56,263 nt of DNA from Helicobacteraceae bacterium (lineage in GTDB: Bacteria > Campylobacterota > Campylobacteria > Campylobacterales > Helicobacteraceae). This document shows positions 1 through 56,263 of this stretch, in pieces. The stretch lies in contig JAFVZI010000008.1 in assembly GCA_017508245.1 (NCBI GenBank), positions 1 through 56,263 on the forward strand. Direction: 5' to 3'. The notes under the pieces were generated by a model. The model saw only the letters and a list, made by a program, of their open reading frames with translations, was not told the DNA's origin and made no database searches. Both the position numbers and the translations under genes were made by a program. The number at the start of each line of letters is the position of its first letter. Position 1 is the first letter of the stretch.

Positions 1-1992
1 TGCATTAAATGTACTAAATGTAGTGTCTATCCACCAACCTGCAGAAGTTGGACTTCCTACATATTTCTTTGCTCCTGTTATCTTGTTGATTTCGCTTAAA
101 TCACAAGTTTGGCAATAGAATTCATAATACACTTTAGTAGTTGGTGGTGTTGAATAATTGCCTGCATTATCTGTATCAATCATATTTACTCTACCTCTAA
201 GTATGATTGCATCCTTTAGTGAATCAAAACTAGGGTTGTATTGTGGGTAGGAATTATCATTTTTCTTGCCAGCATAATAAACGAGAGGGTTCACACTAGT
301 TCCTAATTTTATCGGCTCGGCTACCATACTAGGATTCCAAGGATTTTTTGTATTTTGCACGCTTAAGACTCTCTGTAAATTTGCCATAGCTTGATTGCTT
401 TGGTATGTAAAATCTTTTGCTGTTATAAGCGTAGTAGTGCTACTTGTAGTCGCACTTGTTGGGTCGATGAATACTATAGAAGTATCCGCACCATTTAGCT
501 CCAATTCTGTATCAATCGCAGCACAGCCATTTACAAAATTCTTCAAAGAATTATTTGCACTACCTTTTGGAATCACTTGCAATGTCACTGATCCCTCGTT
601 TGCAGGAGAACTACCTTGTCCATAGTAAAGCACTTTTATAGGAGAGCCTTTTATTGTGGTAACTTTTATCTCGAAATTATCTGGGACAATTAGATAATCA
701 AAACTAAACTCAAATGTCGGTGGAAATGGGCATTTTCCATGGTTTGTACCATTTCCAGAGCAACCGCCCCTTGCTTTCTCTCCATCGATGATATTTTTCA
801 TATCTTGGTCTATGTATGACATAGTCATCTTGCCTTTATAAACATCATCAAAACTAAAATTTTCGGTTCCACTAAAATTTCCATTGCTTATTGAAGTTTT
901 GAAATCTTTTGGCAATGTCGGAGCATTGGCTTGACATACTCTTGTACCAGAAACTGCATTTAAACCTTGTATCACATTTTGTATTTCACCCAATCTTTGC
1001 ATACTAGTATTCACACCACTATCTACACCACCACTATTGGTATTTGCACTACCACTCAATGCAATATCAAGACTACTTCCAACTTTTTGAACTATATCTT
1101 TACCGCTTAAAGATACTTTTTTAGTAGCTCCATTAGATGTAACTTTTGGACTATTTATAGTGTAGCTTTGTCCATTATGAGCAGTTATTTTAAGCTCTGC
1201 AGTATAACTAGCTGGTGCTACATAAAATCGTAAGCTAGGACTTACTACATTGTTATTACTATTATCTACTCCACTACATTGAAGAGTATAATATCCTGCC
1301 TTTGAAAGTCCTCTTTGGACTTCAAATACATACGTTCCACCACCCCAAAAATCCCAATTAGCAGAAGCAGAAGTTGTTCCACCACTACCAGAAACAGTGC
1401 ATGTAGCACTCTTTAGTCCTGAACCAAAACTTCCAGCATTATTTTTATGATACATTCTTACTTTTAAATCACTGCCTGTAGTCCTAGTATAGACGACATT
1501 TGGAGTTGCTCCTGTCCCAAAAATATTATTTATTTCTTCTATAATCAAATCTGCAGGTTTTTCTGGCTTTGGTTTTTCTGGTGGCGTAGTACCTCCTCCA
1601 GTTTTCTTGATGAAACAATTATCTTTACTTTGCGGAGTGCAGAAATTTGGTTTATACACTGCTGTATTACTAAATTTAATTTCGCTATGTCTATCAGGTA
1701 CGCCTGTGCAAGTATAAAATCCGTAATTATTACAAAGATTTGAATCGTTTAAGACATCTTGTTTGAACGAAATTGTACTCCCGCTACCACTTCCTGGTTT
1801 CCCATCTGTGACCTTATCTAAATCACTTATCCATACACAATTGACGAATTTTTTTGAACCACCAACATTACTAGAATCAACGACTTTGTGCTCATTGATG
1901 CAAACTCGCGTCTCATCTCTACCACCACCAGCTGCATAAGCGATACTAGCTAAAAATAAAAACACAAACAAAAATTGTGAAAATAATCTCAT
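1..1992 (-). CDS. large secreted protein, N-terminal 664 residues (runs off left edge)
   Basis: The frame is open from an ATG at 1992 to the window edge without a stop, and GGAGG lies 5 nt before the ATG. Residues 1-20 form a classic signal peptide (hydrophobic core, cleavage likely after AYA), so the product is exported. The mature part starts Gly/Arg-rich and has several scattered cysteines. A Pro/Lys/Glu linker (TTPPEKPKPEKP) lies near residues 135-148, followed by a long Ser/Thr/Gly/Asn-rich region of beta-strand character with no membrane segments. I do not recognise the family. Large size, secretion and low complexity would suit an adhesin or a MshQ-like surface protein, but that is only inference. 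The C-terminus is outside the window, so an autotransporter or anchoring domain cannot be judged. The next gene on its 5' side is the divergent tRNA-Arg. Confidence 0.85.
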   Translation of the reverse strand, partial: MRLFSQFLFVFLFLASIAYAAGGGRDETRVCINEHKVVDSSNVGGSKKFVNCVWISDLDKVTDGKPGSGSGSTISFKQDVLNDSNLCNNYGFYTCTGVPDRHSEIKFSNTAVYKPNFCTPQSKDNCFIKKTGGGTTPPEKPKPEKPADLIIEEINNIFGTGATPNVVYTRTTGSDLKVRMYHKNNAGSFGSGLKSATCTVSGSGGTTSASANWDFWGGGTYVFEVQRGLSKAGYYTLQCSGVDNSNNNVVSPSLRFYVAPASYTAELKITAHNGQSYTINSPKVTSNGATKKVSLSGKDIVQKVGSSLDIALSGSANTNSGGVDSGVNTSMQRLGEIQNVIQGLNAVSGTRVCQANAPTLPKDFKTSISNGNFSGTENFSFDDVYKGKMTMSYIDQDMKNIIDGEKARGGCSGNGTNHGKCPFPPTFEFSFDYLIVPDNFEIKVTTIKGSPIKVLYYGQGSSPANEGSVTLQVIPKGSANNSLKNFVNGCAAIDTELELNGADTSIVFIDPTSATTSSTTTLITAKDFTYQSNQAMANLQRVLSVQNTKNPWNPSMVAEPIKLGTSVNPLVYYAGKKNDNSYPQYNPSFDSLKDAIILRGRVNMIDTDNAGNYSTPPTTKVYYEFYCQTCDLSEINKITGAKKYVGSPTSAGWWIDTTFSTFNA

Positions 1993-2041
1993 TTTTACCT
2001 CCTTAATGTGAAATATAATGTTTTTTCAAGGTTTGTAAGCA

Positions 2042-2047
2042 TATAAT
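2042..2047 (+). promoter_or_regulatory. -10 box for tRNA-Arg
   Basis: A perfect TATAAT lies 17 nt before the first base of the tRNA. No convincing -35 box is visible, which is common for Helicobacter sigma-80 promoters. Confidence 0.5.
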
Positions 2048-2064
2048 TTCGTCATTTTTAAAAT

Positions 2065-2141
2065 GTGTCCATAGCTCAGCTGAATAGAGCAACAGGTTGC
2101 GGTCCTGTAGGTCGGGGGTTTGAATCCCTCTGGGCACGCCA
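2065..2141 (+). tRNA. tRNA-Arg, anticodon GCG
   Basis: A full cloverleaf can be drawn. The acceptor GTGTCCA pairs with TGGGCAC, the D-stem is GCTC/GAGC, and the anticodon stem is ACAGG/CCTGT with loop TTGCGGT. The anticodon GCG at 2099-2101 reads CGC, and CGU by wobble. The CCA end is encoded (2139-2141). G34 rather than A34 means that this tRNA does not depend on adenosine-to-inosine editing. Confidence 0.95.
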
Positions 2142-2227
2142 TCTTTAATAAACAACTTTAAAATGCTTCTAAACAATTGAAATATTACAAAAATAAAAAT
2201 AAAACTGTTATAAAATTATTTACTTTT

Positions 2228-2253
2228 GTATTGTTTATAATAAAATTCAATAC
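2228..2253 (+). promoter_or_regulatory. candidate TetR operator over a -10 box
   Basis: GTATTG at 2228-2233 and CAATAC at 2248-2253 are perfect inverted arms flanking a TATAAT at 2236-2241. The site is 35 nt before the regulator gene. A palindrome over the promoter of a TetR-type gene is the usual setup for autorepression; here this is inference from position and symmetry. Confidence 0.4.
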
Positions 2254-2288
2254 ATTTTTAAATCTAAAAAGTGACATTTGGGGTGGGT

Positions 2289-2891
2289 ATGAAAAAAGAT
2301 GAAATTATCAAAAAACTGCAGAACTTCTTGGTGGCAAACAAAAATAGCGAGGAGATAGAATCTCTAACTCTAAATACAATCCTAAAACACTTAGGAATCT
2401 CAAAGGGAAGCTTTTATTATCATTTTAAGAACAAAGATGATTTGTTGTTTCAGGCAATAAATCCGCTTATAAAAAATCAAACTCAGGAATTTAAGCACGA
2501 TATAAAAAAACTAAATAGTCTAAAAGAGCAGTTTCATTTATTGTTTGAACCATTTGTAGCAGAACCAAACAATACTAAACTAAAGCAGATTGATAACTTT
2601 TATACAAATCTATTTTTTAAAGAATATACAAATAAAGCAAAACTACAAAATATAAAGAAAATATATACAAGTGTAAGAAATGCTAGAAAATCTCTACTAT
2701 TTCAAGCACTAAAATATAATGATATAAAAGTGGATAAAAAGCTAACTATATTGCTTGATTTTTTGGATACAACAATGATGTTTTATTATCATATAAATAA
2801 AGTTATATACAAAAAACACGCAAATAATGAAATATTGGATTTAATAGATATGTTGTGTAACTTGATAGAAAAACAATATAAAAATAAATAA
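2289..2891 (+). CDS. TetR/AcrR-family transcriptional regulator
   Basis: Product of 200 residues, the normal size for the family. The N-terminal helix-turn-helix covers about residues 5-50: the motif LGISKGSFYYHFKNKDDL is the recognition helix and following helix typical of TetR proteins. The C-terminal half is a helical, lysine-rich ligand/dimer domain with no recognisable ligand signature. I chose the ATG at 2289 because GGGGTGGG lies just before it; the GTG at 2271 has no ribosome-binding site. A palindrome over the upstream -10 box suggests autoregulation. The next gene, ppk, follows after 62 bp and could be in the same unit, but a regulatory link is not shown. Confidence 0.8.
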   Translation: MKKDEIIKKLQNFLVANKNSEEIESLTLNTILKHLGISKGSFYYHFKNKDDLLFQAINPLIKNQTQEFKHDIKKLNSLKEQFHLLFEPFVAEPNNTKLKQIDNFYTNLFFKEYTNKAKLQNIKKIYTSVRNARKSLLFQALKYNDIKVDKKLTILLDFLDTTMMFYYHINKVIYKKHANNEILDLIDMLCNLIEKQYKNK

Positions 2892-2953
2892 GCTAGATAC
2901 CCCATTTAATGTATAATTAAAAAATATAAATCTTAGCATTTATAAGGGGTAAA

Positions 2954-5041
2954 ATGAAAATAGATTCTAAATCATTTTTTAATAGAGAATTATCGTGGCT
3001 GGCATTTAATACTAGAGTGCTTAATGAAGCGAAAAATACGAAGATTCCGCTCTTGGAGAGATTGAAATTCATCGCTATATATGGAACAAATTTAGATGAA
3101 TTTTATATGGTTAGAGTGGCCGGATTAAAAAGACTATATCTAGCTGGAATCACAGAATATAGTGCCGATAAGCTAACTCCATTGCAACAACTAAATGAGA
3201 TCAGGAAATATATACACGACGAAAAAACAGAATTACAAAAAGTATTTGTTGAGATAAACAATGATTTGGCAAAAGAAAATTTGAGCTTTAAAAAATTTAG
3301 TGAGCTAAAGATAGAACAAAAAAAATATTTAAAGGAATTATTTCAATCATCCTTGTATCCTGTAATAGTGCCGATAATAGTAGATTCTACGCACCCATTT
3401 CCACACCTAAATAATCTATCATTTGCTATGGCAATAAAACTAAAAGATTCTACAAATAAAATAAAATTTGGAATGGTGAGAATTAGCAGAATGCTACCTA
3501 GGTTTATAGAAGCCACAGAAGGAGTATATGTGCCGATTGAAAATGTCGTCGGGGAGTTTATTGGCGAAGTTTTTGAAGGGTGCGAAGTAATATCATATAC
3601 GCCATTTAGAATCACAAGAAATGCAGATATGGAGATAGAAGAAGAGGAAGCTGATGATTTTATGGAGATTATGACTGAGGGGCTAAAAGCAAGAAAAAAA
3701 GGTGAGATAGTCCGTCTTGAAGTAGGAAAAAATGAAGATTCTAGTTTGCTTGAATTTATCACAAATCATATAAAGATTCAAAATGAAGATATATATGAAT
3801 ATTCAATACCGCTAAATCTAGGCACATTATGGCAAATAATTGGTGCAAAAAAATTTGCTCATCTTACACTTCCTATATTTAATGCAAAGATATTGCCTCC
3901 ACTAAATAACAATGCAGATATTTTTCATACAATAGACAATAATGATATAGCATTATTTCATCCATATGAAAGCTTTGATTCAATAGTAAATTTTATATCT
4001 AGTGCGGCAAAAGACCCCGATGTATATGCGATACGAATGACACTTTATCGTGCTGGCAAAAATTCATCTATAATAAAAGCACTAAGTGAGGCAGCAGAAA
4101 ATAACAAACAAGTAACCGCACTAGTCGAGCTAAAAGCAAGATTTGATGAAGAAAATAATCTATATTGGGCAAAAGCACTAGAAGCCGCTGGGGCACACGT
4201 AATCTATGGAATCCCAGGACTTAAAGTACATGCAAAAATAACATTGGTAATCAAAAAAGTAGGTGGTGAATTTAAAAAATATGTCCATCTCTCGACTGGC
4301 AACTACAATCCTGCAACAGCAAAAATATATACTGATATTAGCTATTTTACTTCAAATGAAGGGATTGCAAATGATGCTGTAAAATTCTTTCATACATTAT
4401 CTACAGGATATGCACAACAATGCAAACTAGATTCTATACTTATGGCACCAACACAAATAAAACCAAAAATATTACAATTAATAAGAGATGAAATAAAATA
4501 TGGCAAAGATGGATATATAATCTTAAAAGCCAATTCTATTGTCGATGTAGATGTGATAAATGCTCTCTATGAGGCAAGTAAAGCCGGAGTAAAAATCGAT
4601 ATGATAATTAGAGGTATATGTTGTCTAAAACCAAAAGTAGCCGGAATGAGTGAAAATATAAGAGTCATTTCAATTATTGGCAAATATTTAGAACATGCCA
4701 GAATCTATTATTTTAAAAATGGTAATCCACAAATCTATTTTGCAAGTGCCGACCTTATGCCTAGAAACCTAGAAAAAAGGGTAGAAATAATGACTCCAAT
4801 CACAAATAAGTCGATTGCTGATAAATTATTTGGAATACTAAAATTGCAACTAGAAGACAACACTCAAGCCCACGAATTGCAAGAAGATGGCACTTATAAA
4901 AAACTTACCCCAAAAGATAATAATGCCACAAACTCACAAGAAGAATATGAAAAATATGTAAATGTGATATTTAATAGCTCAATAAAAGCAAAAGATACAA
5001 AAGCAGACAAGCTTTTAAAAAGAATGATAGGCGAAAGCTAA
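2954..5041 (+). CDS. ppk: polyphosphate kinase 1
   Basis: Makes long-chain polyphosphate from ATP at the inner membrane, reversibly. Length 695 residues fits PPK1. The N-terminal helical domain begins FFNRELSWLAFN, a family hallmark. The two catalytic phospholipase-D-like histidines are present: His426 in KVHAKITL, the autophosphorylated one, and His581 in EHARIYYF. HLSTGNYNP at 445-453 and LMPRNLEKRVE near 601-611 are further conserved stretches. AAGGGG stands 5 nt before the ATG. A hairpin with a T-run follows the gene. Polyphosphate is linked to stress survival and motility in Campylobacterota. Confidence 0.97.
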   Translation: MKIDSKSFFNRELSWLAFNTRVLNEAKNTKIPLLERLKFIAIYGTNLDEFYMVRVAGLKRLYLAGITEYSADKLTPLQQLNEIRKYIHDEKTELQKVFVEINNDLAKENLSFKKFSELKIEQKKYLKELFQSSLYPVIVPIIVDSTHPFPHLNNLSFAMAIKLKDSTNKIKFGMVRISRMLPRFIEATEGVYVPIENVVGEFIGEVFEGCEVISYTPFRITRNADMEIEEEEADDFMEIMTEGLKARKKGEIVRLEVGKNEDSSLLEFITNHIKIQNEDIYEYSIPLNLGTLWQIIGAKKFAHLTLPIFNAKILPPLNNNADIFHTIDNNDIALFHPYESFDSIVNFISSAAKDPDVYAIRMTLYRAGKNSSIIKALSEAAENNKQVTALVELKARFDEENNLYWAKALEAAGAHVIYGIPGLKVHAKITLVIKKVGGEFKKYVHLSTGNYNPATAKIYTDISYFTSNEGIANDAVKFFHTLSTGYAQQCKLDSILMAPTQIKPKILQLIRDEIKYGKDGYIILKANSIVDVDVINALYEASKAGVKIDMIIRGICCLKPKVAGMSENIRVISIIGKYLEHARIYYFKNGNPQIYFASADLMPRNLEKRVEIMTPITNKSIADKLFGILKLQLEDNTQAHELQEDGTYKKLTPKDNNATNSQEEYEKYVNVIFNSSIKAKDTKADKLLKRMIGES

Positions 5042-5058
5042 GATTGTTTTCTTTGTAA

Positions 5059-5098
5059 AATTCTAGATTATATGAAATCTGGAATTATATTGTTTTTT
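5059..5098 (+). terminator. Rho-independent terminator after ppk
   Basis: AATTCTAGATT (5059-5069) pairs with AATCTGGAATT (5076-5086) over 11 bp with one G-U pair and a 6-nt loop, followed by a T-rich run at 5090-5098. It lies 17 bp after the ppk stop. Confidence 0.6.
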
Positions 5099-5155
5099 AA
5101 ATATTAGCCAAATTATAATTACATCTTTCAAATTTCAATATTCAAGAGTCCACAA

Positions 5156-7522
5156 ATGAGTGTTTTAAAAGTAATAAAGCGAAATGGCAGAACTGAAGAA
5201 TTAGACATTACAAAAATACAAAAATATACAAGTTCAGCTGTAAAAGATTTAGCAGGTGTTAGTCAAAGTGAGTTAGAAGTTGATGCAAGAATTTTATTTA
5301 GAGATGGAATTACAACAGAAGAAATACAACAAGCTCTAATAAAAACTGCAGTAGATAAGATAGATATAGATACACCTAATTGGACTTTTGTAGCATCTCG
5401 ATTATTCTTATATGATTTATACCACAAAGTAAGCAGATTTACAGGATATAAGCATTTAAGAGATTATCTTAAAAAGGGTATGAATGAAAATAAGATTTTA
5501 AAAGGATTTAGTGATAAATTTGATTTAGATTTATTAAATGATTATATAAAGCCAGAGAGAGATTTACAATTTAATTATCTAGGTATAAAAACATTATATG
5601 ATAGATATCTACTAAAAGATAGAAATGACAATCCTATAGAACTACCACAACATATGTTTATGGCTATATCTATGTTTTTAGCTCAAAATGAAAATGATTG
5701 TAATAAAAAAGCTATGGAATTTTATGATGTATTATCTAAATTTGAAGTGATGGTAGCTACTCCTACATTATCAAATGCTAGGACGCCTAGACATCAATTA
5801 TCTAGTTGTTATGTAGGTAGTATGCCTGATAATATAGAAGGGATATTTGATAGCTATAAAGAAATGGCATTATTATCTAAATATGGTGGTGGTATAGGAT
5901 ATGATGTATCTAAGATTAGAGGACTTGGTAGTTATATAGATAACCACAAGAATGTAGCAGGTGGAGTAGTCCCATTTCTAAAAATTACAAATGACTTAGC
6001 AGTAGCAATAGACCAATTAGGAACAAGAAAAGGAGCTATAGCTACATATTTAGAAGTATGGCATATAGATGTAGTAAATTTCATAGATTTAAGAAAAAAT
6101 AGTGGTGAAGAAAGAAGAAGAGCTCACGATTTATTTCCTGCATTATGGATTTGTGATTTGTTTATGAAAAGAGTCCAAGAGAATGGATTATGGACATTAT
6201 TTGACCCTTATGATGTAAGTGAGCTAACAGAATTATATGGCAAAGAGTTTGAAGCAAAATATATAGAATTTGAAAAAAGAGATGATATATCAAAAGAAGT
6301 AATCAATGCAAAAGACTTATGGAAAAAAATACTAACAAACTATTTTGAAAGTGGATTACCTTTTCTTTGTTTTAAAGATAATGCTAACAGAGCAAATCCA
6401 AATTCTCATAGTGGAATAATAAGAAGCTCAAATTTATGCACAGAAATATTCCAAAATACTTCACCTAGCCATTATAAAGTAAAAGTAGAATTTGAAAATG
6501 GTGATATCGAATTATTTGAAGAAGATGATATTATCACACTTGATAGTGGATTGAGCAAAAAAGCAAATAAACTAACCTCACTAGATTCTATCAATGGCAA
6601 AAAAGTATTTGTAGTAGAAAAGGTTGGATATGATGGTGAGAGTGCGGTATGTAATCTAGCAAGTATAAATCTATCTAAAATAAACACAAAAGAGGATATA
6701 GAAAGAGTAGTGCCTATTGCTATTAGAATGCTTGATAATGTAATAGATTTAAATTTCTATCCAACAAGAAAAGTAAGAACTACTAATCTAAAAAATAGAG
6801 CTATTGGATTAGGTGTAATGGGTGAAGCAGAAATGTTAGCAAAAGAGCAAATAATGTGGGGAAGTAATGAACATCTTCATAGAATAGATAGGATTATGGA
6901 GCTAATAAGCTTTAATGCTATAAATGCAAGTAGCGATATAGCTAAAGAAAAAGGTGTATATCCTGACTACAAAGGCTCTAATTGGAGTAAAGGAATATTT
7001 CCTATTGATGTAGCAAATAATGAAGCTCTATCTCTAGTAGATAGAGATTTGTTTGATAGATGTGATTGGGATACTCTAAAGCAAAAGGTTATAACTCAAG
7101 GCATAAGAAATGGATATCTTATGGCTATAGCACCTACAAGCTCTATATCTATACTTGTTGGAACTACACAAACAATAGAACCTATATATAAAAAGAAATG
7201 GTTAGAAGAAAATCTAAGTGGAATGATTCCAAATGTAGTGCCAAATCTAAATCTTGAAACATATAATTATTATGTTAGTGCTTATAGCCTAGATCAAAGA
7301 GATATTATAAAAGTAGCTAGTGTAAGACAAAAGTGGATAGACCAAGGACAAAGTGTAAATATATTTATGGAGATAGATAAAGCAAGTGGTAAATATCTAA
7401 ATGATATATATATGTTAGCTTGGAAGCTTGGATTAAAATCTACTTATTATCTAAGAAGTCAAAGTCCAGATGTAAAAGATGAAGCTATGGATAGAAGTAT
7501 TGAATGTTATAATTGCCAATAA
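5156..7522 (+). CDS. nrdA: ribonucleoside-diphosphate reductase, alpha subunit (class Ia)
   Basis: Reduces ribonucleotides to deoxyribonucleotides with the NrdB radical subunit, which is not in the window. The N-terminal ATP-cone is at about residues 1-95 (VIKRNGRTEELDITKIQ). Active-site residues are visible: Cys218 (SSCYVG), Asn426/Cys428/Glu430 (NLCTE) and Cys499 (AVCNLASIN); Cys784 and Cys787 at the extreme C-terminus (CYNCQ) form the shuttle pair. The spacing between Cys428 and Cys499 is 71 residues, against about 23 in E. coli, so there is an acidic insertion of roughly 45-50 residues. From memory, H. pylori NrdA has a similar insertion. licD starts 9 bp downstream with its ribosome-binding site overlapping the nrdA stop. 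Confidence 0.96.
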   Translation: MSVLKVIKRNGRTEELDITKIQKYTSSAVKDLAGVSQSELEVDARILFRDGITTEEIQQALIKTAVDKIDIDTPNWTFVASRLFLYDLYHKVSRFTGYKHLRDYLKKGMNENKILKGFSDKFDLDLLNDYIKPERDLQFNYLGIKTLYDRYLLKDRNDNPIELPQHMFMAISMFLAQNENDCNKKAMEFYDVLSKFEVMVATPTLSNARTPRHQLSSCYVGSMPDNIEGIFDSYKEMALLSKYGGGIGYDVSKIRGLGSYIDNHKNVAGGVVPFLKITNDLAVAIDQLGTRKGAIATYLEVWHIDVVNFIDLRKNSGEERRRAHDLFPALWICDLFMKRVQENGLWTLFDPYDVSELTELYGKEFEAKYIEFEKRDDISKEVINAKDLWKKILTNYFESGLPFLCFKDNANRANPNSHSGIIRSSNLCTEIFQNTSPSHYKVKVEFENGDIELFEEDDIITLDSGLSKKANKLTSLDSINGKKVFVVEKVGYDGESAVCNLASINLSKINTKEDIERVVPIAIRMLDNVIDLNFYPTRKVRTTNLKNRAIGLGVMGEAEMLAKEQIMWGSNEHLHRIDRIMELISFNAINASSDIAKEKGVYPDYKGSNWSKGIFPIDVANNEALSLVDRDLFDRCDWDTLKQKVITQGIRNGYLMAIAPTSSISILVGTTQTIEPIYKKKWLEENLSGMIPNVVPNLNLETYNYYVSAYSLDQRDIIKVASVRQKWIDQGQSVNIFMEIDKASGKYLNDIYMLAWKLGLKSTYYLRSQSPDVKDEAMDRSIECYNCQ

Positions 7523-7531
7523 GGAGCAAAT

Positions 7532-8398
7532 ATGAATGAATTGCAAAATAGAGTTTTGGGCGTCGCAAAAGAATTTAAAAGAATATGCGATGAAAATAAT
7601 CTTAGATATTTTATGTCGTGTGGGACACTGCTAGGGGCTGTAAGACATAAAGGCTTTATTCCGTGGGATGATGATATGGATTTTTATATGCCAAGAAGTG
7701 ATTATCAAAGGTTAATAGAGCTTGACAAAAATGGAATCTTTGATAAAAAATTTATTTTTAAGCATTGGGATAAAACTAAAAATTATATTTGGAATTTTGG
7801 AAAATTAGAAGATACGACGACAACGTGCATAGAATCCACAATAGCACAAAATAATGTTGATTATAAGAGTGGTGTAGGTATTGATATTTTTATCTTAGAT
7901 GGGGGGGGGGACAGCGATAAATCCCTATCTATAAAGCATTTTTTGACAATGGCAAAATATGCAAACCGCAGATATGACAAATATTGGAAAGCAAAAGCTA
8001 GTGATAGAAATCCTCTATTAATAAAACAACTAAAACAAATCATTTTAGATTCTAGGCGGGAGCTTTTGAGGTTTGATTTTGTTATGGATTATTTCAAAAA
8101 TAAAGCTCAAGTTTTGGAGAATAAATACGATTTTGACAAATCAAAATACATCTCTTCACCATTTGTCCTAAGCGTATATAAAAACGCATATCATGAATAC
8201 AAAGACTTTATCCCCTGTATCGAACTTGATTTTGAAGATACAAAATTTAAAGCACCAAATAATTATGATAAATATCTAACAAAGCTTTATGGAGATTATA
8301 TGACACCACCTCCAATAGAGCAAAGAACAGGACATATGCCATATTTTGTAGATTTAAATCTAGCATTTGAAAAATATGATGCGCCATATATCAAATAA
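7532..8398 (+). CDS. LicD-family transferase, phase-variable, ON
   Basis: LicD proteins are nucleotidyltransferase-fold enzymes that add phosphorylcholine or similar groups to lipopolysaccharide or other surface glycans. The hallmark is at residues 29-50 ([13 protein letters not shown], then WDDDMD with the metal-binding acids). Length is 288 residues. A run of ten G at 7901-7910 encodes Gly124-126. With ten G the frame is open to the end. Eleven G would give TAA four codons beyond the run, and nine G a TAA eight codons beyond it. The start ATG has AAGGAG overlapping the nrdA stop, so it is probably co-transcribed with nrdA. Its stop lies one base from the stop of convergent pbpC. The acceptor substrate cannot be read from sequence. 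Confidence 0.9.
7901..7910 (+). repeat. poly-G tract, 10 G, in licD
   Basis: A mononucleotide run of ten G inside an AT-rich gene, the usual substrate for slipped-strand phase variation in Helicobacter and Campylobacter. The length present keeps licD in frame. Confidence 0.95.
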
Positions 8399-8399
8399 T

Positions 8400-10664
8400 C
8401 TATTTTGAAATAGTAAAATTCACACTATGGCTATCTCCATTGCTATCTATCACACTCAATGTATGATAGCCAGAATCTAGATTTAAAATCATCGTATTAT
8501 TTTTACTCACTCCTAAATATCGCTTATCAAGATACCAAAATACATTGTTGTTATTGATATTTGCAATCCTTGCAATTAGCTCGTTTTTGCCACCAAAATC
8601 TTTTGTGCGAATGATTGAGAGATTGTCTTTTGGATACAGAATCTGCAAACCTTTGCCTTCTTTTTTGATATTGACATTTTGTTCTTTATAATATTCAAGC
8701 AATGATAATGGCAAATCAATTTTCGTTATCTCTTTTGCATTGATGAAATCTTTATGAAGCGAATTTACTTCTTGTAAGTCATCATTTAAAAACACATTTA
8801 CTAAAAATGGTGATTTTCTTAGTGGCTTTGCTGACTTTGGATACAAAGCTTTTGTAGATTCTATATCTTTATAATCCACATCATATCTATAGCCTGTAGG
8901 TAAATCTAGTAGAATCTCTTTTAAATCATCACTCTTTTCAAACTCACCGCCAACATTCCCCAAATCATTTACAATATCAAACAATAATGCACCTGCGGTA
9001 TCCACACCAAATAAGTTTGGATTAGAATCTCCATTAAAATTTCCAGCCCAAACTACTATAGTGTATTTTGGTGAAGTTCCAGCAGCCCAAGCATCTTTTC
9101 TACCATAGCTAGTGCCACTTTTCCAATAAAATATTTTTTTATTGATAAAATAATTATCAATCCCTACTCGCTCTACATTTTTTAGTGCATCAAGCATCAA
9201 ATAAGCACTACCTTTTGAAAATATTTGTTTAGTAGAATCTATTCTCTTATCATCTCTAGTATAATAAATATCTCCAAATTCACCATAATTACCAAATCCC
9301 GCATAAAGCTTTGCTACGTCTTCTATACTAATTTCTTTTGTGCCAAGTATCAAAGATAATCCATATCTCTCAAAATTATTATCACCAAATCTTAGAATCT
9401 CTTTTAGATTAAAGAAAAATTTATCATATCCATATTCTTGTAAAAGTGATACAAAAGGTACATTTAGCGATTTTATCAAAGAATCTTTCGCACTAATTAA
9501 TCCAAAATACTTTTTTGACGCATTGCGTGGCTTAAAATTTGAAAACAATGTAGGCGCATCGACTAGTTTTGATTGTGGTACTATTATTCCATTGTCAATA
9601 GCAAGTGCATATAATAATGGCTTTAGCACAGAACCCGGGCTTCTTTTTGCCAATATTCCATCAATTTGCCCAAAGCCATCAATATCAAGAAAATCTTGCG
9701 AAGCCCCATAAGCAAGCACTTCTCTACTTTTTGTATCAAGAATCATTCCAGCTACATTTTGTATGCCAAGATTAAGAAGCTTTTTGTGATATAGCTTTAG
9801 TCTATTTTCTAGTAAAATTTGAATATTTTTATCCAATGTTGTTTTTATCACATGATTTTCAAATCTAAATGCCAAATGTGGAGCGAGATTTTTAGAGCGA
9901 TTAATTAGTGGTAAATTTTCTTTTTTTGCTAATTTTAGATTATCCTCATCTATATGCCCTCTCTTGTGCAACTCATCTAATAATCTATTTCTTTTTTTTA
10001 GCAATAAATGGCTATTTTTGCTAACATTAATAAGTCCTGGAGAATGTGGCAAAACAGCAAGAAGTGCACTTTCTCCCCAAGTCAAATCTTTTGGATTTTT
10101 TTGAAAATATAGGAGCGATGCAGCAGCAATGCCAATAATATTGCCACCATAAGGAGCATTATTAAAATACATCTCTAAAATCTCATCTTTACTATATAAA
10201 GATTCTAGCCTTAAAGACAATATCATTTCATTTATCTTATTGAAATATGTGCGTTTATTTTGAAATAACAGCTTTATTGTTTGCATAGTAATCGTGCTAC
10301 CGCCAACGCATTTATTGTATTTTACATTGATGTAAATACTTCTTAGAATCGCTCCAAAATTAATGCCAATATGAGAATAAAAATCTCTATCTTCAAATGC
10401 AAGCGTAGCAATGCTAAGCTTTGGGCTTATCTCTGTGCTATTTTTGATATGCCATTGTTCATCTTTATTTAAAAATATGCTCAATACTTCATCATTTCTA
10501 TCAAACATACTTTTGCCATAGCGGCTAGAAAAAGGGTCGCCTTTTGGATTGAAACTAAAAAATATAAAGCAAAAATAAATAAGAAAGATAAAAAACAAAA
10601 ATAGTGATATTTTTAAAAATATCCCACTATTTTTAAACAAAGTTTTTTTAGAGATTCTAAGCAT
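8400..10664 (-). CDS. pbpC: penicillin-binding protein 1C
   Basis: Bifunctional peptidoglycan synthase in the inner membrane. One N-terminal membrane helix lies at about residues 16-37. The GT51 glycosyltransferase domain has Glu91 in FEDRDFYSH and GGSTITMQ at 121-128. The transpeptidase domain has Ser345-x-x-Lys348 (SVLK), SLN at 399-401 and KSGTS at 515-519. The C-terminal 150 residues match the beta-rich tail typical of PbpC proteins. The 754-residue length is typical. It follows the alpha-2-macroglobulin gene by 22 bp on the same strand, the standard yfhM-pbpC pairing, in which the lipoprotein is thought to guard the periplasm and PBP1C to repair the wall. Confidence 0.95.
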   Translation of the reverse strand: MLRISKKTLFKNSGIFLKISLFLFFIFLIYFCFIFFSFNPKGDPFSSRYGKSMFDRNDEVLSIFLNKDEQWHIKNSTEISPKLSIATLAFEDRDFYSHIGINFGAILRSIYINVKYNKCVGGSTITMQTIKLLFQNKRTYFNKINEMILSLRLESLYSKDEILEMYFNNAPYGGNIIGIAAASLLYFQKNPKDLTWGESALLAVLPHSPGLINVSKNSHLLLKKRNRLLDELHKRGHIDEDNLKLAKKENLPLINRSKNLAPHLAFRFENHVIKTTLDKNIQILLENRLKLYHKKLLNLGIQNVAGMILDTKSREVLAYGASQDFLDIDGFGQIDGILAKRSPGSVLKPLLYALAIDNGIIVPQSKLVDAPTLFSNFKPRNASKKYFGLISAKDSLIKSLNVPFVSLLQEYGYDKFFFNLKEILRFGDNNFERYGLSLILGTKEISIEDVAKLYAGFGNYGEFGDIYYTRDDKRIDSTKQIFSKGSAYLMLDALKNVERVGIDNYFINKKIFYWKSGTSYGRKDAWAAGTSPKYTIVVWAGNFNGDSNPNLFGVDTAGALLFDIVNDLGNVGGEFEKSDDLKEILLDLPTGYRYDVDYKDIESTKALYPKSAKPLRKSPFLVNVFLNDDLQEVNSLHKDFINAKEITKIDLPLSLLEYYKEQNVNIKKEGKGLQILYPKDNLSIIRTKDFGGKNELIARIANINNNNVFWYLDKRYLGVSKNNTMILNLDSGYHTLSVIDSNGDSHSVNFTISK

Positions 10665-10686
10665 AATTACAAGACGCTAAAATCTC

Positions 10687-13600
10687 TTATTTGCTAAGAA
10701 CATTTACTCTAAAGCTATCACTACTTGCTTGATAACTACCGTCATACATTGCTTCAGCATATGCACTTGGCAAAGTATAATTCCCCGGTGTAACCGCATT
10801 AATCTTCACATATACAACTTGTGGCTTATTATAAAGATTGAAAAACCACATAATCTTATCATCTCTAATATCCGTATAAGTGATGGTTGAATTTGCCTTT
10901 GCTACCTTATCTAAAAGTGGGTCATTATTTAATCTAGTGTTTTCTATCTCCCAACCACTAGGCAAATTTTGAACTAAAGCGATATTTTCTAAATAGTTTT
11001 TATTGCTAGAATCTAGCTTTTCTAATGTAAGTTTTATATAAAAACTATTTGAGCTTTTTAGATTTCTTGGATCTATTTGTATTTCATTGCCATAATTATC
11101 AATTTCTACAAATTCCCTTTTTAACTTCAATTTTTTAGAGATATTATCACCTGCATTATTTGCAATAATCCCTTCCCATATATAATTTATAAACAAATTT
11201 TTATTAGATTCTACCTTTGCAACCCCATCATTTAGGCTAAATACAATATTAGAAGAATCTGTATTAAATGACTGCTTTTTATTATTTATTGTAATTGTGC
11301 CTTCAATATTGCTATTTTTTGCATCCTCTTTTATATCTGCCAACACCAACAACGCATAACTTATAGTTTGCGTAGAAAGCCACTCATCACTTTCTAATGC
11401 ATTTTTAATATCATTATATAAATCTTTGTGAATCTCATTATTTATGATTTTATAGGCTTGAAGTATCATTGCTTTACTCCTAAGTGATGAACCATAACTA
11501 TAATCATAATAATTAGATGAATCATTTGGTTTAGTGCTAAGATTTAAAGAGATTTTAGTAGCTATATCATCAAATCCAGCAAGTTTATAGCTTGCAGCAA
11601 GCAACCATTTATTTACAATACTTAGAGAGTTTAGATTGTTTTCATAAATCTCATTCATAATACCAAGCTGCGTATTGTCACTAAGAGCCAGGAGATACAG
11701 TGGATACATATCATTGTATTTATTTCTTGCATTTTTTATTTGATAATTAAGCACTCGATTTAGCATATCATCACTAACTGCAAAACCTTGCTTTTTTGCC
11801 ATAAACAAAAAGTGGCTAGCGTAGTTGCTTCCCCAAAAATTACTATTTCCTTGACCTTTCCAGTATGAGAATCCCCCATCGCTGGTTTGAAATAATGCGA
11901 TTTTTGCGATACCCGCATTGATATTGTCTATCATTGTTTGTTTATCTATAAAATCTGCACTGCTTAATTTATCAATAAAGAGTTGAGGAAATATGCTTGA
12001 AGTGGTCTGTTCAATACAGCCATATGGGTATCTAATAAGCCATAATAATCTATGATCAATACTCAAAATCGGCGTATTACTAATGGTAATTTTTCCAATA
12101 TTTGATTTATTTACAAACGATGATGGGGTATCTATCCTGACAATTTTATTATCATTGTCTATTATAAAATTATCTATTATCGTTGTATATGGATTTGGTG
12201 CTTTTATATCGATATTTGTAGAATCTAGCATAGAAAAATCGCCACTCTTTAGGGTGATGACAATATCTTCAATACCAAGCTCTTCTCTCACTCTACCTTC
12301 AAAAAATACAATTTTTGATTTTTTATCCTCAAAAGATAGGTCATAAGATTTCTTATCAAATGTTATAATACCATTGCTTTCTATGCTAATTGTCGCATTT
12401 TTTACACCATCTTTGATTGGCATTATTTCTACTGGAATCTTGAAATAATCATTAATTTTTAGGCTTCGTGGTATTGTAGGAAGCATAACAACAGGGGCAT
12501 TTACTCTTATATTTTTATCCACACTACCAAAGTTATTTTCATCTATTGCAACAACCATTGCTCTTAAACTTCCTAAATATGATGGAAGCTTAAATTCAAA
12601 ATCTGCTTTACCTTGCTTATCACTTTGCACTGGTTTTACAAAAAATGCTACAGGTTTGAACCGCTCCGCACTATCATCTTTTTGCCTATTTCCCCTTGCA
12701 GATTCTGCATAAGAATGAAAAACATCACCACCAATTGAATAAATTTTCTCTATTTTACCCGTAGCTTTATTTACAACATATCCGTATGTATCAAATGTAT
12801 CTATATTGTATTTCATTTTTGCATAGAAATAATCCCAAGGTGAAGGGGTTTTGAAATTTGTAAGTCCTAACAATCCTTCATCTACTAGGGCTATAGTATA
12901 AGTTACTTGCTTATTTTGCCGGTTTGAGACTTCAATGTGAAGATTGCTATTTGGCAGAATCTCATTTGGCGCTTTTAGGTCAATGTCTAGCTTTGTTTTA
13001 TTGTTTATGATATTTATAGGAACGACACCATATAATCGCAATGAACGGTCATTATCATTATTTTGATAATCCTGAAGCAATAAAACACTAGCATATAGAT
13101 TTGGTGAATATTTTTCGTCAATTTTAATATCAATAATGCTTTGATTGCTTTTTGTATCAATCCAATATCTATCCAAAATATTATTACTATCACTTATGGT
13201 GATTAGTGCTTTACCGCCTTTGACACTTTCAAATATGACTTTTGCTGTATCATTATGGACATATTCTTTTTTATCAGTTTTTATTTGCAATTGAGTGATT
13301 TTATCTATATCAAGTGGCTCACCCCAAGACGATGAATACAAAAATATAGATGCACTTTGATTGTTTGTAGTATCTATCACTTCTACCAGAATCTCGCCCC
13401 TATCTTTTACTTTAAAACTTATATTATTTACCTTATTATTAGTGATTATTTCACCTTCATTTACTATCTTTGTATTTTTATCGCTTTTTATAGACAAGGC
13501 ATATCGTTCATAGCTATTATAATCCAACCACCACGAATAATTATTATTATAAACTTTGTATTTTAGTTTTCTATTTGCAATAGGTTTTTCATTTTCATCA

Positions 13601-16080
13601 ATCAATATTACAGATAAATTGACATTATCATCTTGTTTGATATATCTTGAGCTAGGTTTTTTGATGCCAACAAAGCTATCAAAGAATTTTAAATCTACTA
13701 TTTTTCTATTATTTACTTGCCTGCCATTGTTTTCAAACACTCTTGCTATAAGCAAAGCTTCCAGATTTTTATCGATTTTATTAATATTTTTTATGTCTAT
13801 ATTGCCTGATGCAAAGCCATCGCTATTTAAGATTCCACTATAATTTCTATTATCTTGGTAACGTAAATTTGTCTTATTTTCAAATACATAATCTTTATAG
13901 TTTTTAGATATAAAATCTTTTGGTCTAATGGCTACATCTATATTGTATTCTAAGTTACTTGCTGGAGCACCAAACAAATAATCACTTTGGATTCCAAATT
14001 TGATATTTTTTTCTTTCTTTAAGTCAATCTCATTTACTGCATCAATATCGACTTTGATTCTATTTGGCACTATCGTTTCAAATGCAATCTTGTGATTGAA
14101 TATGTTTCCACCAATATCTACACTTATATTATAAGTTCCTGTATCTGCGTTTTTATCCGTCATAAATTCATAATAATAGATTCCATTTTGTATAGGAGAT
14201 AAGCTAAGCTCATTTATTTGCTTTTTATTTCTTGGAGTTGTAATTGTTAGCTTTATTGGGTGCTGTATATTTGACATGCCATTTCTTGCAACGATATTTA
14301 GATATGCTGTATCACCGGGACGATATACACCTCTATCTGTATATATAAATGCTTTGACATTACCACTATCATCTACACCACCACCGACATCAAAACCATC
14401 TAGGTTTAACTTCATAGAATCTAAATGTAAAATCGCAAAATTATCATCTTTGCTTCCACTTAAATACATAGGTTTTAAATCTTTTGTATTTTCTCCACCA
14501 TAATAATCTAATATCAAATTTCCATCTTTATCTGTAACGCCATTTGATATGATTTGATTTTTTATGCTTATGGATTGGATATTTACTCCACTAAGTGGTT
14601 TATTATCTCTTATATCAATTGCAGATGCTATGATTCTATATCTATCTCCATCGTAAAAGCTTTGTGCGATTAATGCCATATTTGAGAATACTAGCTGCTT
14701 ATATACACTACCATTTTCATAAAAATAATTATTTTGTTTCCATTGTGCTGTTCCTGCTGGGAATTTATAATCCACTCCATCTTGGTCAAAATGCAAACTA
14801 ACAATAAAAATACCACTAATATCGTTGATAAAACTCAAATCAAGCTCATTTTGCACCCAAATATTTTTAGGCGAATCTATGTCAATAGACATCTCTTTTA
14901 TCGTATCACCAATGTATCCAAAATCATAAAGCCAATAATTATATGAATTGTTTTTTATCAATGATGACTTATTTAAAAATTGGGTTATATTATTTGTATA
15001 TACTTTTTTTACTACGACATTCGCTTTTTTGACATTGATAGAGCGGAATGCAATTTTTTTATGATTGACATCTGGAAGGAAGATTCCATCATTTGAAAAC
15101 TGAATCTTTGGTGCTATATCATAGGTCTTAATATCTATCTTTACATCTTTTTCTAATTTGCTATTTTGTGATTTGATTCCTCTCAAAATCTCAACTACAT
15201 AATCGCTGTCTTGGGCAAAATTACCCATAATATTTATGATATTATCAATTTGAGATACGCTAAATTTCACATTTGGAGAGATTCTTATAAAATTATCAAG
15301 ATTGATGTTATAACCTAGCGTTTCTGAAAACTTTATCTCTATGCTTATTTTGTCGCCATTAATTACTTTTGAGCTAACTATATCTAGTGATAAATTCTTT
15401 GGTGCTAGTATTTCTTGGCTGATTTCTTTTTGTAAGCCTATATCTTTTGATAAGACAAGGTTATATGCTTCATCTTTTTGTTTTGGAGAATCTAAAAGCA
15501 TCGAATGAATATAATAAGTATTTAGTTGATTTAAATCTCTATTTATGCTAAGTTCAATACTATTTTTATTTGAATCCAATAATTTTAGATTCTCTTTTAT
15601 ATCATCTAGCGGTATATTTTGTGATAATTCCAGTTTTGCTTCGAGTTTAATCTTGTCTAAAAATTGAGTATCTCTAATAAAACTAATATCTTGAAATTGT
15701 GCTTCTAGTGGCTTTGTCTCAAAATTCATTTTAAGATTTTTTATATTAATATTAGAATCTGAATTTTTATTGATTAAACTAGAATCTATTTTTATCTCAT
15801 ATTTTTTATTTCCACTAAATGGTTCATCCGGCAATAAAGTCATTCTATTACCATTGCTAAACACATAGCTTCCTATAAAATAATTATCATTTACTCGTAT
15901 TTCGCCACTTGCAACAATTGGATTATTGTTGTTTTTTGTAATTTCACTATCAAATAAAATCGTAGGCTTAATGTCCGTTTGCACTAGACCATTTGTCTTT
16001 TCTAAAACTCCTTTCTGCTCACTGCTACACGATATAAAAAATAAAGACACACAAATAATCAATATTTTAGATAATTTCAT
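10687..16080 (-). CDS. bacterial alpha-2-macroglobulin lipoprotein with thioester motif
   Basis: Large periplasmic protease trap, 1797 residues. I start at the ATG at 16080; the TTG one codon earlier is less likely. The N-terminal hydrophobic stretch ends in a lipobox (LFFISC, Cys18), so it is a lipoprotein. The thioester motif GCIEQ falls near residue 1353, inside YPYGCIEQTTS, as in E. coli YfhM/ECAM; this is the reactive type. A bait/MG2 region (DRGVYRPGDTAYLNIVARNG) lies near residue 580 and VDEGLLGLTNFKTPSPWDYF near residue 1060. The gene is followed directly by pbpC. Known role: covalently traps proteases that breach the outer membrane. Confidence 0.94.
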   Translation of the reverse strand: MKLSKILIICVSLFFISCSSEQKGVLEKTNGLVQTDIKPTILFDSEITKNNNNPIVASGEIRVNDNYFIGSYVFSNGNRMTLLPDEPFSGNKKYEIKIDSSLINKNSDSNINIKNLKMNFETKPLEAQFQDISFIRDTQFLDKIKLEAKLELSQNIPLDDIKENLKLLDSNKNSIELSINRDLNQLNTYYIHSMLLDSPKQKDEAYNLVLSKDIGLQKEISQEILAPKNLSLDIVSSKVINGDKISIEIKFSETLGYNINLDNFIRISPNVKFSVSQIDNIINIMGNFAQDSDYVVEILRGIKSQNSKLEKDVKIDIKTYDIAPKIQFSNDGIFLPDVNHKKIAFRSINVKKANVVVKKVYTNNITQFLNKSSLIKNNSYNYWLYDFGYIGDTIKEMSIDIDSPKNIWVQNELDLSFINDISGIFIVSLHFDQDGVDYKFPAGTAQWKQNNYFYENGSVYKQLVFSNMALIAQSFYDGDRYRIIASAIDIRDNKPLSGVNIQSISIKNQIISNGVTDKDGNLILDYYGGENTKDLKPMYLSGSKDDNFAILHLDSMKLNLDGFDVGGGVDDSGNVKAFIYTDRGVYRPGDTAYLNIVARNGMSNIQHPIKLTITTPRNKKQINELSLSPIQNGIYYYEFMTDKNADTGTYNISVDIGGNIFNHKIAFETIVPNRIKVDIDAVNEIDLKKEKNIKFGIQSDYLFGAPASNLEYNIDVAIRPKDFISKNYKDYVFENKTNLRYQDNRNYSGILNSDGFASGNIDIKNINKIDKNLEALLIARVFENNGRQVNNRKIVDLKFFDSFVGIKKPSSRYIKQDDNVNLSVILIDENEKPIANRKLKYKVYNNNYSWWLDYNSYERYALSIKSDKNTKIVNEGEIITNNKVNNISFKVKDRGEILVEVIDTTNNQSASIFLYSSSWGEPLDIDKITQLQIKTDKKEYVHNDTAKVIFESVKGGKALITISDSNNILDRYWIDTKSNQSIIDIKIDEKYSPNLYASVLLLQDYQNNDNDRSLRLYGVVPINIINNKTKLDIDLKAPNEILPNSNLHIEVSNRQNKQVTYTIALVDEGLLGLTNFKTPSPWDYFYAKMKYNIDTFDTYGYVVNKATGKIEKIYSIGGDVFHSYAESARGNRQKDDSAERFKPVAFFVKPVQSDKQGKADFEFKLPSYLGSLRAMVVAIDENNFGSVDKNIRVNAPVVMLPTIPRSLKINDYFKIPVEIMPIKDGVKNATISIESNGIITFDKKSYDLSFEDKKSKIVFFEGRVREELGIEDIVITLKSGDFSMLDSTNIDIKAPNPYTTIIDNFIIDNDNKIVRIDTPSSFVNKSNIGKITISNTPILSIDHRLLWLIRYPYGCIEQTTSSIFPQLFIDKLSSADFIDKQTMIDNINAGIAKIALFQTSDGGFSYWKGQGNSNFWGSNYASHFLFMAKKQGFAVSDDMLNRVLNYQIKNARNKYNDMYPLYLLALSDNTQLGIMNEIYENNLNSLSIVNKWLLAASYKLAGFDDIATKISLNLSTKPNDSSNYYDYSYGSSLRSKAMILQAYKIINNEIHKDLYNDIKNALESDEWLSTQTISYALLVLADIKEDAKNSNIEGTITINNKKQSFNTDSSNIVFSLNDGVAKVESNKNLFINYIWEGIIANNAGDNISKKLKLKREFVEIDNYGNEIQIDPRNLKSSNSFYIKLTLEKLDSSNKNYLENIALVQNLPSGWEIENTRLNNDPLLDKVAKANSTITYTDIRDDKIMWFFNLYNKPQVVYVKINAVTPGNYTLPSAYAEAMYDGSYQASSDSFRVNVLSK

Positions 16081-16108
16081 CAAACTCTCTTTTAAATTTA
16101 GATAGATT

Positions 16109-16309
16109 TTATTTTACTTCAAATCCGGCGTCTTCTATCGCTTCAATAATACATAAAAGCCTACTTTCATCATCAATATCTACTTCTAGAATCTTATTAT
16201 CAATATCTACTTTTAGAATCTCTACGCCTTCACACTCACCGACAAATCTTTTAATCTTTTCTATACAATGATTGCAGCTCATTCCATCAACATTTAAAAT
16301 CTTTTTCAT
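16109..16309 (-). CDS. copP: small heavy-metal-associated (CopZ/CopP-like) chaperone
   Basis: 66 residues, a single HMA ferredoxin-like domain. The metal site is GMSCNHC with Cys12 and Cys15, the standard copper-binding CxxC. In H. pylori, CopP sits next to the copper ATPase CopA. Here no ATPase is adjacent; the gene begins on the base after the luxS stop, so it is probably translated from the luxS message. Copper(I) is the likely ligand by family; the sequence alone does not exclude other soft metals. Confidence 0.88.
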   Translation of the reverse strand: MKKILNVDGMSCNHCIEKIKRFVGECEGVEILKVDIDNKILEVDIDDESRLLCIIEAIEDAGFEVK

Positions 16310-16804
16310 CTAAAAACCTTTAAGCAATAATTCCTCTGTATTCATTATTCCAATACCAGAATCTAGCACTTTATGTGCTATCTCTTGTGCTTCTTTTAGT
16401 GAGTGCATAGCAGCAGTTCCGCATTGATAAATATTTAACTCCGGAATATCTTCTTGATTTTTCACTCTCAATACATCTCGCATAGAATCTTCCCAAGCTT
16501 CTTTTACACTATTGCAAGCTGGTTTGCCTATAACACTCATATAAAACCCCGTTCTACAGCCCATAGGTGAAATATCGATTATCTCAACACCATTGCTGTT
16601 TAAATGCTCTCTCATAAACCCTGCAAACAAATGCTCTAGTGTATGAATCCCCTTTTCACTCAGTAATTCTTGATTTGGTATTGTAAATCTCAAATCAAAA
16701 ACACATATATCATCGCCTTTTGGTGTCTGCATAACTTTTGCTAATCTTACAGCTGGAGCTGGCATCCTTGTGTGATCTACTTTAAAACTATCTAATAATG
16801 GCAT
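16310..16804 (-). CDS. luxS: S-ribosylhomocysteine lyase (autoinducer-2 synthase)
   Basis: Cleaves S-ribosylhomocysteine to homocysteine and DPD, the AI-2 precursor. 164 residues, full length. The metal ligands are visible: His54 and His58 in HTLEH, with Glu57 catalytic, and Cys128 in IYQCGT. Cys83 in GCRTGFYM is the catalytic cysteine. The first block is [15 protein letters not shown]. The gene heads the leftward series luxS-copP-alpha-2-macroglobulin-pbpC. Homocysteine produced here is a substrate of MetE, encoded at 37749. Confidence 0.97.
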
Positions 16805-16988
16805 ATTATCTCCTAATGTGATTTAAATATATTCTCGAATTTATTTAAGATTAAGTTAGGTGAAGAATGGTATCCACATTAAGCTTAAGAGAATATTTTT
16901 AACATATTCATATTCTTCCTAATTACATAATATTTTGCATAGTTTTTACTAGATTTAATTAATTTTTAAGTAATAAAAAAATTTTTTT

Positions 16989-16999
16989 TATAATATAAT
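16989..16999 (+). promoter_or_regulatory. -10 region of the cco operon
   Basis: Two overlapping TATAAT boxes (16989-16994 and 16994-16999) follow an AT-rich upstream region that includes an eight-T run. They lie about 40 nt before the ccoN ATG. The 232-bp gap between luxS and ccoN is divergent and must hold both promoters; I see no clear -35 box or regulator site in it. Confidence 0.5.
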
Positions 17000-17036
17000 A
17001 TGAGCATTTAAATCTTAAAAACAAATAGGAGGGTCT

Positions 17037-18506
17037 ATGCATACAAATAGTGCATTAGAATACGACTATTCAATAGCAAAGCTGTTTATATGGACAACTT
17101 TGATTTTTGGTGTAGTTGGTATGCTAGTTGGTGTAATTATTGCTTTTCAGATGGCTTACCCGGCACTAAATCACATTGCTGGAGAATATGGTATTTTTGG
17201 GAGATTAAGACCAATTCATACAAATGGTGTAATATATGGATTTACACTTAGTGGAATCTGGGCTGCGTGGTATTATTTAGGGCAAAGGGTTTTGAAAATA
17301 ACATACAAACAGCATGCTTTTTTAAGAGTAGTTGGTTTATTGCATTTTTGGATATATTTGATTTTACTATTAGTCGCTGTTATATCTTTATTTGCCGGGA
17401 TAACACAATCCAAAGAATATGCGGAATTACCTTGGATACTTGATTTAATAGTGGTTGTAGTATGGGTATTATGGGGAGTAAGCCTATTTGGCTCTATGGC
17501 AGTAAGGAGAGAACACACTCTATATATCAGCATTTGGTATTTTATAGCAAGTTTTGTTGCAATTGCATTTTTGTATATCTTTAATAATCTTGCAATTCCT
17601 ACGTATCTTGTTTCTGGCGTTGGTAGTATTTGGTATTCTGTATCTATGTACGCAGGAACAAATGATGCTATGGTTCAGTGGTGGTGGGGACATAACGCTG
17701 TTGCATTTGTATTTACTTCAGGAATCATTGGTGTTATGTATTATTTCTTGCCAAAAGAATCTGGACAACCAATATTCTCATATAAACTTACTTTATTTTC
17801 ATTCTGGGGATTGATGTTTGTATATATTTGGGCTGGCGGACATCATCTAATTTACTCTACAACTCCAGATTGGGTTCAAACACTAGGTTCTGTATTTTCG
17901 GTTGTGTTAATATTGCCTTCTTGGGGAACTGCTATTAATATGCTCTTAACAATGAGGGGACAATGGCATCAACTAAGAGAATCTCCAATGATTAAATTCT
18001 TGATATTAGCATCTACATTCTATATGCTTTCAACTCTTGAGGGACCAATTCAATCAATTAGGTCTGTCAATGCACTAGCTCACTTTACGGATTGGATAGT
18101 AGGGCATGTCCATGATGGAGTTTTAGGTTGGGTAGGATTCACTATCATTGCAGCTTGCTATCACATGATTCCTAGAATCTGCAAAAGAGAAATATATTCT
18201 AGAAAAATCATGGATATGCAATTTTGGATAATGACACTTGGAATTATTCTTTATTTCTCAAGTATGTGGATATCAGGTATTACTCAAGGTATGATGTGGA
18301 GAGCGACCGATGAATTTGGAAGTTTGGCATATTCATTCATTGATACAGTATCAGTGTTGCATTTATACTATGTTATTAGGTCTGTAGCTGGTTTATTATA
18401 CTTGCTTGGATTTATTATGTTTACTTATAATATTATAATGACTATGATTGCAGGTAGAGAGCTTGATAGGGAGCCTCAATATGCAACTCCTATGTCTAAT
18501 AAATAG
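17037..18506 (+). CDS. ccoN: cbb3-type cytochrome c oxidase subunit I
   Basis: Catalytic haem b/b3-CuB subunit of the high-affinity terminal oxidase, about 12 membrane helices, 489 residues. Histidine ligands are seen in the family's usual places: IHTNGVIYGF, WWWGHNAVAF and GGHHLIYS, and HVHDGVLGW late in the protein. AGGAGGG precedes the start. First gene of ccoNOQP. In Helicobacter and Campylobacter this oxidase is the main enzyme for microaerobic respiration. Confidence 0.97.
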   Translation: MHTNSALEYDYSIAKLFIWTTLIFGVVGMLVGVIIAFQMAYPALNHIAGEYGIFGRLRPIHTNGVIYGFTLSGIWAAWYYLGQRVLKITYKQHAFLRVVGLLHFWIYLILLLVAVISLFAGITQSKEYAELPWILDLIVVVVWVLWGVSLFGSMAVRREHTLYISIWYFIASFVAIAFLYIFNNLAIPTYLVSGVGSIWYSVSMYAGTNDAMVQWWWGHNAVAFVFTSGIIGVMYYFLPKESGQPIFSYKLTLFSFWGLMFVYIWAGGHHLIYSTTPDWVQTLGSVFSVVLILPSWGTAINMLLTMRGQWHQLRESPMIKFLILASTFYMLSTLEGPIQSIRSVNALAHFTDWIVGHVHDGVLGWVGFTIIAACYHMIPRICKREIYSRKIMDMQFWIMTLGIILYFSSMWISGITQGMMWRATDEFGSLAYSFIDTVSVLHLYYVIRSVAGLLYLLGFIMFTYNIIMTMIAGRELDREPQYATPMSNK

Positions 18507-18515
18507 GGGGTAGAT

Positions 18516-19208
18516 ATGTTTAGTTGGTTAGAACGAAATCCTTTCTTTTTCACAGTTGCTTTTATAGTAGTATTCTCTATTGCTGGGCTTGTTGAAATAC
18601 TTCCTGATTTTGCAAAAACTGCAAGACCAATAGAAGGACTAAAGCCTTATAGCGTTCTTGAGCTAGCAGGAAAACAAGTGTATATGAAAGAGGGTTGTTA
18701 TAACTGCCATTCGCAGTTGATTAGACCTTTTAAAGCAGAAACTGACAGATATGGTGAATACAGTAAAAGTGGCGAATATGCTTATGATAGACCATTTTTA
18801 TGGGGTTCAAAGAGAATTGGACCTGATTTGCATAGAATCGGAGATTCAAGAAGTTCTGATTGGCATTCAAATCACATGTATGAACCTACTAGTGTAGTGC
18901 CTAATTCTATTATGCCAAACTATAAGCATACATTTAAAAAGAATACTGATTTTGAAACAGCTTATGCAGAAGCATATACCGTGAAAACATTATTTGGCGT
19001 TCCATATGATGTTGATGAAAATTCAGTAAAACTAGGAAGTTTAGAAGAAGCTAAAACTAGATTTATGCAAGAAGCAGCAATAGTTGTTGAAGAAATGAAA
19101 AATCAAGAAGTGAAAGAAGCATTTGATAGAGGTGAAGTAAAAGAAATAGTTGCATTGATTGCATATATGAATAGTTTAAGTCAAAAAAGACGGACTTCGG
19201 CTCAATAA
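18516..19208 (+). CDS. ccoO: cbb3-type cytochrome c oxidase subunit II, monohaem
   Basis: Membrane-anchored cytochrome c of 230 residues. One N-terminal membrane helix lies at about residues 10-30. The haem c site is CYNCH, Cys61, Cys64 and His65, followed by QLIRPFKAETDRYGEY, which is diagnostic for CcoO. The probable axial methionine is in NSIMPNYKH. Passes electrons from CcoP to CcoN. Starts 9 bp after ccoN. Confidence 0.96.
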   Translation: MFSWLERNPFFFTVAFIVVFSIAGLVEILPDFAKTARPIEGLKPYSVLELAGKQVYMKEGCYNCHSQLIRPFKAETDRYGEYSKSGEYAYDRPFLWGSKRIGPDLHRIGDSRSSDWHSNHMYEPTSVVPNSIMPNYKHTFKKNTDFETAYAEAYTVKTLFGVPYDVDENSVKLGSLEEAKTRFMQEAAIVVEEMKNQEVKEAFDRGEVKEIVALIAYMNSLSQKRRTSAQ

Positions 19209-19222
19209 TTTCGAGGTGTGTA

Positions 19223-19435
19223 ATGCTAGAATTTTTAATAGAAGCTAGAGCATATATATACTTTATTGTAACTATACTGCTTGTTATATTTTTATATTCA
19301 TATATATACTATATGTATAGTGCTCAAAAAAGCGGTAAAAAGGACTACGAAAAATATGCAAGACTTGCTCTAGATGATAGTATTTTAGATACACCAATAG
19401 AACTAAGACAAACTAATAAAGACAAGGGGGAATAA
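19223..19435 (+). CDS. ccoQ: cbb3 oxidase small subunit
   Basis: 70 residues, one membrane helix at about 11-32 and a basic, charged tail. Position between ccoO and ccoP and its size identify it as CcoQ; sequence alone would not. CcoQ stabilises the complex in other bacteria. Confidence 0.85.
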   Translation: MLEFLIEARAYIYFIVTILLVIFLYSYIYYMYSAQKSGKKDYEKYARLALDDSILDTPIELRQTNKDKGE

Positions 19436-19438
19436 ATA

Positions 19439-20299
19439 ATGCAATCTTTATTCAATGATAGTGTAACTATACTAGGTCTGCTTGGAGCTCTTGTTATTTT
19501 AATATTAACTGCATTTGTAGTTAGCACATACTTAAATAAAATGAAGCATAGCAAAGCAGATGGTGTATTAACACAAGAAGAATGGGACGGAATAAAAGAA
19601 TTTAAAAATGACTTACCTATAGGTTGGGCTGCTATATTTTTATGTGTGATTATTTGGGCATTGTGGTATATGCTCATTGGATATCCACTAAATGCCTATT
19701 CACAAATTGGTGAATATAATAGAGAAGTCAATAGTTATAATAAAAATTTTGAAGCAAAATGGGTGAATCTAAGCGATACAGAATTGACTGTTATGGGCGA
19801 TAATATATTTCAAGTTCAATGCTCACAATGCCACGGGATAGATAAAAGTGGCATCGATGGCAAAGCTGCAAATTTAAATGATTGGGGAAGAAAAGAGCAA
19901 ATAGTGAATGTGATACTAAATGGTAGCAAAGGTATGAATTTTTTAGCTGGTGAAATGATACCAATAGCAGTAAGCAAAGAAGAAGCTCAAGCCATTGCAG
20001 ATTTTGTTATGGCAGAAATATCCAATGCAAAAGTATCAGGTGATGCACAGTCTATCGCAAAAGGTAAAGAATTGTTTGCTATTAATTGCACAGCTTGCCA
20101 CGGAGTAGATGGAAAAGGTATAGAAGGTATGCCAGATTTTGCTCCAGATTTGTCAAAGTACGGCACATATGAGTTTTTACAAATCGTATTATCAAAAGGC
20201 AAAAATGGCCATATAGGCAAGATGCCTTCATTTGATTATGTAAATTTCAATGAAGTTCAAGAAAAAGCGTTAAACAATTTTATACTATCTAATGAATAG
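19439..20299 (+). CDS. ccoP: cbb3-type cytochrome c oxidase subunit III, dihaem
   Basis: 286 residues. Two membrane helices lie near residues 10-30 and 60-82, then a periplasmic part with two cytochrome c domains: CSQCH at 128-132 and CTACH at 217-221. Methionines for axial ligation are available (GMNFLAGEM, GKMPSF). It accepts electrons from the soluble cytochrome c. Starts 3 bp after ccoQ. Confidence 0.96.
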   Translation: MQSLFNDSVTILGLLGALVILILTAFVVSTYLNKMKHSKADGVLTQEEWDGIKEFKNDLPIGWAAIFLCVIIWALWYMLIGYPLNAYSQIGEYNREVNSYNKNFEAKWVNLSDTELTVMGDNIFQVQCSQCHGIDKSGIDGKAANLNDWGRKEQIVNVILNGSKGMNFLAGEMIPIAVSKEEAQAIADFVMAEISNAKVSGDAQSIAKGKELFAINCTACHGVDGKGIEGMPDFAPDLSKYGTYEFLQIVLSKGKNGHIGKMPSFDYVNFNEVQEKALNNFILSNE

Positions 20300-20308
20300 G
20301 GGGTATTT

Positions 20309-20515
20309 ATGAACGGTGGATATTTTGGTCTAAATGGCTTAGGCGGATTTATAATTGCAGTTGTATTACTTCTAGCTATTGTTGTAAGTCTTGGCATATG
20401 TGCTATTGGCGTACAAAAACGAGAAGCTACAAATTATTACAATCTGGATACAGCAAATATAGAAATGGTAAATAGCTCGAATGGGAATCATTATCAACTA
20501 AAAATAAAGGAATGA
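20309..20515 (+). CDS. DUF4006 family small membrane protein
   Basis: 68 residues, one membrane helix near 12-33 after a glycine-rich start (NGGYFGLNGLGG). A protein of this type lies directly behind ccoP in H. pylori and C. jejuni, so it probably helps assemble or stabilise the oxidase. No experimental function is known to me. GGGGGT precedes the start. Confidence 0.8.
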   Translation: MNGGYFGLNGLGGFIIAVVLLLAIVVSLGICAIGVQKREATNYYNLDTANIEMVNSSNGNHYQLKIKE

Positions 20516-20517
20516 TT

Positions 20518-20625
20518 ATGGATTTTACTGTTGTTGAAAAGATGCTTGCTATAGCATTAGTGGTGTTAGCAATCGTATCTATTGTAATTGCTTTTATACC
20601 AAATATGTTTCTTTATTTGGTATAA
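20518..20625 (+). CDS. 35-residue single-helix membrane peptide
   Basis: ATG 2 bp after the preceding stop, with AAGGA 6 nt upstream, encodes MDFTVVEKMLAI then a hydrophobic helix and ends FLYLV. It fills the space between the DUF4006 gene and the next gene and has a good ribosome-binding site, so I think it is real although very short. Function unknown; a tiny oxidase-associated subunit is plausible by position. Its last 10 codons form a perfect 10-bp hairpin in the RNA. Confidence 0.6.
   Translation: MDFTVVEKMLAIALVVLAIVSIVIAFIPNMFLYLV
20596..20623 (+). promoter_or_regulatory. perfect 10-bp stem-loop ending the small-peptide gene
   Basis: ATACCAAATA (20596-20605) and TATTTGGTAT (20614-20623) are exact inverted arms with an 8-nt loop. 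No T-run follows, so it is not a standard terminator. It could be an RNA-processing, stability or attenuation element between the oxidase genes and the accessory genes. Confidence 0.5.
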
Positions 20626-20638
20626 ATATTTGCTATTT

Positions 20639-21241
20639 GTGATAAAAAGGATTCCAGTATGCGGAATCCTCATTATTCTATTTTACACATATCTACCTGC
20701 AAATAATTTTGCCTTAAACCCAAACAATCTGCTTACACAAAAGAGTGCAGATTTTATTCAAAAAGTATCACAAGAACTCTTAGAAAAAACAGGAATAAAT
20801 TTATATGTATATATGGGTGAGAGTTTGGATGGTAAGGATTATGTAGATTTTAAAGAAAATTTTATTAGGCAGCTCAAAGAGCCATTTGTAGCCATTGTGC
20901 TTATAAAAAATGATAAAAAGATAGATATTATAAGCTCTAAAGAGAATCTCTTTGATAGGAAAAAAGTTTATTGGGAGTATATGGTGCCATTAATACCAAC
21001 AAAAGATTCTGAAATTACACCAGAGGCATTATCTGCTGTGGTGTTTAATGGATATATAGAGAGTGTAGATTTGATAGCAGATAAATTTGATACAAAAATA
21101 GAACACAATATTCCAAAAGATGAAAAAGGTGCGAAAGCAGTAGCTCAACTCATTTTGTATATTATGTTATTTTCTATGCTTGGAATAGTTGCTTTTATGT
21201 ATATCATTAGAAATAGAAGGAATACAAATAATGGACAATAA
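20639..21241 (+). CDS. membrane-anchored periplasmic protein (TPM-domain-like) of the cco locus
   Basis: About 200 residues. From a GTG at 20639 it begins with a signal-like hydrophobic segment (VCGILIILFYTYLPANNFA), followed by a soluble domain and a C-terminal membrane helix near the end. The soluble part (LLTQKSADFIQKVSQELLEKTG, about 100 residues) resembles TPM/Psb32 domains by pattern; I cannot confirm this. The start is uncertain: neither the GTG nor the earlier TTG codons has a clear ribosome-binding site, so coupling to the short peptide in front is likely. Proteins of this kind occur behind ccoP in Helicobacter and Campylobacter and are presumed oxidase accessory factors. Confidence 0.7.
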   Translation: MIKRIPVCGILIILFYTYLPANNFALNPNNLLTQKSADFIQKVSQELLEKTGINLYVYMGESLDGKDYVDFKENFIRQLKEPFVAIVLIKNDKKIDIISSKENLFDRKKVYWEYMVPLIPTKDSEITPEALSAVVFNGYIESVDLIADKFDTKIEHNIPKDEKGAKAVAQLILYIMLFSMLGIVAFMYIIRNRRNTNNGQ

Positions 21242-21773
21242 AAAAACATTTTGGCCTATAGGCATAGCATTATTTTTAATCATAATGGTATGTATGATTA
21301 TATTAACAGTTTATATATCCATAAAATATTCTCCAGAAGATGACAATGCATATTTTTCTACAAGACAAATTGTAGATAAAGATATAAATGATATTTTACT
21401 TACTCAAAATCAGCTAGAAAAAGAATACAAATTCTACTATATTGATAGTGTGGGAACTAGCCACGAACTAGAGAGAAAAGTAAATAAAAAAACATCAATT
21501 CCAATTGATATAAATACTAATGAACCGTTTATTCTTAATGTAAAAATCACGGATAATAATGGCAAAAATCCAGATTCTGCAAAAGTAGAATCTATCATAA
21601 CTCGTTTTGCAGTATCAAAATTTGACAAGAATCTAGGTGAATTGCTTAAGAGTGGTGATATTTTTAAATCAAATGAAGTTATGCTAGAAAAGGGTGAATG
21701 GAAAGCAATGATTAAAATAACAATAGATAATAAAAACGCTTTCTTTGAACAATATATAAAAGTGAAGGAATAG
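21231..21773 (+). CDS. FixH/CcoH-like membrane protein
   Basis: 180 residues from the ATG at 21231, which has AGAAGG 6-7 nt upstream and overlaps the previous stop by 11 bp. It has a short cytoplasmic start, one membrane helix at about 10-30 (FWPIGIALFLIIMVCMIIL) and then a periplasmic beta-rich domain. This layout and its position at the end of the cco cluster match FixH/CcoH, an assembly factor of cbb3 oxidase. Confidence in the exact family is moderate because FixH sequences diverge widely. Confidence 0.75.
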   Translation: MDNKKTFWPIGIALFLIIMVCMIILTVYISIKYSPEDDNAYFSTRQIVDKDINDILLTQNQLEKEYKFYYIDSVGTSHELERKVNKKTSIPIDINTNEPFILNVKITDNNGKNPDSAKVESIITRFAVSKFDKNLGELLKSGDIFKSNEVMLEKGEWKAMIKITIDNKNAFFEQYIKVKE

Positions 21774-21776
21774 ATT

Positions 21777-23382
21777 GTGATATTTGTAAATAGGGGGGGG
21801 GCAGCAGCAATTTAGTAGTTTTCTAGCATTCTTATTTTTCATAGGATTCTATAATCTTATCCTAATATCATTTAGCAGGTATTCTTTTAACCTAGATGAT
21901 ATTTGGATGTGGCTTGATATATACGATAAAAAAGCCATATGGAATGGATATACTCCAAGTAGTGGGAGATTTTTTCCACTTGCTTCGTTCGATTTAAATA
22001 TACTTATGCAATTTTCTAGCTCACCATATTTATTTTTTATATACAATGCAATCATAGCTACCGCATTTGCATTTATTTATCTAAAGATTCTAGACAATAC
22101 AAGTCCATCAAAAATAAATTTATTGATAATTGCATTATTTATGCTAAGTGTGGGATTTGTTGTGATATTTTTTGGAATCTGCTATCCAGAAAAAAATATG
22201 ATTTTATTTTTGAGCATATTTATGCTTTGCACTTTTTATATCATAAAAAATAATGATTCAAGATATATACCCTGTGGAATCTTATTTTTAAATCTCAGTA
22301 TTTATCTAAAAGAACCCACTTTTATTGCCACATTTTGTATTGGATTTTTATTGTTTATCTCAAGTTTTAAAAATAATAAAAACATAATAATATATTCTAT
22401 CTTGATTATGCTAAGTAGTACTATTTATTGTATTTTATATTTTATTTTGATTTTTAATAATATAGAAAGCTCCTATGATAGATATACACAAAATACTGAT
22501 GTAATCACGATAACCATACAAGGAATAATCAATTACATACTAAATGATGGGATTATCATCTTTTTACTTCCAACTTTATTTATATATAGAATTTTTAGAG
22601 TTTGTATCAAAAAAGATAAGTTTGAAATATTTTTTGACAGTTTTCTTAGTGCTGGTTTTGTATATTTGTGCATATACTTATTTCTTGGAATCTTTGAGAC
22701 CTATTATCTACTTCCGTGTTATATTTTTAGTGGTGCAAGCATATTATATTTTATAATTAACCAACAATATATAAAATTTATTGTTATAAAAATTGCTCTA
22801 ATATTGGGCTTGCTTGGATTTTTTTCTTCATCTCTTCTTTTTGGAATCTACAGTATGATAAATCTAAAAGCCCAGGGTGTGCAATTCAACGAGATTTTGG
22901 ATTTTAGTGCAAAATATTTAAAACACAATCCAAATACTGACATTTATTTTGATGGCACAGGTAGAGGAAGAGAGATTTATGCAGAATATTATGTTGGATA
23001 TTATGCAGAGTATCTCAATAAAATCTATAATATAAAGGAATTTGATATAAAAACATCAATGCCAAATCTAAAAGATATAAAAATAGATTCTAAAAAAGCA
23101 TATACATATTTTAATTCGCTGGATTTACACACCCTAAAAAGTGGAGATTTAATCATCTTAAATAACACCACCACAAATAAAATTGATGAAAAATATATGC
23201 AAGATTTAAACAATAAATACACTCTAATTTATAAGACCAATTTCCCAACAATTCCATATGTAAATATAAAATCTATAATAAAATTTGCAAACCTAAATCT
23301 TACAAAATCAAATCATAGCTTATTTGGACATCAAAATATTTTTAGACTTCCACTAAATACATATATTTTCAAAGCCAAATGA
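21777..23382 (+). CDS. GT-C-like multi-pass membrane protein, phase-variable, OFF in this sequence
   Basis: Translation probably begins at the GTG at 21777, which has AAGGA 8 nt before it, and then meets nine G at 21793-21801. With nine G the frame stops after 12 codons. With 8 or 11 G it continues without a break into the long frame that is visible from 21907. That frame is a hydrophobic protein of about 530 residues with roughly ten membrane helices and a soluble C-terminal end. The early motif NLDDIW, about 40 residues in, resembles the acidic motif in the first external loop of PMT/ArnT-type glycosyltransferases. Likely role: transfer of a lipid-linked sugar to a surface glycan; the substrate is unknown. 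It follows the oxidase genes directly. Confidence 0.75.
21793..21801 (+). repeat. poly-G tract, 9 G, at the start of the membrane protein gene
   Basis: Nine G directly after codons 1-5 of the gene starting at 21777. Ten G would also end early, at a TAG after VVF; 8 or 11 G restore the long frame. Confidence 0.95.
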
Positions 23383-23460
23383 TTGGATTCTAGAATCTAA
23401 AATATATTTAAAGCCTTTTACTAACATAAAACAAGTAGAATCCATTTCATAGGAGTGGCA

Positions 23461-24393
23461 ATGAATAGGACGAAACTAATAAATATCGGTATGTTTTATA
23501 TGCTCTTAGGAGCATTTTTCTTTTCATTGATGAATACTTCTATGAAATTATTAGCAGATTCTATTACCATCAATGAAAATATATTTTTTCGTGGCATTAC
23601 TATGGTTTTTTTTATAATCTTGCTTATGTTTATCAAAAGAAGCAAGAGGAAAAAACATCATAAAAATAAAAAAGGTGGCTATGGGAGATTGGTATTTAGA
23701 GCATTGATTGGCTCATTATCACTTTATGCAATGCTTTATAACATATCTACAATATCGCTTGGAACCTCTGTGGCATTTGCACAAAGTGCACCTATCTGGA
23801 CTGCATTATTTGCGTGGATAATATTGAGAGAAAAGCCCAACATAGGGGTGATTATTAGCGTCATAGTAGGTTTTATTGGTGTGATATTAATAAGCAATCC
23901 TGAAACATCAAATCTAAAAATAATAAATATCATACTTGGAATTCTAAGTGGAATCTTTGCAGCACTTGCCTTTATAAGTATAAAATCATTAAAGGGATAT
24001 TTTGATGATTTAACAATAATGCTTAGTTTTGGGCTTGGTGCTAGCATACTAGGCATCATTGGTATGATAATACTTCAAGATTCATTTAGTGTATTAGGAA
24101 TGAAAGAATATGCGTATATTTTATTAGTTGGGATTACAGGCACAATTGGACAATATTATATCACTAGAGCTTATACATTTGCTCCGGCAGGCATTGTAGC
24201 ACCTATTGATTATACAAGAATTATATTTAGTTTGATTTTTGGTATTATTTTGGGCGATATGTTTCCTGATATTTATAGTATCATTGGGATGTGTTTAATT
24301 ATTCTATCTGGAATCTTAGTTGCAATGCCAATAATTATTCAAGAAATAAAATACACTTCAAGGGGAAGAAATGATAGAAATAGAATGCTTTAA
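23461..24393 (+). CDS. EamA/DMT-family transporter
   Basis: 310 residues, ten predicted membrane helices in two EamA halves, with the repeated pattern GTSVAFAQSAPIWTALFAW in the first and an equivalent GIVAPIDYTRIIFSLIFG in the second. Inner membrane metabolite exporter or importer; substrate unknown. ATG at 23461 chosen since AGGAG lies 6 nt ahead; the GTG at 23455 overlaps it. The 3' end overlaps ilvA by 23 bp, so the two genes are probably co-translated, which hints at export of an amino acid or related compound, though this is only inference. Confidence 0.85.
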   Translation: MNRTKLINIGMFYMLLGAFFFSLMNTSMKLLADSITINENIFFRGITMVFFIILLMFIKRSKRKKHHKNKKGGYGRLVFRALIGSLSLYAMLYNISTISLGTSVAFAQSAPIWTALFAWIILREKPNIGVIISVIVGFIGVILISNPETSNLKIINIILGILSGIFAALAFISIKSLKGYFDDLTIMLSFGLGASILGIIGMIILQDSFSVLGMKEYAYILLVGITGTIGQYYITRAYTFAPAGIVAPIDYTRIIFSLIFGIILGDMFPDIYSIIGMCLIILSGILVAMPIIIQEIKYTSRGRNDRNRML

Positions 24394-25579
24394 AGCCGCA
24401 AGAGCAAGAGTTAAAAATATTGTTGTAAAAACAGAGTTATCATTTGCATCAAGTCTTAGCGAATTAAGCGGATACAATATATTCTTAAAAAAAGAAAACT
24501 TGCAAAAAACAGGTGCTTACAAATTAAGAGGAGCATTTAATAGAATAGCCAAATTAAGCGATGAAAAAAGAGGTCTTGGGGTGATTTCTGCAAGTGCTGG
24601 CAATCACGCACAGGGTGTCGCATATAGTGCTAAATATTTTGGAATTAGAGCAGTTATAGTTATGCCGGAGGCAACGCCACTACTTAAAGTGCTATCTACA
24701 AAATCACTTGGTGCTGAGGTAATACTTGCAGGGGAAAATTATGATGAAGCATACAAATACGCGAAAGAATTAGCAAAATCTCAAACCCTAGAATATATTC
24801 ATCCATTTAGTGATGACGATGTAATCATTGGTCAAGGTATAATAGCACTAGAAATGATTGAAGAAGAAAGTCTTGATTATGTTTTAGTCCCTGTTGGCGG
24901 TGGTGGGCTAATATCTGGAATCTCAAGTGCATATAAAAGCATAAGTCCAAATACTAAAATCATTGGTGTAGTTGCAGCTGGTGCATCTGCTATGTATCAT
25001 TCATTTAAAAATAAAAAAGTATGCAATTCAAAAAGCATCAAAACAATCGCAGATGGAATTGCAGTAAGAGATGTAAATAAAAAAAATCTAGACCTTATAT
25101 TAGAGTGTGTTGATGATATTGTGATGGTAGATGATGAGGAGATTGCAAATGCGGTATTATTTTTACTAGAAAAACAAAAATTGGTCGTTGAGGGAGCGGG
25201 AGCTGTTGGAGTTGCTGCAATATTGCACAATAAATTAAACATCAAAAAAGGTAAAAATATAGGAATAGTGCTAAGTGGTGGAAATATTGATGTAACGATG
25301 CTAAATCTTATCATTGAAAAAGGTTTGATTAAATCATATAGAAAAATGCAATTTAGAACAATCCTGATTGACAAACCCGGAAGCTTGCAGAGACTAACGG
25401 ATATATTGTGTAAAGTAGGTGCAAATATCATCAAGGTTGATTATAATAGAATCTCGACAACACTTGATTATGGAGATGCAATAATTAGTATGGCATTAGA
25501 AACAAAGGGAGTTGAGCATCAAAATGAAATTAGAAATAAACTAGCACAAGCTGGCTACAATATAGATGAATTTTATTGA
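24371..25579 (+). CDS. ilvA: threonine dehydratase with ACT domain
   Basis: PLP enzyme turning threonine into 2-oxobutyrate and ammonia, the first step to isoleucine. 402 residues. The PLP lysine is Lys51 in KTGAYKLRGAFN; SAGNHAQG follows and the phosphate-binding loop is VPVGGGGLISGI. A single ACT domain lies at about residues 325-400 (RTILIDKPGSLQRLTDIL), so the enzyme is of the shorter one-ACT class, not the E. coli biosynthetic class. The pathway enzyme IlvD is at 42186. Confidence 0.93.
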   Translation: MIEIECFKAARARVKNIVVKTELSFASSLSELSGYNIFLKKENLQKTGAYKLRGAFNRIAKLSDEKRGLGVISASAGNHAQGVAYSAKYFGIRAVIVMPEATPLLKVLSTKSLGAEVILAGENYDEAYKYAKELAKSQTLEYIHPFSDDDVIIGQGIIALEMIEEESLDYVLVPVGGGGLISGISSAYKSISPNTKIIGVVAAGASAMYHSFKNKKVCNSKSIKTIADGIAVRDVNKKNLDLILECVDDIVMVDDEEIANAVLFLLEKQKLVVEGAGAVGVAAILHNKLNIKKGKNIGIVLSGGNIDVTMLNLIIEKGLIKSYRKMQFRTILIDKPGSLQRLTDILCKVGANIIKVDYNRISTTLDYGDAIISMALETKGVEHQNEIRNKLAQAGYNIDEFY

Positions 25580-26738
25580 TAAATTTGATTTTTATTTTAT
25601 ATTAGTTTTAATATGTAGTATATGCATATTATTATTTATCATTAGCGGGCTTAGTATAAGCTATCAAGAAGTAGTATTATATTTTAGCGATGATAATATC
25701 ACTTCAAAATTAGCTAAATTATCCACAAATATATTTGGGGTAAATGACTACACCTTTAGAATCCCAAATATGACATTATTTGCACTAAATCTAACACTAA
25801 TATATCTAATATCAAACAAAGTGCTAAAACACAAAAAAGATTCGATTTTGTGTGTTATTATATATGCTTTATTACCCGGTGTAATTATGCAAGGTGTATT
25901 GTTAAATCAATCATCAGTCATACTTTTTGTAGTGCTTTTAGTTTGTTATATAGAAATTACCTACAATAAAATAGCCTATCTGATATTGGTAATTTGCGTA
26001 TTTCTAGGTCCAAGTATTTTTATGTTATTTTTGGCACTATTTTTTTATGCACTAAGTTTAAAAAAAACATATACAGCTGTATTTGCACTTATATGTTTTT
26101 CTGTAAATATGTATATATTTGGAATTGATGTTAGTGGAAAACCAAGTGGGAAATTTTTAGATGTTATTGGCTCTCTTGCATTGCTTTATTCACCACCATT
26201 ATTTGTATATTATGTATATACACTTTATAGGTATCTAACAAAAGAAAAGAAAAATCTATTGTTATATGTGAGCGTATGCAGTCTTGTTGTTGGAATCTTG
26301 CTATCAATTAGACAAAATGTGGATAAAGAAATATTTTTATTTATGTCATTATGTGGGATTCCACTTATGATAAGGCAGTTTTTAAGTGATATACGGGTGC
26401 GACTTCCTATGTTTCAAAATTCATACAAAAATAGATTTTTGATAGTGCTTGTATTTCTGATATCAGAAGCAGCAATATTGATATTCTCAAAGTATTTATA
26501 TCTAATAGTAGAAAATCCAAATAAAACTTTTCTAAATTCATTTTATATAGCAAAAGAAATAAGCATACAGCTAAAAGAAAAAAATATAACCAGAGTGAGT
26601 ATAAATGATAAAGCAATGCAAAAAAGATTGGAGTTTTATGGAATAAAAGGTGGCGGACAGCTACTAAAAAAAGTTCATAAAAATGGAAATATAATTATAG
26701 AATATCACGGAAAGGTTGTAGCTAGATATGCCATATAA
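25566..26738 (+). CDS. GT-C-like (PMT/ArnT-type) multi-pass membrane protein
   Basis: 390 residues, around nine hydrophobic helices. The block GVNDYTFRIPNMTLFALNLTL matches the pattern seen in ArnT/PMT-like glycosyltransferases after the first external loop (GxxxxxxRLPS). The usual acidic pair in the first loop is replaced by SYQEVVLYFSDD, with one glutamate. Shorter than full ArnT (about 550), so it may be a partial or specialised member. It starts inside the last codons of ilvA (14 bp overlap) without its own clear ribosome-binding site. No homopolymer tract. Confidence 0.65.
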   Translation: MNFIDKFDFYFILVLICSICILLFIISGLSISYQEVVLYFSDDNITSKLAKLSTNIFGVNDYTFRIPNMTLFALNLTLIYLISNKVLKHKKDSILCVIIYALLPGVIMQGVLLNQSSVILFVVLLVCYIEITYNKIAYLILVICVFLGPSIFMLFLALFFYALSLKKTYTAVFALICFSVNMYIFGIDVSGKPSGKFLDVIGSLALLYSPPLFVYYVYTLYRYLTKEKKNLLLYVSVCSLVVGILLSIRQNVDKEIFLFMSLCGIPLMIRQFLSDIRVRLPMFQNSYKNRFLIVLVFLISEAAILIFSKYLYLIVENPNKTFLNSFYIAKEISIQLKEKNITRVSINDKAMQKRLEFYGIKGGGQLLKKVHKNGNIIIEYHGKVVARYAI

Positions 26739-26771
26739 AAATATTATTTTGATAGATCTTAGGTAACCAAT

Positions 26772-27404
26772 ATGGATGTTGTTTGGATATTTGATATTAT
26801 TGGAATCATTGCATTTGCAATTAGTGGATTTTTGGTTGGCATAAGAAAGCAATTTGATATTTTAGGAATCGCAATAATGTCAGCTATAACATCGTTTGGT
26901 GGTGGAATAATACGCGATAGTATAGTATCTAGGATGCCTTTTGTTTTTACCTTTTATTATCCAAGCGTTACACTATTTGTAGTCTTCATAGGTTGTATAA
27001 TATTTAGAAAACTAGTTAATGACAAGATAGAACAAAAGATTCTATTTATTGTAATGGATGCAATAGGATTAGTTGCGTTTGCTATATCTGGTGCATTACT
27101 TGCAATTGATATAAATTTTAATTTATTTGGTGTTATTATATTGTCCTTTCTTACGGCAGTCGGCGGTAGTATCACAAGAGATACGATAATAAATGAGATT
27201 CCATTATTGCTTAGAAGTGAAATCTATGGAATCATTGCTATATACTGTGCATTGGTATTATTTATATATTCATATTTTTTTGATGAATACAACATCTATA
27301 TCATTTCATTTGTTGCAACAAGTGCATTCTTGCTAAGAATAATTGCATATATCAAAAAATGGCGATTACCTACACTCACACAGTATTATAAACAAGATTA
27401 TTAA
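26772..27404 (+). CDS. TRIC-family cation channel (UPF0126)
   Basis: 210 residues, seven membrane helices in the family's duplicated form: SFGGGIIRDSI in the first half and AVGGSITRDTI in the second, the two glycine/RD motifs of TRIC proteins. Bacterial members are homotrimeric potassium-permeable channels. Its stop overlaps that of convergent flgE by 3 bp, leaving no room for an intergenic terminator. Confidence 0.92.
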   Translation: MDVVWIFDIIGIIAFAISGFLVGIRKQFDILGIAIMSAITSFGGGIIRDSIVSRMPFVFTFYYPSVTLFVVFIGCIIFRKLVNDKIEQKILFIVMDAIGLVAFAISGALLAIDINFNLFGVIILSFLTAVGGSITRDTIINEIPLLLRSEIYGIIAIYCALVLFIYSYFFDEYNIYIISFVATSAFLLRIIAYIKKWRLPTLTQYYKQDY

Positions 27405-29581
27405 CGTTTTAAGTTTATTGCTTCTTTTATCAAATCATCGCCAGTTGTAAAAGCCTTTGCATTCATTGCATATCCACGTTGGAATATTATTAAATTCGTC
27501 ATAGCATCGACTGGATTTACATTGCTACTCTCAAGATATTTATGCAATATTTGTCCAAATCGTAGATTCCCCGCTTCGTCCCAGCCAAGTATAGGATTAC
27601 CACTTGCGGGAATACTTTCTTCTCCATCTCTACTTACCAAATTCATTTCAAATAGATTTCCACCTGTTTTTTGCAAACCTTGGTCATTTACAAATGCAAT
27701 AACACCTATTCTACCCATAACCTCTGTAATGCCATTTGAAAATGTAAGATTAATAAGACCATTGTTATCAACAGAAATCTCACTTAATTCGCCTTTTTGC
27801 ACTCCATCTTTTGTCTCTTCTAAAATAGATGAATCCACATAAGCAAAACTTGTGCTTCTTCTATCTTCATTTCCATTTAAGCTATATGTGATACTTCTAT
27901 CATTTACCTTTAATTCTATATCATCACTTTGAATTACATTGCCATCTTTATCAAATGTAATCTTACTAAATACTTCATCACTAATAATATTTTTTCCATC
28001 TTTGTCATACAAAGCAGTTTTGACACTCCAAACTTTTGTATCATTTGATTTATCTTGCAAGATAAATTTCGAAATTATTAATTGCTTTTCCCCATTTTCG
28101 TCAAATATTTCTGTAATAGTTTTATAGTTTGCAACCCCTATCTTATTGCTTAAAAACTTTTCATTATCCAATAATCGCCAATTTATCTTATCATTTTGTG
28201 GATTACCATCGCTAGAATCTCCAGTTTTTATATACACCGAATCATTAAAATAAACTAAAGAGTTTCTTGCATACTCGGTGTTTTCATCATATTGTGTAAT
28301 TGTGATTTGCTTTACATCACCAAGCTCCCTCCAACTTGTAACATCATCCAAAGATGAGGCAACTTCGCTTATCTTTTGATATATCTTGCCATCATTTTTT
28401 ACTAGCGAATTCATATCGTAGCTAGATTCTGCGTTATAAGTGCTTACTCCGATAGAATCTACTAGAATCCAAGATTGACTATCTTCTAGTGGATTAGAGC
28501 TACCATCAGTCTCTATTCTTTGAAATATAGCACCATCAATTTTTGTATAATCACCAACCAAATAATTTTTTGTAATATCAAAATCTTTTATTTTTAAACC
28601 ATCTAATACTTTTGAGCCCTTTAGCCCCAATCTATCAAATAATTTTCCACCTAATTCAACATTCATACTCGCAAGTGAATCATTTTTTAACTCTAAGGTG
28701 ATGTTACTAGTATCTTGATTAAGTCCAAAATCTAATCCCGTCTGCTCTTTTATTTTATTTATTAGCTCAACTAATGTTTTAAAGCCATTCTCTCCATCGC
28801 CATTATATTGAAAGATATATTCTTTGCTTTCATCATTTTTTGTGATTTTTATACTTACATCACTAAATGCTTCCGCATTTACTTGCTCCCCATCAACCAA
28901 TAATGAATTAACATCTTGATTTAATATAGCCTCATTATCAATCTCTCCATTGCTATCTAAAAATACTTCATAAGCTGGCAATGTGCTTTGACTTGGATTT
29001 AGATTGATAGCAATATCTATTTTTGTAGTTTGTGTTGGTCCATAATGTAAATTCTGCGGAATCCTAAGTGGTTTTAAATCCTCGCTAGACAACAATTGAG
29101 AATCTATTTCTTTATTGCTAACGAACACTCCATTTTGTATTTTCCCTAAATCAACACCCATCATATAATTACCAGATGTATTTACAATATACCCTTCTCC
29201 ATCTCTTAGAAATGAGCCATCTCTAGTAAAAAAAGTGTTTGGATTTGGCTCTTCTACACTAAAAGTATTATTTTCATTATTGCCAACCACAAACCAACCT
29301 TTTCCAAGATATGCTACATTTAATTCTCCATCACTCTCATTATAGTTACCACTTATATTTGATATTGCATTTGAAGCGGCACTAGAGCCATAATTTATAT
29401 CACTAGATACAGATGAGTTTGGATTTGTCGAGGTTAATGCACTAGAAAATAAGCTTTTAAATTCTGGGTTATTTGCTCTATAGCCTGTTGTATTAATATT
29501 TGCAATATTGTTTGATATAGAATCTATTCCAAATTGATGTGTTTTAATGCCACTATATCCATTTAATAAAGTAGAATTCAT
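27401..29581 (-). CDS. flgE: flagellar hook protein, FlgE family
   Basis: 726 residues. The N-terminal rod/hook motif is STLLNGYSGIKTHQFGID followed by SNNIANINTTGYR (residues 24-36), and the C-terminal coiled segment is VNPVDAMTNLIIFQRGYAMNA, both diagnostic. Forms the polymer joining the basal body to the filament. The middle of the protein carries three copies of a module of about 45 residues at 333-473, described separately. Gene order fliK-flgD-flgE equals H. pylori HP0906-0908, where the third gene is annotated as a second hook gene; in C. jejuni the same order ends in flgE itself. Which paralogue this is cannot be settled from the window. Confidence 0.93.
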   Translation of the reverse strand: MNSTLLNGYSGIKTHQFGIDSISNNIANINTTGYRANNPEFKSLFSSALTSTNPNSSVSSDINYGSSAASNAISNISGNYNESDGELNVAYLGKGWFVVGNNENNTFSVEEPNPNTFFTRDGSFLRDGEGYIVNTSGNYMMGVDLGKIQNGVFVSNKEIDSQLLSSEDLKPLRIPQNLHYGPTQTTKIDIAINLNPSQSTLPAYEVFLDSNGEIDNEAILNQDVNSLLVDGEQVNAEAFSDVSIKITKNDESKEYIFQYNGDGENGFKTLVELINKIKEQTGLDFGLNQDTSNITLELKNDSLASMNVELGGKLFDRLGLKGSKVLDGLKIKDFDITKNYLVGDYTKIDGAIFQRIETDGSSNPLEDSQSWILVDSIGVSTYNAESSYDMNSLVKNDGKIYQKISEVASSLDDVTSWRELGDVKQITITQYDENTEYARNSLVYFNDSVYIKTGDSSDGNPQNDKINWRLLDNEKFLSNKIGVANYKTITEIFDENGEKQLIISKFILQDKSNDTKVWSVKTALYDKDGKNIISDEVFSKITFDKDGNVIQSDDIELKVNDRSITYSLNGNEDRRSTSFAYVDSSILEETKDGVQKGELSEISVDNNGLINLTFSNGITEVMGRIGVIAFVNDQGLQKTGGNLFEMNLVSRDGEESIPASGNPILGWDEAGNLRFGQILHKYLESSNVNPVDAMTNLIIFQRGYAMNAKAFTTGDDLIKEAINLKR
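28163..28585 (-). repeat. three tandem protein modules inside the hook protein
   Basis: Residues 333-376, 377-422 and 424-473 align to a common pattern: Tyr at the start, then Y/D-x-x-x-(S)LV/GD-x-x-x-N/D-x-x-(I/V)YxK, an acidic/serine loop, and a final W-x-L-(V/G/L)-D. Examples are NSLVKNDGKIYQKI and NSLVYFNDSVYIKT, each followed by a closing SWREL or NWRLL. The pattern resembles carbohydrate-binding modules of family 5/12. The similarity is my reading of conserved aromatic and glycine/aspartate positions. Confidence 0.6.
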
Positions 29582-29596
29582 CTTAAATCTCCTTGC

Positions 29597-30433
29597 TTAT
29601 TTCTTTGCGTAAAATTCCAGTGCTTCTTCAAGTGGCACGATTAAATCACCCATTCTTAAATGCGGTTTGCCATCATCAAAGATTATACTTTGCACTTCGC
29701 CTCTACCAAGTCTAGCGATATTTGAGCTACCATCTAGATTCTGATTATAATTTGCTATCACGCTATAAGCACCGCTTGGAAGAATATCTCCTAAATTATC
29801 TCTAGAATCCCAAGTAAAACTCAAATATCCACCTTTTCCATTATACGAGCTAATATCAAACTCCCGCACTAATTCATTATTGTCATTAAAAATCATTATT
29901 TTTGGAATACCTCTATTTGCATCGATATTTTCATCAAAATAAAGCTCAAAATCGATATTTTTGCCTTCCTCAATATTTAATCCATTAATCTTTGTTTCTG
30001 CGATTTTACCTATAATATTAATGCTGTTATACGGCGATGAAATATATGTATTAGAAACATTATCAACACTAGATTCTGCATTTTTATTTATGCTTGCAAG
30101 CAAGGCTTCAAGCGTAGTTTTCATATCATTTTGAAAGTTTTTCAACTCTTCGTTTGTAGCTTGCGTACTTTTCATAGCATTTGCAACTTCAATCATCGTT
30201 TGTTTCGTTTGCTCTTGCATTTCAACTTGTGTTAATTGTGCTGTTTGAGTAATGATTTTGTCAGTCTCCATTGGTGAAGTTGGGTCTTGATTTTTTAACT
30301 GCTCTAAAAACAATTTCATAAAAGCGTCATTATCAAGTTCATTTGTATTTTTCTTTGGTTTTGCTTCTTGTGCTTTGTTGTATCCACTGATTTCATTTAA
30401 GTTTATTGGTTCTCTTATGCTATTTGCTGCCAT
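29597..30433 (-). CDS. flgD: flagellar hook-capping/scaffold protein
   Basis: 278 residues. FlgD caps the growing hook and adds FlgE subunits. The conserved N-terminal block is DAFMKLFLEQLKNQDPTSPM, followed by ETDKIITQTAQLTQVEM. The C-terminal Ig-like part contains YNGKGGYLSFTWDSRDNLGD and PSGAYSVIANY, as in FlgD. Two ATGs in a row exist (30436 and 30433); the second has better spacing to AAAGGA. Lies between fliK and flgE. Confidence 0.95.
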   Translation of the reverse strand: MAANSIREPINLNEISGYNKAQEAKPKKNTNELDNDAFMKLFLEQLKNQDPTSPMETDKIITQTAQLTQVEMQEQTKQTMIEVANAMKSTQATNEELKNFQNDMKTTLEALLASINKNAESSVDNVSNTYISSPYNSINIIGKIAETKINGLNIEEGKNIDFELYFDENIDANRGIPKIMIFNDNNELVREFDISSYNGKGGYLSFTWDSRDNLGDILPSGAYSVIANYNQNLDGSSNIARLGRGEVQSIIFDDGKPHLRMGDLIVPLEEALEFYAKK

Positions 30434-30442
30434 CATAATCCT

Positions 30443-32200
30443 TTATGCATAGTTATTTACAAGTGTGATTTCTAGATTTGCCATTTCATTATCTATATCA
30501 TCATCAACAGGATCTATTGATTTGTCTATGTGTTTAAAACTCCACTCTCCTCTACCATCACTAAATCCCATTTGCGAGCCATTTGAAAAACTCATTGTTA
30601 TATTTTCATATCCTATCTGGCTTAGTGCTGTGCGTAAATCACTTTGATTTTGGATGAATAAATTCATAGTGTTTTGATTGCCATTTAACTGAAGTTGGAT
30701 ATTTTTACCTTGATGAGTAATGCTTACTTCAATACTCCCTAAATTTGAAGGATTTAACTCTATTGTTACCTTTGAGATAGGCGGTTTATAATTTACTATC
30801 TCTTGTTTTAATGCCCTCGTAAAACCATTGAAAGTTTCTTTTACATCTATATTTTTTTGAGTTTGGTTATTTTTCACATTGTCCAAATTAGGAGAATCTG
30901 TATTTTTATCATTACTTATTTGTTTAGCTTCATTCTCAAGCTTTGACTCTTTTTTATTATTTAATTTTAAACTTACTGGTTTTAGTTCTTCATTTTTCAT
31001 CAAATTAGAATCTTGCTGTGCCATATCTTTTGTATTTAATTCATTTTTTGCTTGTATTGGCTTAGAATCTATATTTTGAACATTAGCATCTTTGGTATTT
31101 TGCTCTTTTATATTTTGTGTGATTTCTGTTTTATTAGGACTTTTTAAGTCATCTTTTGAAGTTTCGATTTTTGATTTTAAATCATTATTTTTAAAATCAA
31201 GTGGAATCTTAGCACCAACTTCACTTGGCTTTACAATCTCTTTTTTATGCTGTATTTTTGTGAGGTTTAGTGCCAATTCATCAGCTTTTTTTATCAAATC
31301 GCTTAGTTTTTTGCCATCGCTTGGTTTGAGCAAAGACAATGCATCAAAAGCCTTAAAAGCTCCATATTTAAGCGTATCTTTAAGTGGCAATTTTATTTTA
31401 TCATCACTTAAAGTGGAAAATCTTGGTGCTTCATCTTTGAGAAGATTGTTTATTAAAGTCTTGTTATTTTCTTCTTTTGTATTTTCATTTTTTGCTGTAT
31501 TTAGCGGTATTTCTTTTTGCAAATTAGATATTTTGGCCTCTTCTTTTGTATTTTCTATATTAGAATCTTTTAAATTATCTTTTACTTCGCTACTTGCTTT
31601 TGGTCTAATGATATCTTTATCCAAATTTTCTATTTTTGGTTCTTTATACTCAGATTTGACTACCAGATTCTCTAAATCTATATCTTTTGATTCATTGTTA
31701 TCTATTTTTTTTGTTGGTCTAATAATGTCATCTTTTGATTCATTTGGATTCTTTAAATCTTTTGTATTTTGCGTATTATTAGTAGCAAATAAACTATCAT
31801 TTTGTGGTTTATTTTGTAAAATTTTTTTAAATAACTCATCTTTTGATTTTGGACTTGCAATCTCTTTTTTATCATCAATAATAGTTTTATTTTGAATTGG
31901 GGTAGTATTTTCTACTTCTATATTCCCACTGGTAGAATCTAGAGCAGTTTTTTGGATTAAACTATTTTGCAATAGCGGTTTTACTTGCTGTGTAGTTTTA
32001 GAATCTAATGTTTTATGATGATTTTGTGGAATCTTATGCCGACTTATTGACTTAGATTCTACTTCTTTAGTAGGTTTGTCTGTCTTCCCAAGATTGTGTA
32101 AAAATTTAGCAAAATCCACTCCATTTCTTTTTGAAGATTTTTTTGTTGCGTTTTTTGCTATACTCGGTGCGACAGCTTCATTAGCACTATCTATAATCAT
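30443..32200 (-). CDS. fliK: flagellar hook-length control protein
   Basis: 585 residues. The long N-terminal part (to about 470) is low-complexity, rich in Lys, Asn, Asp, Glu and Ser, as in FliK, the molecular ruler. The C-terminal domain (VTIELNPSNLGSIEVSITH, then NQSDLRTALSQIGYENI) is the export-switch domain that talks to FlhB. First gene of the leftward flagellar block. Long open frames on the opposite strand here are by-products of the biased composition. Confidence 0.93.
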   Translation of the reverse strand: MIIDSANEAVAPSIAKNATKKSSKRNGVDFAKFLHNLGKTDKPTKEVESKSISRHKIPQNHHKTLDSKTTQQVKPLLQNSLIQKTALDSTSGNIEVENTTPIQNKTIIDDKKEIASPKSKDELFKKILQNKPQNDSLFATNNTQNTKDLKNPNESKDDIIRPTKKIDNNESKDIDLENLVVKSEYKEPKIENLDKDIIRPKASSEVKDNLKDSNIENTKEEAKISNLQKEIPLNTAKNENTKEENNKTLINNLLKDEAPRFSTLSDDKIKLPLKDTLKYGAFKAFDALSLLKPSDGKKLSDLIKKADELALNLTKIQHKKEIVKPSEVGAKIPLDFKNNDLKSKIETSKDDLKSPNKTEITQNIKEQNTKDANVQNIDSKPIQAKNELNTKDMAQQDSNLMKNEELKPVSLKLNNKKESKLENEAKQISNDKNTDSPNLDNVKNNQTQKNIDVKETFNGFTRALKQEIVNYKPPISKVTIELNPSNLGSIEVSITHQGKNIQLQLNGNQNTMNLFIQNQSDLRTALSQIGYENITMSFSNGSQMGFSDGRGEWSFKHIDKSIDPVDDDIDNEMANLEITLVNNYA

Positions 32201-32237
32201 AAAATCCCTAATTTCTAAAAATAAATTCTAAATATCC

Positions 32238-32254
32238 AAGCAATTACTATTCCT
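32238..32254 (-). promoter_or_regulatory. candidate sigma-54 promoter of the fliK-flgD-flgE block
   Basis: Read leftwards the site is AGGAATAGTAATTGCTT. The invariant GG and GC are exactly 12 bases apart as in the -24/-12 consensus, and TTGCTT matches the -12 box well; the -24 box keeps only GG and the A. It is about 40 nt upstream of the fliK ATG. Hook genes are RpoN-controlled in Helicobacter and Campylobacter, which supports the reading. Confidence 0.4.
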
Positions 32255-32355
32255 AAAAATAAATACGAATATCAAGTAAGACCAATAAATATTTTTTAAA
32301 GCTAAAAATTTATAGAATCAAAAATTTTTAATTTCAAATTCAAAATAGAGATAAT

Positions 32356-34152
32356 ATGCAAAATATAAGAAATATCGCAGTAATAGCACACGTAGATCAC
32401 GGAAAAACAACATTAGTAGATGGGCTACTTACACAGTCAGGAACATTTACTCAAAGGGAACAAATTGATGAAAGAGTGATGGATAGCAATGATTTAGAGA
32501 GAGAAAGAGGTATAACCATACTTTCAAAAAATACCGCTATAAACTACAAAGGCACAAAAATAAACATCATTGACACCCCTGGACACGCAGATTTTGGTGG
32601 AGAAGTAGAAAGGGTGCTAAAAATGGTAGATGGCGTTTTGCTTCTTGTTGATGCACAAGAAGGAGTTATGCCACAAACAAAATTTGTTGTAAAAAAAGCT
32701 CTCAATCTTGGAATCCGCCCTATTGTGATAGTAAATAAAATAGATAAACCCGCAGCAGAACCAGATAGAGTGGTAGATGAAGTGTTTGATTTATTTGTAG
32801 CAATGGGTGCAAATGAAGAGCAATTGGACTTTCCAATAATCTATGCTGCGGCTAGAGATGGATATGCCATAAAAAATTTAAATGATGAAAAAAAGAATCT
32901 TGAGCCATTATTTGAAGCGATACTTGAATATGTCCCTGCACCTAGTGGCAATAGCGAAAACCCGCTTCAAATGCAAATTTTTACTCTTGATTATGATAAT
33001 TATGTGGGGAAAATTGGTATTGCTCGTGTGTTTAATGGATGCGTTAAAAAGAATGAAATTGTTATGCTTGCAAAAAGTGATGGTGAAAAAGAAAAAGGAA
33101 GAATTACAAAGCTTATAGGTTTTTTAGGACTTGCAAGGACAGAGATTGAAAAAGCACAAGCTGGGGATATTGTAGCCATAGCTGGATTTAACGCCATTGA
33201 TGTAGGAGATTCTATTGTTGATATAAACAATCCTATTCCACTTGACCCTATGCATTTAGAAGAACCTACAATGAGTGTGTATTTTGCAGTAAATGACAGT
33301 CCTTTAGCTGGAATGGATGGCAAACACGTAACAGCAAATAAATTAAAAGACAGACTTTTAAAAGAAATGCAGACAAATATTGCGATGAAATGCGAAGAAA
33401 TGGGTGAGGGAAAATTTAGAGTAAGTGGAAGAGGTGAGCTTCAGATCACAATTTTGGCTGAAAATCTAAGAAGAGAAGGATTTGAGTTTAGCATTTCTCG
33501 CCCAGAAGTAATAATAAAAGAAGAAAATGGAGTGAAAACCGAACCATTTGAACACTTGGTGATTGATACACCACAAGATTTTAGTGGAACAATTATTGAG
33601 CGATTAGGCAAAAGAAAAGCTGAGATGAAAGCGATGAATCCAATGGGTGAGGGATATACAAGATTAGAATTTGAGATTCCGGCACGCGGACTTATAGGAT
33701 ATAGAAGTGAATTTTTGACTGACACAAAAGGCGAAGGCGTGATGAATCATAGTTTTTTAGAGTTTCGTCCATTTAGCGGCAATGTAGAATCTAGAAAAAA
33801 TGGTGCATTGATATCTATGGAAAATGGTGAAGCTACTGGATTTTCACTTTTTAATATTCAAGAGCGAGGCGTACTTTTTATCGCACCACAAACAAAAGTA
33901 TATGTAGGAATGGTCATAGGCGAACATAGCCGCGATAATGACCTTGATGTCAATCCTATCAAATCAAAGCATTTAACAAATATGCGTGCAAGTGGAAGCG
34001 ATGATGCAATAAAGCTTGTCCCGCCAAGAGACCTTACACTAGAACGTGCATTAGAATGGATAGAAGACGATGAGATTTTGGAGGTAACTCCGCAAAATAT
34101 CAGAATTCGCAAAAAATTCCTAGACCCAAATCAGAGAAAAAGAAAAAAATAA
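32356..34152 (+). CDS. typA: ribosome-associated GTPase TypA/BipA
   Basis: 598 residues. Translation-factor GTPase: G1 AHVDHGKTT at 11-19, DTPGHAD as G3, NKID as G4. Domains II, III and V follow and the C-terminal specific domain carries [12 protein letters not shown]. BipA acts in 50S assembly and stress and cold growth. The last codon overlaps a hairpin that probably ends the convergent fkbM transcript. Confidence 0.97.
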
Positions 34153-34176
34153 GATTCTCCATTGGTAGAGAATCTT
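34151..34176 (-). terminator. hairpin terminator for the leftward fkbM transcript
   Basis: AAGATTCTC (34151-34159) and GAGAATCTT (34168-34176) pair perfectly. In the leftward direction the stem is followed by a T-rich run at 34137-34150, giving a good Rho-independent terminator. In the rightward direction no T-run follows. The stem includes an AGATTCT/AGAATCT inverted pair. Confidence 0.65.
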
Positions 34177-34183
34177 AAAAATT

Positions 34184-35270
34184 CTATTGCAGGCAATAAA
34201 GAATAGTGTCTTCGCCTACACCTTGTCGATTTCTTAAATATAATTTGTAATTTTTATTGAGTGAAAGAATATATTGCGGAATTGTTATTAAATCTTCAAA
34301 TTTATGATAGATGCATATTGTAAGTTTTGGATTATACTTTTTTATAGTTTCTCTTGCACCGCTTAAAGCTTCTAGTTCTGCACCTTCTATATCCATCTTG
34401 ATAAATGTTGCACCCCCCCCCATCTACAATACTATCTATCATACACACTGGAATCTCTATTTGCCCATCTATGCTAAAATGCCCACCTCCATTATCACCT
34501 GATTCGTTAAATCTCAATATATCATCTCTACTATAAACACCTTTATTTATGCAGCAAACATTGTGTTTTGATACATTATGTTGTAGTTTCTTAAAATTGT
34601 CATTATCTGGTTCAAAAGCATAAACTTTAGAATAATTTGGACAATGTCTAATAAATTCCAATACACTATCTCCATCGTAAGCACCACAATCAATCATAAT
34701 TTCCCCATCCTCAAATTTAATCAAATCATTGAAATAGCCTCTTTTGTCTTGCGTTGTAACCAAGGAACTATAATTATTATAAACCCTATCTTTTAAATAT
34801 CCAAGCATTACCTTTCTTGATAAATTATCAGCTAGTAGATTATAGGTTTCATCAAATTTTTCTTCATTGGCTAAAAAATAAGATTTAAATTTTCTAAATC
34901 CAAGCATTTCTCTAAAAATATTAAAAAAATATAAATTGTGATATCCATAAGATTTTAATTCATTTGACTTTTCTTTTACTCCAACCATACCAATGACAAT
35001 TGCAATATCTTTTGCTAGATTGGAATCTTCTAGGCTATATATTGGTTTGCCAAGATAAAAACTTGTTTTTATAAATGATTTATTTGCTATATACCCTTTT
35101 ATCTCTATTCCATTTTTATCTAAAAATCTCCTCACTTCAGCACCAAGCGACATTCAGCCTAAGATTCCACCAAAAATATAAATATCTTTCTTACACTCTT
35201 TTAGTCTTGCCAACTCATATTCTAAAATTTGTGGATATGCTTTTGTATCTTTTAATAATTCTTGTAACAT
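34184..35270 (-). pseudogene. FkbM-family methyltransferase, disrupted (in-frame TGA and poly-G shift)
   Basis: From the ATG at 35270, with AGGGG in front, a frame of 38 codons ends in TGA at 35154-35156 and the same frame continues from the next ATG at 35153. The joined product would hold KKDIYIFGG-stop-MSLGAEVRRFL, which reads like one Rossmann-type N-terminal region with a nonsense codon. Further on, the SAM-binding part (EIMIDCGAYDGDSVLEF, VYAFEPDNDN) runs into nine C on the plus strand at 34413-34421. After it the frame ends in 26 odd residues, while the true C-terminus (ATFIKMDIEGAELEALSGA) lies in another frame. Eight or eleven G would join them. FkbM enzymes O-methylate sugars. The gene is therefore off twice, unless the TGA marks a real gene boundary or is an error. 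Confidence 0.75.
34413..34421 (-). repeat. poly-G tract (9 G on the minus strand) in fkbM
   Basis: Nine C on the plus strand. The frame with nine gives GGGCNIYQ and an early end; 8 or 11 would give GGATFIKMDIEG, the conserved FkbM continuation. Confidence 0.95.
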
Positions 35271-35354
35271 ATCACCCCTAAAAAAACAATCATTTACCAC
35301 TAAAATAGTGATAAATAATATAATATCAACATATAAATACATAAAGGAGGGTAT

Positions 35355-35978
35355 ATGGACAAGTTTCTAAAAGCTATGCATTTTAGGCATGCCTGTAAGA
35401 TATTTGATGAAAATAAAGAGATAAAAGAAGAAGATTTTTTAAATATTTTAGAAGTAGGGAGATTGTCTCCAAGCTCAATGGGAATGGAACCAACTAGGTT
35501 TGTAGTGATAAATGATAAAAAATTAAAAGAGGAATTAAGAGCTATTTGTTGGGACCAAGTTCAACTCACGAGTGCTTCAAAAGTAGTGGTATTAAAAACT
35601 CTTATTTCTCCGCTTTTGCCGCCATCAAACTATATAGATTCTATGTCTATAAGAAGAGGTAACACAAAAGAAAAAAGGGAGGCTTGGAGCAAAGTATATG
35701 CAAACTTTCTAGAATCTATGCAAAACAAAGGTATAAGCCTGAAAGCTTGGACTCAAAAACAAGCATATATTGCGGCGAGTTCGATGATGAATTATGCTGC
35801 ATACATAGGGATAGATTCTTGCCCGATTGAAGGGTTTGATATTGATGGTGTAAATAAATGCTTAGGACTTGATACATTTAAAGAAAGTGTGGCAATCATA
35901 CTTACATTTGGATATAGAATAAAAGAACAACAAAAACGATACAGGCTTGGATTAGATGAGTTGGTAGAATATAGATAG
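35355..35978 (+). CDS. RdxA-like NAD(P)H nitroreductase family protein
   Basis: 207 residues, FMN-binding nitroreductase fold. Starts FRHACKIFDENKEI, and RLSPSSMGMEPTRFVVI matches the family's FMN loop; IGIDSCPIEGFD and CLGLDTFKES near the end also match RdxA-type enzymes of H. pylori. Such enzymes reduce quinones and nitro compounds, and RdxA activates metronidazole. Whether this is the RdxA orthologue or a paralogue cannot be decided without a tree. Strong ribosome-binding site (AAAGGAGGG). Confidence 0.85.
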   Translation: MDKFLKAMHFRHACKIFDENKEIKEEDFLNILEVGRLSPSSMGMEPTRFVVINDKKLKEELRAICWDQVQLTSASKVVVLKTLISPLLPPSNYIDSMSIRRGNTKEKREAWSKVYANFLESMQNKGISLKAWTQKQAYIAASSMMNYAAYIGIDSCPIEGFDIDGVNKCLGLDTFKESVAIILTFGYRIKEQQKRYRLGLDELVEYR

Positions 35979-36007
35979 AATCTTGTAGAGAATTCTACAA
36001 GATTCTA
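35976..36007. terminator. shared convergent hairpin between two stop codons
   Basis: TAGAATCTTGTAGA (35976-35989) and TCTACAAGATTCTA (35994-36007) are exact 14-bp inverted arms with loop GAAT. The stem begins with the TAG stop of the nitroreductase and ends one base before the stop of the leftward gene. No long T-run on either side. The arms start and finish with the octamer TAGAATCT in inverted pair. Confidence 0.6.
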
Positions 36008-37594
36008 CTAACAATCATCGCTAATATAAATTATAAAATACTTACTCTCAATTCTTTTAAATCCAAAATCTTGCATTTTGGAGATTGTATCCAAGCTTTT
36101 TAACAAAAATTCATCATTTGGATTTTTAATTTTACTTTTATCAAACCACATAGAATCTTTGTTTAAAATGACAATATTTGCATTTGAAAAATATTTTAGA
36201 TTCTTTGAATTTGATTTTTTTAAAAATTCTTCTTCTATAAAGAAATCAGGCTCGATTCTGCCAAATATCTGAAAAATATTTTTTGAAGTAATGCCAAGTT
36301 TGTTATATTCAAAGCTAGGGTTATCAGTCAGGATATTTATATCTTTTTTACATTGACTAAGTTGTGGAGAAAGTGTGGAGATTAAATCATTGCTTTTAAG
36401 TTTCGCTAAACTTAAATCTATATTATATTTATCAAATGCCTCTAAATATGATTTATTTAGTGCTACCCCCCCCATTTGAAGCAAAAGCATAAGTGCCAAT
36501 AATTTCTTAGAATGGAATCTAATAAAAAATGGAATAAAGGCCAAAACACACAAATAAATACTGCTTACATAATATCCGCTCCAAGTTTTATTTACAAAGA
36601 AAAATAAATAAAATAAGCTAATTAGCATTGAACAAATCACTGGGAAAAATATATCCAAATTTTTATCTTTACTCTTAAAAAATTGATACAAGAAAAATAA
36701 GCAAAATACGATAATTGTAATAAATAATACTATCTCAAAATAATAAAAATCAATCACATCAAATATCTTATCACTCAAGCTCACATCAATATAGCTTCCG
36801 TGATTTGTAGCATTACTTTGCATATTATGCACAAATAACCACCACCAAGCACCAAAACCTCGTGAGTGAAGTATATATGGATTTGTGATGACAAATATCG
36901 CAACAATTGCCAAAGTGCTAAAGATTCCATATTTTAAGATAAATTTAAAATTAGATATATTTGGTTGTCTTAAAAATACAACGCCAATGTATAGATAAAT
37001 AAGTGGTAAAAACATAATAGCCTGAATTTTTGCAGCCCCAACACTTAATCCAAAAAATAAAACACCAAAATAAAAATTTTTATTAAATACAAAATTGTCT
37101 TTTATTAAAAAATAGCAACTTACAAGAAGCAACAATGCCTGAAAAACATTTGGCTTAAAAACATATCCTTCTATGTAGAATCCAGACATAAAAATTACAA
37201 GAAAAACTATTCCATAAGAATAAAAATAGTCCAAAAACAATCTTGCAATCTTAAAAATCATAAATAAACAAAGCACGCTAAATACACCGCTTAAAAGTCT
37301 CGGCATAAATATGACCATATGTGTATCGCCTATCATATGAAATGGTGCTACTACAGCGAGATTTAGCAAATGCCATACAAACCCATATACATAAGAATCA
37401 AAACGAAATAAATCTTCAATATTAAAATTCAAGATTCCTTCATACATTCTAAGCAAGCTATGATATTGCATAAATTCATCGCCATTTGTATATGCTAAAA
37501 ATTCCAAATCCAAATATCTATAGTCCATATATGCAAACACTGCCAATAAAACAAGCATAATCACATATATAAAATTGTCTTTTGCAATACTCAT
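36008..37594 (-). CDS. GT-C (PMT/ArnT-like) membrane glycosyltransferase, phase-variable, ON
   Basis: 528 residues from the ATG at 37594, preceded by AGGAG; an earlier upstream start has no such site. Around 11-12 membrane helices followed by a soluble C-terminal domain of about 130 residues, a layout of PMT/ArnT-type enzymes that use lipid-linked sugars. The acidic motif in the first external loop is TNGDEFMQYHSLLRMY, a typical D-E. Eight C on the plus strand at 36466-36473 fall in the last third; the frame is intact with eight, while seven or nine lead to a stop within six codons. Lies between an RdxA-like gene and metE. Probably decorates a surface polysaccharide or lipid A; the acceptor is unknown. 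Confidence 0.8.
   Translation of the reverse strand: MSIAKDNFIYVIMLVLLAVFAYMDYRYLDLEFLAYTNGDEFMQYHSLLRMYEGILNFNIEDLFRFDSYVYGFVWHLLNLAVVAPFHMIGDTHMVIFMPRLLSGVFSVLCLFMIFKIARLFLDYFYSYGIVFLVIFMSGFYIEGYVFKPNVFQALLLLVSCYFLIKDNFVFNKNFYFGVLFFGLSVGAAKIQAIMFLPLIYLYIGVVFLRQPNISNFKFILKYGIFSTLAIVAIFVITNPYILHSRGFGAWWWLFVHNMQSNATNHGSYIDVSLSDKIFDVIDFYYFEIVLFITIIVFCLFFLYQFFKSKDKNLDIFFPVICSMLISLFYLFFFVNKTWSGYYVSSIYLCVLAFIPFFIRFHSKKLLALMLLLQMGGVALNKSYLEAFDKYNIDLSLAKLKSNDLISTLSPQLSQCKKDINILTDNPSFEYNKLGITSKNIFQIFGRIEPDFFIEEEFLKKSNSKNLKYFSNANIVILNKDSMWFDKSKIKNPNDEFLLKSLDTISKMQDFGFKRIESKYFIIYISDDC
36466..36473 (-). repeat. poly-G tract (8 G on the minus strand) in the GT-C gene
   Basis: Eight C on the plus strand, read as QMGGVALN in the gene. 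Slips of one base in either direction give TAG at once (seven) or TAA after four codons (nine). Confidence 0.9.
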
Positions 37595-37748
37595 ATTTCT
37601 CCTTTTATTCAAAATAAAAAAAAATATAGTAGCCTCAATCATAAACAAAAGCAAATCAAAACTTTGATTTTCTCACAAAAAAACAAAAATATATATTGTA
37701 TTTAATTATTTTATGCAATAATTATAGAAATTTTTATAAGGATTTAGT

Positions 37749-40022
37749 ATGAGCAGTATTTTGGGATTCCCACGAATTGGCAAAAATAGAGAGTTAAAAA
37801 AAGCATTAGAGAGTTTTTGGAATGATAAATGTAGCCAAAAAGACTTGGAAAATACAGCAAAAGAATTGAGGGCAAAACACTGGGAGGCACAGAAAAATCT
37901 TGATTTTGTTTGCGTCAATGATTTTAGTTATTATGACAATGTGTTAGATTTAGCATATGCACTAAATGCAAAGCCAAAGCGATTTAGAGATTTAAGCGGA
38001 CTTGAAGGCTATTTTGCGATGGCTAGAGGAAATAAAAATAATGTAGCTTGCGAGATGACAAAATGGTTTAATACAAACTATCACTATGTCGTGCCAGAAT
38101 TAAGCATAGATGATGAATATAAAGCGGATGTAAGTTCTATAAAAATGCAATACGATGAGGCAAAAGCCTTAGGTTACAATCCAAAAATAAGCTTGATAGG
38201 ATTGTTTAGCTTTTTTGCATTAAGCAAAGTTGTAGATGGAGATAAAAAAGATATTTTCAAAAAGCTAAAAAGTGCATATTTAGACCTTATTGATGAAATA
38301 GCAAAGCTAGATTCTAATGTTGTGATAGAATTTAGCGAGCCTATTTTTGCAACAGGGCTAAATAGTGATAATTTCAAAGATTTAAAATGTATATATGATA
38401 GAAATGTGATTGAGTGTATTTATAATTCGATTGCAAAAAAAGGTATAAAGGCGATTGTAAGCACATTTTTTGAACATAGCAATGAATTTAGTGAGATTTT
38501 GCTAAAGAGTGATATTTATGGAATAGGACTTGATTTTGTATATGGAGAAAAAAATAAAAATATTTTAGAATCTATTGCAAAAAGCAACAAAATTCTATAT
38601 GCGGGGGTGATTGATGGGAGAAATATCTGGGTTGCAAACCTAGAAGAAAAACTAAGATTCCTAGAATCTATAAGCAAAATAGTGCCAAAAAATAGGATTG
38701 TCATCACTTCCTCTTGCTCACTTCTTCACGTGCCTTTTAGCAAAGATGATGAAGACAAAATGGATAAATCAATATTATCTTGGCTAAGTTTTGCAGTCGA
38801 AAAAATAAAAGAACTCGAGGTTTTAGATAAGGCATTTAAAGGTGATTTAGATTCTTATACTCAAGATTTTTTGCAATCAAACAAAGCTATCAATGATAAT
38901 CGCAAAAACTCTACTAAAACAAATAATAAAAATATTCGCCAAAGAGTTGAAAACTATAAAATTACACAGCGAGAAGAGCCATTTGAAACGAGAATTAAGA
39001 TTCAAAAAGAAAACTTTAATTTTCCAATATTGCCTACGACAACAATCGGTTCATTTCCACAAACAAGCGAGATTCGAGCCTTAAGGCAGAATCTAAAAAA
39101 AGGCTTAATCTCACAAGAAAAATACAATGAAGGCATCAAAGAATACATAAGAGATTGCATAAGATTCCAAGAAGAAGCTGGATTGGATGTTTTGGTGCAT
39201 GGTGAGCCAGAAAGAAATGATATGGTTGAATATTTTGGCGAGCAACTAGAAGGTTTTGCATTTAGCAAAAATGCGTGGGTGCAAAGTTATGGAAGCAGAT
39301 GTGTAAAGCCACCAATCATTTATGGTGATGTTGAGAGAAAAAATCCTATGACAATTGAGTGGATAACATACGCTCAAAGCCTAAGTAAAAAGATAGTAAA
39401 AGGAATGCTTACAGGTCCAGTTACGATACTAAATTGGAGTTTTGTGAGGGACGACTTAGCCAGAAAAGATGTGTGTAAGCAAATCGCAATAAGCATTGCT
39501 GATGAAATCAATGACTTACAAAATGCAAATATAAAAATCATTCAAGTTGATGAAGCAGCATTTAAAGAAGGTTATCCGCTAAGGGCTGAAAATATCAAAG
39601 AATATGAGACTTGGGCACTTTTTTGCTTTAAAATTTCAACTGCCATTGCAAAATCACAAACACAAATTCACACACATATGTGCTATAGTGATTTCAATGA
39701 TATTATAAAAACAATAGAAGCACTTGATGCGGATGTAATTAGCATTGAGACTGCAAGAAGTGGAAATAAACTATTAAAAGTATTCAAACAAGTAGGATAC
39801 AAAAATGAAGTAGGACCAGGCGTATATGACATACATAGCCCTAGGATTCCAAGTGTAGAAGAGCTAACAAAACAAATTAAAGCCTTGCTTGAAGTATTGC
39901 CAAAAGAACAATTATGGATAAATCCAGATTGTGGGTTAAAAACAAGAAAATGGGAAGAAGTAAATCCGAGCCTAAAAAATATAGTCATTGCAGTAAAAAA
40001 TGTGAGAGAGGACTTAGCATAA
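37749..40022 (+). CDS. metE: cobalamin-independent methionine synthase
   Basis: 757 residues. Transfers methyl from methyl-tetrahydrofolate triglutamate to homocysteine. The N-terminal half starts SSILGFPRIGKNRELKKALE, diagnostic for MetE. The C-terminal catalytic half has TIGSFPQTSEIRALR, HGEPERNDMVEYFGEQ and the zinc-ligand region HTHMCYSDFND; the third zinc cysteine is in NPDCGLKTR. AAGGA 6 nt before the ATG. metF follows after 28 bp. I see no SAM or cobalamin riboswitch in the 94-bp leader. Confidence 0.97.
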   Translation: MSSILGFPRIGKNRELKKALESFWNDKCSQKDLENTAKELRAKHWEAQKNLDFVCVNDFSYYDNVLDLAYALNAKPKRFRDLSGLEGYFAMARGNKNNVACEMTKWFNTNYHYVVPELSIDDEYKADVSSIKMQYDEAKALGYNPKISLIGLFSFFALSKVVDGDKKDIFKKLKSAYLDLIDEIAKLDSNVVIEFSEPIFATGLNSDNFKDLKCIYDRNVIECIYNSIAKKGIKAIVSTFFEHSNEFSEILLKSDIYGIGLDFVYGEKNKNILESIAKSNKILYAGVIDGRNIWVANLEEKLRFLESISKIVPKNRIVITSSCSLLHVPFSKDDEDKMDKSILSWLSFAVEKIKELEVLDKAFKGDLDSYTQDFLQSNKAINDNRKNSTKTNNKNIRQRVENYKITQREEPFETRIKIQKENFNFPILPTTTIGSFPQTSEIRALRQNLKKGLISQEKYNEGIKEYIRDCIRFQEEAGLDVLVHGEPERNDMVEYFGEQLEGFAFSKNAWVQSYGSRCVKPPIIYGDVERKNPMTIEWITYAQSLSKKIVKGMLTGPVTILNWSFVRDDLARKDVCKQIAISIADEINDLQNANIKIIQVDEAAFKEGYPLRAENIKEYETWALFCFKISTAIAKSQTQIHTHMCYSDFNDIIKTIEALDADVISIETARSGNKLLKVFKQVGYKNEVGPGVYDIHSPRIPSVEELTKQIKALLEVLPKEQLWINPDCGLKTRKWEEVNPSLKNIVIAVKNVREDLA

Positions 40023-40050
40023 GGTTTTGGAGTGTAAAAGCGAGGTTAAT

Positions 40051-40956
40051 ATGTTTGAAAATATAGAATCTATTGTAGAAAAAATTCATTCTACATCACC
40101 ATTTTTTAGCCTAGAAATCAATCCGAAACTGAGTGCTAAAATAAAAGATGAAAACATAGATGAACTAAAATCATTCGATAAAATTGATGCGTTTGTCGTT
40201 ACAGATTCTCCACTTGCTAGATTCAAACCGTCTTCAATTTTAAGCTCTATAAAACTACAAAACATATTACAAAAACCCATAATTTGCACACTATCAATGA
40301 GAGATAGAAATTCAATCGCTCTATGTGGTGACATACTAGCTGCAAATGAATTGGGGCTTAGGCTGTTTCTTGCACTTACGGGCGATAGTATAAAAAATGG
40401 TGATTGTGGTAGCACAAAGGGCGTATTTGAGAGCAATTCCAGCAAACTTGCAACAATAATAGATGATTTAAATAATGGCATAGCAATAAATAAAAAACCT
40501 TTGATAGAAAAAGTGCAGAGGATTTATCATTTCGCAGTCATCAATTCATACTCAAATAACCAACAGTCGATAAAAAATAAGATTTTAAAAAAGATAAGTA
40601 GCAATAATATAAGTGCGTTATACTCGCAACCTATATATTCCAAAGATAGAGCAGAATTTTTACTATCTAGTATAAATGAAGCGAATACAAGTTTTGGCAC
40701 AAATACTGCCCTTGTACTTGGATTTTTTGCGGTTACTAGCTATAAAACAGCAATTTTTTTGAGAGATAAATTACCCGGAGTTTATATTCCAGATAAATGG
40801 ATAGAATCTCTTTATATAGCATCACAAAAAGGGATAGAAGAAGAACAAAAAGTAGGGCTGGAACTATCACTAAAATTATTTGATGATTTAAAAAAAGTGC
40901 ATAATAAATTTCATCTAATGGGCAGAAAGCCTAGTATTTTTAGGGCATTTCATTAA
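40051..40956 (+). CDS. metF: methylenetetrahydrofolate reductase, divergent
   Basis: 301 residues, TIM-barrel size expected for MetF. FFSLEINPKLSAKIKDE at the N-terminus matches the FEFFPP-like opening, with Glu in SLEINP; LFLALTGDSIKNGDCG matches the flavin-binding LxLxGD motif; SALYSQPIYS corresponds to the TQ/QP motif. More diverged than most, but the position 28 bp behind metE supports the assignment. ATG at 40051 chosen for the AGG 8 nt before it; an upstream TTG start at 40027 is weaker. Confidence 0.82.
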   Translation: MFENIESIVEKIHSTSPFFSLEINPKLSAKIKDENIDELKSFDKIDAFVVTDSPLARFKPSSILSSIKLQNILQKPIICTLSMRDRNSIALCGDILAANELGLRLFLALTGDSIKNGDCGSTKGVFESNSSKLATIIDDLNNGIAINKKPLIEKVQRIYHFAVINSYSNNQQSIKNKILKKISSNNISALYSQPIYSKDRAEFLLSSINEANTSFGTNTALVLGFFAVTSYKTAIFLRDKLPGVYIPDKWIESLYIASQKGIEEEQKVGLELSLKLFDDLKKVHNKFHLMGRKPSIFRAFH

Positions 40957-42185
40957 AATTCATAATGCTGCAATTTTGAGCTTATAAGATTGATTATAAA
41001 TTTTTGAATTCAAATGCGACAAATATATTTTTATCCTAAAAATACAGTAAAAACATCACAAAAGCCTCTTATTTTGGCTTTTTATCTTTATCCACTTTTT
41101 GCTGTATTTACAATAGATTCTATTATCAATGACAAATACTCCTAGTATTAAGCTATGCTTTTATGGTGCTATTATGAGATAGATACTTTGAGATACAGGT
41201 TGATACTTTTTATTTTTGCTAGAATCTATACAAAACTAACCAAAGAAAAAGCCTGCCAATCGCTACTTGTGAAATACTCTCGTGTAAAATTGTAGATTTT
41301 TTAGCTTCATTTTCCTATATTTTTTCATTTTTTAGCTTCTATCATTTGGATTGTGGTTATATTTCTTATCATTAGAGTCTAATATTGGGATAGTAAACTT
41401 TGCTTAGCTTTTTATCCTTGTAGCTTTCAACCTGATATTTATAAAGAAAATGATATTTTTGTATTTTGTCTAAATAAGGGTATAAATAAATGATAAATAT
41501 AGGTTTCTAAGTTGTAGGCTCATAATTATGGAGTTTATTCGATCATTATAATTTAGATATAAATTTTATATATTCTATCAATCCGCCCTACTTTTGCTCT
41601 TTAAAAACACTCTTACAATAACCAAAGCTATATTAATATCAGTGCTTACCGCCTGATACAGCAAACTCATTATCCTCTATATATAGTAGTTTCTTGCCAA
41701 AGCATATCTTGATTTATTCTTCAATCATCTAAAGGCTTTTTATTTCATTGCTTTTTGTTATCAAGAAAATTTATTTTTACCAAAAGTGTAGTTACATCGC
41801 AAGCATTTAAAATAATTTTAGATTCTAAGACTAAAAGCAGCAACAAACTCATCATCTTCTATCAAAAAGCTCTCGTGCTTATCCAGCCAATAAGAAAAAA
41901 CATATTTTCTTTACAATAGCTCAAATCACTTTACATTCTCACAATTCTTAGTATTTTTATAATACCTCTTTTATATAGATGATTGCTATATATATTTGCT
42001 TTACAAAAATTTCAACAATACCAAAATCTAGCAAAAATCATCAAAAAATTAGATCATTGTGTAGCATTTATTTGGTAAATTTGCTACAACAAACTATAAA
42101 GATAAACTTAAATTTTAAAATCAAACTAATCCTTAGCGTAAGCAAAACTTGCTAGAATCCAAAAATCTCTATTTTAAGGATTTTT
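40957..42185. other. 1.2-kb gap with decayed coding relics
   Basis: No intact gene. On the minus strand, protein-like pieces appear between stops: YWLDKHESFLIEDDEFVAAF (about 41830-41900), ICFGKKLLYIEDNEFAVSGG (about 41650-41705) and a piece reading FTIPILDSNDKKYNHNP (about 41345-41400). Two of them share the pattern LLYIEDNEF / SFLIEDDEF. This fits a dead gene, or two related ones, of unknown family. The octamer AGATTCTA/TAGAATCT occurs three times (41115, 41220, 41820). The end carries the ilvD leader with AAGGA. No RNA gene was seen. Confidence 0.45.
41060..41083 (+). terminator. terminator downstream of metE-metF
   Basis: AAAAGCC (41060-41066) pairs with GGCTTTT (41076-41082) around a 9-nt loop, then T. 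It lies about 100 bp after the metF stop. Confidence 0.55.
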
Positions 42186-43904
42186 ATGCGAAGCGACATC
42201 ATAAAAAAGGGTTATCAAAAAGCCCCTCATAGAAGTTTATTAAGGGCGACAGGGCTAAAAGATGAAGATTTTTCCAAACCCTTTATCGGCGTGGCAAACA
42301 GCTATATTGACATTATTCCGGGGCATTTCTTTTTAAATAAATATAGCGAGATCATCAAAGATGAAATTAGAAAATCTGGTGGAATCCCATTTGAATTTAA
42401 TACTATTGGGATAGATGATGGCATTGCTATGGGACATAGTGGTATGCTTTATTCGCTTCCTAGTCGCGAACTCATCGCTGATTGTATAGAATCCGTGATG
42501 AACGCCCACGCCTTAGATGCGATGATATGTATTCCAAACTGTGATAAAATCGTGCCAGGTATGATTATGGGTGCGTTGCGTGTAAATGTACCAGCTATTT
42601 TTGTAAGTGGCGGTCCTATGTTAGCTGGAAGGTTAGATGATGGCACTATACTGGATTTAAACTCCGCATTTGAAGCAGTTGGTGCATATGCAAGTGGAAA
42701 AATTGACGATAAGAAACTATATGAAATAGAATGCAATGCTTGTCCTAGCGGTGGGAGTTGTAGTGGAATGTTTACTGCTAATTCTATGAATACACTTTGT
42801 GAAGCTATGGGTATAGCACTTAGTGGCAATGGCACTATTCCAGCCCTCACAAAAGAAAGAGAAGAGTTATTAAGAGCTGCGGCAAGAAGAATCGTAGAAA
42901 TAGCAAAAGATGAAAATAAAAGTGAAAAATTTAAATTTAGAAACATATTAAACAAAGAAGCTATACACAACGCATTTGTAGTAGATATGGCTATGGGTGG
43001 TAGCACAAATACCGTGCTTCATATGCTGGCAATAGCAAAAGAAGCAGAAGTTGATTTTGATTTAAAAAACATCAATGAAATAGCAAAAAATGTCGCTCAT
43101 ATTGCTAAAATCGCTCCTGCAATAAGCACAATACATATGGAAGATATAAACAAAGCTGGTGGTGTTAATGCCGTGATGAATGAAGTAAGCAAAAGAAATA
43201 CAAAAACACTATACCTTGAAAATCTTACTATCACAGGGGAAAGTTTGGGAGAGAGAATAAAAGAATCTAAAATAATAGATTCTAATATCATTCATCATAA
43301 TAGTGATGCTTATTCGCAAGTGGGTGGACTTAAAATCCTCTTTGGGAATCTTTGCGAGCAAGGAGCGGTGCTGAAAGTCGCTGCAGTGGCAGAATCTATG
43401 AAAGAATTTAAGGGCAAAGCGATTTGTTTTAACTCTCAAGATGAAGCGATTAAAGGTATCGCAGGAGGTAAGGTAAAAAGTGGCAATGTCGTGGTTATCC
43501 GCTATGAAGGACCAAAAGGGGGTCCGGGAATGCAAGAAATGCTAAGCCCAACCAGCCTTATTATGGGAATGGGATTGGGTGAGAGTGTGGCACTTATCAC
43601 CGATGGACGCTTTAGCGGGGCTACTCGCGGGGCGTGTATCGGGCATATCAGCCCAGAGGCAGCTGAAGGGGGCTTGATAGCGTTGATAGAAGATGGTGAT
43701 GAGATAGAGATTTCTGTTTCACGCGGAGAGCTAAATTTGCTTGTGGATTCTAAGATTCTAGAATCTAGGCGGGCAAAATGGCTAGAGCAAGGCATAGCAA
43801 AGCAAATTATGCAGAATAAAAACATCACAAGCAAATGGCTCAAACGCTACTCTTTGCTTGTCAGTAACGCCGCAAATGGTGCCGTGCTAAAGACGGAGCT
43901 ATGA
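42186..43904 (+). CDS. ilvD: dihydroxy-acid dehydratase
   Basis: 572 residues. Iron-sulfur enzyme of branched-chain amino acid synthesis. Cluster cysteines: [10 protein letters not shown] (Cys about 119) and [19 protein letters not shown] (residues near 183-201). C-terminal [12 protein letters not shown] and [13 protein letters not shown] are family hallmarks. The length favours IlvD over the longer Edd. AAGGA lies before the ATG. It is separated from ilvA by 17 kb and borders the accessory island on its right side. Confidence 0.96.
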
Positions 43905-43945
43905 GAAATTAAATTGCTCAACTTTCTAAATTAAGGAGCACAACA

Positions 43946-44579
43946 ATGACACAACAAGAAAAATTAAAAATTATTGGAATGCAGTGGATATAAATTTAAA
44001 CAAGGTGGGGGCATTGGGGAGTGGATTTATAATAAGATAGATTTCAAGCAAAATACAGAATCTAAGCGAAATTTTGGATTCCCAAACTTTACAATTTATA
44101 GAGATTCTAATCATACAGCTATGGAATCCACCCAAGCTCTTGCCCCCATAAATGCAAAACAGCGATATTGGAAGACACCAAGTAGCTTTCCTCTCTGCCC
44201 TACAGCACCAAGCGAAATGCCCTTAGAGGATTATGCCAAAGCTTTGAAAAATGGAGAAATATTTTCACAAAATGAGTATGGCAAATCGGTGATTATAGAA
44301 TCTGCCTTAGTATCAGAGAATACTACACAAGAAAGTGAAATGCGAAATAACCAAACACAAGACAAAGAAAATTCAAGTCAAAGGGCAATTATTATCTTAT
44401 CCAAGTTTGAACCAGAGGGCGTTAAGCACTATGCCTTAGCTAAAGTAACTTTTGAGAATAATTCCTTTATCCATACAGCTTTAGGGACATTTTTTACTAT
44501 CGAGGGTGGTTATAAATATTTTACACTAGCACAAGGGCTAGAGTGGAGCGGTGGGGATACTTTTGATGATTATTGTTGA
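43946..44579 (+). CDS. unrecognised protein, apparently frameshifted near its start
   Basis: The ATG at 43946 has a perfect AAGGAG 7 nt before it but its frame (MTQQEKLKIIGMQWI) ends after 15 codons at TAA. A second frame then runs from about 43974 to 44579 (about 200 residues), whose only early start is a TTG without ribosome-binding site. Removing one base after the ATG at 43979-43981 would join MTQQEKLKIIGM to SGYKFKQGGGIGEW, so one base has probably been gained in a once single frame, or it is a sequencing error. The product is soluble, polar and contains FGFPNFTIYRDSNH, QRYWKTPSSFPLCP and a C-terminal YFTLAQGLEWSGGD. I do not recognise a family. It precedes the GmrSD gene by 54 bp. Confidence 0.6.
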
Positions 44580-44633
44580 TTGCAAGAGAATCTGTTATGG
44601 TATCCTAATTTTAGAACTATATAAGGAGAATAT

Positions 44634-46493
44634 ATGCCAAAAACAATAGAGCCGGATAAACAGAGCGTGGAAACTTGCCTTAAACAAAAATCCTATACAA
44701 TTGATTTTTATCAAAGAGAGTATGTATGGTCTAAAGAAACAGCAGAAACCCTCTTAGATGATATTTTTTATGCGTTTGAGTTAAGTTATGCTAAATTTAA
44801 AGAAAGTGAAATTAGTGAAAAAACCTTAGAGAAATATAATTGGTATTATCTCAATGTGTATATTACTAATAATATTGAAGGAATAAAATATATTGTAGAT
44901 GGACAGCAAAGACTCTCAACACTCACGCTTATTGCCACAAAACTTTATCACTTACTATCAAAATATAATGAGCTAAAAGAACTTCAAGAGACAATAAAAC
45001 AATGTATTTTTAGTCATAATGGATTTAAAAGTATCTTTAATATAGATAATGACAAAAGATATAATGTGATGGATTGCATATTTCATAACAAACCATATCC
45101 AACAGAATATAAAAATAAAACAGAACAAACTCTCATAGAACGTTATGAAGACATAGCAAAATATCTTGATACTAAATTGAAAGATATAGAATCCAAAAAG
45201 CTACAGATATTTGTCTTGTATTTTCTTAAACGATTGGTGCTTGTGGAATTGGTCATTGACCAAAATGACACACCTATGATCTTTGAGGTCATCAACGATA
45301 GAGGGGAAGCTCTAAAGCCATTTGAGATTCTCAAAGGTAAGCTTATTGGAGCATTAGACAAGAATGACACAGAGATATTTTGTGAAAAATGGGACAATGC
45401 ACTGAATTTGTTATCAAAATGGGAGTGGGTGGACGAATTTTTTGTTGATTTAATAAAGTCAAAATTTGTTTTTAAGAGAAATTCTGACCTTGAAAAAGCA
45501 ATCAATAATAGCTATCATCGATATATTTTTGAGGATAATGAAATAGCTAAAAACTTGGGCTTTAGAAAACAAGATGAGAAACATAAAAGCAACATCAAAG
45601 ATTTTATAGAAAAAGATATTAGCTATTACGCAAAGCTATATGCAACAATTGCGAGCAGTGAAAATGAATTTTTGAAGTATAGCAATGAAAATGGACTTTC
45701 TGGGCAATACCAAATTATCCTTGCAGCTTGTAAAGTAAATGATGAGCAAGAAAGTGAGAAAATACAAATTATTGCCAAAGAATACGACAGATTATGGATG
45801 CTTTTAAATCTCAATGGAATTTATGATAGCAATGAATTTCAAGAGATTTCCTATAGTCTTAATTATAAACTAAAAGAAGCTACACTAGAGGACTATCCGA
45901 GTATTTTTGATAACTTGCTGAAAGAAACTTTTAAAGTTAAACGAGGTTTAGAAAAAATAGATTCTCTCTTAGAATACCCTAGCTTCTTAGAAAGAAATTA
46001 TAGCAATATGAATGTGCGGATTTTACGTTATTTGTTTGCACGAGTTGAAAAATACTTGTGTGATAATATCAATCAAAAAGCCCAGCACGATGTCTTATAT
46101 ATCACAACAAAAACAGGAGATAAAACAGGGTATCATATCGAGCATATCTTATCACACAATGCAACAAATATAAGCTATTTTGAGAGTGAAGAGGAATTTG
46201 AGAGAGAGCGTAATAAATTAGGTGGTTTGCTGATCTTAAAAGATAAGGTTAATATTTCATCGAATAATGAAGAATATCGTAACAAACTTAAAACATATAG
46301 CAATGGCCTTGTATGGGGGCATACACTTTGTGAGGATTTTTACCATAGAACAAACAAAGATTTTCTCTCGCTCAATGAAAAGATTTTTAGTGATTCATTT
46401 AAGCCCTATAAAATTTTTGATAAAAATGCTCTCAATGAACGCTCTAAATTACTCTATGAAATTGTAAAAATTATTTGGGAAGTAGAGCGATGA
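44634..46493 (+). CDS. DUF262/DUF1524 (GmrSD-like) nuclease, candidate type IV restriction or anti-phage protein
   Basis: 619 residues, single-chain. The N-terminal DUF262 domain has YQREYVWS at 26-33 and the ParB/Srx-like motif VDGQQR at 88-93; FEVINDRGEALKPFEILKGK at 217-236 is the third family block. The C-terminal DUF1524 domain has the HNH-type core HIEHILSHNA at 501-510, then LGGLLILKDKVNISSNNEEY, the conserved N-S-N segment. All residues expected for an active enzyme are visible. Relatives cut glucosylated or otherwise modified phage DNA, dependent on NTP. AAGGAG precedes the ATG. It stands beside an unknown gene and a broken methyltransferase, a typical defence setting. Confidence 0.88.
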   Translation: MPKTIEPDKQSVETCLKQKSYTIDFYQREYVWSKETAETLLDDIFYAFELSYAKFKESEISEKTLEKYNWYYLNVYITNNIEGIKYIVDGQQRLSTLTLIATKLYHLLSKYNELKELQETIKQCIFSHNGFKSIFNIDNDKRYNVMDCIFHNKPYPTEYKNKTEQTLIERYEDIAKYLDTKLKDIESKKLQIFVLYFLKRLVLVELVIDQNDTPMIFEVINDRGEALKPFEILKGKLIGALDKNDTEIFCEKWDNALNLLSKWEWVDEFFVDLIKSKFVFKRNSDLEKAINNSYHRYIFEDNEIAKNLGFRKQDEKHKSNIKDFIEKDISYYAKLYATIASSENEFLKYSNENGLSGQYQIILAACKVNDEQESEKIQIIAKEYDRLWMLLNLNGIYDSNEFQEISYSLNYKLKEATLEDYPSIFDNLLKETFKVKRGLEKIDSLLEYPSFLERNYSNMNVRILRYLFARVEKYLCDNINQKAQHDVLYITTKTGDKTGYHIEHILSHNATNISYFESEEEFERERNKLGGLLILKDKVNISSNNEEYRNKLKTYSNGLVWGHTLCEDFYHRTNKDFLSLNEKIFSDSFKPYKIFDKNALNERSKLLYEIVKIIWEVER

Positions 46494-46526
46494 GAGGGAT
46501 ATTATTTAGTATTATGGTAGGATTAA

Positions 46527-47079
46527 ATGAGCTTAGATTTGGCAGGATTTGAAATACGAGATATGTTGGCGTGGAAATATGAGGGACAGGCAGCATTCTC
46601 TCAAACACACTTTATCAAAAAGGATAAAAACCTCACACAAGAGCAAAAAGAATCTTTAATAAAAGAATTAGAGGACTACAAAACATCAACTAAAGCCACA
46701 AATCGAACCTATAGTAATGGCACAAAAGCCAAAAGAGGGAACATTTGTGCAAAATTGGCAAGAGTATAAACTAGGGCTTATCAATACAAAAGAGAGTTGA
46801 GATGGGAGATTTTTTAGCAATGTAATGGAGATGGGCAAACACACAAGAAAAAATGAAAATAATATAAAAATAGAGCATTTAACGCCCAAACCTGTAGTCT
46901 CATCTCTCATCTCATCAAGCTTTTTACGCAAGAGGGGCAAATTGTGCTAGACCCATTTATGGGAAGTGGCTCTCACGCACTTGCTACATTGAATAATCAT
47001 CACTTTTTTATAGGCTATGAGATTGAGAAAAAAATATTTTGAAATAGCCAAAGAGCGTATAGAAAAAGAGGTCGTATGA
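46527..47079 (+). pseudogene. DNA methyltransferase relic, 5'-truncated and frameshifted
   Basis: Pieces in successive frames read GFEIRDMLAWKYEGQAAFSQ, then IEPIVMAQKPKEGTFVQNWQ, GKHTRKNENNIKIEHLTPKP, and finally LFTQEGQIVLDPFMGSGSHA with YFEIAKERIEKEVV. DPFMGSGS (46950-46973) is the SAM-binding FxGxG motif of amino-methyltransferases. The order, with this motif at the C-terminal end, fits the beta class (N6A or N4C). At least three frame changes and an in-frame TGA at 46798-46800, where a Trp would fit, disable it. The N-terminal part with the DPPY-type motif is missing. Confidence 0.8.
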
Positions 47080-47082
47080 CAT

Positions 47083-47180
47083 ACTCCCAACGCATAAATG
47101 CGGAGTTTCCAGTATCAACAAATCTAGCCTACTTTTGTAGGTCTTACAAATTCTCCACTAAGAGTTGATACCTCAACTCT
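47083..47180 (+). other. three consecutive small hairpins
   Basis: ACTC...CGCAT-AA-ATGCG-GAGT at 47083-47106; CCTAC-TTTT-GTAGG at 47128-47141; AGAGTTGA-TACC-TCAACTCT at 47161-47180, the last two perfect. Three stem-loops within 100 bp directly behind the methyltransferase relic resemble the end of an IS200/IS605-type element, which carries hairpins at its tips, but no transposase or tnpB is present here. Confidence 0.35.
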
Positions 47181-47239
47181 GCAATACAGGATTCTAAGAT
47201 GCAGAATCTTAAGATGAGCAAGAAGAAGATTCTAAAAAA

Positions 47240-47665
47240 ACCTTTACCTTACACGGCATTATGAAAAATACCTTAAAGATTATGGGGAGGGGTAAAGCCT
47301 GTAAAATTAAAAGATTCCAAAGGGAATTACGCCAAAAATGCTTTAGTTTTAGTGTATTTGGCATGAAACCATCCCCATACAAAAGCATAAAAAGTGAAGA
47401 TACACTAAGCCTATAGTGCGGATACTTTTTTTCGTCCAATACAAAAGCAATCTCAAAGGCGGAATTGGCAGAATTTATAAAAGCATTTTACCCTAATATA
47501 AGTGGTGTGCAACAAGCGAAACATTTAAGTAAGCAGGGCAGATTCTATATCATTTCAGGTACGATGGGTGATATGAAGCAAAAGATTTCAGTGGGATATT
47601 ATCAGCTTATTGCCTTAGAAAAGCCCCATTCTGCATTTAAATCCGATAATAAAAGGCGGAATTAG
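47240..47665 (+). pseudogene. decayed gene, possibly a restriction endonuclease remnant
   Basis: Protein-like stretches in shifting frames: RHYEKYLKDYGEG (from 47254), then VKPVKLKDSKGNYAKNALV, and from 47465 an open frame AEFIKAFYPNISGVQQAKHL ... GYYQLIALEKP. The last part, with GVQQAKHL, FYIISGTMGD and YYQLIALEKP, is the kind of C-terminal region I associate with type II restriction enzymes, and it sits behind a methyltransferase relic. The assignment is inference from pattern and position only. Confidence 0.4.
47455..47491 (+). repeat. 37-bp direct repeat, copy 1
   Basis: Matches 47652-47688 with one mismatch; spacing 197 bp. Begins AAAGGCGGAATT and ends AGCATTTTAC. Encodes KAELAEFIKAFY in one frame. 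Confidence 0.85.
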
Positions 47666-47688
47666 CAGAATTTATAAAAGCATTTTAC
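47652..47688 (+). repeat. 37-bp direct repeat, copy 2
   Basis: Second copy of the 47455-47491 repeat. A third, shorter copy (about 20 bp, one mismatch) follows at 47716-47735. The copies suggest local duplication or template switching within the decaying gene. Confidence 0.85.
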
Positions 47689-48178
47689 AGATTGGATTAA
47701 AGAGAGTATAAAAATAAAGGCGAAATTAGCAGAATCTCAAAAGTTTAGAGCATAGCCTTTAATACAAAGCAAATATAGCTAAAATATTGCAAAGATGAAA
47801 AATCTTGGCAAATTTGATGATAATTTGCTTTTACAAAAATACCATTCTACCTAGATACAACGATACACCAAAAAAGACAAAAATATAAAGAATAAAACTA
47901 TATGAAAAGGAATGCGAGATTATCCAGTGTATTCAAAAAAAAGATTTTTACTTATGTAGATATTAGTGCAGAATTGTTATATAAAACATATATTAGGATT
48001 CATCTCACTAGGTGATTTTATCGAATATGATGAAATGATGAGCAGTAATCTAGGTGAAAATAAATTTATAATATCGATAGCAAATCTATTACAAAATACT
48101 ACGATGCAAAAATAAACTAAAAGGCAAAATAAAACAAAGTGGATTTATAGCAACTTTTATAAATCCAAAATAAGGCAT
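47689..48178. other. 490-bp gap, no intact gene
   Basis: Contains the third short repeat copy at 47716-47735 and one short open frame from a GTG at 47966 to 48115 (49 residues, with LGFISLGDFIEYDEMMSSN) that looks like protein but has no good start, perhaps a relic. GGATTTATA/TATAAATCC at 48141-48166 is a perfect 9-bp hairpin without T-run. Confidence 0.4.
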
Positions 48179-48586
48179 ATGATGGATAAATTAATCACAA
48201 AATTTTTACAAAACAATCAGCTTCTAAGCTTTGGTGTTATCGATGATGATGGGGTATATTCTGCGAGTTGTTATTATGCTTTTGATGAAAAAAATATTAG
48301 TCTGCTTATAAAAAGTGATCCAGAATCTAAGCACATAAAACTAGCAGATAAAAATCCAAAAATAGCAATAACAATAGCAAGAGATTCTAAAAAATTATTA
48401 CTTATAAAAGGCGTGCAAATAAAAGCAAGTTTTGCAAAATCAAATAATGACGAAAAAGAGATATATTATTCCAGATTTCCATTTGCAAAACTTGGGACTG
48501 GAGAAATCTATACTCTTAAGATTCTATGGTTGAAATACACCGATAATAAATTGTTAGTAAGCAACAAAATAATATTTGCAAAATGA
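48179..48586 (+). CDS. PNPOx-like (split-barrel FMN-binding) protein
   Basis: 135 residues. The opening FLQNNQLLSFGVIDDDGVYSAS and the middle KSDPESKHIKLADKNPKIAI fit small proteins of the pyridoxamine-phosphate-oxidase-like/UPF0306 group, which bind flavin. No specific substrate can be named. Two ATGs in tandem (48179 and 48182); AAGG precedes them. It marks the right border of the accessory island. Confidence 0.7.
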   Translation: MMDKLITKFLQNNQLLSFGVIDDDGVYSASCYYAFDEKNISLLIKSDPESKHIKLADKNPKIAITIARDSKKLLLIKGVQIKASFAKSNNDEKEIYYSRFPFAKLGTGEIYTLKILWLKYTDNKLLVSNKIIFAK

Positions 48587-48707
48587 TATTTAGTAGAAGA
48601 TAATTTACAAGTGATTCGAGCAAACCTAAATCATTTTATTATCAAATTCTATTAATTTTTATCAATATTTTGTGCTTTTTATATAGAAAAAAAATAAATA
48701 TTTTAGT

Positions 48708-48713
48708 TATACT
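48708..48713 (+). promoter_or_regulatory. -10 box of the porin gene
   Basis: TATACT after an AT-rich upstream region, 35 nt before the ATG at 48749. A 30-nt leader ending AAGGAGAAGG follows. No clear -35 box. Confidence 0.5.
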
Positions 48714-48748
48714 TTTGAGGCATGACGCAAAAAACACAAGGAGAAGGA

Positions 48749-50050
48749 ATGAAAAAAATTTCATTAATTGCGGCGATTGCACTTGCAAGTTCAAGTCTTG
48801 GTGCTGCATCACTGGAAGAAGCAATAAAGGGTGTTCAAGTAGATGGAAGTGCATTTATTAGACATATCTCAAATACCGGTGCTGATGATGGCGGTAGTGA
48901 CTATATAATGAGACTTGTATTAGACTTATCTACTGGAAATAAAAGTGGTTTTAATTTTGGCGGTGGATTGTTCTACCACTATGGTGGAACACCAACATTT
49001 GGTACTAGATCAGATGGTGCTGTAGATGGCTCTAGAAGTAGTAGATCTGCTGGGATAAGTGGCGGAAATGTATTTGGTGTTAGCACATTATGGGCACAAT
49101 ATGGATGGGAAGCTGCAAATACAACGATTACAGGTGGTAAATTGAAGCTTGCTACTCCTATTTCGTCTGCTACAACTGATAGAGGTGTAGGTGCTCTTGC
49201 AACTAGCAATCCGGTTGATGAAATAACTATAGCACTTGGTTGGTTTGATAGCTGGTCAGCAGATAATCAATACATTGGTGGTATTTGGACTTCTGGGAAC
49301 AATGGTTTAGGTGCGAGTGCGAGTATGGGAAACAATCTAAGTCTAATTGGTGTAAATGGTAATTATGATAATTTTGCATTTAAAGCTTGGTATTTTAATA
49401 TTGGCAATATGGCAAATTCATTATTTGGTGAATTTAATATTGGTAAAGAATATTCATTTACAGCTCAGGTAGCTTATACAGATGTTTATAATAGTGCTAC
49501 ACTTGCATTAGGAGGGGGATTATTAGGAGCTAATTTAGGAACTAATGATGTAGTTGGAAAGGAAATTTCAAGCTCAAGAGGTTTATATACACTTCAAGTA
49601 GCTACAAAACCTACTGATTGGCTTTTGGCTAGAGCTGGTTTTGTAGGAAGCTTTGGAAGTGGATATGGGGTAGCACTAAATAACACAGCTTCGTTTAATA
49701 TAGCTGGTAAATGGTGGTATGATAACTTTGGAAATGGAAGAAATGGTTTCTCATGGAATGGACAAGGTGGTATAGAAAATACACATATAAATCTATGGTA
49801 TTTAGCTGGAAAAGCAAGTGTATCAATAGTCGATATAGGACTTGATATAGCTGGAATAAGCGGTAAAAATCAATTTGCAATAAGCCAAGGTAATAATGGA
49901 CAGAGTGAGAGTGATAAAACTTTCTATGAAATCACACCATCAGTTGATATAAATATCGCTAAAGGTGCTAAATTGTCAGCTTATTATGCAATGGTATTTG
50001 GTCAAGTTGATGCACAAAGATTCTGGGCTCAAGTTTCTTACAAATTCTAA
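48749..50050 (+). CDS. major outer membrane porin (Campylobacter MOMP-like)
   Basis: 433 residues. Signal peptide at 1-19 (MKKISLIAAIALASSSLGA). The mature part is a beta-barrel with alternating strands, Gly/Asn-rich loops and a terminal phenylalanine (FWAQVSYKF), the sorting signal for outer membrane insertion. The VQVDGSAFIRHISN start and GGLFYHYGG resemble Campylobacter PorA/MOMP and Helicobacter relatives rather than the large Hop family. I begin at the ATG at 48749, where AAGGAGAAGG lies just ahead; the upstream in-frame ATG at 48722 would place extra residues before the signal peptide. Confidence 0.88.
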   Translation: MKKISLIAAIALASSSLGAASLEEAIKGVQVDGSAFIRHISNTGADDGGSDYIMRLVLDLSTGNKSGFNFGGGLFYHYGGTPTFGTRSDGAVDGSRSSRSAGISGGNVFGVSTLWAQYGWEAANTTITGGKLKLATPISSATTDRGVGALATSNPVDEITIALGWFDSWSADNQYIGGIWTSGNNGLGASASMGNNLSLIGVNGNYDNFAFKAWYFNIGNMANSLFGEFNIGKEYSFTAQVAYTDVYNSATLALGGGLLGANLGTNDVVGKEISSSRGLYTLQVATKPTDWLLARAGFVGSFGSGYGVALNNTASFNIAGKWWYDNFGNGRNGFSWNGQGGIENTHINLWYLAGKASVSIVDIGLDIAGISGKNQFAISQGNNGQSESDKTFYEITPSVDINIAKGAKLSAYYAMVFGQVDAQRFWAQVSYKF

Positions 50051-50054
50051 AAAT

Positions 50055-50082
50055 AAAGATTGGGTTTTCAAACTCGATCTTT
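50055..50082 (+). terminator. probable terminator after the porin gene
   Basis: AAAGATTGGGTTT (50055-50067) pairs with AAACTCGATCTTT (50070-50082) over 13 bp with two G-U pairs, beginning 5 nt after the stop. The T-run after it is short. Confidence 0.5.
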
Positions 50083-50084
50083 AA

Positions 50085-50175
50085 ATCTTTAAAATACTAC
50101 TTCAATTTATTTGCGATGCTCCGCTTTGATTGCTCACAAAATCTTTGAATCTTTAAAAATGCTACTTCAATTTAT
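50085..50175. repeat. direct repeat at the porin-pglB junction
   Basis: About 26 bp at 50085-50110 recur at 50149-50175 with an extra A and one substitution; both end ACTTCAATTTAT. The second copy includes the last codons of pglB, so the first is probably a duplicated pglB tail. Confidence 0.7.
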
Positions 50176-52333
50176 AGGCTTTTCCACCTTTGCTACTATG
50201 AACCAAGCTAAATAGATTCTTATCGTAGTTTTCATACAAAAATAACTGAACGCTAAGAGAGCTATTTGTCCTCTCATCTATTGCAAAAAACATATTCAAT
50301 TCTTTTGAATAGATTATATGTAGCTTTTTTTTATCATCACTATATTTTGTAGTCGTAGTTTGCAATTCATCACCGACCCTATTGATGATATGAAATTGTT
50401 GCACATTGATAGATTTGCCACTCTTTGTGCTTTTAAATATGCCACTTTTTGGATAAAACTCAAATTCACCATCAAGCAGATAATAATTGTTTTTATCAGC
50501 AATAGAGGTATATTGTGCTAAGGTTTTGCTTTTTTCATCGTGCAATACTTTTCCATTTGAATAATCAATATCGCTAAATTCATCGATTGCAGTTTGTATA
50601 GCAAGTATGCTGTATGGGATATATAAATAAATATTACGATTTATCTTGGGAGCACTAAAGCTAGAATCTCCCAAACTATCCATAAATGATTTTGGATCTT
50701 TTATGGCATGATATTTATGCAAGATTCTATCTAAACTATGATATTTCATTAGCTCTTTATCATCTGTATAAAGTGCCTCTACAATAAGTTTTGACATATT
50801 ATATGATGCCAATTGACTACTCGAAGATAAAATAAAACTAGAGATAAAATGATTTACTCCATCCAAATCTGTGCCTTGGATGATTGCTCTTGTATTAGAA
50901 TAATATGGAATAAGAAATCCATAATCCCACCACGAAATAGTTAAATCATCTCTACTCTTAGAATCTTTTTTTATAGAATCAAGTGCATCTATTTCATTTC
51001 CAAGCACAACAGGTGGCACAAAATAATTTTTTGTATGATAGTAGTTTGGCATTATGGCAAACAAAGCAAAGCAAATAGAGATGATAAATTTTATCCCATT
51101 TAATGCCATTTTATCTTTAAACAAAGCATTTAAAAAATTTAATAAAAAATACAAAAGATAAAAATAACCGATACTAAAAACAGGTGCTCCAAACATAGAG
51201 AATCTAAGCCCCAGCTTTAAACTTAGAAATGATAAAAGCAAAAATGGAAGTAAAATGATACTTTGCTTTACTTTTACAAACATAACAATTATACCAATTA
51301 GCCCTATCACAAATGTGGCATTATCGCCCATCGTCCGCTCAGCTAGATTTGATATTGTAAGCGGAGCTAGCTCCATTACCGTACCAGAAGTACTATGCAA
51401 TGTGATTGCACTTTGTGCTATCATTTTGTCCGTTACATAAGTAGTGAATCTAGAAGTAATCAAATCAAGATTTGATACGATAAATACACCGCAACCAATA
51501 AGTAAAATGAGTATGCTTTTATATTTTATTTTTGATTTTATCTTATCTGTGATGTCTTGAAAAAACAAAACCTTATCACTCATAAAATGCAACAAAATTA
51601 TCAACAAAATAAGCTTGATATAAATATTTATAAATGAAATAGAAATGATTAGAATCCCAAGTGCTTCATATTCTTTTAGTTTCTTTCTATCTTTGATAAG
51701 CAGGTAAAGAAATGCAAAGAAAATACTCGCTGTCAAGATATAGGTTGCACTAACTTTATGCCAAAGCAATGCCAATATAAAAAAAACTGCAGCAAAAACA
51801 ACATCTCTTAGATTGTATTGTTTTAAGATTCTATATAAAAAATATATGCCAAATAGCGGAAAAAATAGCACAAGCATATCTGTATCATAATATCCACCTA
51901 TTGTTCTATTGCTATATCCTATGCTGAGTGGAGTAAGGATTGCAGCAAAAAGAGCAAAATATTTATTTGTCATATCTTTTGCCAAAAGATATACAGGAAT
52001 TGCTACAAGACTAGATAACATAATTGGCAAAAAGAAAAACAAATCATCGATAGAAAACGGTAAAAGATAATAAAATGTGGCACTCAAAATCGATGGCATT
52101 TCTAGCGTTGCTATGGGATAAAATGCATCATTGATATTACCATTTATCAAATCTTTTGTAGCAGTAGCAAAATGATAAGCATCATTCGTAGTCAAAAGCC
52201 TATTTCCATCAAAAAAGTAATAAGCAAATGCACTACTATAATAAACAAACGCTTCTCTTGCATATATTGAGATAAAAATTGCAATAGCTATAAAAAAAAT
52301 ATCAATAGATATAGTTAAAAACTTAGATCTCAT
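50162..52333 (-). CDS. pglB: oligosaccharyltransferase PglB (STT3 family)
   Basis: Transfers a lipid-linked glycan to asparagine in periplasmic sequons. 723 residues, about 13 membrane helices and a C-terminal soluble domain. Key sites by comparison with C. lari PglB: Asp51 (TTNDAYHFA) in the first loop, Asp150 and Asp152 (YYDTDM), TVME at 318-321 matching the TIxE motif, Arg377 (GLRFSMFGAP) and the WWDYG motif at 468-472. All catalytic and metal-binding residues needed are present. AAGGGA lies before the ATG, and the gene follows gpmI by 15 bp, so it is outside any pgl glycan cluster, as in some enterohepatic Helicobacter species. Confidence 0.96.
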   Translation of the reverse strand: MRSKFLTISIDIFFIAIAIFISIYAREAFVYYSSAFAYYFFDGNRLLTTNDAYHFATATKDLINGNINDAFYPIATLEMPSILSATFYYLLPFSIDDLFFFLPIMLSSLVAIPVYLLAKDMTNKYFALFAAILTPLSIGYSNRTIGGYYDTDMLVLFFPLFGIYFLYRILKQYNLRDVVFAAVFFILALLWHKVSATYILTASIFFAFLYLLIKDRKKLKEYEALGILIISISFINIYIKLILLIILLHFMSDKVLFFQDITDKIKSKIKYKSILILLIGCGVFIVSNLDLITSRFTTYVTDKMIAQSAITLHSTSGTVMELAPLTISNLAERTMGDNATFVIGLIGIIVMFVKVKQSIILLPFLLLSFLSLKLGLRFSMFGAPVFSIGYFYLLYFLLNFLNALFKDKMALNGIKFIISICFALFAIMPNYYHTKNYFVPPVVLGNEIDALDSIKKDSKSRDDLTISWWDYGFLIPYYSNTRAIIQGTDLDGVNHFISSFILSSSSQLASYNMSKLIVEALYTDDKELMKYHSLDRILHKYHAIKDPKSFMDSLGDSSFSAPKINRNIYLYIPYSILAIQTAIDEFSDIDYSNGKVLHDEKSKTLAQYTSIADKNNYYLLDGEFEFYPKSGIFKSTKSGKSINVQQFHIINRVGDELQTTTTKYSDDKKKLHIIYSKELNMFFAIDERTNSSLSVQLFLYENYDKNLFSLVHSSKGGKAYKLK

Positions 52334-52348
52334 AAATTCCCTTAAAAT

Positions 52349-53839
52349 TTAAAATAATGGTTTTGACATAGAATCTGGAATCTTAATATCAAGTAGTTTT
52401 AATATACTTGGTGCGATATTGTCCAATTTGCCATCAATAACTTTTTCTACATCTTTATCAAGGACAAAACACCATACATATCCAGCGGTGTGATTCGTAA
52501 GCACATTTCCATTTTCATCTTTCATTTTTTCGCAATTCCCGTGATCGCTTGTAATAATCAAAGAATAATCGCAATCTTTGGCTTTCTTTATAATCCTACC
52601 TAGCTCAAAATCAACAGCCTCAACCGCCTTTATCGCAGCTTCATAATTGCCCGTATGTCCGACCATATCACCATTTGCAAAATTGATAACAATAAAATCT
52701 CTATTTTTATCCATAGATTCTAATACCGCATCACAAACTTCTTTTGCACTCATTTCTGGCTTTAAATCGTAAGTCTTTACTTTTGGTGATGGAATTAAGA
52801 TTCTATCTTCAAAATTATAAGGTTCTTCTTTGCCACCATTGAAGAAAAATGTTACATGTGCGTATTTTTCTGTCTCTGCTATATGGCTTTGGGTAAGATT
52901 ATTTTTGCTTAAAATCTCTGCTAATGTGTCTTGTATCTTTTCTTTTGGAAATAAAATAGGATATGGAAAAGTCGCATCATACTCACACATAGTAAGAATC
53001 TTTACTTTTGGGTTTTTCTTGCGTTTAAATTCACTAAAATCATCAAAACCAAGTGCTTTTATAATCTCTCTTGCCCTATCGCTTCTAAAATTAAAAAATA
53101 TAAATCCATCACCATCATTCATGCCGTTATAGCCATTAAAACTTGCTGGAATAATAAACTCATCTGTGATGTTATTATCATATTGAGATTGTAAATAATC
53201 TAGCGGATTTGATTTTTGATTAGAAGCACATACTATTGTATCATATGCGACTTCTATCCTTTCCCATCTATTATCTCTATCCATTGCATAGAATCTTCCA
53301 TTAATAGTCGCTATTTTTATATTATCAGATTCTATTGCCATTATTTCTTTTATATATTTTGTGGCACTAAATGGAGGCACATCCCTGCCATCTGTGATGA
53401 GGTGAAGATAGATGGTTTTTTCAAAAGATTCTAGAATCTTTGCTAATCCTATCAAATGGCTAATATGTGAATGCACGCCACCATCACTAACCAAACCACA
53501 TAAATGAATCACTTCTAAATCTTTTGTAAAATCAAGCAAAGTTTTATTTTTTGCAAGTGGTGATTTTGGAAGATTATCAAAGTCAAACGACATAGAAATC
53601 TTTACTAAATCTTGATACAAAACCCTTCCAGAACCAATACACATATGCCCTACTTCACTATTACCCATTTGCCCTTCTGGAAGACCAATATCTAATCCAA
53701 AAGTGCTAAGATATGAATATGGCACATTTTTAAATAACCAATCATAATTGGGTTTTTTTGCATTTGCAAAAGCATTCCACAAATCGCTTTTGTTATATCC
53801 TATGCCATCAGTGATAACTAATACAACTTTTTTTTTCAT
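52349..53839 (-). CDS. gpmI: 2,3-bisphosphoglycerate-independent phosphoglycerate mutase
   Basis: 496 residues, alkaline-phosphatase-like fold with two manganese ions. Starts [18 protein letters not shown]; the phosphoserine is Ser61 in [48 protein letters not shown] and [13 protein letters not shown] follow in the expected order, and [11 protein letters not shown] closes the metal site. First gene of a probable gpmI-pglB unit. Confidence 0.97.
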
Positions 53840-53910
53840 TTTAGAATCCTGTATAAATTAGTATAATTCCGCAAAATATTATCAAAATAATTTAAATTTT
53901 TGGGTTTTTA

Positions 53911-54966
53911 ATGTTGTATTATCTATACTCGGAATTTGGAATAAATATATTTCAATATATATCATTTCGTGCTGGCTTGGCTTTTATAATCTCATTTGGT
54001 CTTTCTATGTTTTTTTTACCAAAATTTATAAAATGGGCAAAACAAAAAAAAGCATCTCAACCAATATCTGATTTCATTCCCGCACATAAAGTCAAATCAA
54101 ACACACCGACAATGGGTGGTGTGATATTTATTTTATGTAGCGTTATGGCAAGTATTTTATGTGCCAATATAGGTAATTATTATGTATTGATTGGAATTTT
54201 TATATTGACATTATTCTGCCTAATTGGAATAAAAGATGATTACACAAAAATATCAAATAGAAACAATAAAGGCATAAGTGCTAAGAGAAAAATATCTCTA
54301 CTTATCATCGTATCACTTCTAGCAGCTGTATGTTTATATTTATTAAATCACAATAGCAACCTATATATACCATTTATAAAGAATCCTATCTTTGATATGG
54401 GGCTTTTTGCAATCATATTTTGGACAATAATTTTCATTGCTACAAGTAATGCAGTAAATATCACCGATGGACTTGATGGACTTGCAACAGTGCCTAGTAT
54501 TTGTGCAATTACTACGCTAAGTATATTTATATATATCTCAGGTAATGCAATCTTTAGCTCATATTTATTAGTGCCAAAAATTATTAATAGTGGTGAATTA
54601 TTTATCGTATCATCTGCCTTGCTTGGCTCATTATTTGGATTTTTGTGGTACAACTGCCATCCTGCACAGGTTTTTATGGGCGATAGTGGAAGCTTGGCTC
54701 TTGGTGGGTTTATCGCATATATGGGAATCGTATCAAATAATGAAGTTTTGCTTATTTTGATTGGCTCTATTTTTGTTATTGAAACACTAAGCGTGATACT
54801 ACAAGTCGGTAGCTATAAATTACGGCATAAAAAAATATTTCTTATGGCACCCATTCATCACCATTTTGAAGTAAAAGGTTGGAACGAAAATAAAATCATT
54901 ATACGATTTTGGATTATTGCATTACTTAGCAATTTATTAGCACTTTTGAGTATCAAAATACGATGA
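53911..54966 (+). CDS. mraY: phospho-N-acetylmuramoyl-pentapeptide transferase
   Basis: 351 residues, ten membrane helices. Makes lipid I on the inner face of the membrane. Motifs: [18 protein letters not shown] (the catalytic aspartate pair), [10 protein letters not shown] and the C-terminal MAPIHHHFE histidine cluster. The start is weakly marked by a ribosome-binding site. Overlaps murD by 4 bp (ATGA), so translation is coupled. Confidence 0.97.
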
Positions 54967-56165
54967 TTTCTCTATTTGGATATGGGCAAACGATGAAAGC
55001 CCTAAGCAAGATTCTATCTCCTTGTAACATTTATGATGAAAAATTTCACAATAAAAGCAAAGATGAATTTGGAAATAATCTTTTGCCAATAGAGTATTTT
55101 GATAGCAAAGATTCTAGTTTAGAGATAATAAGTCCTGGAATCCCACCTACTTTTGCATTAAATAAAAAAGCAAGAAACTTAATAAGCGAATACGACTATT
55201 TCTATCCAAACAATGCACTAAATATATGGATAAGTGGAACAAATGGCAAAACTACAACAACACAAATGACACAATCTTTGCTTAGTGAGTTTGGAAGTGT
55301 ATGCGGCGGAAATATAGGAATTCCGCTATGCAATTTGGACAAAAATGCAAAAATTTGGATACTTGAGACCAGCTCTTTTACACTACACTATACAAACAAA
55401 GCAAATCCAAAAATCTATGCCTTGCTTCCAATCACACAAGACCATATATCATGGCACGGTAGTTTTGAAAATTATGTTGATGCAAAATTAAAACCCATAA
55501 AATTGATGTCAAAAGATAGTTACGCAATCATTCCAAGCAAATATAGAGATAAAATAAAAGATTTTAGAGGAAACATATATTTTTATAGCAACACTTCAAG
55601 TCTAGCAAAAGAATTCGACATAGATGAAAAAAAGATAAATTTTAGAGGTGTATTTTTGCTAGATGCAATTATGGCACTCTGCATTGCTAGGATTCTAATA
55701 AATAAAATTGATTACAACATCATAAATAATTTTATAATTGATAGTCATAAAATCGAAGAATTTAGAGATAAAAATGGAAGGTTATTTATAGATGATAGCA
55801 AGGCTACAAATATAGATGCCACATTGAATGCCCTGGAAATTTATAAAGATAAAAAAATATTTTTAATTCTTGGTGGCGATAATAAAGGTGTCAGCCTAAA
55901 GCCACTCATTAGCAAACTTACTTCTTATAATGTAACAATATTTGCTATTGGAAAATGCTCTAGTGAAATCATGCAATTAGCTAGAATCTATAATATCTCT
56001 TGTAAAGATTCCAATACTCTAAAAAATGCAATAGATTCTATAAAAAATATATTTAGTGATAATAAAAATAGTGTTTGCTTATTGTCTCCTGCGTGTGCAA
56101 GCCTAGACCAATTTACATCATATAAACATAGGGGCGAGGAATTTAAGCGATATGCGTTATTATAA
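54963..56165 (+). CDS. murD: UDP-N-acetylmuramoyl-alanine-D-glutamate ligase
   Basis: 400 residues, shorter than E. coli MurD (438) mainly at the N-terminus. ATP-binding loop GTNGKTTTT at 92-100; LETSSFTLH and [15 protein letters not shown] follow as in Mur[18 protein letters not shown] and [12 protein letters not shown] are the C-terminal motifs. Adds D-glutamate to the peptidoglycan precursor after mraY in the same transcript. Confidence 0.95.
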
Positions 56166-56215
56166 ACCTTAACAACAATAAGAATAATTTTTAAGTAAAT
56201 TTTAATTGCTTATCG

Positions 56216-56221
56216 TATAAA
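56216..56221 (+). promoter_or_regulatory. -10 box of the last tRNA gene
   Basis: TATAAA 17 nt before the tRNA start; -35 not evident. Indicates that the tRNA is not dependent on murD transcription. Confidence 0.4.
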
Positions 56222-56237
56222 ATCCGAGTTTTATTTC

Positions 56238-56263
56238 GGCTCGATAGCTCAGTTGGTAGAGCA
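56238..56263 (+). tRNA. tRNA, probably tRNA-Phe, first 26 bases only
   Basis: GGCTCGATAGCTC followed by AGTTGGTAGAGCA gives a complete 5' acceptor strand and D-arm (GCTC/GAGC). The window ends before the anticodon. The 5' sequence resembles bacterial tRNA-Phe, but the amino acid is inferred. Confidence 0.85.

Follow-up and report, generated by a model that had tools for sequence, protein, structure and literature searches.

Three tandem modules of predicted CBM5/12 fold within FlgE2, the second hook-type protein of Helicobacteraceae

Helicobacter and Campylobacter each carry two hook-type genes. The second hook-type protein of H. pylori, FlgE2 (HP0908), has a solved structure (5npy), and its C. 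jejuni counterpart is presumably Cj0043, judging from gene order. The purified hook of C. jejuni consists only of the Cj1729c product, which is of the HP0870 type, without Cj0043 (PMC5069557). This main hook protein (5jxl) carries extra outer domains, D3 and D4, within D2, which give a thicker and probably stiffer hook; when D3 and D4 were grafted into Salmonella FlgE the hook became thicker and, by the authors' inference, slightly stiffer (PMC5069557). CBM5/12 modules are found in chitinases and chitin deacetylases (PF02839; 1ed7, 2rts, 1e15, 4ny2), and modules of the same fold are arranged in tandem, as beads, in the rod-like assemblies of phage tail fibres and spikes (8kec, 9rkv, 8fqc, phrog_9851, phrog_20878). 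In the open-access literature searched we found no description of CBM-type modules in a hook protein, in agreement with the initial annotation of this locus.

The window, by which we mean the whole stretch of 56,263 nucleotides of Helicobacteraceae DNA that was analysed, encodes a FlgE-family protein whose features are collected in Table 1. The NCBIfam model NF004495 spans the whole protein (E 3.8e-206), with a score of 686 bits that lies under the model cut-off of 857 bits. Insert-free orthologs of three other genera (g3, g4 and g10) do not reach this equivalog cut-off either; the model therefore looks centred on H. pylori, and the assignment to the HP0908 type rests on homology rather than on the equivalog rule. 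Among proteins of solved structure the closest is H. pylori FlgE2 (5npy; phmmer E 2.2e-141, and Z 28.9 for the structural comparison with the model), which has the same type of gene neighborhood and the same D1-D2-D3 frame. Pfam flagellar rod/hook domains match both ends of the protein. The initial annotation had called it a flagellar hook protein; membership of the FlgE family stands, but it is the second paralog, FlgE2, and not the HP0870/Cj1729c hook protein, that bears the modules. The genome of the window encodes a separate full-length HP0870-type hook protein (C12:139085-141232; TIGR02489, 1117 bits), whereas the best piece of the module-bearing FlgE2 scores 82.6 bits in the same search. 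The other genomes with the insert that were tested likewise have a separate full-length TIGR02489 protein. The two genes lie on different contigs in the genome of the window and adjoin each other in two other genomes (G120:C1:1654236-1658686 and G114:C3:50227-55204).

The next genes upstream of flgE2 are flgD and then fliK, giving the order fliK-flgD-flgE2. Table 1 also lists a promoter-like site before fliK. Exact matches to the sigma-54-like pattern occur elsewhere in the window, at 39611-39628 (+) and 17128-17145 (+), and the loose form of the pattern is commoner in the window than in shuffled sequence (132 matches versus a mean of 94).

Table 1. Features of the flgE2 locus, with coordinates on the window and the basis of each assignment.
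Feature	Position	Strand	Basis
flgE2, FlgE-family hook paralog, HP0908 / PRK05841 type	27401..29581	-	726 aa; NF004495, 5npy, structure matches
Second half of D2 domain, residues 481-590	27812..28141	-	PF07559 FlgE_D2 at 475-576; structures 6ndw, 5ay6, 9wx3 align over 182-592
Whole insert, residues 324-480 (157 residues), not in H. pylori FlgE2	28142..28612	-	break in 5npy alignment
Predicted CBM5/12-fold unit R3, residues 430-471	28169..28294	-	profile matches; best Pfam stretch; chitin deacetylase 4nyu Z 7.3, rmsd 1.4; cyanophage tail fibre 8kec Z 6.9
Predicted CBM5/12-fold unit R2, residues 380-420, shortest and most degenerate	28322..28444	-	profile matches; chitinase B 1e15 Z 6.7, rmsd 1.8 over 48 residues (insert residues 59-107)
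Predicted CBM5/12-fold unit R1, residues 333-374	28460..28585	-	profile matches; Z 7.4 to chitinase B 1e15, model residues 328-375
Outer domain (D3-like), residues 226-323, immediately before modules	28613..28906	-	weak FliD/flagellin outer-domain likeness, Z about 5.5; name assigned by us
flgD, hook cap / assembly protein	29597..30436	-	NF004496 E 2.3e-103, above cut-off
fliK, hook-length control protein	30443..32200	-	PF02120 Flg_hook E 8.1e-15, above cut-off
Possible sigma-54 (-24/-12) promoter, some 37 bases before fliK	32238..32255	-	TAGGAATAGTAATTGCTT, 1 mismatch to TTGGN8TTGCTT; consensus match only

The alignment of FlgE2 with its H. pylori homolog breaks cleanly, residues 1-323 corresponding to residues 1-337 of 5npy and residues 481-726 to residues 352-605. 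Where the H. pylori protein has a linker of 13-14 residues, the window protein has an insert with three tandem units of about 42 residues each. The initial annotation had placed three consecutive units at 28163-28585 (residues 333-473, minus strand), and profiles built solely from units of other genera recover exactly three in this region (at residues 333-374, 380-418 and 430-471), with domain E values of 1e-6 to 1e-11 for a nominal database size of 1000; among 20 shuffles there was a single match, with an E value of 1.1. A combined profile scores 2.9e-16, 1.5e-12 and 3.5e-16 on R1, R2 and R3, respectively, values that are not independent because this profile contains the units of the window. 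The repeat is weaker inside the window protein alone (z 7.6, 3.3 and 4.9 for the unit pairs, against 1000 shuffles) and stronger in the three orthologs tested (z 6.0 to 15.9). The same insert in 48 genomes and the profile tests against shuffles rule out chance or artefact. R2 of the window protein lacks its proline and is the weakest unit. The second unit has also decayed in the H. cholecystus lineage, where it scores 17.5 bits over 23 residues at one locus (L034) and lacks the proline loop at another of the same genus (L031, g8); the first and third units are preserved there. The g6 loci (L012-L014, L017, L018, L022, L026, L027 and L029) have an extra acidic loop before the proline of R2, for example ETPDPDTGDTIIES. 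The insert lies at the outer end of the protein, and its mean identity of 37% is about that of the neighboring outer domain (41%), with 65% for D0/D1, which bears out the earlier proposal of a variable outer position.

Several lines of evidence point to the fold of the units. CBM_5_12 (PF02839) is the only notable Pfam family for the module region of the window, where its E value is 8.5e-5 and its scores of 15.2-22.9 bits are under the gathering score of 26.2 bits; it matches 30 of 30 orthologous inserts (best E 7.4e-18), and four whole proteins (L015, L025, L014 and L005) pass the cut-off. PF14600, also proposed in the initial annotation, gave no match. When the window region alone was searched, NCBIfam and a phmmer search of the PDB were uninformative. 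A profile of the inserts found chitin deacetylase, the chitin-binding domain of a chitinase (2rts) and phage tail fibres and spikes in the PDB. AlphaFold2 run with a 30-sequence alignment gave a pLDDT of about 79-93 across the units, within models of pLDDT 78.8 and 71.8, for which surfaces are beyond reach. The models of R1, R2 and R3 align to solved CBM5/12 structures with an rmsd of about 1.2-2.1 over 43-49 residues and Z values of 6-7, which are modest on the scale of the structural aligner. Since sequence and structure agree and the domains have only about 45 residues, we accept the fold despite the modest Z values, and we regard the predicted CBM5/12 fold of all three units as established by profiles and models together. 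Pfam, the PDB profile and structure comparison exclude a repeat unrelated to CBM5/12, and the predicted structures exclude an unrelated or non-repeated fold, so that the likeness to CBM5/12 claimed at the outset holds. The units share with the modules of chitinases and chitin deacetylases the fold, the core aromatics, the glycine, the proline and the closing tryptophan, but they are part of a flagellar axial-type protein and no enzyme. Both the protein family and the fold are known; their combination is new.

The insert is present in 48 of 121 Helicobacteraceae genomes, representing six of thirteen genera. It was not found in the FlgE2 proteins sampled from the other seven genera (among them g2-g4 and g9-g12), which have 13 residues at the insertion site, or 22-24 in one genus. 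Named carriers are Helicobacter sp. 16-1353, of the same genus as the window, Helicobacter sp. MIT 05-5294, H. cholecystus and strain S15 (H. caesarodunensis); among the named species without it are H. trogontum, H. heilmannii, H. ailurogastricus and H. didelphidarum. One record titled Helicobacter cetorum (L041), which is apparently a cave metagenome-assembled genome (isolate SulCav), has an insert-free FlgE2 on a deep long branch, and its species name looks wrong. No modules were seen in the standard hook protein at the FlgE1 loci checked, module matches at the edge of two loci (L126 and L133) being assigned to the adjacent FlgE2. Some 70 FlgE-like loci sampled beyond the family had none either, and an order-wide scan outside the family gave only weak matches in other, mostly small open reading frames.

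On a FlgE2 tree built without the insert columns, presence and absence of the insert require three changes. The units group by position across orthologs, R1 with R1 and so on, and the triplication therefore predates the sampled carriers. The insert is vertically inherited, and the three-change tree together with the grouping by position rules out a recent horizontal gain. From the tree the insert is likely ancestral and later lost, an order that depends on forks with SH-aLRT values of 80-99 and no bootstraps, support for the deepest forks being weak.

Outside the family, phage tail fibres account for many of the nearest profiles, and a phage tail-fibre family is matched by 22 of the 30 inserts. 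The modules could thus be a domesticated tail-fibre segment with no present function beyond folding, acquired a single time at the base of the family, retained since then by inertia and dropped in some lineages. The best phage match (tblastn E 4e-5, about 27% identity) is weak, although it fits such an origin, as do the short linker of the insert-free orthologs and the decay of R2 in the H. cholecystus lineage. Apart from the low identity, the FlgE2 modules differ from the phage beads in sitting in a hook-family protein. We consider inertia improbable as the whole explanation: the insert is kept throughout 48 genomes and six genera, its core residues are almost invariant in the 30 aligned inserts, and a useless block of 150 residues should be lost more often.

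To examine the ligand site, 90 units were aligned to eight CBM5/12 modules that served as references. The core aromatics are kept in 98-100% of units (first aromatic 90/90, tyrosine 90/90, second tyrosine or phenylalanine 88/90, closing tryptophan 89/90). We take W43 and Y44 of endoglucanase Z (EGZ) and W687 of chitinase A1 (ChiA1) to be the surface aromatics for cellulose and chitin binding, and at the corresponding columns none of the 90 units has an aromatic residue. In this alignment the classical sugar-binding surface is therefore gone from the FlgE2 units, and direct glycan recognition through the usual CBM5/12 surface appears unlikely, bearing in mind that CBM binding sites can shift position. 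In the alignment, the tail-fibre modules of 9rkv likewise lack the ligand aromatics. These residues bear on the role proposed in the initial annotation, in which the modules project from the hook exterior and attach to host mucus, to sugars of glycoproteins or to chitin, which would help to hold the cell in mucus. Such a role would suit the fold, the outer and variable position, the many hosts that are mucus dwellers and the presence of modules in a probably unsheathed lineage (G120/L015). However, besides the missing aromatics, the modules sit in the second paralog, the standard hook protein being separate (the C. jejuni hook contains the HP0870-type protein only), they are kept in a sheathed strain, and inhabitants of gastric mucus from the H. 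pylori/heilmannii lineage lack them. The proposal is not borne out by these observations, and we think it unlikely.

When fliP is off in H. pylori, outer-membrane vesicles lack HP0908 together with FlgD, FliK and the hook FlgE (PMC11394524), a joint absence from which export of HP0908 by the flagellar system follows. FlgE2 is thus a genuine flagellar export substrate. The flagella of strain S15 are sheathed (PMC5741639), the strain carries the insert, and in H. pylori the sheath encloses the hook (PMC7175336); in such species the modules would therefore face membrane on the inside rather than mucus, and mucus contact in sheathed carrier species is unlikely by this analogy. The insert in S15 also rules out a strict association of the insert with the absence of a sheath. 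The sheath table of PMC6908825 was left out, as its numbering appeared wrong.

A sugar-binding role need not be external. FlgE2 may sit at the rod-hook junction or beneath the sheath, with the modules binding peptidoglycan or inner sheath sugars, for example in seating the hook base. N-acetylglucosamine is common to chitin and peptidoglycan, contact of this kind is compatible with the presence or absence of a sheath, and FlgE2 is exported along with hook parts. The location is presumed, however, the binding aromatics are missing here as well, and the modules are missing from g2-g4 and g9-g12; we judge this reading unlikely too. Taken broadly, the idea that FlgE2 serves about half of the Helicobacteraceae genera as a glycan-binding appendage, with modules that use a non-classical surface to bind some sugar of the host, the peptidoglycan or the sheath, seems a little less improbable, though we would still not expect it. 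If it were true, the flagellar base would be an adhesin or a wall anchor.

The explanation that we consider most likely, with about as much confidence as doubt, is that the modules serve a minor hook protein as a structural outer domain. FlgE2 is exported, its gene lies with those of the hook cap FlgD and the hook-length ruler FliK, and it may be a minor or early component of the hook. At its outer end, three tandem CBM5/12-fold modules would add bulk and extra contacts between subunits and could thereby make the segment formed by FlgE2 different in diameter or stiffness. The parallels are the outer domains D3 and D4 of the C. jejuni hook and the module beads of phage tail fibres. The first is drawn by analogy, since D4 is not known to share the CBM5/12 fold and is not the same domain, and since its carrier is the main hook protein, the other paralog. 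Against a structural role, C. jejuni builds hooks that lack the FlgE2 counterpart, which weighs by analogy, and the retention of all three units in most carrier genera would be equally expected from a binding function.

The 'CBM' annotation on FlgE2 should not be taken as chitin binding. A chitin-binding fold has found a second use, probably a structural one, in a flagellar axial-type protein. The insert occurs all through some genera and is cleanly missing in others, so that it is removable without touching the conserved D0-D2 frame, and it may thus serve as a handle on the role of the second hook-type gene in Helicobacter and Campylobacter.
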